Virus record (IMG/VR): IMGVR_UViG_3300037847_000539
Span: 1 to 31,613 of that record
DNA length: 31,613 nt
Reading direction: 5' to 3' (one strand)
Origin: a virus
Shown in pieces: positions 1 through 31,613 of the stretch. The notes beneath the pieces are model-generated. The model was given only the letters and a program-made list of their open reading frames with translations, was not told the origin of the DNA and ran no database searches. The translations under genes were made by a program, and so were the position numbers. Numbering within the stretch: position 1 is the first letter of the stretch; each line of letters starts with the position of its first letter.

Positions 1-1
1 A

Positions 2-361
2 AAAGCCGTTACTGCGGCACTCACGGCAGGGGGTAACCCTATTAAGTTGGCTACAGGGGCGCAGTTCGTAGAAGCAGGTATTGCTGCGGCAGTAGGTGCA
101 GCCCAGATTGCTACAATCTCCTCTCAGCAGTTTCAAGCAGGTGGAGGAGGCGGAGGTGGTGTAAATACTAATATACCTCGTCCAACTGCGCCAACAACAG
201 CACCAAGAACACCCGACTTTAATGTAGTGGGTCAGTCTGGTACTAACGCATTGTTACAAAGCCTCCAAGACAAGCCTATGAAAGCGTTTGTTGTAGGAAG
301 TGAAGTATCTACACAACAACAATTAGATAGAAAGAAAGTACAAACATCAAGTATAGGATAA
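2..361 (+). CDS. Tape-measure protein, C-terminal part (gene continues from 30015-31613)
   Basis: This is the 3' end of the tape-measure gene that starts at 30015 and runs off the right end of the window. Joining 31613 to base 101 keeps the frame and gives a protein of about 619 residues. The visible part is Ala-rich and helical, then has a run of seven glycines, a Pro/Thr-rich linker, and a charged tail containing KAFVVGSEVSTQQQ. That ending looks familiar from tape measures of Bacteroidetes phages (recalled, not searched). The stop TAA shares its last base with the ATG of the protease gene at 361. The apparent ATG at base 47 is an internal methionine, not a start. Confidence 0.88.
   Translation, partial: KAVTAALTAGGNPIKLATGAQFVEAGIAAAVGAAQIATISSQQFQAGGGGGGGVNTNIPRPTAPTTAPRTPDFNVVGQSGTNALLQSLQDKPMKAFVVGSEVSTQQQLDRKKVQTSSIG
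3..100. repeat. Terminal overlap, left copy (identical to 31516-31613)
   Basis: Bases 3-100 are identical to the last 98 bases of the window. Base 2 (a) differs from its counterpart 31515 (c). The repeat lies inside coding sequence, and the reading frame at 31613 continues exactly into base 101. This is what a circular or circularly permuted genome gives when a contig is closed on itself. A true short direct terminal repeat is less likely, because it would have to fall in the middle of the tape-measure gene. Confidence 0.93.
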
Positions 362-1284
362 TGAGAATTGTAGAATTATTATTGGACGAAGAAAGCCTAC
401 AGGCAGGTATCCAAGCCATCAGCGTGGTAGAAGCCCCTGCTATTGAGGAGGACTTCATAGCCCTCAAGGAAGAGGAGCGAGTAGAACTAAAGACTATTGA
501 CAAGGAAAAGCGACTCTTGATGGGTGCAGCACTTATTCCTAACAAACCTATCTATCGTAGAAACGGAGAGGATGAATACTACATCTACTTTTCGCAAGAC
601 ACGGTAAGAAAGGCAAGTGAATTGTTCTTTATTAACGGCAACCAAAACAAAGCCACATTAGAACATCAAATGGATGTTCAAGGCACAAGCGTTGTAGAAT
701 CGTGGATTATAGAAGGTGACCAAGACAAGAGCCGTATGTATGGTATGGACTTGCCTGTAGGTACTTGGATGGTAAGTATGAAGATTCTTAACGATGAGTT
801 GTGGGAAGGCTATGTGAAGAGTGGTAAGGTCAAGGGCTTCTCTATTGAGGGCTACTTTGTGGACAAGGTAGAGGCAAGTAGAGTAGACCCACAAGAGGTG
901 GAAGCAGAGGAGCAGTTAAATGCTATCAAGGCTATCATTAAGAAAGACCTTCGCACAAAAAAGGGTAAGCGTACTGAATTAGAGACCTATTCGGATTACC
1001 CCACTTCGGTACGCAACAACGCCAAAAGGGGTATTAAGTTAAATGAGAAGGTAAACAATAAGTGTGCTACACAGGTAGGCAAGGTAAGAGCGCAGCAGTT
1101 AGCCAAAGGCGAGGCAATCAGCGTAGAGACTATCAAGCGTATGTATAGTTACTTATCTCGTGCAGAGGAATACTATGACGAGGGGGATACTACTTCTTGT
1201 GGATATATAAGTTATCTGCTATGGGGTGGTAAGAGTGCCAAGAGATGGGCAGAGAGCAAATTGAAGTCATTAGACAAAATCTAA
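361..1284 (+). CDS. XkdF-like prohead serine protease with a fused C-terminal domain
   Basis: 307 residues. Residues ~45-185 resemble the phage XkdF-type putative serine peptidase family (Peptidase_S78_2). The conserved features are the LLMGAALIPNKPIYR stretch, EHQ around residue 100, a VESWII strand, the LPVGTWMVSMKI strand and the GFSIEGYF motif. In such phages this enzyme trims scaffold and capsid proteins during prohead maturation. Residues ~205-305 form a separate module beginning YSDYPTSVRNNAKRG and ending with a CGYISYLLWGG segment. I have seen this module attached to phage structural proteins, but its role is unknown to me. The gene starts on the last base of the tape-measure stop codon. 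The capsid gene lies 1.1 kb downstream, which fits the assignment. Confidence 0.82.
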   Translation: MRIVELLLDEESLQAGIQAISVVEAPAIEEDFIALKEEERVELKTIDKEKRLLMGAALIPNKPIYRRNGEDEYYIYFSQDTVRKASELFFINGNQNKATLEHQMDVQGTSVVESWIIEGDQDKSRMYGMDLPVGTWMVSMKILNDELWEGYVKSGKVKGFSIEGYFVDKVEASRVDPQEVEAEEQLNAIKAIIKKDLRTKKGKRTELETYSDYPTSVRNNAKRGIKLNEKVNNKCATQVGKVRAQQLAKGEAISVETIKRMYSYLSRAEEYYDEGDTTSCGYISYLLWGGKSAKRWAESKLKSLDKI

Positions 1285-1302
1285 CACTAACAAAAACACA
1301 TA

Positions 1303-1316
1303 GTTAACATATTATG
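1303..1316 (+). promoter_or_regulatory. GTTAACATATTATG start-proximal motif, copy 1
   Basis: The 14-base string GTTAACATATTATG ends on the start codon of the gene at 1314. The same string lies at 25446-25459, a one-base variant is at 3989-4002, and the first half recurs at 22596. GTTAAC is palindromic. It could be a promoter element, an operator or a translation signal. The recurrence is directly visible; its role is inference. Confidence 0.5.
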
Positions 1317-1670
1317 AAACAAGGAAAAACTGAAAAGGCGGTATTCACAAAACTCGCTACCGAGAAGGTGGAGTTAGCAAAAGATATGACACGAGGAATA
1401 GATAATGCAAAGCAAATAGCATCATCTGCTCGTTATAGTTTTAATGCGGACAAGAAAAATATCATATCATATATAGATAATGACATTCGCAAACTAAATA
1501 ATATTATCCAAGAGATTAAACAAGCCATTGACGAAATGCAAAAATTTGAAAACAAATTTGGCATTGAATTACCTGCTATTAGTCAATACAATAAATCTTT
1601 AAAAGATATTGAAAACGATATAGCAGACCTTTCAAGGCTTTCAACCGAATTAAATAGAGTAAAAGTTTAG
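1314..1670 (+). CDS. Coiled-coil hypothetical protein, AT-rich insert in the head module
   Basis: 118 residues, Lys/Asp/Ile/Asn-rich and almost entirely predicted helix, with heptad-like spacing of hydrophobic residues from ~35 to the end. I do not recognise the family. It sits between protease and scaffold, where no conserved gene is needed. Its base composition (many AAA, ATA and AAT codons) is more AT-rich than either neighbour. It has its own upstream GTTAACATATTATG motif. These traits fit an accessory (moron-type) gene. A second scaffold or head-decoration role cannot be excluded. Confidence 0.75.
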   Translation: MKQGKTEKAVFTKLATEKVELAKDMTRGIDNAKQIASSARYSFNADKKNIISYIDNDIRKLNNIIQEIKQAIDEMQKFENKFGIELPAISQYNKSLKDIENDIADLSRLSTELNRVKV

Positions 1671-1683
1671 AGATTATATTTAT

Positions 1684-2322
1684 ATGAAGTCACAAGAAAC
1701 ATTGTCTAAAATTATGGAACTGCTTAACCTACAAGATGAGGTTAAGTTGGAGTCTATGAAACTTGAGAACGGCACTACTATTGAAGCCGAAGCATTTGAA
1801 GCCAACCAAGAGGTTTTTATCGTAACTGAAGAAGATGAGCGTATCGCTCTTCCTATTGGTGAGTACACTATGGAAGATGGTATGATTTTGGTCGTTGCTG
1901 AAGAAGGTATTATCGCTGAGGTTAAAGAAGCCGCAGCAGAAGAAGAAGCACCTGCTGAAGAACCTGCTCAAGAAGAAGCAAGTGAAGAGGTAGAGGCTGC
2001 TGAAGAAGAAGAAAAAGAAGAAGATATGGGTTACGCTACTAAACAAGAATTGGCTGCCGCTATGGATGAACTCAAAGGTATGATTGACGAAATCAAAGAA
2101 ATGATGTCTCCTAAAGAGGAAGAAGAGATGAGCGAAGAGCCACAAGCAGAATTGGCAGAAGAGCCTAAAGAAGTTGTTGAGGAAGAAGTAGAGATGTCTA
2201 CTGACGAACCTGCTACTAAGCCTATCAAGCACTCTCCAGAGACTAAGACTGCTGATATGCACAAGTTCTCTAAAGGCGCAAGAAAAGACACCTTGTCAAG
2301 AATTTTTGACAAGTTGAATTAA
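1684..2322 (+). CDS. Acidic scaffold-like protein
   Basis: 212 residues. Residues 1-75 form a small domain with IMELLNLQDEVKLESMKLENG and later GEYTMEDGMILVV. Residues ~75-185 are dominated by Glu and Ala, with a helical stretch YATKQELAAAMDELKGMI at ~118-135. The C-terminal ~30 residues are basic (KFSKGARKDTLSRIFDKL). Position directly before the major capsid gene and the acidic helical core with a basic tail match phage scaffolding proteins, whose C-terminus usually contacts capsid protein. Scaffold identity rests on position and composition, since scaffolds have little sequence conservation. Confidence 0.72.
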   Translation: MKSQETLSKIMELLNLQDEVKLESMKLENGTTIEAEAFEANQEVFIVTEEDERIALPIGEYTMEDGMILVVAEEGIIAEVKEAAAEEEAPAEEPAQEEASEEVEAAEEEEKEEDMGYATKQELAAAMDELKGMIDEIKEMMSPKEEEEMSEEPQAELAEEPKEVVEEEVEMSTDEPATKPIKHSPETKTADMHKFSKGARKDTLSRIFDKLN

Positions 2323-2350
2323 TAACAATCAATAATTAAATAAACAAAAG

Positions 2351-3271
2351 ATGGCAACAAGTATTACAACTACTTATGCAGGAGAATTTGCAGGGAAGTA
2401 TATCTCTGCTGCACTCCTTTCTGCCGACACCATTGAAGGTGGCGGTATTACTGTGAAGCCAAATGTCAAGTATAAAGAAGTAATGAAAACTCTTTCTACT
2501 AATGCTTTGGTAAAAGATGCTGCGTGTGATTTCTCCGACCAGTCAACTGTGACTTTGGCAGAGCGTGTATTAACACCAGAAGAGTTCCAAGTAAACTTGG
2601 AATTATGTAAAAAAGACTTCCACAACGATTGGGAGGCGATTCAAATGGGTTACTCGGCTTTTGATAGCCTTCCTCCATCATTCGCTGATTTCCTAATCGG
2701 TCACATCGCTGCTAAAGTAGCGCAGAAAAACGAAGAAAACATTTGGCAAGGTGCTACGGCTAACGCAGGTGAGTTTGACGGGTTTACTGTTCTATTGGCT
2801 GCTGATGGTGATGTAATTGATGTAACAGGTACTACGGTAACTGCTTCAAATGTAATTGATGAGTTGGGTAAAGTAGTTGATGCTATCCCTACTTCAGTTT
2901 ACGGAAAAGAAGACTTGTACATCTATGTATCTCAAAACATTGCTCGTGCTTATGTTCGTGCATTGGGTGGCTTCGGTTCATCAGGTTTGGGTGCTAATGG
3001 TGTGAACAACGCAGGTACTACTTGGTACAATGGCGGTGACTTGGCATTTGATGGCGTTAAATTGTTCGTATGTTCTGGTATGCCAGACAACGATATGGTT
3101 GCTGCTCAAAAGTCAAACTTGTTCTTCGGTACAGGCTTGTTGGCTGACCACAACGAGGTTAAGTTGATTGATATGGCTGACCTTGATGGTTCTCAAAATG
3201 TTCGTGTAGTAATGCGCTTTACTGCTGCGGTACAACACGGAATTGGTGCTGACATCGTTTACTACACCTAA
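2351..3271 (+). CDS. Major capsid protein (HK97 fold expected)
   Basis: 306 residues. It is the gene after the protease and scaffold-like genes and is followed at once by a strong terminator, the usual arrangement for the most highly expressed head gene. The N-terminal half contains RVLTPEEFQVNLELCKKDF and FADFLIGHIAAKVAQKNEENIWQG, a pattern I recognise from major capsid proteins of flavobacterial siphophages. The middle has LYIYVSQNIARAYVRALGG and the end FFGTGLLADHNEVKLID and RVVMRFTAAVQHG, resembling the P-domain of HK97-type capsids. Codons look slightly more uniform (GGT, GCT, CGT) than in neighbours, fitting high expression. Confidence 0.85.
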   Translation: MATSITTTYAGEFAGKYISAALLSADTIEGGGITVKPNVKYKEVMKTLSTNALVKDAACDFSDQSTVTLAERVLTPEEFQVNLELCKKDFHNDWEAIQMGYSAFDSLPPSFADFLIGHIAAKVAQKNEENIWQGATANAGEFDGFTVLLAADGDVIDVTGTTVTASNVIDELGKVVDAIPTSVYGKEDLYIYVSQNIARAYVRALGGFGSSGLGANGVNNAGTTWYNGGDLAFDGVKLFVCSGMPDNDMVAAQKSNLFFGTGLLADHNEVKLIDMADLDGSQNVRVVMRFTAAVQHGIGADIVYYT

Positions 3272-3299
3272 TAGGTAGTATAGTTTAGTTAATAACGAA

Positions 3300-3332
3300 G
3301 GGTAGGTGGGTCAAATCTGCCTACCCTTTTTT
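3300..3332 (+). terminator. Rho-independent terminator after the major capsid gene
   Basis: Stem GGGTAGG (3300-3306) pairs with CCTACCC (3320-3326) across a 13-base loop and is followed by six Ts. It separates the capsid gene from the tail-tube gene at 3347. Confidence 0.88.
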
Positions 3333-3346
3333 AATAAAAGAATAAT

Positions 3347-3886
3347 ATGGCTTGTGATTTAACAAAAGGTCGTGCATTACCTTGCCGTGAATCGGTAGGT
3401 GGTCTCAAGGCGGTTTACTTCGTAGACTTTGGTGACTTGGGTACTATCACTCTTTCTTCGGATGAGATAACGGATATGACAGGAACATTCTCTGCCTACA
3501 AGTATGAACTGAAAGGTACATCAAGTGTAGAGCAGACGATTAACGCATCTCGTGAAAACGGAACAGTATTCTTTGACCAAGCGGTTACTCTTTCTTTGCC
3601 TCAGTTGAGCAAGGAGGATAACAACGAGTTGAAGTTGTTGGCTTACGGAAGACCCCACATTGTTGTTGAGGACTACAACGGCAACGCTTACTTAGTAGGT
3701 CGTGAACACGGAGCGGATGTAACAGGTGGTTCTATTGCTTCAGGTGCTGCGATGGGAGATATGAGTGGCTACACTCTTACTTTCAATGCTATGGAGCGTA
3801 CTGCTGCTAACTTTATTAGCGGTGCTGCTGATGGTGACCCATTCGCAGGGATGTCATCTGCTACTGATACTATTGTAACTTCGTAA
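3347..3886 (+). CDS. Probable major tail (tube) protein
   Basis: 179 residues. It is flanked by terminators on both sides (3300 and 3940), so it is its own transcription segment, as expected for an abundant structural protein. The sequence is beta-rich, with alternating hydrophobics (LKAVYFVDFGDLGTITLSS; GTVFFDQAVTLSLPQL; HIVVEDYNGNAYLVGREHG; GYTLTFNAMER). This suits the beta-sandwich of siphovirus tail-tube subunits. The LVGREHGADVTGG...MSGYTLTFNAMER ending resembles tail-tube proteins I recall from Bacteroidetes phages. A head-decoration protein is the main alternative. Confidence 0.65.
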   Translation: MACDLTKGRALPCRESVGGLKAVYFVDFGDLGTITLSSDEITDMTGTFSAYKYELKGTSSVEQTINASRENGTVFFDQAVTLSLPQLSKEDNNELKLLAYGRPHIVVEDYNGNAYLVGREHGADVTGGSIASGAAMGDMSGYTLTFNAMERTAANFISGAADGDPFAGMSSATDTIVTS

Positions 3887-3939
3887 TAGTTTAGTATCTT
3901 TGTATCGGTTTTTATAAGCCGACATAGGTGTTTTGGTAG

Positions 3940-3966
3940 GGGAGACTTCGGTCTCCCTTTCTTTTT
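3940..3966 (+). terminator. Rho-independent terminator after the tail-tube gene
   Basis: A perfect stem GGGAGAC (3940-3946), UUCG tetraloop and GTCTCCC (3951-3957) are followed by TTTCTTTTT. A second hairpin lies just upstream at 3904-3921 (TCGGTTT pairing with AAGCCGA, one G-U pair). Confidence 0.92.
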
Positions 3967-3985
3967 ATAACACAATAGGTATTTG

Positions 3986-4002
3986 TAGGTTAACCTATTA
4001 TG
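3986..4002 (+). promoter_or_regulatory. Palindrome TAGGTTAACCTA plus start-proximal motif, copy 2
   Basis: TAGGTTAACCTA (3986-3997) is a perfect 12-base palindrome. It leads straight into TTATG, the start of the gene at 4000. AATAGGT (3974-3980) can also pair with ACCTATT (3994-4000) and would fold the start region. Three related copies precede other late genes. Function is not known. Confidence 0.5.
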
Positions 4003-4344
4003 CATATTGTAAGTACAACCGACAAGAAAATATACTTTGTCCCAAGAGCCTTTGAGGCAGAGGCATCATATCCTGTATCCATTAAGATTACGGATGAAGA
4101 AACAAACACCTCTACTACGGAGTCTGTGACGGCTACGAAAGAGGCGAACTACTTACACATAACCCCTTCTTTCACATTTATACAGGGGAGATACTACAAC
4201 ATAAAAATTACTGCACCTTCCGAGATATATAGAGGTAAGGTTTATTGTACAAACCAAACCGACCTTGAGAAGTTCAGCGTGAATAGCGGTGAGTTCACCT
4301 ATTACGAAGACACCGATAATGATAATCAATACATTTACCGATGA
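4000..4344 (+). CDS. Hypothetical beta-rich structural-region protein
   Basis: 114 residues, mostly alternating hydrophobic/polar strands (KKIYFVPRAFEAEASYPVSIKI; LHITPSFTFIQGRYYNIKITAPSE). It ends in an acidic tail (YEDTDNDNQYIYR). It overlaps the portal gene by five bases (4340-4344), so it is translated with it. The pattern suggests a small beta-sandwich, perhaps a minor virion or neck protein. I do not recognise the family. The first ATG follows the palindromic motif at 3986, which supports this start. Confidence 0.78.
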   Translation: MHIVSTTDKKIYFVPRAFEAEASYPVSIKITDEETNTSTTESVTATKEANYLHITPSFTFIQGRYYNIKITAPSEIYRGKVYCTNQTDLEKFSVNSGEFTYYEDTDNDNQYIYR

Positions 4345-6368
4345 GCAACATTCGCATCGTAAACTTGGCATCACACACTACCCCTGCGGTCATTGAAGAC
4401 AATCGCAAGGAGTGGGTAGCCTTTGGTGAGGACAACAACTACTTCCAACACCTTATAGACCGATATAACGGCTCTGCAACCAACAATGCTATTATCAATG
4501 GTATGACTGAGTTGATATATGGTAGAGGTCTTAACGCTACTGATGCCTCTCGTAAACCAGACGAGTATGCAATGATGAAGAGTTTATTCTCTCGCACTTG
4601 TATGCGTAAGATAACCTTTGACCTCAAGGCGATGGGTCAAGCAGCAATGCAGGTTATCTACAACAAAGACAAGACCAAGATTGTACAAGTAGAGCATATG
4701 CCTATTGAGACTCTCCGTATGGAGAAGATGAATGAAGATGGCGAGGTTTGTGGCTACTACTACTCTAAAGATTGGACAAAGATTCGTAAGAAGGGTTATG
4801 AGCCTGTACGCATCCCTGCGTTTGGTCACGGAGAGAAGAGCGAGGGTCTTGAGATTTATTGCATCAAGCCTTACCGTGCAGGATACTACTACTACTCACC
4901 CGTAGACTATCAAGGGGGTATCCCTTACGCAGAATTGGAGGAAGAGGTAGCAAACTACCACATCAACAACATTAAGAACGGCTTATCGCCTTCTATGTTG
5001 ATTAATTTCAACAACGGAATACCACCCGAAGAGGAGCGTGAACTTATTGAGCGCAGAATCATTCAAAAGTTTGGAGGGACATCAAACTCTGGTAAGTTCA
5101 TCTTGGCGTTTAACGACAACAAGGAGATGGCTGCAAGTATTGAGCCTGTTCAGTTGAGTGATGCGAGTGAGCAGTATCAGTTCTTAGCAGACGAGAGTAT
5201 GCGTAAGTTGATGGTAGCCCACAGGGTTACCTCACCGATGTTGATGGGTATTAAGGACAACACAGGGTTGGGTAACAACGCTGATGAATTGAAGACGGCA
5301 AGTCTCTTGTTCCACAACACGGTAGTACGCCCATTCCAAGAGTTGATTTTAGATGCTATTGATGACATATTAGCCGTTAATGGCGCAAGTCTTAATCTAT
5401 ACTTCAAGACACTACAACCTTTAGAACTGCAAGTAGACATTACTGAGGAGCAAAAGGAAGAGTTGAGTAGTGATTGCGGATGTAAAAAGGTAAGTTTAGC
5501 GACTAAGCAAATTGATGGTAGAATAGCGTATGATACAAAAGAAGAGGCTGAATTAGTTGCAAAAGAATTAGGTTGTGAAGGGTATCACACTCACGAACTT
5601 GATGGACAAACTTGGTATATGCCTTGCGAAACACACGACCTAAAAGAACCCTGTCAAGATGGATACGAAATGATAGGCTTCAAGATGAAGAATGGCAGGA
5701 GAGTACCTAACTGCGTACCTATTAAGGCTGAAGAACAGTTAAACGAGGATAGCCGCCCTTTTCTTGATGACGAGTTAGCCCACGAGATGTTAGATGCATT
5801 GGCTGACTTGGGAGAGGAAGAACTTAATGAGGAGTGGGAACTCGTAGATGCAGAGATTGTAGGAGATGACGAACCTGAAGACTTTGATGTAGAGGGATAC
5901 CTCAACGGATTAGTAGAATTGTCAGCAAAACAAGATAGCACTCAAGACGATGAGATGTATAAGGTGCGATACAAGTACACTAAGGGGACTAAGAAGACCG
6001 CTAAGGGCAGTTCTCGTACCTTCTGCAAGACTATGTTGTCGCAGGGAAAATTGTACCGCAAAGAGGACATCGGTATGATGAGTGCAAGAGGCGTGAACAA
6101 GAAGTTTGGTCACAAGGGTAGAAACTACTCTCTATTTAAGTACAAGGGAGGGGTAAACTGCTACCATAGATGGGAGCGTAGAATCTACAAAAAGAAATTG
6201 AAAAAGAATGGTGAGCCTTATGGTGGAGATGCACTACGAGGCACACGATATGTAAATGTTAACCAAGCGGTACGAGCAGGTTTTAAGTTGCCCAAGAACC
6301 CTAAAGAGGTTGCGGTAGCACCTATTGATATGCCGAGACAAGGACACCATCCTAATTACGGAAAATAA
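4341..6368 (+). CDS. Portal protein with a long C-terminal extension
   Basis: 675 residues, longer than most portals (~400-500). Residues 1-~380 carry portal-like features: NRKEWVAFGEDNNYFQHLIDRY, GATNNAIINGMTELIYGRGL-type helices, VEHMPIETLRMEK, YHINNIKNGLSPSMLINFNNG, and MVAHRVTSPMLMGIKDNTGLGNNADELKTA, a loop typical of siphovirus portals. The portal forms the dodecameric DNA channel at one capsid vertex and binds TerL. After ~residue 375 come a Cys-rich segment (DCGCKK...DGQTWYMPCETHDLKEPC), an acidic linker, and a basic C-terminal module (~535-675) rich in Lys/Arg with ARGVNKKFGHKGRNY. These additions look like fused minor-capsid modules. The stop overlaps the next start (TAATG). Confidence 0.85.
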   Translation: MSNIRIVNLASHTTPAVIEDNRKEWVAFGEDNNYFQHLIDRYNGSATNNAIINGMTELIYGRGLNATDASRKPDEYAMMKSLFSRTCMRKITFDLKAMGQAAMQVIYNKDKTKIVQVEHMPIETLRMEKMNEDGEVCGYYYSKDWTKIRKKGYEPVRIPAFGHGEKSEGLEIYCIKPYRAGYYYYSPVDYQGGIPYAELEEEVANYHINNIKNGLSPSMLINFNNGIPPEEERELIERRIIQKFGGTSNSGKFILAFNDNKEMAASIEPVQLSDASEQYQFLADESMRKLMVAHRVTSPMLMGIKDNTGLGNNADELKTASLLFHNTVVRPFQELILDAIDDILAVNGASLNLYFKTLQPLELQVDITEEQKEELSSDCGCKKVSLATKQIDGRIAYDTKEEAELVAKELGCEGYHTHELDGQTWYMPCETHDLKEPCQDGYEMIGFKMKNGRRVPNCVPIKAEEQLNEDSRPFLDDELAHEMLDALADLGEEELNEEWELVDAEIVGDDEPEDFDVEGYLNGLVELSAKQDSTQDDEMYKVRYKYTKGTKKTAKGSSRTFCKTMLSQGKLYRKEDIGMMSARGVNKKFGHKGRNYSLFKYKGGVNCYHRWERRIYKKKLKKNGEPYGGDALRGTRYVNVNQAVRAGFKLPKNPKEVAVAPIDMPRQGHHPNYGK

Positions 6369-6868
6369 TGGCTAAAGTATTATTCATAAAAAGAGATGAC
6401 TTGGTACGCAATAGCGTACTATCTGGTAATGTAGATAGCGACAAGTTCTTGCAGTTTATTGAGATTGCACAGGAAATCCACATCCAAAACTACTTGGGCA
6501 CGAAGTTGTACGATAAACTGCGTAATGACATCATTGCGGATACGCTTCCTGCTGCCTATGCCACCTTGTTGGATGACTATGTACAACCTATGTTAATCCA
6601 TTGGGCTATGGTAGAATACCTACCTCACGCTGCCTATACTATATCTAATGGTGGTGCGTACAAGCACACGGCAGAGAACTCTATTGCGATGGAGAAGGAG
6701 GAAGTAGACTTCTTGACTAATAAACATAGAGACATTGCAGAACACTACACTCGTAGGTTTATTGATTTTATGTCTTTCAACCTAAGCACATATCCAGAGT
6801 ATAACACAAATAATAACGATGACATACACCCCGACAAAGATGCAGTCTTCAACGGATGGGTCTTGTAA
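6368..6868 (+). CDS. Probable head-tail connector (adaptor) protein
   Basis: 166 residues, helical. It starts on the last base of the portal stop. Motifs FLQFIEIAQEIHIQNYLGTKLYDKLRNDI and LLDDYVQPMLIHWAMVEYLPHA resemble the multi-helix head-tail adaptor proteins (gp6-like; DUF6712-type in Bacteroidetes phages) that sit under the portal and complete the neck. Position right after portal supports this. The family name is from memory and not searched. Confidence 0.68.
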   Translation: MAKVLFIKRDDLVRNSVLSGNVDSDKFLQFIEIAQEIHIQNYLGTKLYDKLRNDIIADTLPAAYATLLDDYVQPMLIHWAMVEYLPHAAYTISNGGAYKHTAENSIAMEKEEVDFLTNKHRDIAEHYTRRFIDFMSFNLSTYPEYNTNNNDDIHPDKDAVFNGWVL

Positions 6869-6944
6869 GAAACGATACAAGGTCAAGGAGGTTAACTTAA
6901 AGAGGTTGCAGAAACTCGTAAAAAAATTAGAAAACAATGGGTAA
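6819..6944 (+). CDS. Small basic protein overlapping the connector gene
   Basis: 41 residues. It starts inside the connector gene in another frame (50-base overlap) and its stop TAA at 6942 falls after the ATG of the next gene at 6937. The C-terminal half is strongly basic and helical (KKRYKVKEVNLKRLQKLVKKLENNG). It fills what would otherwise be a 68-base gap, and both ends are coupled to neighbours, which favours translation. Function unknown. Confidence 0.55.
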   Translation: MTYTPTKMQSSTDGSCKKRYKVKEVNLKRLQKLVKKLENNG

Positions 6945-7230
6945 CGGCTACGGAGCAATATACGGAAGCACTTGGTGGGGTTCGCAGAACGCTATCAACT
7001 TCAATGAGATTAGTTACTACATCTACGCAGTAGACCAACTCAAGACAAGAGCGTTGGCTGATGGTGCTGTGATGGAGGGCTTTGGTTGTGCGAGTGAGGC
7101 TATCCGTACTATGGGAGATAGAGATACAGCAGAGGAATTGTTCGTTGCCTACAACACGAGGGTAGTTGCCGATAGTGGTTCTACGGAAGCAAGAATCTGT
7201 ACTATTAAAGAAATAAGTTTACTACGATGA
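6937..7230 (+). CDS. Hypothetical protein between connector and fibres
   Basis: 97 residues. It begins MGNGYGAIYGSTWWGSQN, then has helical INFNEISYYIYAVDQLKTRALADGAVMEGFGCASEAIRTM. Both ends overlap neighbours (ATG inside the 41-aa gene; ATGA overlap with the fibre gene at 7227). I do not recognise it. Position between neck and fibre genes suggests a small virion or fibre-attachment protein, which is inference only. Confidence 0.75.
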   Translation: MGNGYGAIYGSTWWGSQNAINFNEISYYIYAVDQLKTRALADGAVMEGFGCASEAIRTMGDRDTAEELFVAYNTRVVADSGSTEARICTIKEISLLR

Positions 7231-9011
7231 GCATATATAAGTCAAGCAGTTTAGCAATGATTCCTACCGCCTATAAGGATGGGAAGTTGTATAGTGTACG
7301 CCCTACTGATGGAGATGGGGACTTTACTTTTAGTAGGGGTTCAAATCTTGCTGCTACGAGGGTAGCCTCATCGGGGTATATTGAGAAGGGTAGAGAGAAT
7401 CTTATCTTACAATCTAATGCTATTACTACATCGCCTTGGACTGGCACAAGGATATTTAGTCAAACACAGGGGCATACAGGTTACGATGGTTCTAATGATG
7501 CTTGGTTAATTATACCGAATAGTAGTAATAATACACACTATAAATTGCAAGTAATAAGCGTATCAAATGGTATTCAAACAATTTCGGTATATGCAAAAGC
7601 AGGTGGTTACGATTATTTTTCTATTCGTGATGCTTCTGCATCCGACACTTATGGCAGATTTGATTTAGCAACGCAAACAACATCAACTGATGGAAGTAAT
7701 GCGATAGAAAGTAAAATGGTAAGCCTTGGAGGTGGTTGGTATAGATGTTCTTTGACATTAAATAGAACTTCTGGAGGTTCAAACAACCTTATAATCTATG
7801 TAAGTAATGCTTTTGGAAATAAACCTGCCTATGCAGGAGATGAAGTAAGTGGTGTGTACTTTCAAGACTTCCAAGTAGAGCAAGGATTAGTTGCTACTGA
7901 CTACATTGAAACAGGAGCAACTACTGCAAAAGCAGGAATCTTGGAGGATATGCCTCGTTTAGATTATAGTGGTGGTGCTACTTGTCCAAGTCTTTTACTT
8001 GAACCACAACGCTCAAACCTTATGGTACAAAGCGAGGGGTTCTCTACAACTGCTTGGACAGATAATGCAACAGATACAAATGTAACTGCAAATGCTACAA
8101 CATCTCCAGAGGGGTTACAGAACGCAGCAGAGATAGAGTTTACTTCATCAAGTGCGGAAATATACGACCAATTTACTAATGTCGCATCTTCAATGCACAT
8201 TGGTACAATGTTCTTGAAAAATAACGGAGTAAATTTTGTTGAGTTAGAATTAACAGGTGGTGCGCCATCTATTGCTGCTGAAGTAACCATTGATTTAAGA
8301 GATGGCACATTGAGTAATCAAGTAGGAGACTATACACCGACTATTGAGGATTATGGTAATGGATGGTGGAGAGTGGCTATTGGAGATACAGGAACCGCTA
8401 CAATCGCAACACCTGCCTACAAATTAAAATCTGTAGGCTCTAATACAGGTTCTTTTTATGCCTTTGGCGCACAAGTTGAAGCAGGAAATTATCCTACCTC
8501 CTATATACCCACCTACGGAAGTAGTGTTACGAGGTCGGTTGATGTGTGTGAAGATGCAGGTTCATCTACAACATTTAATGATAGCGAAGGTGTTTTGTTT
8601 GTTGAGTTTTCGGCACTTGCTGATTCGGGCAGAGATAATCAATGGAGATTTTTAATTAGCGATGGCACTAATAATAATAGAATACAAATTGGTTTACCAA
8701 ACGCCACAAACAATTTATATGCATCTTGTATAGCCAGTGGTGTTACATCAGCAGATATGACACACACTTTAAATAATGCCTCATCAAATCATAAAGTTGC
8801 TATAAAATACAAAGCAAACGATTTCGCTATGTATGTTGATGGCGTAGAGGTAGATGCCGATACAAGCGGTTCAACGCCGACAGGTTTAGATATATTTGAT
8901 TTCTACCGAACTCCAAATAATAACAACTATGTTGAGGCGAATGTGAAGCAAGTTATTTATTTCCCAACCGCATTAACGGATACTGAATTAGCATCCCTAA
9001 CAACTTTGTAA
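7227..9011 (+). CDS. Fibre/adhesin protein 1 (two jelly-roll-like domains plus LamG-like domain)
   Basis: 594 residues. The N-terminus (MSIYKSSSLAMIPTAYKDGKLYS, then GDGDFTFSRGSNLAATRV) is shared with the next gene and probably anchors to the virion. A first beta-sandwich-like domain spans ~50-235 and ends VYFQDFQVEQGLVATDYIETG. A linker LDYSGGATCPSLLLEPQRSN (~245-264) leads to a second similar domain, which ends QVEAGNYPTSYIPTYG (~420-435). The C-terminal ~150 residues look like a LamG/concanavalin-type domain (FAMYVDGVEVDADTSG). Such carbohydrate-binding modules suit receptor recognition. No peptidase or glycosidase motif is obvious. Confidence 0.75.
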   Translation: MSIYKSSSLAMIPTAYKDGKLYSVRPTDGDGDFTFSRGSNLAATRVASSGYIEKGRENLILQSNAITTSPWTGTRIFSQTQGHTGYDGSNDAWLIIPNSSNNTHYKLQVISVSNGIQTISVYAKAGGYDYFSIRDASASDTYGRFDLATQTTSTDGSNAIESKMVSLGGGWYRCSLTLNRTSGGSNNLIIYVSNAFGNKPAYAGDEVSGVYFQDFQVEQGLVATDYIETGATTAKAGILEDMPRLDYSGGATCPSLLLEPQRSNLMVQSEGFSTTAWTDNATDTNVTANATTSPEGLQNAAEIEFTSSSAEIYDQFTNVASSMHIGTMFLKNNGVNFVELELTGGAPSIAAEVTIDLRDGTLSNQVGDYTPTIEDYGNGWWRVAIGDTGTATIATPAYKLKSVGSNTGSFYAFGAQVEAGNYPTSYIPTYGSSVTRSVDVCEDAGSSTTFNDSEGVLFVEFSALADSGRDNQWRFLISDGTNNNRIQIGLPNATNNLYASCIASGVTSADMTHTLNNASSNHKVAIKYKANDFAMYVDGVEVDADTSGSTPTGLDIFDFYRTPNNNNYVEANVKQVIYFPTALTDTELASLTTL

Positions 9012-9014
9012 GAT

Positions 9015-10679
9015 ATGAGCATTTACGATAAAGCGAGTCTTGTACTCATTCCTTCGGGAACAAAAACATCAAAGGTCTATTCGCAGAAACCTGTTAGTGG
9101 TGATGGTGATTTTACCTTCTCTCGTTCTACTATGGCTACGAGGGTTAATTCAAGTGGTAACATAGAGAAGGAAACGCAGAACCTGTTGCTCCAGAGCAAT
9201 AGTTTTGATACTACTTGGACTACATCTAACGCACCTACTCTTACATCGGGGCAGAGTGGTTATGATGGTACAAGCGATGCTTGGAAAATAGAACTAACGG
9301 CTACTTATGGTCAAATTATACAGAGCATCTCTATTAGCGGTTTAAATTGTACCTCTATATATGCGAAGGCAGGAACCATTAATTTTATTCGTTTGCGTAT
9401 TGATGGCTCTCCTAATTCTATTGTAGACTTTAATTTAACTGACGGCAGTACTGCGTATTCTTCTGGCAATGTATATGCAACCTCCACTTCAGTAGGTGGT
9501 GGGTGGTATCGTTTGAGTATGGTAAGCAATGTATCGTCTTCTACCCTTCGCATCTATCCTCTCATTGCTGCTAATGATTTAAGCGGTACAAGTGGAAACA
9601 TCTACATCCAAGATGCTCAATTAGAGCAGGGGCTTGTAGCAAGAGATGTTATCACTACAACTACAACTGCCGTAGAGGGAGGTATTACTGATAATGTACC
9701 AAGACTTGATTATAGCGGTGGGGCTACCTGCCCTTCTCTCTTGTTAGAGCCACAACGCACCAATAAGATTACGCAGTCCGAATACTTCCAATCAACAAGT
9801 TGGACTGATAACGGGAATATCTCTTATGACTTTGGTTACCTTGCTCCTGATGGAACTAATAGTGCGTATAAGATAACAGGCAATGATAATGGGAATCTTT
9901 TATTTGCAGGTGTATTAAACAACGATACTCGTAGTGTATTTGCAAGAACCACAAGTGGTACAGGAACGCTTCAGTTGTTGAGTTATTTTGGAAATACAAA
10001 CAACACCTTTACAATTACTGAAGAATGGCAAAGATTTGAAATATCAAGCGTTACTACATCTATAGGTGAAACCAACTTTTATTTGGCGGATTTTAGAGGC
10101 AGCACCTCGCTTGATGAGGTTATTCTATGGGGGGCACAATGTGAAGTAGGAAGTTACGCAACAAGTTACATCCCTACCTTTGGTAGTGCGGTAACGAGGA
10201 ATGGAGACAACTACCTTCTTGATAATATGGCAACCAATGGTATAACTAATGATAGTGCTATTAGTTTTTTCATTGATGCTGAAGCGGCTGTTGATACCGC
10301 CAATACATATATAGATTTGTTTGCGTTAAAACTTTCAAGTGGAGAGAACCTCCGTATTGAATCAAGAATTAACGATAGGTTTTATGTGCAATGTTCTTCG
10401 GGATTTGTCAATTCAGGAGACAGCCCTAACTCATACTCTTGGCTTGCTCCATCAGCAGGTCGGGCAAAAATCTTATTTACTATGACATCAGCGCAGTTAA
10501 AACTATACTATAATGGTAGTTTGCTTGAAACTTGGGATGGTTCGTATAACATAGACTTCAATCAGTTTAGGTCGGATGTGAGTCAAGCAACCACTCAATT
10601 AAAAAATAATGTTAATCAAGCATTGATTCTAACATCTGCAATATCTAACCAAGAGGCGATTGACCTAACAACAATATAA
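9015..10679 (+). CDS. Fibre/adhesin protein 2, paralogue of the preceding gene
   Basis: 554 residues with the same plan as the gene at 7227. It shares the start MSIYDKASLVLIPSG...SGDGDFTFSRSTMATRV, the domain-1 end IYIQDAQLEQGLVARDVI, the linker LDYSGGATCPSLLLEPQRTN (~230-250) and the domain-2 end QCEVGSYATSYIPTFGSAVTR (~375-395). The C-terminal LamG-like part (AKILFTMTSAQLKLYYNGSLLETWDG) is largely different. Conserved joints with diverged binding faces point to an old tandem duplication followed by diversification, giving two receptor specificities or a hetero-fibre. The start ATG lies four bases after the previous stop. Confidence 0.74.
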   Translation: MSIYDKASLVLIPSGTKTSKVYSQKPVSGDGDFTFSRSTMATRVNSSGNIEKETQNLLLQSNSFDTTWTTSNAPTLTSGQSGYDGTSDAWKIELTATYGQIIQSISISGLNCTSIYAKAGTINFIRLRIDGSPNSIVDFNLTDGSTAYSSGNVYATSTSVGGGWYRLSMVSNVSSSTLRIYPLIAANDLSGTSGNIYIQDAQLEQGLVARDVITTTTTAVEGGITDNVPRLDYSGGATCPSLLLEPQRTNKITQSEYFQSTSWTDNGNISYDFGYLAPDGTNSAYKITGNDNGNLLFAGVLNNDTRSVFARTTSGTGTLQLLSYFGNTNNTFTITEEWQRFEISSVTTSIGETNFYLADFRGSTSLDEVILWGAQCEVGSYATSYIPTFGSAVTRNGDNYLLDNMATNGITNDSAISFFIDAEAAVDTANTYIDLFALKLSSGENLRIESRINDRFYVQCSSGFVNSGDSPNSYSWLAPSAGRAKILFTMTSAQLKLYYNGSLLETWDGSYNIDFNQFRSDVSQATTQLKNNVNQALILTSAISNQEAIDLTTI

Positions 10680-10680
10680 T

Positions 10681-11049
10681 ATGAAAACATTTAGAAAATA
10701 CTCATTTGGCTCTAAAGGAGCAGCAACAACTAAAATCAACGCATTAGGCGTAGATGAGGAAGGAAACCCTACACACTCTCACGCTATCGTACATCTTGGC
10801 AACCTTGTTGAGCAAGAGGCGGTACTAAACGAAGAAGGTGAAGTAACTACTGAAGCCGTACTATCTTCTACCTACCACATTGATGTATTGTGGGATGGTG
10901 AGCCTGTAAGTAGTTGGGATAGTTCTATGATATGGTGTGCGCCTATGGGCGTTCATACATTCGGTAGTTCAAGTGCTATTGCTGAGTGGACTGAAAAGTG
11001 TAAGGAGTTGCATCCTTCATATTTCCCTGAGCCTGAAGAGATAGAGTAA
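10681..11049 (+). CDS. Hypothetical protein after the fibre genes
   Basis: 122 residues. The centre carries HSHAIVHLGNLVEQEAVLNEEGEVTTEAVLSSTYHIDVLWDG and the end SAIAEWTEKCKELHPSYFPEPEEIE. It is probably a compact alpha/beta protein. I do not recognise the family. Its stop TAA shares a base with the next ATG. Lying directly behind the fibres, it could be a fibre chaperone or accessory, which is inference from position. Confidence 0.78.
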   Translation: MKTFRKYSFGSKGAATTKINALGVDEEGNPTHSHAIVHLGNLVEQEAVLNEEGEVTTEAVLSSTYHIDVLWDGEPVSSWDSSMIWCAPMGVHTFGSSSAIAEWTEKCKELHPSYFPEPEEIE

Positions 11050-11204
11050 TGAACGAACACGACCCGAACTACATACCCTCAAGAACATCTCCCAAAGGGG
11101 ATAGGAGAGGTTGCCTATGTTGGGAAACCTCAACCTATTCTATAGAGTGTTGTGATGGCAGCGTAAGAGCGCAAGGTGTAGGGAGCATATATTTAGATGA
11201 CTAA
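11049..11204 (+). CDS. Small Cys-rich protein with a GCLC...CCDG motif
   Basis: 51 residues, beginning on the last base of the previous stop and ending on the first base of the next start (TAATG at both ends). It has four cysteines in GCLCWETSTYSIECCDGS, followed by RAQGVGSIY. I recall similar Cys-Leu-Cys...Cys-Cys-Asp-Gly small proteins in other phages, but no function. It may bind a metal or form disulphides. Confidence 0.7.
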   Translation: MNEHDPNYIPSRTSPKGDRRGCLCWETSTYSIECCDGSVRAQGVGSIYLDD

Positions 11205-11668
11205 TGAGGCTATCCAACAATCTAACATTAGCAGAGGTAACGAAATCAGCAACGGCTAAAAGAAAGGGAATCTCCAATGAACCGACTATTGAGCATTTGG
11301 AGAATCTAAAGGCTCTTGCTCTTAATATCTTTCAGCCTTTGCGTAATTATTTTGGAGTACCTATTACGGTCAGTTCTGGTTATCGCTCTGCTGAACTCAA
11401 CAGTCTTATTGGCGGCAGCACCACATCGCAGCATTGTAAGGGGGAAGCGATAGATATAGATGTCTACGGAAACCTTACAAACGCTGATGTATTCAGTTAT
11501 CTTAGGGAACACACAAACTTTGACCAACTGATTTGGGAGTTTGGTGACGAAAAGCAGCCTGATTGGGTGCATTGCTCGTATAAAAGATTAGGTAGAAATA
11601 GAGGCGAAGTGCTACGAGCGGTTCGTGTAAACGGCAAAGTAAGATATGAAATTTACGGAAATAAGTGA
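11204..11668 (+). CDS. Peptidase M15-type endolysin
   Basis: 154 residues. The Zn-site pattern of the M15 family (Peptidase_M15_3) is complete: SSGYRSAELNSLIGG (~57-71), SQH77CKGEAID84ID, LIWE112F and WVH123. These supply the His/Asp/His ligands and a catalytic Glu. M15 enzymes cut peptide stems or crosslinks of peptidoglycan, so this is the likely lysis enzyme. It has no signal peptide or cell-wall-binding domain, so it would need the holin at 13690 or another route to the periplasm. The next gene starts inside its 3' end (23-base overlap). Confidence 0.9.
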   Translation: MRLSNNLTLAEVTKSATAKRKGISNEPTIEHLENLKALALNIFQPLRNYFGVPITVSSGYRSAELNSLIGGSTTSQHCKGEAIDIDVYGNLTNADVFSYLREHTNFDQLIWEFGDEKQPDWVHCSYKRLGRNRGEVLRAVRVNGKVRYEIYGNK

Positions 11669-11924
11669 GGATACAGTTGTAGGACTATCGTTAAAGACAG
11701 TAGGGGTAATTATCGCAGCAGTTGGTGTGGTAACGCTCGGCTACTTTGACCTACAAGCAGGTATTGAAGAGGCAAAAGAATTGCCTGTTCCCGTAATCAG
11801 CCGCACCGAATACGACTTAAAAGATGAGTTGGTTAGAGAGACCATTATGAACACTCAAGAAGATGTTGAGGATATAAAGAATCAACTTGACAAGATTGAA
11901 GAGCGTTTGTTTGAAATGAAATGA
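11646..11924 (+). CDS. Membrane-anchored coiled-coil protein (holin- or spanin-like candidate)
   Basis: 92 residues. One hydrophobic segment at ~12-35 (VGLSLKTVGVIIAAVGVVTLGYF) is followed by a hydrophilic helix with coiled-coil spacing (~55-92, ending DVEDIKNQLDKIEERLFEMK). The start overlaps the endolysin 3' end by 23 bases, so it is coupled to it. Topology (one membrane span plus a long charged coiled coil) fits an inner-membrane spanin component or a small holin. There is no sequence match I can name. Confidence 0.75.
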   Translation: MKFTEISEDTVVGLSLKTVGVIIAAVGVVTLGYFDLQAGIEEAKELPVPVISRTEYDLKDELVRETIMNTQEDVEDIKNQLDKIEERLFEMK

Positions 11925-11925
11925 T

Positions 11926-12276
11926 ATGAAAAATCTTATCCTCGCTTGTGTACTAATTTTTTTGCCATCTGCAATAAACACAAATCAAATCAATATCAAA
12001 GGAGTTGCAGTAGTTCACTACAATGCTACTTGGAACGAGAAGAACAACTACACATCAGTAGCGAAGATAAAAGATGCTAAAATCCTTACGGCTTGGATAG
12101 ATAAGGATGACACTATAAAAGAATCGGAAGGCATACGCTCCTTGCCTACAGTCATATTGTATATGAACGGCAAAGAGATAAAACGATGGGAAGCAGGATT
12201 GTCTTTCTCTCTTTCCGTACCACTAAGCGAGATACAAGAGGAAGTAGATGCCTTAACAGGAGCAGATAAATGGTAG
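11926..12276 (+). CDS. Exported thioredoxin-fold protein lacking the CXXC active site
   Basis: 116 residues. Residues ~1-20 (MKNLILACVLIFLPSAINT) are a signal peptide or anchor. The rest follows the thioredoxin template: VAVVHYNATW (strand before the active site), KILTAWIDKDDTIKESEGIRSLPTVILYMNGKEIKRW (beta3, the loop with cis-Pro after Leu, beta4-beta5). Where thioredoxin has WCGPC, this protein has WNEKN, so both redox cysteines are gone. It should be periplasmic and non-catalytic, perhaps a binding or chaperone domain. It lies one base after the membrane protein and overlaps the next gene by seven bases. Confidence 0.72.
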   Translation: MKNLILACVLIFLPSAINTNQINIKGVAVVHYNATWNEKNNYTSVAKIKDAKILTAWIDKDDTIKESEGIRSLPTVILYMNGKEIKRWEAGLSFSLSVPLSEIQEEVDALTGADKW

Positions 12277-13340
12277 GACTAAGAAACACACTTATTACAT
12301 TGTTTATATCAACCTCAGCCTTTGGGCAGGGGTTGTTGAAGTATAGCACTATGTATAGTAGTGTATATGGCGCATCTCCTATGGAGGCGCAAACCGAATA
12401 CTATGTAACACAAGGAGGTGACCTTAGCGATGTAACTATTGAGAATCCCTTTGACTATAGATACACATTCGGTATCCGTAGAGTAGCAAGATACGATTAT
12501 GAAAACAGGCAGAATCGTTTTTATGACGGACACAATCAATCTACGACTTCCTTATCAGCAGCCGTAGGTGCGGTAAAAGGATGGGAGTATTTGGCTCAGT
12601 ACGATAGAGGCAGACAACAAGGTAGAGACTACATCAACCAAAGATACTTCCTACGCTATCTACACAAGCACTTTATGGTCAAGGGTGAGTTATTTAAGCA
12701 AGGATTGGTAGACCTTAACTACACGCAGATAGAAACCAGAGCGAGATTGCATTTAGGAGAATTAGACTTCTCTATTGGTATAGCAGGAAGGCAGAACAAA
12801 GCATACGGATACAACCCTATCTCTATTTACTTGCAGAATAATGCGTGGTGGGATTTAGCCCACGAGTACGGATACCAAGACATCTACTATCAAATTGACT
12901 ATGACAATGACGATGAGATTGACAACTTTGATTGGTATTGGATTAAAGATGGTGAGCGTGTAGCGGATACTGATGAGGACTTCCGTAAATACATCTATGG
13001 TAGTATTGTAAATGATTATAACAAAGCACGATTTGATGAGGTAGGAACTCTTGCATCTTTATCTGCAATCTTTGGGGTAGACTACTACCACTACACGGAA
13101 AACTTTTGGATACACTCTTGGTCATCTATACTGCCTTACCATACACACATCTTGGGGAACGAGGAGTTCTCCTTCAATAATTTTGTTGACGGCAACCAAT
13201 GGATAGACTACACCTTTGGAGCAGTTCTTGGTTACAAGATAGGATTGCGTTGGGGTATCTTTGCCGAAGGCGAGTATATGCAGTATTGGGATAGGGAAGT
13301 CTTCACTATCAAGGCAGGTATCAATTACCAAATTAGATAA
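12270..13340 (+). CDS. Putative outer-membrane beta-barrel protein
   Basis: 356 residues. A short signal peptide (MVGLRNTLITLFISTSAFGQ) with likely cleavage near residue 19 is followed by a Tyr/Trp/Gly-rich sequence with many alternating amphipathic strands (SLSAAVGAVKGWEYLAQYDRG; YFLRYLHKHFMVKGELFKQG; RARLHLGELDFSIGIAGRQN). The final strands GLRWGIFAEGEYMQYW and FTIKAGINYQIR look like the closing strands of an outer-membrane barrel. There is no TonB box or plug domain. A phage-encoded outer-membrane protein could block superinfection by masking a receptor, or help breach the outer membrane at lysis. The seven-base overlap with the thioredoxin-fold gene suggests they act together. Confidence 0.7.
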   Translation: MVGLRNTLITLFISTSAFGQGLLKYSTMYSSVYGASPMEAQTEYYVTQGGDLSDVTIENPFDYRYTFGIRRVARYDYENRQNRFYDGHNQSTTSLSAAVGAVKGWEYLAQYDRGRQQGRDYINQRYFLRYLHKHFMVKGELFKQGLVDLNYTQIETRARLHLGELDFSIGIAGRQNKAYGYNPISIYLQNNAWWDLAHEYGYQDIYYQIDYDNDDEIDNFDWYWIKDGERVADTDEDFRKYIYGSIVNDYNKARFDEVGTLASLSAIFGVDYYHYTENFWIHSWSSILPYHTHILGNEEFSFNNFVDGNQWIDYTFGAVLGYKIGLRWGIFAEGEYMQYWDREVFTIKAGINYQIR

Positions 13341-13357
13341 TAATTAAATCAAACATA

Positions 13358-13519
13358 ATGAAACATTTACAGGTATTTTGGCTATGGGTCAAAGAGACCA
13401 ATAAGCGATTTTGGTGCTATTGGTTAGGGTTTACTGAGGTAGACGAGAAAGTGTTATCAGCATACGCTGAGGCAAGAGGTAGATATAGAAACATAGTAAA
13501 AGCAGTAAAGGGAGAATAA
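13358..13519 (+). CDS. Small aromatic hypothetical protein
   Basis: 53 residues. The N-terminus is Trp/Phe-rich (QVFWLWVKETNKRFWCYWLGF), amphipathic rather than a clean membrane span. A helical basic C-terminus follows. Its stop touches the next start (TAAATG). Unknown function; location among lysis genes suggests membrane association. Confidence 0.62.
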   Translation: MKHLQVFWLWVKETNKRFWCYWLGFTEVDEKVLSAYAEARGRYRNIVKAVKGE

Positions 13520-13642
13520 ATGAATATGACGGACTTTGGATTTACAGATTCCTTAGAGGATTTTGTAGATGAGTTAACGAAACAAGACCAACCAACCTGT
13601 AACATAGATAACCCTGAAGATTGCGAAGCCTGTGGCAGTTAA
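13520..13642 (+). CDS. Small acidic Cys-containing protein
   Basis: 40 residues: an acidic helical first half (FTDSLEDFVDELTKQ), then CNIDNPEDCEACGS with three cysteines near the C-terminus, possibly metal-binding. It begins directly after the previous stop. Unknown function. Confidence 0.5.
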   Translation: MNMTDFGFTDSLEDFVDELTKQDQPTCNIDNPEDCEACGS

Positions 13643-13754
13643 GTATTGTATAACCGAACCTAAAGAATGTACTTGTAAAAGAAATTGTAATGAATCCACT
13701 AATAACAAAACTACTCGGAAAAAGCGCACAAGAGACGATAGAAGCCGTTTCTAA
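13632..13754 (+). CDS. Possible small Cys/Lys/Arg-rich protein with GTG start
   Basis: A 40-codon frame opens at GTG 13632, overlaps the end of the previous small gene, and runs into the holin gene in another frame. It has four cysteines in YCITEPKECTCKRNC and a very basic tail (TTRKKRTRDDRSRF). The Cys-rich first half resembles a zinc knuckle. The tail may simply be the shadow of the holin gene. It would fill the 47-base gap before the holin. Low confidence. Confidence 0.3.
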   Translation: MAVKYCITEPKECTCKRNCNESTNNKTTRKKRTRDDRSRF

Positions 13755-14055
13755 TGTCGTAGATAAGTATGTATCCACTCCAGAGGAGAAAGCCGCTATA
13801 AAGGCTTCTATTGAAGCCGAGATTAGCAATAGATGGAATGCTGATATGAACAGCAATAGTTGGTTAAGCAAAAATGTCCGACCACTAACGCTGATTGTAG
13901 TGGTTGCGTTCTTGGTGTTTATGACCTTCTTTGATGGTATGGGATGGGTAGAAGTAGATAGTGCTTGGGTACAACTCTGGAATATGTTAAGCGTTACGGT
14001 AGTAGGTGGTTACTTTGCAGTACGCTCTCTTGACAAAAGAGGTAATGTTAAATAA
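13690..14055 (+). CDS. Holin-like membrane protein (GTA/3TM-holin type)
   Basis: 121 residues. An amphipathic N-terminal helix region (TIEAVSNVVDKYVSTPEEKAAIKASIEAEI) precedes SKNVRPLTLIVVVAFLVFMTFF (first membrane span ~58-77) and WNMLSVTVVGGYFAVRSL (second span ~96-113), ending in a basic tail. The layout, with N-RPLT just before the first span, matches the 'holin of 3TMs' family (PF11351). It would permeabilise the inner membrane and release the M15 endolysin. It is the last gene of the late operon, followed by a strong terminator. Confidence 0.78.
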   Translation: MNPLITKLLGKSAQETIEAVSNVVDKYVSTPEEKAAIKASIEAEISNRWNADMNSNSWLSKNVRPLTLIVVVAFLVFMTFFDGMGWVEVDSAWVQLWNMLSVTVVGGYFAVRSLDKRGNVK

Positions 14056-14083
14056 TCGTTGATAACATATAGTGTATTTAGTT

Positions 14084-14110
14084 GGAGGGTTTAACCCTCC
14101 TTCTTTTTTT
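14084..14110 (+). terminator. Rho-independent terminator closing the late/lysis operon
   Basis: GGAGGG (14084-14089) pairs with CCCTCC (14095-14100) around TTTAA and is followed by TTCTTTTTTT. Confidence 0.9.
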
Positions 14111-14207
14111 ATTATATATATATATTATATATAAAGAGATATAGTATATATAGATATATAGAGACCTATAGGTCTCTTATTATATATAGATATATAGTAA
14201 TATATAT
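14111..14207. other. AT-rich spacer with a 16-base perfect palindrome
   Basis: The stretch is almost entirely alternating A/T (TATA repeats with AGATATA units). In its centre, 14161-14176 is the perfect palindrome GAGACCTATAGGTCTC. The TATATAGATATATA units on both sides could extend it into a long AT hairpin. No gene is present. It sits where late transcription ends and early transcription begins. It could be another (weak) terminator, an unwinding element of a replication origin, or simply a spacer. Confidence 0.6.
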
Positions 14208-14231
14208 AGAGGCATCCGCCTCTTTTTTTTT
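14208..14231 (+). terminator. Second rho-independent terminator in the late/early spacer
   Basis: AGAGGC (14208-14213) pairs with GCCTCT (14218-14223) across ATCC, and the stem runs into nine Ts. Confidence 0.85.
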
Positions 14232-14240
14232 GTTCCTATG

Positions 14241-14286
14241 TTGTATGTTAAGATTTTTGTTTACATTCGTATTAAATCAAAACAAC
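14241..14286 (+). promoter_or_regulatory. Early promoter, Bacteroidetes type, with ATCAAAACAAC leader box
   Basis: TTG (14241-14243), 18 bases, then TACATTCG (14262-14269) match the Bacteroidetes -33/-7 pattern TTG...TAnnTTTG. The downstream box ATCAAAACAAC (14276-14286) recurs at nearly the same spacing in the promoters at 19059 and 24811, as does the GTTAA-n5-TTGT core between the boxes. It drives the early operon from 14288. Confidence 0.75.
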
Positions 14287-14287
14287 T

Positions 14288-14461
14288 ATGGATATTAAAG
14301 ACCAATACTTAGACTTATGTGAGGCTCGTGTTGAAGCACTCACAAACGAAGTAAGACTCCTCAAGGAGTACATCATTAGAGATGCCTCTCTAAAAGGAAT
14401 TTCTGCTCAAGCAGCGATGGATATGTTTAAAGCGTTCAAAGAGAATGAAACCAAAATATAA
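14288..14461 (+). CDS. Small helical protein, first gene of the early operon
   Basis: 57 residues, nearly all helix (DQYLDLCEARVEALTNEVRLLKEYII, then SAQAAMDMFKAF). It starts two bases after the leader box of the early promoter, so it should be among the first proteins made after infection. Immediate-early phage proteins of this size often hit host functions, but nothing in the sequence identifies a target. Confidence 0.68.
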   Translation: MDIKDQYLDLCEARVEALTNEVRLLKEYIIRDASLKGISAQAAMDMFKAFKENETKI

Positions 14462-14630
14462 AATCTCGGAATACCCAGAAGAATATGAAATCAACGAAAT
14501 CACCTTACGAGACCACTTTTACCTCCACTTCGGATTCTATGACGATAGGAGATTACGCTACAGGGGAAGTTCCTCCCAACTCGCCAAATACCACCAAAAA
14601 CAAATTGACACCCACCTACTATATAGGTAA
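14445..14630 (+). CDS. Small charged protein overlapping the DUF3310 gene
   Basis: 61 residues, Tyr/Arg/Glu-rich (KYKISEYPEEYEINEITLRDHFYLHFGFYDD). It starts 17 bases inside the previous gene and overlaps the DUF3310 frame by up to 146 bases. Its balanced residue make-up looks more like a real protein than the Ser/Thr-rich opening of the other frame does. I therefore think both genes are real and that the DUF3310 gene may start later than its first ATG. Confidence 0.5.
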   Translation: MKPKYKISEYPEEYEINEITLRDHFYLHFGFYDDRRLRYRGSSSQLAKYHQKQIDTHLLYR

Positions 14631-14856
14631 GTACAAAGACATTGAAGCCTTTGATGTTTGTATGGACTTTCAAAGAGATAATTACAACTTGGGTGTAGCC
14701 ATTGCTTACCTCCTACGAGCAGGTAAGAAGGAAGGCAACCCTATGGAACAAGACATCCAAAAGGCTATAGACCATTTAGAAAAAGAATTAGAATACTTGG
14801 CGTATGACGAATACCGTAGAACTTCTGCTGAAATTGCCGAAAACTATAAGTCTTAA
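14485..14856 (+). CDS. DUF3310-family protein (phage nucleotide-kinase-like domain)
   Basis: 123 residues from the first ATG. The DUF3310 motif fills the C-terminal two thirds: YYIGKYKDIEAFDVCMDFQ, then NYNLGVAIAYLLRAGKK, then DIQKAIDHLEKELEYL. This matches the family's (GN)xxKYLxRxxxK...DLxKAxxYL pattern. The domain also occurs in phage T7 gp1.7, a nucleotide kinase, so a role in nucleotide metabolism is possible but unproven. The first ~45 residues are Ser/Thr-rich and lie over another frame. An alternative start is the ATG at 14539. Confidence 0.75.
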   Translation: MKSTKSPYETTFTSTSDSMTIGDYATGEVPPNSPNTTKNKLTPTYYIGKYKDIEAFDVCMDFQRDNYNLGVAIAYLLRAGKKEGNPMEQDIQKAIDHLEKELEYLAYDEYRRTSAEIAENYKS

Positions 14857-15187
14857 TACACTTTATGCAGGTAAACATTGGACATATCGTAAGAAGGTTA
14901 AAGATGCGTACAAGAAAATCGTTGAGGCTGCGTTGGCTGATTATGACCACTATAGGGCAAAGAGTTGCACTATCTATATTCGGTATAATACTCGTGCCGA
15001 TGTGGACAACAATGTTCTTGTTTCAAAATTTGTTGCTGATACTCTCGTTGCTAATGGATGGATTGCAGACGATAGTCCTAAATACTACAACAAACTTACT
15101 ATCGCATTTGACCCATCAGTTGAAAAGAATTATTGCGAGGTTAGGGTTACCCTCGTAGATTGTATGTTAAGCGAATCGGAGGACTGA
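14804..15187 (+). CDS. rusA: RusA-like Holliday-junction resolvase
   Basis: 127 residues. It begins with the family-typical strand and LPKTISLNTLYAGKHWTYRKKVK. The acidic metal-binding cluster is present: RAD66VD68NN, D79 in FVADTL, and D89-D90 in GWIADDSPKYY, equivalent to the catalytic aspartates of E. coli RusA. Such enzymes resolve branched DNA during phage replication and recombination or before packaging. The gene overlaps DUF3310 by 53 bases, and its 3' end contains the terminator stem at 15178. Confidence 0.85.
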   Translation: MTNTVELLLKLPKTISLNTLYAGKHWTYRKKVKDAYKKIVEAALADYDHYRAKSCTIYIRYNTRADVDNNVLVSKFVADTLVANGWIADDSPKYYNKLTIAFDPSVEKNYCEVRVTLVDCMLSESED

Positions 15188-15202
15188 CCCACCTCCTTTT
15201 TT
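15178..15202 (+). terminator. Rho-independent terminator overlapping the end of rusA
   Basis: GGAGG (15178-15182) and CCTCC (15192-15196) flank a 9-base loop and are followed by six Ts. The left arm lies within the last codons of the rusA gene. Confidence 0.75.
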
Positions 15203-15213
15203 ATATCTATATT

Positions 15214-15363
15214 ATGACACCAAGAGATTCTTGTTCTATTTGTGGAACTGAAGATGATGATGATATGACTCACGGAGTCTTCGGTATTATGCCTGTAGCG
15301 TTCTGCACTTGGTGTAGAGAAGGGATTCATTCATATTGTGACTACATTAAGATAGACGAATAA
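15214..15363 (+). CDS. Small zinc-ribbon-like protein
   Basis: 49 residues from the ATG at 15214. An in-frame ATG at 15160 would add a stretch lying over rusA and the terminator, so the later start is preferred. Two Cys pairs, CSICG near the N-terminus and CTWC about 23 residues later, plus a further Cys, fit a treble-clef or ribbon zinc site. An acidic DDDD lies between them. Function unknown. Confidence 0.62.
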   Translation: MTPRDSCSICGTEDDDDMTHGVFGIMPVAFCTWCREGIHSYCDYIKIDE

Positions 15364-15373
15364 ACATTTTAAT

Positions 15374-15381
15374 TAACTTTG
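15374..15381 (+). promoter_or_regulatory. Possible promoter -7 box before the SSB-like gene
   Basis: TAACTTTG matches TAnnTTTG exactly and lies 25 bases upstream of the SSB-like start. No good TTG box is found 17-23 bases upstream, so this is a partial match. A promoter is expected here because the gene is bracketed by terminators at 15178 and 15901. Confidence 0.4.
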
Positions 15382-15405
15382 AACTATTAACTAAATTATA
15401 TAACG

Positions 15406-15882
15406 ATGACAAAAACATCTATTGTTAAGGACATCAAGTCCGCAGGTCAGCCCTACGAAGGGCAGTACGGAACTCTATATGGGTTCTATGTAACATTTGA
15501 GAATGGAGACAACGGGAAGTACAATTCCAAGTCTCAAGACCAAACGAAGTTTGTAGTTGGTCAAGAAGCGACCTACGACTACATCCCACGAGAGTACAAC
15601 GGCAAGACCTACTACACGGTCAAGCCTGTGAATCCTCAGTATGCAAACAACACTCCATCAACAGGAGGTGCAACACACACCTCAAAAGATGAGAGTATTA
15701 TTCGTCAAACTGCACTAAAGGCAGCAGCCGAGTTAGGTGGTACACCTCAACAAGTTATTGCGAATGCACAAACATTTGCTGATTGGGTAATGAAGAAGCA
15801 GTCAGCCCAAGCGACTTCATCTCATCAGCAACACTTTCAAGGTAGAGAAGAACCTGTAGGCAACGATGGGTTGCCGTTCTAA
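15406..15882 (+). CDS. Single-stranded DNA-binding-like protein
   Basis: 158 residues. The first ~80 are beta-rich with OB-fold-like alternation (GTLYGFYVTFENGDNGKYNS; KFVVGQEATYDYIPREYNGKTYYTVKPV). A helical segment (~98-128) and a disordered Gln/His-rich linker follow. The protein ends NDGLPF, the acidic/aromatic type of tip by which SSB proteins recruit partners. Location beside the helicase gene and its terminator-bounded single-gene unit suit an abundant replication protein. The OB fold is inferred from pattern, not search. Confidence 0.72.
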   Translation: MTKTSIVKDIKSAGQPYEGQYGTLYGFYVTFENGDNGKYNSKSQDQTKFVVGQEATYDYIPREYNGKTYYTVKPVNPQYANNTPSTGGATHTSKDESIIRQTALKAAAELGGTPQQVIANAQTFADWVMKKQSAQATSSHQQHFQGREEPVGNDGLPF

Positions 15883-15900
15883 AGAAAGTATCTATATTAG

Positions 15901-15926
15901 GGGGGCGCATTTGCGCTCCCTTTTTT
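15901..15926 (+). terminator. Rho-independent terminator after the SSB-like gene
   Basis: GGGGGCGC (15901-15908) pairs with GCGCTCCC (15913-15920), with one G-T wobble, around loop ATTT, then six Ts. Confidence 0.9.
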
Positions 15927-15943
15927 AACACCTAAAACACTCT

Positions 15944-16864
15944 ATGGCTAAAATATCATACGCTTCAGTCTTTGACAAACTTGACCAAGTTAGAATGGGT
16001 AAGGTTAAGGAGGGATTGAAGTTTGGGCAATGGAATCTTGATGCTCATTTAAGATTTAAAAGAGGCAACTTTAACATCGTTCTGGGACACGCCAATGTCG
16101 GTAAAACCTCAGTAGTGCTTTACTTAATGTTGTTGCAATCAATCGTTAACGACATAAAGTGGTTGGTCTTTAGTTCCGAAAACACACCTGTATCACTTAT
16201 AAAAAAACTAACCGAGTTTTTCTTAGGTAAGCCTATCAATAAGATAGAAGAGGATGAGTTCTATATGGCTCAAGACCTTGTGCTACGCTACTTCATTATT
16301 ATTGACACCGATAAGAAGATGTACACCTACAAGGACTTACTTGAGGAGGCTACTGACATCTATCACGAAGAAGGGTTTGATGGATTCTTTATTGACCCAT
16401 ACAACTCGTTGGTGAAGGACAAGGAGATGTTTAAAACACTTGGCGGTCACGAGTACGATTATGAGGTGGCTACTCACTTTCGTAATTGGGCAAAGCAACA
16501 CGATGTAAGTATATGGTTGGCTGCTCACGCAGTCACTCAAGCATTGCGTATGAAATATGCACAAGGACACGAGTATGCAGGTCACCCTATGCCTCCAAGT
16601 GGAGCAGATATTGAAGGAGGTGGTAAGTGGCAAAATCGTGTTGATGATATGGTTGTATGCCACCGTTTGATTTCACATCCTACGGAATGGATGTACACTC
16701 AAATTCATATTCGCAAGATTAAAGAAGTTGAAACAGGAGGTAGACCTACTCCTTTGGATGAACCTATAAGATTTCGTAGCCTACCTAACAATGTAGGATT
16801 TGAAATACACGGAGAGAATCTTATATCTATGAAAGAAAAGAAACAGGGTGACTTACCTTTTTAG
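15944..16864 (+). CDS. RecA-fold replicative ATPase (DnaB/RepA-like helicase)
   Basis: 306 residues. Walker A GHANVGKT is at 48-55. A KWLVFSSENTP strand with a catalytic Glu follows at ~75-85, and Walker B FDGFFIDPYNSL at ~145-155. HDVSIWLAAH (~185-195) looks like the sensor strand, and a basic RVDDMVVCHR plus IRKIKEVETGGRP lie near the end. This is the layout of hexameric RecA-type helicases of the DnaB C-terminal/RepA class, without a primase domain or a separate DnaB N-terminal domain. It ends KKQGDLPF, almost the same tip as the SSB-like protein upstream. Confidence 0.8.
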   Translation: MAKISYASVFDKLDQVRMGKVKEGLKFGQWNLDAHLRFKRGNFNIVLGHANVGKTSVVLYLMLLQSIVNDIKWLVFSSENTPVSLIKKLTEFFLGKPINKIEEDEFYMAQDLVLRYFIIIDTDKKMYTYKDLLEEATDIYHEEGFDGFFIDPYNSLVKDKEMFKTLGGHEYDYEVATHFRNWAKQHDVSIWLAAHAVTQALRMKYAQGHEYAGHPMPPSGADIEGGGKWQNRVDDMVVCHRLISHPTEWMYTQIHIRKIKEVETGGRPTPLDEPIRFRSLPNNVGFEIHGENLISMKEKKQGDLPF

Positions 16865-16876
16865 TATATTGAGCGA

Positions 16877-17206
16877 ATGAAAGAAGAAGACTACGGATGG
16901 GTTAGAGGAGGAAGTAAGAGCATTGCGCTTCTCTGGTTACGGCAAAAGAACCAAGACCTAATGAATATCGCTAATTCACTAAAGCCACAAGACACGAATG
17001 ATGAATATGAAATGGACATCTTCATAGACCTACTCGGTATCTATAGTGCTATGACTACGGCTATAGAGATGGTAGAAGATGTACAACAAATGGTATGGGA
17101 GGCGGAAGCCAAGAACGCTGACTTAAAACTTACCATCCAAAAACTTGCTAAAAAGATAGCGACCTACGAACAAAGATTTGATAACTTAAATGAACACCTA
17201 AAATGA
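16877..17206 (+). CDS. Helical hypothetical protein in the replication block
   Basis: 109 residues, helical throughout: SIALLWLRQKNQDLMNIANSL, then DIFIDLLGIYSAMTTAIEMVEDVQQMVWEAEAKN and a C-terminal coiled coil (LTIQKLAKKIATYEQRFDNLNEHLK). It overlaps the DnaA-like gene by four bases (ATGA). Its place between helicase and a DnaA domain IV-like protein makes a helicase-loader or initiator-partner role conceivable, but no motif shows it. Confidence 0.75.
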   Translation: MKEEDYGWVRGGSKSIALLWLRQKNQDLMNIANSLKPQDTNDEYEMDIFIDLLGIYSAMTTAIEMVEDVQQMVWEAEAKNADLKLTIQKLAKKIATYEQRFDNLNEHLK

Positions 17207-17637
17207 AACCAACTGAAATACTACTACAGGAAGAGTACAACCATTATGTGTACCAAAATGGTATCCGTTCAAATAGAGAACACAACAATGTAATGGCAAG
17301 ATTTGCTTTTATGGTTGCGGCACGAGAATTGTTTAGTACACTTGAGATTGCACGAGTGACTCGCAAGAACCACGCAACAGTCATCCACGCTACTAAAGGT
17401 CACGACCAGAACTTACGATACGATAGAGCATACCCACGATACTATCAAGAATGCTTGGATATTATGAATCGCTTAGCAGATGGCAATGAAACGGTTGAGG
17501 TATGCCTTGCAAAAGAGAATGCTATGCTGATAGAGCGTGTTAATAACTTACGACAGGAACTCTTAGAAACTCGTGAAAAGTTGTATATTAAACAAGACGA
17601 AATAAACCGCTTAAAAGAAGATGAACTTTGCACTTGA
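17203..17637 (+). CDS. DnaA domain IV-like DNA-binding protein with C-terminal coiled coil
   Basis: 144 residues. Residues ~28-70 match the DNA-binding domain IV of DnaA: helix MARFAFMVAARELFSTLEIARVT, then RKNHATVIHATKGHDQN, corresponding to the DnaA signature (R-D/N-H-x-T-V-I/L-H-A). There is no AAA+ ATPase domain. Residues ~100-144 form a charged coiled coil. It may bind DnaA boxes or a phage origin, either starting phage replication or competing with host DnaA. No DnaA-box cluster was obvious by eye. Confidence 0.72.
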   Translation: MKPTEILLQEEYNHYVYQNGIRSNREHNNVMARFAFMVAARELFSTLEIARVTRKNHATVIHATKGHDQNLRYDRAYPRYYQECLDIMNRLADGNETVEVCLAKENAMLIERVNNLRQELLETREKLYIKQDEINRLKEDELCT

Positions 17638-17782
17638 AATAGCCCCCCTCGCAGGGTTTCTGGTAGGCGTTAACTATTGGAACTCTAATATGGATGAAGA
17701 TTACGAGAATCCCAAGTACCACTCCTTGCAGTTGTGCTTCGGGATTTTTGCGTTAGTAATGACTTGGGCAACTGAAGAATGA
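17621..17782 (+). CDS. Small two-span membrane protein
   Basis: 53 residues. It has hydrophobic segments at ~3-18 (FALEIAPLAGFLVGVN) and ~37-50 (LQLCFGIFALVMTWA) joined by an acidic loop (MDEDYENPK). It starts 17 bases inside the previous gene and its stop overlaps the sigma gene start (ATGA). Role unknown; candidates include superinfection exclusion or membrane anchoring of replication. Confidence 0.6.
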   Translation: MNFALEIAPLAGFLVGVNYWNSNMDEDYENPKYHSLQLCFGIFALVMTWATEE

Positions 17783-18312
17783 CTGTACTTGACCTCTTGG
17801 CGGAACACCATAAGGAATGGATAAAGATGGCTCACAAGTTTGGGGCAGGTGACTATGCTGAAGATATTGTGCAAGAGATGTACATTCGTCTACACAAGTA
17901 CATAGAAACTCCACAACGCATTATGTACAAGAACCAACCTAACAAATTATTTATATGGGTAACGCTTCGCAATATGGTTCGCACTTTCCAGAACAAGAAA
18001 GACCTTTTGATTTATAGTGGTGATATGGTTGAATATGACCAAGCGGAGCAAGAGTACGATATGATACAAGCGCAGGGCTTTGAGAGAATCATAGACAAGG
18101 TATGGCATATTATGGAAGACCAACATTGGTACGACCATAAGATGTTTGAGATATATCACACTACCGATATGTCTATGCGAGATATAGAAAAGGAAACAGG
18201 CATTAGCCTATTCTCCATATTTGATACACTAAGAAAATCTAAAGAGTATGTCCGAGAACAAATCCAAGAAGACTACGAAGACCTCCAAAACGGTGAAGCC
18301 GAGCGCATCTAA
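17779..18312 (+). CDS. Phage-encoded ECF-like sigma factor
   Basis: 177 residues. Sigma-70 region 2 is seen at ~5-75: helix LLAEHHKEWIKMAHKF, then AEDIVQEMYIRLHKY (27-41), the hallmark region 2.2 pattern, and FIWVTLRNMVRTFQNKK (58-74), corresponding to the -10 recognition part. Region 4 is at ~125-163 with a helix-turn-helix (MSMRDIEKETGISLFSIFDTLRKSKEYV). It should bind host core RNA polymerase and direct it to phage promoters, probably for late genes. It has ATGA overlap upstream and a 65-base overlap with the next gene. Confidence 0.78.
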   Translation: MTVLDLLAEHHKEWIKMAHKFGAGDYAEDIVQEMYIRLHKYIETPQRIMYKNQPNKLFIWVTLRNMVRTFQNKKDLLIYSGDMVEYDQAEQEYDMIQAQGFERIIDKVWHIMEDQHWYDHKMFEIYHTTDMSMRDIEKETGISLFSIFDTLRKSKEYVREQIQEDYEDLQNGEAERI

Positions 18313-18676
18313 AGGTTTAGGAGATGACATTGAAAGAATTACAAAGGCTACAGGCATCAAGAAGATTGTAGACACCTTTGCGGAACTCACAGGCATTGAT
18401 TGTGGGTGTGATGCTCGTAAGGAGAAGTTGAACAAACTATTCCCACGAAGAACACAACCACTATGTCTTGAGGAAAAAGAATACAATACCCTCAAGGAGT
18501 TCTTTACAGGATTCAACGGCAGAGAGGTTAAGGAGATGTATCAAGAGCCATTAAGCCGCATACATTCAAGAGTGTTCCAACACAAGTATTATATCCCTTG
18601 CTCTTGTAATCCGAGAGAATGGTCACAACATATTGCAGACCTCAAGAAAATATATGGAGAGTATGAGGGAAGTTGA
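18248..18676 (+). CDS. Cys-containing hypothetical protein following the sigma factor
   Basis: 142 residues. A Lys/Thr/Ser-rich disordered N-terminus overlaps the sigma gene's last 65 bases in another frame. A conserved-looking core follows: IERITKATGIKKIVD and then GIDCGCDARKEKLNKLFPRR. The second half contains EEKEYNTLKEFF and IPCSCNPREWSQHIADL. The CGC and CSC pairs could form one zinc site. I recall similar proteins in flavobacterial phages but no function. Tight coupling to the sigma factor raises the idea of an anti-sigma or co-activator. Confidence 0.72.
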   Translation: MSENKSKKTTKTSKTVKPSASKGLGDDIERITKATGIKKIVDTFAELTGIDCGCDARKEKLNKLFPRRTQPLCLEEKEYNTLKEFFTGFNGREVKEMYQEPLSRIHSRVFQHKYYIPCSCNPREWSQHIADLKKIYGEYEGS

Positions 18677-19058
18677 TTTATTCAACATACTCAAGATTTG
18701 TTTTATGACTGACCTTGAGAAGAGCGATGACCAATACTCACGCTTTGATTGTTTCTCTGCCAAATGGAAGATGGACATAGAACTCAAGTGCCGTAGAACA
18801 CATTATGATGAGTTGTTGATTGAGAAGGATAAGTACGATGCTTTAATCGCCAGAGCCGAGAAATTCGGCACACGACCTTTTTACATCAACTCTACTCCTC
18901 AAGGTATCTATGCCTTTAACTTGGAAGAACTCAAGGATATTAAATGGGAAATGAAGGGGGGCTTACCCAAGACTACTGACTTCTCCGACAACAGGAGGGT
19001 GGTAAAAGAGGTGGGATTCCTGCCAATACATTCAGCAATAAAATTAAATGAAGAATAG
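18663..19058 (+). CDS. PD-(D/E)XK nuclease-like protein
   Basis: 131 residues from the ATG at 18663, which overlaps the previous stop by 14 bases. An in-frame ATG at 18633 would add ten residues. The motif D38-I-E40-L-K42 with a preceding acidic SRFD, followed by helix DELLIEKDKYDALIARAEKFG and a strand FYINSTPQGIYAFNL, is the core pattern of PD-(D/E)XK endonucleases. It may be a Holliday-junction or structure-specific nuclease. Specific family not recognised. Confidence 0.65.
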   Translation: MREVDLFNILKICFMTDLEKSDDQYSRFDCFSAKWKMDIELKCRRTHYDELLIEKDKYDALIARAEKFGTRPFYINSTPQGIYAFNLEELKDIKWEMKGGLPKTTDFSDNRRVVKEVGFLPIHSAIKLNEE

Positions 19059-19102
19059 TTGTGTGTTAACAATTTTGTGTATATTAGCAAAAATCAAAAC
19101 AC
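19059..19102 (+). promoter_or_regulatory. Bacteroidetes-type promoter with ATCAAAACA leader box (copy 2)
   Basis: TTG (19059-19061), 18 bases, TATATTAG (19080-19087), then ATCAAAACAC (19093-19102). GTTAACAATTTTGT lies between the boxes and aligns with the promoters at 14241 and 24811. It drives the gene at 19110. The spacer includes the palindrome GTTAAC. Confidence 0.72.
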
Positions 19103-19109
19103 AATTATT

Positions 19110-19370
19110 ATGAAAAAATTAGGTTCAAAATCGGATTGGCGTACTGCAACCGATGAAGAAAAAGAGGCTCTTAAATTTAAATTTAGCCTTATATTAAACA
19201 GTACAAAAGCTCACAAGGCAATTAAGGGTGTTGGTGATTTAGAAGGAATGTCAAAACATCAACAAGAAAAAATGGCTCGTCAAATTGAGGATGCTATATT
19301 AGATGTGTTCTTGGAGAATATGGATGAAGAGATTAAAATGTCGGAATGGGTTAATACATTAAGCATATAA
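19110..19370 (+). CDS. AT-rich hypothetical protein under its own promoter
   Basis: 86 residues from ATG 19110. An upstream in-frame ATG at 19059 falls inside the promoter and is rejected. Helical: WRTATDEEKEALKFKFSLIL, then MSKHQQEKMARQIEDAILDVFLENMDEEI. Codons are more AT-rich than in the surrounding genes. It has its own promoter and a non-coding gap after it, so it looks like an independently acquired accessory gene. I see no DNA-binding or enzyme motif. Confidence 0.72.
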   Translation: MKKLGSKSDWRTATDEEKEALKFKFSLILNSTKAHKAIKGVGDLEGMSKHQQEKMARQIEDAILDVFLENMDEEIKMSEWVNTLSI

Positions 19371-19476
19371 ATCTTTTGATTTTTAGTCATTGTATGCGGT
19401 TTAGTAGCCGTAGGAAGGTGGGAGGGGATGACTTAAAAAACTTATATAAAATAATAATCACTAAAACATCTATATT
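19371..19476. other. Intergenic region, 106 bases
   Basis: This is one of few real gaps in the early block. It has an AT-rich start, a GC-richer middle (19396-19429, with AGGAAGGTGGGAGGGG) and an AT-rich end. A frame from ATG 19395 (begins MRFSSRRKVGGDDLKN) runs 54 codons into the next gene in another frame but lacks support. No clear terminator or promoter was found. The purine-rich middle is unlike other spacers and could be part of an RNA structure. Confidence 0.4.
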
Positions 19477-19611
19477 ATGTCTAAAAAGACTTACACCCTC
19501 AAAGAGAACCTCATATACGGAGGTACTGCTTACCTTCTGGTAGCAATCGGAATTACTGCTATGATAGCATTGTACGAGTTAATTGAAAACCTTTTTAACC
19601 TACCTGTATAA
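19477..19611 (+). CDS. Small single-span membrane protein
   Basis: 44 residues. A basic N-terminus (MSKKTYTLKEN) is followed by one long hydrophobic segment (YGGTAYLLVAIGITAMIALYELI) and a short tail. The stop shares a base with the next start (TAATG). Role unknown; early membrane proteins of this kind can act in superinfection exclusion. Confidence 0.65.
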   Translation: MSKKTYTLKENLIYGGTAYLLVAIGITAMIALYELIENLFNLPV

Positions 19612-19793
19612 TGGACTACTTAGATTGGGAATTAGCAGTTTATCAAGACTACGAAGGTCGCACTTGCGACATTTGCGGTGAGTATAATGATGACGATTGG
19701 CGATGCGAATGTTGTCACGATTGTAATAAGAGTTATTGCGAATGTGAGGATGAAGAGCAACTAACCACACGACAAATAAATTACCAAAGATGA
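19611..19793 (+). CDS. Small acidic Cys-rich (zinc-finger-like) protein
   Basis: 60 residues with eight cysteines and one histidine in the centre: CDICG, then CECCHDC, then CEC, within a strongly acidic background. The spacing would allow two zinc sites. It overlaps the next gene by four bases (ATGA). Function unknown. The acidic charge argues against direct DNA binding. Confidence 0.68.
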   Translation: MDYLDWELAVYQDYEGRTCDICGEYNDDDWRCECCHDCNKSYCECEDEEQLTTRQINYQR

Positions 19794-20035
19794 TGACTCA
19801 TACTGAAGCGATACTACAGGCACAAATCGTATTTGAACAACCTCTATCGGACAAAGAGACGATAGACAAACTCCTTGAGATTGATGCTAAGATGTATCAA
19901 AATTCAGGGATTGATACAAGCAAGGCGGAGATGGACTCTATCAAAAGAGCCTCCGCCTTTATTTATAGATTAATAAAAGGAATTGACCGAGAGAAAGGTC
20001 AACGCTTTATTCAAGCAATGGGATTAACCCGATAA
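19790..20035 (+). CDS. Helical hypothetical protein
   Basis: 81 residues, helical: EAILQAQIVFEQPLSDKETIDKLLEIDAKMYQ, then KAEMDSIKRASAFIYRLIKGIDREKGQRFIQAMGL. It is placed directly before the RecE-like exonuclease gene with an 11-base gap. Family not recognised. Confidence 0.72.
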   Translation: MMTHTEAILQAQIVFEQPLSDKETIDKLLEIDAKMYQNSGIDTSKAEMDSIKRASAFIYRLIKGIDREKGQRFIQAMGLTR

Positions 20036-20046
20036 TAAACATACCT

Positions 20047-20856
20047 ATGTCAAAGACTATTACAATGCTCAATGGTGAGCAGCACGACCAAGATTGGTTG
20101 GTGCAACAAGCAGCAGAAGATGACTTCTACTACGGCTACTTAGGTAAGGTAGCCTTCAGCAGTTCTAACATCAAAAAGATTTTGGATTCACCTCGCACCT
20201 ACTACAACCTTATGCAGTATGGTGACGAGACCAATAGCCAAGCACTACGAGATGGTCGCTTGATTCATATGATGGTGTTAGAGCCTCATAAAATCAACGA
20301 ACTCGTTTTTGCGGATGTATCTACTAAGACCACCAAGAAGTGGAAAGAGATGAGCGCACAACACCCATCCCACATCTTATATACTAAGAAGGAGAAGAAC
20401 AATGCAGAGCGACTTACTGAAGCCCTGCTAAAGAATCAACAAGCAGTTGAGTTACTAAGAGACTCTACCTTTGAGGTTGGCGCAGTAGATAATCTACACG
20501 GCTACCCCTTTAGAGCAAAGGCAGACATCATAAAGAACAACGGAACTATTGTAGACCTAAAGACTACAAGTGACCTACGCAACTTTGTGTATTCTGCAAG
20601 ACACAAATACTCCTACGATGTACAAGTGTATATCTACTGCCAACTATTCAATGTAGATTACACTCAGTTCAAGTTCCTTGTTATTGACAAGCAGTCTTGT
20701 GATGTGGGTGTGTACACGGTGAGTGAGGATTTCTTTAACAAGGGAGAAGAGAAGGTGCTATATGCTTTGCAGCAGTACCACGACTTCTTTGAGAATCGTC
20801 CTCTGGAAGAGATACAAGAGATGGTCAACAACTACACAATACAGGGAGAGTTATGA
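20047..20856 (+). CDS. RecE/Exo VIII-like PD-(D/E)XK exonuclease
   Basis: 269 residues. The N-terminal ILDSPRTYYNLMQYG and ALRDGRLIHMMVLEPHK (~35-80) match the phage exonuclease group related to E. coli RecE (DUF3799/PDDEXK_1). The catalytic core is RAKAD160 ... IVD170LK172, followed by YSYDVQVYIYCQLF with the conserved Gln. Such enzymes resect double-stranded DNA for single-strand annealing. No typical RecT/Beta annealase is recognisable in the window, so a partner must be the SSB-like protein, an unrecognised small gene or a host protein. Confidence 0.78.
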   Translation: MSKTITMLNGEQHDQDWLVQQAAEDDFYYGYLGKVAFSSSNIKKILDSPRTYYNLMQYGDETNSQALRDGRLIHMMVLEPHKINELVFADVSTKTTKKWKEMSAQHPSHILYTKKEKNNAERLTEALLKNQQAVELLRDSTFEVGAVDNLHGYPFRAKADIIKNNGTIVDLKTTSDLRNFVYSARHKYSYDVQVYIYCQLFNVDYTQFKFLVIDKQSCDVGVYTVSEDFFNKGEEKVLYALQQYHDFFENRPLEEIQEMVNNYTIQGEL

Positions 20857-21002
20857 ATTACAAGGTAAAAGCAAAGACAAAAGAGTTTCTATTTGATACG
20901 ATAGAAGCGGCAAGAAGTTGCCGAGATAGACTATTAGATATGGGCTACCAAGAGATAGCCATTATTGTGCAGCAGGAAGACATAAACCCTTATAACAAAT
21001 AA
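20853..21002 (+). CDS. Small hypothetical protein after the exonuclease
   Basis: 49 residues, overlapping the exonuclease stop (ATGA). A small alpha/beta unit (YKVKAKTKEFLFDTIEAARSCRDRLLDMGYQEIAIIVQQED). Unknown function. Confidence 0.65.
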   Translation: MNYKVKAKTKEFLFDTIEAARSCRDRLLDMGYQEIAIIVQQEDINPYNK

Positions 21003-21004
21003 TT

Positions 21005-21139
21005 ATGCCAAGAAAGCAGATAGTAATATGGGTAGAGAAGCCCAAACGAAGAAGACCTAATGTTCACGCAAAGACTAAGAACTCTAAACTCAAGTCTTCA
21101 AAGAACTATAGAAAGAAGTATAAAGGACAAGGAAGATAA
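21005..21139 (+). CDS. Small highly basic protein (VHAKTKNSKLKSSKNY type)
   Basis: 44 residues. After a short strand (QIVIWVEKPK) it is almost entirely Lys/Arg/Ser/Asn, ending YRKKYKGQGR. I recall very similar short basic proteins in many Bacteroidetes phages. The charge suggests nucleic-acid binding, but no role is established to my knowledge. Confidence 0.7.
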   Translation: MPRKQIVIWVEKPKRRRPNVHAKTKNSKLKSSKNYRKKYKGQGR

Positions 21140-21142
21140 CCT

Positions 21143-21316
21143 ATGAAAACAAACTACGAACACCAAAGAACGACTGAAGGTCGTGAGGCTATTACAAGAA
21201 TTGCAAGATACGCTTCCAGAGGAATGATGCGTACTAAACAAAAGTCTACCCACTACGCTAAGATAGTAGATGCGTGTAAAAGAGACTTGCAACTATACGG
21301 CTATGAAAATGATTAG
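21143..21316 (+). CDS. Small basic hypothetical protein
   Basis: 57 residues, helical and basic (EGREAITRIARYASRGMMRTKQKSTHYAKIVDACKRDLQLYG). It begins three bases after the previous stop and overlaps the next gene by 14 bases. Could bind nucleic acid. Family not recognised. Confidence 0.62.
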   Translation: MKTNYEHQRTTEGREAITRIARYASRGMMRTKQKSTHYAKIVDACKRDLQLYGYEND

Positions 21317-21494
21317 AAAGAGACGGCACATAAGAGAGATAGAGAAGTATCTCCGTATGTTAGAACTTGACCAAATCAACCTAACCATACAAGCAAGTAG
21401 GTTTGGGTGGACTAATGAACTACAACACCAACTCATTAATTCTGCTCTGCTAATCCGTAAGTACCAGAGAAGACTACGGCTAATTAGAATGTAA
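21303..21494 (+). CDS. Small basic helical protein
   Basis: 63 residues from the ATG at 21303. An upstream in-frame ATG at 21270 would lie deeper in the previous gene. Strongly basic helices: RKRRHIREIEKYLRMLELD and INSALLIRKYQRRLRLIRM. The stop shares a base with the next start (TAATG). Function unknown. Confidence 0.62.
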   Translation: MKMIRKRRHIREIEKYLRMLELDQINLTIQASRFGWTNELQHQLINSALLIRKYQRRLRLIRM

Positions 21495-21892
21495 TGGATT
21501 ACAATAGCGATTTTAAATATGACTTGGCACTTGGTCAACTCGGTGAGGGTTGGGTAGGTCAAATGTTATCAAGCAAAACGATAGAGGTTAAGTTTGATTT
21601 CGCTTGTTACCGTACAGGTAACTTCTATATAGAATATGAGTCAAGAGGCAATCCCTCTGGCATAGCCACAACACAAGCCGATTATTGGATGTTGATAGCG
21701 AGTACAGAAAGAGGCGTTGCCATCAAAACTGAATTAAAACCTATAGATAAAGAAGACATACTATTCTCTATCCTAATATCTACCGAACGCTTGAAAGAGA
21801 TGTGTAGAACAAGATACTATAGAAAAGATGTGAGCGGTGGAGACAACAACACCTCAAGAGGCATACTAATAAAAGCAAAAGAACTACTATGA
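21494..21892 (+). CDS. PD-(D/E)XK nuclease-like protein 2
   Basis: 132 residues. It opens with the helix LALGQLGEGWVGQMLSS, then IEVKFDFACYRTGNFYIEYESRG (~30-52), where D35 and E46-x-E48 take the place of the catalytic D...(D/E)-x-K, and the helix TTQADYWMLI. This resembles the phage Holliday-junction-resolvase-like nuclease group with its ADYW motif. The last motif position is Glu rather than Lys, so the active-site variant needs checking. It overlaps the next gene by four bases. Confidence 0.7.
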   Translation: MDYNSDFKYDLALGQLGEGWVGQMLSSKTIEVKFDFACYRTGNFYIEYESRGNPSGIATTQADYWMLIASTERGVAIKTELKPIDKEDILFSILISTERLKEMCRTRYYRKDVSGGDNNTSRGILIKAKELL

Positions 21893-22140
21893 GCGATACA
21901 CCAAAGAGCGCAAATGTCCTAATCAACAGGAACAACCTAAACAACATCTTTGAACTGCTCGTGCAGATTCATCTACGAGGACAACTATCAAGAGACGAAC
22001 AAGCCTTCGTCAAGAACTTCATAGAACTACCTGATGCCCCTACAAGAGAGAACAGGAAAGCAAGAAGAGCAAACACTCAAGTCATTAAGAAACTCTTTAG
22101 AGAAGAGGCTAAGAAAAAGCGTAATGAAGAAGGTTCTTGA
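21889..22140 (+). CDS. Hypothetical protein with basic C-terminus
   Basis: 83 residues. Helical middle (NLNNIFELLVQIHLRGQLSRDEQAFVKNFIEL) and a very basic tail (RENRKARRANTQVIKKLFREEAKKKR). The methyltransferase start at 22124 lies within its 3' end. Function unknown. Confidence 0.68.
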   Translation: MSDTPKSANVLINRNNLNNIFELLVQIHLRGQLSRDEQAFVKNFIELPDAPTRENRKARRANTQVIKKLFREEAKKKRNEEGS

Positions 22141-22591
22141 TGTTTGTTGTGGGGCAAGAGGTATGTGGTTTGACAAGCACGATGATAGAGCATTGTATCT
22201 TGACAAGAGATGCGAAACACACACCAATAGTTATCCAAGCGGTAATAAGTCACTAACTATATCCCCTGATATAACAGGAGACTTTACTGACATCAAACAA
22301 CCTGACAACTCATTCTATCTTGTGGTCTTTGACCCACCTCACATTCAACGCAACGCATTAGGTGAGATAACAAAGAGATACGGAAACCTTACAGGAGATT
22401 GGAAAGAGATGATACGACAAGGATTCAAAGAATGCTTCCGAGTGCTAAAACCTAATGGCACACTTATCTTCAAATGGAATGAAGTGCAGTTTCCTGTAAA
22501 GGACATATTAGAACTTACCGAACACAAACCTCTATTTGGTCACAAGTCAGGTAAGCGTATGCAAACCCATTGGATAACATTCATCAAGTAA
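22124..22591 (+). CDS. SAM-dependent methyltransferase (probable DNA MTase)
   Basis: 155 residues from ATG 22124. The in-frame ATG at 22034 would add a basic stretch lying over the previous gene, so the later start is preferred. Motif I is VLDVCCGARGMWFDK, motif II LYLDKR, motif IV VVFDPPH, and the later strand ECFRVLKPNGTLIFKW is the class I Rossmann pattern. FDPPH resembles the DPPY motif of amino-methyltransferases, so DNA adenine or cytosine-N4 methylation is plausible. No restriction enzyme partner is next to it, which fits self-protection against host restriction. Confidence 0.78.
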   Translation: MKKVLDVCCGARGMWFDKHDDRALYLDKRCETHTNSYPSGNKSLTISPDITGDFTDIKQPDNSFYLVVFDPPHIQRNALGEITKRYGNLTGDWKEMIRQGFKECFRVLKPNGTLIFKWNEVQFPVKDILELTEHKPLFGHKSGKRMQTHWITFIK

Positions 22592-22595
22592 ATAG

Positions 22596-22610
22596 GTTAA
22601 CATACTAAAG
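22596..22610 (+). promoter_or_regulatory. GTTAACATA motif upstream of the terminase genes, copy 3
   Basis: GGTTAACATACTAAAG precedes the small terminase start by about 28 bases. The shared part AGGTTAACATA is also found at 25446. It lies farther from the ATG than the other copies. It may mark the start of the packaging/late operon. Confidence 0.42.
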
Positions 22611-22624
22611 TAGTAGGATATAGT

Positions 22625-22921
22625 ATGGCATTTAAAGAAGGACACGAAAAGGTAGGAGGCAGACAAAAGGGTACGCCTAATAAAACCACTAATAAGATTA
22701 GGGATGCTTTCACAAAACTTGTAGAGGAGAACTTGGAGAATATGACCAAGTGGCTCACGGAGGTAGCAGATGAAAGTCCAGAGAAGGCTCTTGACATACT
22801 CAACAAGATGGCGGAGTACACCACTCCGAAACTTGCAAGAGTTGAGAACAAGATAGAGACCGATGAAGAGATTAACGAAGTCAAGATAGAGATTGTCAAG
22901 CGTAGCAATACAGACGAGTGA
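22625..22921 (+). CDS. Terminase small subunit (probable)
   Basis: 98 residues. N-terminal basic GHEKVGGRQKGTPNKTTNKIRDAF, then helices LVEENLENMTKWLTEVADESPEKALDILNKMAEYTTPKLARVE and an acidic/basic tail. The 'GGRxxGTPNKxT...P.KALd...AEY..PKL' pattern is one I know from phage small-terminase-type proteins in this phylum. It lies immediately upstream of, and overlaps, the large terminase gene. It would recognise phage DNA and regulate TerL. Confidence 0.75.
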   Translation: MAFKEGHEKVGGRQKGTPNKTTNKIRDAFTKLVEENLENMTKWLTEVADESPEKALDILNKMAEYTTPKLARVENKIETDEEINEVKIEIVKRSNTDE

Positions 22922-24047
22922 GATATTTGAGAGGAATTGGAATGCCCCTACCAAGATTATAGTTAATCAAGGGGGTACTCGTTCTGGTAAAACCTACTCA
23001 CTCCTACAACTACTTATCGTTAAGGCTTTGTCTACAAAAGGCAAGGTCTTTACTATTGTGCGTAAGTCTCTACCCTCCCTTAAGATGACGGCAATGAGGG
23101 ACTTCATAGAGATACTAAACAATATGCACCTATACGATGAGAAGAACCACAACAAGTCCGAACACATCTACAGGCTCAATGGTAACATCATTGAGTTCGT
23201 ATCCCTTGACCAACCACAAAAGAAAAGGGGAGCAAGAAGGAACATCCTGTTTTGCAACGAGGCGAATGAACTTACTTGGGAGGACTTCTTTCAGTTGCTC
23301 GTCCGTACAACGGAGAACATCTATCTTGATTACAACCCTTCCGATGACTTCCATTGGATATACGACAAACTACTTACCAGAGAAGATGTCACCTTTATCA
23401 AGTCTACTTATATGGACAATCCCTTTCTTGACCATACTATTGTATCGGAGATTGAGAGGCTCAAGGATACTGACGAAGATTATTGGCGCATATACGGCTT
23501 GGGTGAGAGGGGTCAAAGCAAGGCAACGGTTTTTACATTTGTGGAAGAGGAAGTACCCGAACAGGCTAAATTCCTCTCCTATGGTATGGACTTTGGTTTC
23601 ACGAACGACCCCACTACTCTCGTGGCGGTCTATGGTGATGACCATAGTCTATATGCAAAGGAACTTCTATACGAGACGAACCTCACGAACCGAGACATCT
23701 CGGAGAAGATGAAAGCGTTGGGCATAGATAGACGAGCCGAGATATTTGCCGATAGTGCAGAACCTAAATCCATAGAGGAACTATACAGGATGGGTTGGAA
23801 CATCAAGCCAACCAAGAAAGGTGCTGATAGCATCAACGCAGGTATAGATGTATTGAAGAGATACAAGTTGCACATCACAGGTGCGAACTTTATCAAGGAG
23901 ATGAGAAACTACAAGTGGGTAGAGGATAAGAACGGCAAGTTACTTAACAAGCCCATAGATGCTTTTAACCACGCCATAGATGCGTTTAGATACGCAACCT
24001 ACAATAAACTAACAAGACCAAATTATGGGAGATACGCAGTTAGGTAA
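22893..24047 (+). CDS. terL: Terminase large subunit
   Basis: 384 residues. ATPase: Walker A GGTRSGKT (27-34), Walker B-like NILFCNEANEL (~117-125). Nuclease (RNase H fold): YGMDFGFTNDPTTLV (~230-244), IFADSAEPKSIEEL (~283-296) and FNHAIDAFRYAT (~356-368), giving the metal-binding acidic triad of Terminase_3-type enzymes. It pumps DNA through the portal and cuts it. The first in-frame ATG lies well after Walker A, so a non-ATG start is required. TTG at 22893 is the best candidate and overlaps the small subunit by 29 bases. The stop overlaps the next gene by 23 bases. Confidence 0.9.
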   Translation: MSSVAIQTSEIFERNWNAPTKIIVNQGGTRSGKTYSLLQLLIVKALSTKGKVFTIVRKSLPSLKMTAMRDFIEILNNMHLYDEKNHNKSEHIYRLNGNIIEFVSLDQPQKKRGARRNILFCNEANELTWEDFFQLLVRTTENIYLDYNPSDDFHWIYDKLLTREDVTFIKSTYMDNPFLDHTIVSEIERLKDTDEDYWRIYGLGERGQSKATVFTFVEEEVPEQAKFLSYGMDFGFTNDPTTLVAVYGDDHSLYAKELLYETNLTNRDISEKMKALGIDRRAEIFADSAEPKSIEELYRMGWNIKPTKKGADSINAGIDVLKRYKLHITGANFIKEMRNYKWVEDKNGKLLNKPIDAFNHAIDAFRYATYNKLTRPNYGRYAVR

Positions 24048-24633
24048 ACAAGTCAAGATAAGCCTTCCAGAGAATGCAAGGGAACTCACTATAGAGCAGT
24101 ACCAAAAGTTCTTGAAGGTTGAAGGAGACGAAACCTTTATGACACTAAAGGCATTAGAGATATTTGCTAACATACCATTAAAGGTAGCCCACGCTATGAA
24201 GGCAGATGACATTTTAGACATCTCTCAGCACATATTGTCCATCGTAGGGGGTGAGCATAGGCTCGTTAGGAGATTGTCCTTTAGAGGGCGTGAATATGGC
24301 TTTGTGCCCAACCTTGAGGAGATGAGTTTTGGCGAGTACATAGACTTGGATAGTTACCTCTCCGATATGGATATGTTGCATAAGACAGTTGGGGTCTTAT
24401 ATAGACCTATTATCAACGCCAAAGGCGATTACTACGAGATAGAGGAGTACAAGGGTACGGATGGGTATAGCGACTTCCCGTTAGATGTAGCGTTAGGTGC
24501 TACGCTTTTTTTTTATCGTTTAAGCAACAAATTATTGAGGGATACCCCGACCTCTTTGGTGGAGGGGAAGACGAACTCAATCTCTCCGCCTCCTCTAACT
24601 TCAGCAGGAAGTGGGGATGGTACGGAAGCGTAG
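24025..24633 (+). CDS. Tail-assembly chaperone, short (unshifted) form
   Basis: 202 residues. It has ELTIEQYQKFLKVEGDETFMTLKALEIFANIPLK, then FRGREYGFVPNLEEMSFGEYIDLDSYLSDMD and LYRPIINAKGDYYEIEEYKG. I recognise this as the tail-assembly-chaperone-like family of Bacteroidetes phages, the counterpart of lambda gpG. After residue ~163 the sequence becomes low-complexity (PTSLVEGKTNSISPPPLTSAGSG), while another frame becomes protein-like. This indicates a programmed frameshift (see next entry). Confidence 0.72.
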   Translation: MGDTQLGKQVKISLPENARELTIEQYQKFLKVEGDETFMTLKALEIFANIPLKVAHAMKADDILDISQHILSIVGGEHRLVRRLSFRGREYGFVPNLEEMSFGEYIDLDSYLSDMDMLHKTVGVLYRPIINAKGDYYEIEEYKGTDGYSDFPLDVALGATLFFYRLSNKLLRDTPTSLVEGKTNSISPPPLTSAGSGDGTEA

Positions 24634-24761
24634 ACCACCTCGCAGGAGGTGATGTAAGCGCATACGATACTATCACAAGACTCCCCTTATCACAATGTCT
24701 TACCAAACTTGTCTACGACAAGGAGAAGGCAGATGTAGAGAAGAAGATGTTGAAGCATTAG
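24025..24761 (+). CDS. Tail-assembly chaperone, long form made by -1 frameshift at the T9 run
   Basis: Read 24025-24513, step back one base, and continue 24513-24761: 163 + 82 codons, about 245 residues, the equivalent of lambda gpGT. The -1 frame has no usable start of its own. It encodes a coherent domain: LSFKQQIIEGYPDLF, NFSRKWGWYGSVDHLAGGDV, AYDTITRLPLSQCLTKLVYDKEKAD. The short form and the fusion would both bind tail-tube or tape-measure protein during assembly. The shift itself is inferred from coding signal and slippery site. Confidence 0.72.
24506..24515 (+). promoter_or_regulatory. Slippery site (T9A) for -1 ribosomal frameshifting
   Basis: Nine Ts followed by A, read CTT TTT TTT TAT in frame 0, contain the heptamer T-TTT-TTT. 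Both tRNAs can re-pair after a -1 slip. Downstream, CCCC/CTC (24545-24554) may pair with GAGGGG (24562-24567), although the distance (~30 bases) is longer than usual for a stimulator. Confidence 0.7.
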
Positions 24762-24763
24762 GT

Positions 24764-24823
24764 TTAAATACTTACAAGGTTAGTATTTAACACTTAATTT
24801 TAGTGTTAGATTTGGTAGTGTTA
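24764..24823. promoter_or_regulatory. Inverted and direct repeats at the 24811 promoter (operator candidate)
   Basis: TTAAATACT (24764-24772) pairs with AGTATTTAA (24782-24790). AACACT (24789-24794) pairs with AGTGTT (24802-24807). TAGTGTTA occurs twice in direct orientation (24801-24808 and 24816-24823), flanking the TTTG box. The first hairpin could also end the upstream transcript, but no T-run follows. The repeat array next to a -33 box looks like a regulator site. Confidence 0.5.
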
Positions 24824-24860
24824 ATAATTTTGTTTATATTTATACCATATCAAAACAACT
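24811..24860 (+). promoter_or_regulatory. Bacteroidetes-type promoter with ATCAAAACAACT leader box (copy 3)
   Basis: TTTG (24811-24814), 20 bases, TATATTTA (24835-24842), then ATCAAAACAACT (24849-24860). The internal GTTAATAATTTTGT aligns with the promoters at 14241 and 19059. It drives the single gene at 24876. Confidence 0.73.
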
Positions 24861-24875
24861 AAAAGTTCTTTACTT

Positions 24876-25391
24876 ATGGAAAATGTAAAAACCAAATCGT
24901 GGGTTTACAACGATGGTGGTAGGTCAAACTACTTTACAGGCAAGAGTGTAGGTGACTGCGTAGCAAGAGCAATCACGATTGCCTCAGGCATTGATTACAA
25001 AGAGGTCTATGACACACTTGCTGAAGGTCAATCAACGCAAAGAGTTACCAAAAGGGCGAAACGCTATGCGATTTACAACCATACCTCTGCAAGGTTTAAT
25101 CACAAGAACGGCAAGATTAAACACGCTAAGACAGCACAGCACGGAATACACGTGAAGCGCAAATGGTTTAAAGACCAAATGCGTGAGTGGGGTTTTAGAT
25201 GGGTTGCTACTATGAAAATAGGAAGCGGTTGCCAAACACACTTAAGGGCAGATGAATTACCTAAAGGTAGATTAGTTGTAGCCGTAAGTAGACACTACAC
25301 TTGCGTTATTGACGGAGTAATAAATGACACCTATGATTGCAGTAGAGACGGCACAAGGTGTGTTTATGGATATTGGGTTTACGAAGGTTAA
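24876..25391 (+). CDS. Papain-like cysteine-peptidase-fold accessory protein
   Basis: 171 residues. Candidate catalytic residues are C28 in SVGDC28VARAITIASG (start of a helix, as in papain-fold enzymes) and H140 in VSRH140YTCVIDGVINDTYD, with D151 or N150 after it. The ending SRDGTRCVYGYW is shared with a family of phage/bacterial hypotheticals I recall. A cysteine peptidase or related transferase is inferred from the Cys-His-Asp order. It has its own promoter, operator-like repeats and terminator, and is set between the chaperone and tail genes. This marks it as an accessory gene, perhaps acting on a host or defence protein. Confidence 0.68.
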   Translation: MENVKTKSWVYNDGGRSNYFTGKSVGDCVARAITIASGIDYKEVYDTLAEGQSTQRVTKRAKRYAIYNHTSARFNHKNGKIKHAKTAQHGIHVKRKWFKDQMREWGFRWVATMKIGSGCQTHLRADELPKGRLVVAVSRHYTCVIDGVINDTYDCSRDGTRCVYGYWVYEG

Positions 25392-25396
25392 ACCAG

Positions 25397-25424
25397 AACC
25401 CCTCTTCGGAGGGGTTTTCTTTTT
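25397..25424 (+). terminator. Rho-independent terminator after the accessory gene
   Basis: AACCCCTC (25397-25404), UUCG tetraloop, GAGGGGTT (25409-25416), then TTCTTTTT. A perfect 8-bp stem. Confidence 0.92.
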
Positions 25425-25445
25425 AAACACCTTTCGCTCATAGAG

Positions 25446-25459
25446 GTTAACATATTATG
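25446..25459 (+). promoter_or_regulatory. GTTAACATATTATG start-proximal motif, copy 4
   Basis: Identical to 1303-1316 and ends on the ATG of the tail gene at 25457. It lies only 21 bases after the terminator at 25397-25424, so some new transcription start is expected near here. Confidence 0.5.
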
Positions 25460-25921
25460 AGTTTCTACGACATTACCACCAAGATAAGACAACACCTCAT
25501 TGACAACAAGCAGGTGAACACGGTCACGGAGGGAGACATCTTTGAGATAGACCTTGCGAAGCAGACCATCTTCCCCCTATCACATATTATGATTAACAAT
25601 GTCACCTTTAACGACATTGGCATTACCTACTCTATGAGCATCCTCTTTATGGATGTTGCTGATGTGAGTAAGGATGACCCAAGAGATGAGGATGACATAT
25701 TCTATGGGGTAGACAATAGACACGACATTTTAAACACGCAACTACTTGTTGCTAACGATTTGGTAAGCCACCTGAAAAGAGGTGACCTAATGCAAGACAA
25801 GTACCAACTCAATGGCACACCTTCTTGTGAGCCTTTTGAGGATAGATTTGAGAATCTTCTGGTAGGTTGGAATCTTACCCTATCTATAGACATTGCTAAC
25901 ACAATCACAACTTGTCCGTAG
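25457..25921 (+). CDS. Tail completion/terminator-like protein
   Basis: 154 residues, alpha/beta: SFYDITTKIRQHLIDNKQVNTVTEGDIFEIDLAK, beta-rich FPLSHIMINNVTFNDIGITYSMSILFMDVAD, helix HDILNTQLLVANDLVSHLKRG, then FENLLVGWNLTLSIDIA. This order of helix, two long strands, helix and strand resembles siphovirus tail-terminator proteins (lambda gpU type). Genes of this look are common in Bacteroidetes phage tail modules. Function is by analogy. Confidence 0.55.
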   Translation: MSFYDITTKIRQHLIDNKQVNTVTEGDIFEIDLAKQTIFPLSHIMINNVTFNDIGITYSMSILFMDVADVSKDDPRDEDDIFYGVDNRHDILNTQLLVANDLVSHLKRGDLMQDKYQLNGTPSCEPFEDRFENLLVGWNLTLSIDIANTITTCP

Positions 25922-26529
25922 TAACAAAAAATACCGAGAGAGTGATACGCCAATTTGCGGAGCGAGTCATCAAGGCAGCGAGGCTGAATCTTGGTGCTAC
26001 TCGTACTATCACCTACAACGATGGTAAGAAAAAGAGACGAAGACAAGTTAGTAGTGGTAAACTAAAAGATAGTTTAGACTACCTTATAGATACAAAGCAG
26101 AATAGAAACACTAAGGGTCAGTTCCAGAGTGGCTTCAACTTCAGCCTATCTTTCTTGATGGAAGATTATGGTAAGTTCATAGATGAGGGGGTTAGTGGTA
26201 CGAAGTACAAAGTGCCTAACGGCTCAAGGTTTGGCTTTGACACGAAGATGCCACCAAAGGGTTCTATAAGAACTTGGATGGCACAGAAGAAGGTTAGATT
26301 AAGAGACCTTAAAACAAATTCATTTAAGAGTTTGAAAGGGATGTCTACCGAGCAAAAAGAGAAGGAATACGATAGAGCAGCCTTCTTAATATCAAGAAGT
26401 ATTAAGCAACGAGGGATTCCCAAGAGTGAGTTCTTCCAAGCACCATTTGCATTAGAATACTCTAAGTTACCGCAAGAGATATTAGAGGCATTAAACAACG
26501 ACTTAGACGATATATTAGCAAACATATAA
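25912..26529 (+). CDS. HK97 gp10-like tail/neck protein
   Basis: 205 residues using a TTG start at 25912 inside the previous gene (10-base overlap). No early in-frame ATG is available. N-terminal helix (ERVIRQFAERVIKAARLN), a basic loop (GKKKRRRQVSSGKLKDSL), MEDYGKFIDEGVSGTKY, typical of gp10-type proteins, then SIRTWMAQKK and a C-terminal helix (LPQEILEALNNDLDDI). Such proteins act at the head-tail joint or tail completion. Confidence 0.68.
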   Translation: MSVVTKNTERVIRQFAERVIKAARLNLGATRTITYNDGKKKRRRQVSSGKLKDSLDYLIDTKQNRNTKGQFQSGFNFSLSFLMEDYGKFIDEGVSGTKYKVPNGSRFGFDTKMPPKGSIRTWMAQKKVRLRDLKTNSFKSLKGMSTEQKEKEYDRAAFLISRSIKQRGIPKSEFFQAPFALEYSKLPQEILEALNNDLDDILANI

Positions 26530-26530
26530 T

Positions 26531-27868
26531 ATGGCACTAAACACATTACAAGGACTATACGGAACACGCTCCCCAATCTATGTAACTTGGAGTACATCGG
26601 GCGTTAGTTTTATTAACTATGTAGAGTTAGAGATATATATATGGACAGGTGCAAGAGGCTCACGCTCTGCATCACCACATATTACTATTAACCGCACTAC
26701 AGGCTTCGGCAGCAATACTACACATACTACGGACATATCTTCCCTTATTGCAGACCAACTAAATACCACTATTGCCAAGTTGTTTAATGACGGCATCTTG
26801 AGTGAGCAGGATGGTCGTATTGCTTGGGTGCAGATAGATTATGAGGTTAGTTACAATACAAACCCTATTAACACAGTTTTTGATACAGGAAGTAGTGACA
26901 TCTTCCAAGTCATAGAGGGGTACTCTTACTTTGATGAGGGGGCTAACTACTCGTATGAGGAGAGCATCCTAAGTCCTAAAGGTATATTAAGCACGGACAA
27001 CAAGTTCAACACCTACGAGTACAATGTAGAAATGATGCCTGTGTACTTAGGCGAGTATGGTGAGGGCTATGATATTATTTGGGGATACAAAGCCAGAGTA
27101 GAGGCAGATGGTGGCACGGTAGAATCCCTGCAATGTGCTAACATTGGTTGGAAGACTTTACGCATCTTGTTAGACGATGGAAACTACTATGACTATGAGA
27201 TGACGGAATCTCAACTCTACGGAACTGAAGCAGAGGATAGAATCAAGTTGCTACCAAGTGGTGTTGCTAACCTCAAGAATTGGTTGGTAGCACAAGGCAG
27301 TAGTCTTGATGTGGTAAATGCTGATTGGTACGAACTTCAGTTGAGAGACACCTTCGGCACGGTCTTAGACTCTCGTAGATTGTATCCTACTTGTGAGATA
27401 AAGTACGAGCCTGTGATGTTAGCGTACATATCTCGTTATGGCACTTGGAACTACGCTACCTTCTTTAAGCGTAATGAGCAGACAATAGATGTGACCTCAC
27501 AACAATATAGAACGATTATAGGAAATGTCCAGAGCGGTGCTTATACCTATGGGCTACACAACCCGATGTACAAGAAGTACAACACCAATGCCAAGCGTAG
27601 GATAAGTTTGAATAGTGGCTTTGTATCGGAGGAGTTCAAAGAGGTGATGGAACAAATCCTGTTGAGTGAATATGTGCTTATCGTTACGGCTGACAAGAGA
27701 ACAGTTGTAAAAGATGGAAGCACTTACACCTACACGGCAAGTAATGGTGCGGTAGCGGTAAATGTTGCTACTACTTCCGTGGTCAAGAAACAATCAGTCA
27801 ATGAGAAGTTGATTGACTACACTTTAGATTTAGAATACGCATTTGACGAACTAAACTCTACTCTTTAA
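26531..27868 (+). CDS. Tail structural protein (445 aa)
   Basis: 445 residues, beta-rich, Tyr-rich, no signal peptide. It begins ALNTLQGLYGTRSPIYVTW; the middle has LRDTFGTVLDSRRLYPTCEIKYEPVMLAYISRYG, and later EEFKEVMEQILLSEYVLIV. I recall this type of protein next to the 27868 gene in other Bacteroidetes siphophages, without a firm role. It is probably a distal-tail component. Its stop shares a base with the next start (TAATG). Confidence 0.68.
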   Translation: MALNTLQGLYGTRSPIYVTWSTSGVSFINYVELEIYIWTGARGSRSASPHITINRTTGFGSNTTHTTDISSLIADQLNTTIAKLFNDGILSEQDGRIAWVQIDYEVSYNTNPINTVFDTGSSDIFQVIEGYSYFDEGANYSYEESILSPKGILSTDNKFNTYEYNVEMMPVYLGEYGEGYDIIWGYKARVEADGGTVESLQCANIGWKTLRILLDDGNYYDYEMTESQLYGTEAEDRIKLLPSGVANLKNWLVAQGSSLDVVNADWYELQLRDTFGTVLDSRRLYPTCEIKYEPVMLAYISRYGTWNYATFFKRNEQTIDVTSQQYRTIIGNVQSGAYTYGLHNPMYKKYNTNAKRRISLNSGFVSEEFKEVMEQILLSEYVLIVTADKRTVVKDGSTYTYTASNGAVAVNVATTSVVKKQSVNEKLIDYTLDLEYAFDELNSTL

Positions 27869-29892
27869 TGAATAAGGTAGACCTGTATATTGACGGCACT
27901 CGTGCCGATGCTTTTAATGATGAGAGCATCACGCTAAACCTATCGGTGCAGAACATTAGCGATATAGGCAAGGTCTTCGGTGAATTTAGCCAGACTTTTA
28001 GTCTACCTGCTACCAAGATTAACAACGGCATATTTAGCCACTACTACAATGTAGATGTAGTTGGTGGATTTAATGCAAACACTCGTGTAGATTCGTTCAT
28101 AGAGGTGAATACTATACTATTTAGAGAGGGCGTATTAGAGTTAGAGGGATTGCAGTTTAAGAATGGCGAACCCTACTCGTACAATGTTACCTTCTATGGT
28201 AAGACTGCGAGTCTCAAAGATACTTTTGGAGAAGCACAACTTACGGATTTAAACCTATCGTCTTACGACCATACCTACAATAACACAAATATCAAGGCAG
28301 GGTTAGATGGGTATGTTACAGGGACAAGCAACAACATCATCTACCCACTTATCAGTTCTTCTTACGATTGGTTTTATACTTCAGTCGGTAACAACCATCT
28401 TCCCAACAATATTTACTTCCATAGTGGACATAACGAACACGGAGTGTTCTATTACGACCTTAAACCTGCTATCAAGGTCAAGGCTATCTTAGATGCTATA
28501 GAAACCGATTATGGTATTACTTTCAATAGTGATTTATTTGACTCTGCTGATTTTGGTAAGTTGTTTATGTGGGCGCATCGCAAGGAGGGGTTTATCTTTA
28601 AAGACCAAAGAGACTCGTATCCTGCGAAGCCTATTAACTTTACTACAGGTACAAACTTTGACCTTACAGCAGATGAATACACGGTAACCTCAGCGATAGC
28701 CTTCTACGGATATATGAAGATTGAGTTTACAACTACTTTTACAAGTGGTAATGAGTGTGAGTTTTATGTATTCAAACAAAGAGGTAGTGATACTCCAATA
28801 AAAATTTCTACCCAACAAGTAACAGGTAGTGGTACAAGCAACTTATTTGTGTTTGACCTTCAACAAGGAGACAAGTTATCCTTTGAGTTTGCCCCTAAGC
28901 CTAATTGGGGTGGTGGGTCGTTACAGGCGGAGTTTGAAGTAGAAGGCTTGTTGCCTGTATTGCCTTTCACAAGTCAGTTTACGGCAAATACCTCTGGTAC
29001 ACTACAAACTTTCACAAACGATGTGGTCATTGCTGACCAAATGCCAGAGCAAAAAATTATAGACTTCATTACAGGGTTGGTGAAGATGTTTAACCTTGTA
29101 ATGGTTTATGAAGGAAACAATACTTACAAACTTGAACCTCTTGACGATTGGTACGCTGAGGGCACAACTATTGATGTCACAAGATATATTGATACTGCCG
29201 AGTTCTCGGCTAACCGCCCAGAGTTATACAAGCGTATTGAATTTGCTTACCAAGAGACTGAGGCAGTAGTAGGAGACATATTTAGAAACACCGCAGGAGG
29301 GGGTGTAGGGTATGGAGACCTACGAGCAGACTTTACTTTTGATGGTGGAGACTTTGAGATAGAAACCACCTTTGAGCATCTCTTGTTTGAGCGACTTGTA
29401 GATGAAGACGATTCAGAACAAACTGACTTTGCGGTAGGCAAGTCTATTGACAAGGACTTAAAGCCGTATGTAGGTGAGCCATATATTTTCTATGTGCCTT
29501 CGCTTACCCCTACCTTGACCAAGACAGTAGGATATATCAATACTTCTAACAATGAAGAGGAGATAGACCAATTTTGGTTGGTAAGTAATTGCAACGATTT
29601 AGACTCGGAGGATATTACCAAGACCATAAACTACGGAACGGAGATAGACCCTTACACAGGTTCTAACCAAACAGGCGGCTTGTATGAGACCTATTGGGAA
29701 GACTATGTAACGGATTTGTACTCTACGGCAAGAAGGGTATATCAGTATAAGGGTGTTTTCCCAAGTGATGTGATGTACAAACTAAAAGTGAACGACAAGT
29801 TGACGATTGTAGATAGAGATTACATCATTAACAACGCAACATTAGACCTTACCACAGGTCAAGTAACATTAGAACTACTTAACGATGTATAG
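27868..29892 (+). CDS. Large tail-tip / baseplate-hub-like protein
   Basis: 674 residues. The N-terminus NKVDLYIDGTRADAFNDESITLNLSVQNISDIGKVFGEFSQTFSLPAT is a conserved-looking opening in flavobacterial phage tail proteins. The protein is beta-rich throughout and has helices such as EQKIIDFITGLVKMFNLVMVYEGNN (~390-415), where hub proteins carry their core. The C-terminus KLKVNDKLTIVDRDYIINNATLDLTTGQVTLELL resembles the closing strands of phage tail-hub domains. It probably forms the tail tip below the tape measure. It overlaps the next small gene by eight bases. Confidence 0.7.
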   Translation: MNKVDLYIDGTRADAFNDESITLNLSVQNISDIGKVFGEFSQTFSLPATKINNGIFSHYYNVDVVGGFNANTRVDSFIEVNTILFREGVLELEGLQFKNGEPYSYNVTFYGKTASLKDTFGEAQLTDLNLSSYDHTYNNTNIKAGLDGYVTGTSNNIIYPLISSSYDWFYTSVGNNHLPNNIYFHSGHNEHGVFYYDLKPAIKVKAILDAIETDYGITFNSDLFDSADFGKLFMWAHRKEGFIFKDQRDSYPAKPINFTTGTNFDLTADEYTVTSAIAFYGYMKIEFTTTFTSGNECEFYVFKQRGSDTPIKISTQQVTGSGTSNLFVFDLQQGDKLSFEFAPKPNWGGGSLQAEFEVEGLLPVLPFTSQFTANTSGTLQTFTNDVVIADQMPEQKIIDFITGLVKMFNLVMVYEGNNTYKLEPLDDWYAEGTTIDVTRYIDTAEFSANRPELYKRIEFAYQETEAVVGDIFRNTAGGGVGYGDLRADFTFDGGDFEIETTFEHLLFERLVDEDDSEQTDFAVGKSIDKDLKPYVGEPYIFYVPSLTPTLTKTVGYINTSNNEEEIDQFWLVSNCNDLDSEDITKTINYGTEIDPYTGSNQTGGLYETYWEDYVTDLYSTARRVYQYKGVFPSDVMYKLKVNDKLTIVDRDYIINNATLDLTTGQVTLELLNDV

Positions 29893-30025
29893 TAAGTTAG
29901 GTTATCTTATAAAGGCTCTCAAGGAGACGAATGACAAGAGTGAGGATGTATTGATTGCCAAAGGCAAGTATCAATCACCTCGTACCTTTTGGGAAGGAGT
30001 AAAGAAAGGATATAATGGCGATTGA
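29885..30025 (+). CDS. Small basic protein before the tape measure
   Basis: 46 residues, overlapping the hub gene by 8 bases and the tape-measure gene by 11. Helical start (SKLGYLIKALKETNDK) and an aromatic/basic end (SPRTFWEGVKKGYNG). Function unknown; translational coupling with tail genes suggests a tail-assembly accessory. Confidence 0.62.
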   Translation: MYSKLGYLIKALKETNDKSEDVLIAKGKYQSPRTFWEGVKKGYNGD

Positions 30026-31613
30026 GAAGAACATAGTTATTGGAGCAGACCTATCTGGTCTTGAGAAGAAGTTAGACGAACTGATTGCAGCATTAAAAGA
30101 CTCGCAAAAACAAGCCGATAAAACTTCTGCTGCGGTTAATGAGATTGCAGATAGTACCGAGAACATAGGCGAGTCTTCAAAGAAGTCAGCGAAGTCTATG
30201 GGCAAGTTAGGTCAGTCCGTAGGAGCGATAGGTAAGAACCTCAAGGGATTCTTTGTTCTACAATTTGCGTTAGATACTATCAAGGAGTTGTTTGATAATA
30301 ACCAACAAACAGTAGACTTCTTTGCTACCACCTTCAATACTCTACAGATAGCATTTAGTGACTTTGCTAAATTCATTAGCAATAATATCGGAGGCTTTGT
30401 AGATTTCTTTACAAGCATCTTTAACAATCCATTAGAGAGTGTTAAGTCATTAGGTACTGCCATCAAGAACAACATCATAGAACGCTTCCAATCAATGCTT
30501 GATGTATTGGGCTTTGTAGGAGATGCTATGGCTAAGTTCTTTAAAGGTGACTTTAAGGGTGCTTTAGAAAGCGTTAAGTCAGCAGGTAGTGAGATGGTAG
30601 ATGTCCTTACAGGTGTAGATGACTCAGCACAAAAGATTGCAGAGGGCACTACGAAGGCAGCAAAGGCTATCTCTAACTATGTGGTAGAGACGGTCAAGCA
30701 AGGTAAGGCAATGACCGAGACCAACAAACAGGCAGAGATTGCTGAGGTTAAGGCGCAAGGCTTGATTGAGAAGTACGATAGACAAGCAGAGAAAATACGA
30801 CAAGTAAGAGATGACGAAAAATTAAGTATTCAAGAAAGAATTGAGGCTAATGAGGCATTAGGTGATATACTTGATGAACAAGAAAGAACAATGTTGGCTA
30901 ATGCTCAAGCAGTAGTAGATGCTAAAGCAAGACAACTTGCGATGGAGGAGGACAACATTGAGTTCCAAAAAGAGTACCAAGAAGCATTAAATGAACTTGC
31001 GGCTATTGAAGCACAAGTAGATGGTTTCCGTTCGGAGTACAAGATGAATCAAAACTCTCTTGATAGAGAGGCTATTGATTTATTGGTTAGTAAGAAAGAA
31101 ACCGAGCAAGAAATAGCAGAGATAGAGGCACAAACCGCAATAGATGCCGAGACTAATCTATTTAAGCAGTTAGAACTTGAGGAGACCCTAAACAAAGAAT
31201 TATACGATAGCAGACTTGCTGCGTTGGAGCAACAAAAATCACTATACAAGGAAGGCACACAGTCCTACCAAGATATGGTGAACGAGATGCAAATTTTAGA
31301 AAAGGAGCGTACTGCACAACAAGGTGAAGAGGCTCGTAAGAGACGAGAACTTGAACAAGCCACCCAACAAGCAAGGCTGCAAATGACAGGCAATGCTATA
31401 GGTGCATTGAATGACTTGGCTCAAGCCTTCTTAGGCAACAATGAGAAGAACGCTCGTAAGGCGTTTATGGTGAATAAGGCATTGGGCATTAGCCAAGCAG
31501 TAGTAAGCACAGCACAAGCCGTTACTGCGGCACTCACGGCAGGGGGTAACCCTATTAAGTTGGCTACAGGGGCGCAGTTCGTAGAAGCAGGTATTGCTGC
31601 GGCAGTAGGTGCA
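30015..31613 (+). CDS. Tail tape-measure protein, N-terminal 533 codons (continues at base 101)
   Basis: It opens IEKNIVIGADLSGLEKKLDELIAALKDSQKQADKTSAAV, the usual helical start of tape measures. A hydrophobic stretch follows (GFFVLQFALDTIKELF; FSDFAKFISNNIGGFVDFFTSIF, ~80-135), then a long charged coiled coil (~230-480, Gln/Glu/Lys-rich), then the Ala-rich FMVNKALGISQAVVSTAQAV segment common before the C-terminal end. With the 87 codons at the window start the protein is ~619 residues. At ~1.5 angstroms per residue this predicts a tail of very roughly 90 nm. The start ATG lies inside the end of the preceding small gene. Confidence 0.88.
   Translation, partial: MAIEKNIVIGADLSGLEKKLDELIAALKDSQKQADKTSAAVNEIADSTENIGESSKKSAKSMGKLGQSVGAIGKNLKGFFVLQFALDTIKELFDNNQQTVDFFATTFNTLQIAFSDFAKFISNNIGGFVDFFTSIFNNPLESVKSLGTAIKNNIIERFQSMLDVLGFVGDAMAKFFKGDFKGALESVKSAGSEMVDVLTGVDDSAQKIAEGTTKAAKAISNYVVETVKQGKAMTETNKQAEIAEVKAQGLIEKYDRQAEKIRQVRDDEKLSIQERIEANEALGDILDEQERTMLANAQAVVDAKARQLAMEEDNIEFQKEYQEALNELAAIEAQVDGFRSEYKMNQNSLDREAIDLLVSKKETEQEIAEIEAQTAIDAETNLFKQLELEETLNKELYDSRLAALEQQKSLYKEGTQSYQDMVNEMQILEKERTAQQGEEARKRRELEQATQQARLQMTGNAIGALNDLAQAFLGNNEKNARKAFMVNKALGISQAVVSTAQAVTAALTAGGNPIKLATGAQFVEAGIAAAVGA
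31516..31613. repeat. Terminal overlap, right copy (identical to 3-100)
   Basis: The 98 bases match the beginning of the window exactly and stay in the tape-measure reading frame. See the left copy. Confidence 0.93.

Follow-up and report, generated by a model that had tools for sequence, protein, structure and literature searches.

A gene that follows the terminase gene in the window, by which we mean the whole 31,613-nucleotide stretch of an IMG/VR virus record analyzed here, changes reading frame at a run of nine T's. We propose that this switch is probably made mainly by programmed transcriptional slippage, which would yield two products from one gene. A 202-amino-acid (aa) short protein would be read in frame 0, and a 245-aa fusion of an N domain to a C domain would be read through the -1 frame. 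In the proposed mechanism, RNA polymerase holding an rU:dA hybrid of about 9 bp over the run would realign, so that one U is gained or two are lost, and a fraction of the mRNA would carry the C domain in frame. The remaining slip product, in a net +1 frame, would reach a stop after only a few codons. Slippage in the window's clade is probably aided by a hairpin that forms in the nascent RNA next to the run, as at intrinsic terminators. As a G/GT-like pair, the two proteins would share an N domain that binds the tape measure, and the fusion would also recruit the tail-tube subunit.

Results

Gene arrangement and reading frames at the run

The genes and the elements at the run described below lie on the + strand. 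The gene for the terminase large subunit (22893-24047; Pfam PF04466, E 2.3e-26, and PF17288; PHROG 2) overlaps at its end the gene under study. The frame-0 open reading frame (ORF) of the latter (24025-24633, 202 aa) would give the short, G-like product and is a homologue of P12024S gp38 (PHROG 32199). Its first 163 aa (24025-24513) form the N domain, which is common to both predicted products. The T9 run occupies 24506-24514 and is flanked by C on its 5' side and by A on its 3' side; the frame-0 codons across it are CTT (24505), TTT (24508), TTT (24511), and TAT (24514). Inside the run, the heptamer T_TTT_TTT (24507-24513) stands in the phase that fits ribosomal -1 slippage. Past the run, frame 0 continues as a tail of 39 aa and a stop codon (24514-24633).

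The -1 frame is open as of 24471. Counted from 24513, it comprises 82 codons and ends with TAG at 24759-24761; this C domain (24513-24761, 82 aa plus TAG) carries a KWGWY motif and would form the end of the long, GT-like product. Ahead of codon 79, the -1 frame of the window contains neither ATG nor GTG nor TTG, leaving it without a usable start codon, and the predicted N-C fusion measures 163 + 82 = 245 aa. A previous sequence-only reading of this DNA had placed a frame transition at the T9 run and had described a -1 frame of 82 codons from 24513 that lacks a start codon and would complete a fusion of about 245 aa; all of these points are confirmed here, the lack of a start codon as far as codon 79.

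The third (+1) frame of the window is closed by TAA at 24521-24523, two codons past the run. In most relatives examined the +1 stop is also near the run, and +1 products end 0 to 10 codons past it. This early stop is consistent with slippage that yields three classes of mRNA, a point to which we give little weight because the stop may be dictated by residues that are conserved in the two remaining frames.

Farther downstream, the tape-measure gene (PHROG 1538 tape measure, E 1.3e-14) begins at 30015, runs off the record end at 31613, and continues at 3-361. Bases 3-100 equal bases 31516-31613 exactly, and the tape-measure ORF crosses the record ends. Because the ends overlap by these 98 bases, we probably have here a whole genome, circular or circularly permuted, with a length of about 31.5 kb. 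Elsewhere in the window, one AT-rich intergenic stretch (14084-14231) contains three terminator-like hairpins, one of which is followed by the window's only other T9 (from 14223); this is probably a strong terminator region.

Conservation of the junction among relatives

Homologues were drawn from IMG/VR contigs, phage records, GTDB genomes, and whole genomes. Junctions were read at 189 loci, comprising 186 that had been deduplicated by N-domain sequence and 3 later additions; the 186 loci form 60 clusters at 80% amino acid identity, and three further loci that end short of the junction stand outside the count of 189. At all 189 loci the T run is uninterrupted, being T9 (181 loci) or T10 (8 loci), and the C domain follows in the -1 frame. 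The T_TTT_TTT heptamer, which the sequence-only reading had identified in the window as a slippery string, is present in phase at every one of them. An interrupted heptamer, such as TTTTTTC, was found at none of the 189 loci, nor was a run length that fuses the two frames. As a control, 132 Phe-Phe pairs found elsewhere in the long ORFs of these loci were examined, and a run of 9 was seen at only 5 of them.

The frame transition at T9 is shared by the Nonlabens phages P12024S and P12024L, at 27% identity; their loci are JQ823122.1 1052-1746 and JQ823123.1 1052-1746, respectively, and the P12024S annotation shows two separate hypothetical genes, gp38 and gp39. Prophages in flavobacterial genomes also have the junction; two of the host strains, Flagellimonas onchidii XY-359 and Galbibacter pacificus CAA-3, are sequenced isolates. 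A MAG labeled Epsilonproteobacteria contains a relative in which T9 stands in the third codon phase (TTT TTT TTT CTG). This relative clusters with flavobacterial phage sequences, and the label of the host may have come from faulty binning. When 395 genomes of the phylum Bacteroidetes were searched with the C profile for distant relatives that use a different slip site, the result was one true match and one chance match inside unrelated genes. An additional C-profile match (E 5e-4) lies in a 775-aa frame.

Selection on the two frames and single-frame relatives

The N domain, which is conserved in 60 clusters, has a dN/dS of 0.115. For the -1 frame, dN/dS is 0.20 within the overlap and 0.107 past the frame-0 stop. 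The 39-aa frame-0 tail gave a dN/dS of about 0.5, although the overlap distorts this estimate. This tail, which had been described from the window as low in complexity, is not simply so; variable and weakly constrained, it forms the ordinary C-terminal end of the short product.

Several viral proteins in BFVD, about 240 to 267 aa in length, match both the N and the C models. Judged from these fold matches, they are apparently natural single-frame fusions in related phages. A0A6J5N0W0, A0A516L611, A0A516L5A8, and A0A6J5SVK3 are among the proteins that match both models. In Elizabethkingia phage TCUEAP1 (MN732896.1 1153-1695), a C-like segment (34.5% over 55 residues) lies in one continuous ORF right after terminase, without a T run; the likeness was seen in the C part and is only a hint that this phage holds a single-ORF relative.

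Because T9 or T10 is conserved, both frames are under purifying selection, and single-frame fusions are indicated, we regard it as settled from these sequence comparisons that there is a genuine, programmed change of frame. The comparison of homologues that had been suggested for the T9 proposal thus returned the T run at 189 of 189 loci and purifying selection on the N domain and the -1 frame. The two findings that would have spoken against the proposal, namely homologues that lack the run and have an unconserved -1 region, and an error in the homopolymer, were both looked for, and neither was encountered.

Run length and codon phase

Each run was written as pre + TTTTTT + post, where pre and post are the numbers of T's before and after the TTT TTT core. 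The pre/post counts were 2/1 at 148 loci, 1/2 at 32, 3/0 at 1, 3/1 at 4, and 1/3 at 4. The total never falls below 9 in any of the three codon phases, whereas the ribosomal heptamer needs only 7, with a pre value of at least 1. A tree of 63 representatives shows about seven changes in how the run is arranged, with low branch support (18 to 55) around the T10 cases. When the pre and post values of 8 blocks were paired at random, a total of at least 9 was kept in 6 of 840 arrangements (0.7%), a result that is based on only about 8 blocks. The run is therefore an A/T homopolymer of at least 9 whose length is kept irrespective of codon phase, as transcriptional slippage calls for.

In 40 clusters with a 2/1 run, every third base of NTT TTT TTT is invariant, compared with 0 of 142 other columns. 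The codon after the run specifies Tyr, Trp, Ser, or Cys and always has T as its first base, a pattern matched by 0 of 100 equally variable columns (40 clusters). For the T's outside the heptamer, part of the conservation of length may be due to amino acid constraint, because these T's occupy codons that are constrained in two frames (hydrophobic NTT codons, and Leu/Phe in the -1 frame).

RNA structure around the run

Downstream of the run, pseudoknot-free folding gave a mean z of -0.13 over the 60 clusters, like that of windows elsewhere in the gene. Such a lack of a downstream stimulator is compatible with ribosomal frameshifting.

Upstream, a scan for terminator-like elements found a hairpin that abuts the run (24487-24503), with arms GTAGC (24487-24491) and GCTAC (24499-24503) and a folding energy of -6.3 to -6.5 kcal/mol. 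Among the 66 distinct sequences of the window's clade, the stem has two variable sites, both of them synonymous third positions, which occur only as A-U or U-A. Each site underwent five changes, all on the same branches (5/5 compensatory), and the two sites are the sole fully concordant pair among 3160 comparable pairs. Across the family, upstream hairpins were not enriched over codon-shuffled controls in either folding energy or stem search (mean z of -0.02 and 0.18, respectively); in the stem search a control window at a shift of -45 gave a mean z of 1.93, unlike the other controls, which makes this a rough test. Because enrichment of upstream hairpins across the family was not seen, we consider the hairpin a candidate stimulator specific to the window's clade.

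Identity of the gene

The predicted fold of the N domain is confident (AlphaFold pLDDT 92); the domain has no PDB or Pfam relative and no NCBIfam match. It is covered by PHROG 32199, a family of unknown function. PHROG 166, "tail protein," matched 7 of 60 relatives (best E 2e-5) and did not match the window's own protein, and annotated tail chaperones were retrieved in the fold search at an E of about 1 only. The gene overlaps the terminase gene end and is not adjacent to the tape-measure gene, with five ORFs between the N gene at 24025 and the tape measure at 30015. In G/GT genes, a short and a long product arise by a -1 transition late in the first ORF, and the gene here has this architecture. 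Given this two-product architecture and the genome context, a role as a G/GT-like tail assembly chaperone is plausible by analogy.

Discussion

Alternative explanations

Slippage by RNA polymerase is favored because the length of the run is conserved beyond the need of the heptamer while its phase is not, no downstream structure was found, and a hairpin lies upstream of the run in the window's clade. At runs of 9 A/T, slippage by bacterial RNA polymerase is highly efficient, and it is stimulated by a nascent stem-loop immediately 5' of the slip site (PMC5009743). The sequence-only reading had proposed a programmed -1 shift that mirrors lambda gpG/gpGT. Its programmed transition between two conserved frames holds, but the ribosome is not established as the agent; judged from the sequences, that part of the proposal is probably wrong, with the polymerase the likely agent and the ribosome an unlikely one. 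If the ribosome made the programmed -1 shift on T_TTT_TTT, in the manner of lambda G/GT, two Phe-tRNAs would slip in tandem, and amino acid constraint would account for the extra T's. Such a shift is a possibility because every run holds the heptamer in the right phase, at 189 of 189 loci, and -1 ribosomal shifting is the known mode for tail chaperones (PMC5009743), with a shift of 6-7% measured for HK97-like genes (PMC3711429). However, a length of at least 9 persists through changes of phase, a broken heptamer such as TTTTTTC occurs at 0 of 189 loci, downstream structure was not found, and the hairpin of the window's clade is upstream of the run; we therefore consider ribosomal frameshifting doubtful, although its chance is appreciable. 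A hairpin upstream of the run would be expected to hinder backward movement of the ribosome. In lambda, the ratio of short product to fusion is about 30:1. Reported efficiencies of transcriptional slippage would give more fusion than this ratio, which speaks against the polymerase; slippage is 20-30% for mxiE, and the reported range is 15-55% (PMC4256274). Both mechanisms might also operate, with the run slipping RNA polymerase and also the ribosome on unslipped mRNA. The sequence satisfies the requirements of each, but nothing here separates such a combination from either mechanism acting singly, and we rate it as improbable.

Two further explanations dispense with a programmed switch or with a fusion, and each has a negligible chance of being correct. 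Homopolymers are prone to error and one extra base would join the frames, so an error of sequencing or assembly, or phase variation at the DNA level, might be suspected. The T9 is nevertheless identical in 148 loci of the same arrangement and in several sequenced isolates; with T9 or T10 at 189 of 189 loci and a frame-fusing length at 0 of 189, sequencing error and DNA phase variation were rejected. The C domain might instead be an independent gene with its own start, as gp39 of P12024S is annotated. That explanation was rejected on the want of a start codon before codon 79 of the window's -1 frame; moreover, conservation extends right to the junction, and several BFVD proteins match both domains.

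Implications

Extending programmed transcriptional slippage beyond the window, we think the balance of the sequence evidence tips slightly toward the view that a large family of phages that infect marine Bacteroidetes makes its tail-chaperone pair through slipping of RNA polymerase on a T9 or T10 of conserved length, helped in some clades by a terminator-like nascent hairpin. None of the open-licence papers searched was found to describe transcriptional slippage for the tail-chaperone gene of a phage. If this view is true, Bacteroidetes phages have reached the two-product design of lambda by a different machine, and the host RNA polymerase rather than the ribosome sets the ratio of the products. 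Many genomes of marine phages would then need a corrected annotation for this unrecognized gene pair, and slippage assisted by a stem-loop could be studied in a simple test system. A run of at least 9 T's after terminase would be a possible marker for the fusion.

Comparison with known systems

One close parallel, gp38-gp39 of the Nonlabens phages P12024S and P12024L, is the same gene pair with the same T9 and the same position after terminase; it differs from the window in sequence (27% identity) and in being annotated as two separate hypothetical genes. The frameshift in the lambda G/GT tail assembly chaperone is conserved in long-tailed double-stranded DNA phages (Xu et al. 2004, cited by PMC5009743). 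As in lambda, the predicted products of the window gene share their N part, a -1 shift late in the first ORF leads into the C part, and the phage genome has a tape-measure gene farther downstream. Unlike in lambda, the run is T9 or T10 rather than GGGAAAG, the gene sits right after terminase and several genes before the tape measure, no relation to annotated tail-chaperone families is detectable in its sequence, and the switch is probably made at transcription.

With respect to slippage itself, PMC5009743 describes the IS630 element of Roseiflexus (Penno et al. 2015), whose slip site has a nascent hairpin immediately on its 5' side, like intrinsic terminators and like the candidate hairpin in the window's clade. 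That site is T5C5 with loss of one C and an essential GC-rich stem, whereas the site here is T9 with a weak stem confined to one clade. Slippage in Shigella mxiE and spa13 and in Thermus dnaX resembles the present case in its nine-T run, frame-shifted extension, and early stop in the third frame (PMC5009743, PMC4256274). The bacterial cases found concern genes of secretion, replication, and insertion sequences (IS), whereas the candidate described here is a gene of a phage structural module, conserved across 60 clusters.
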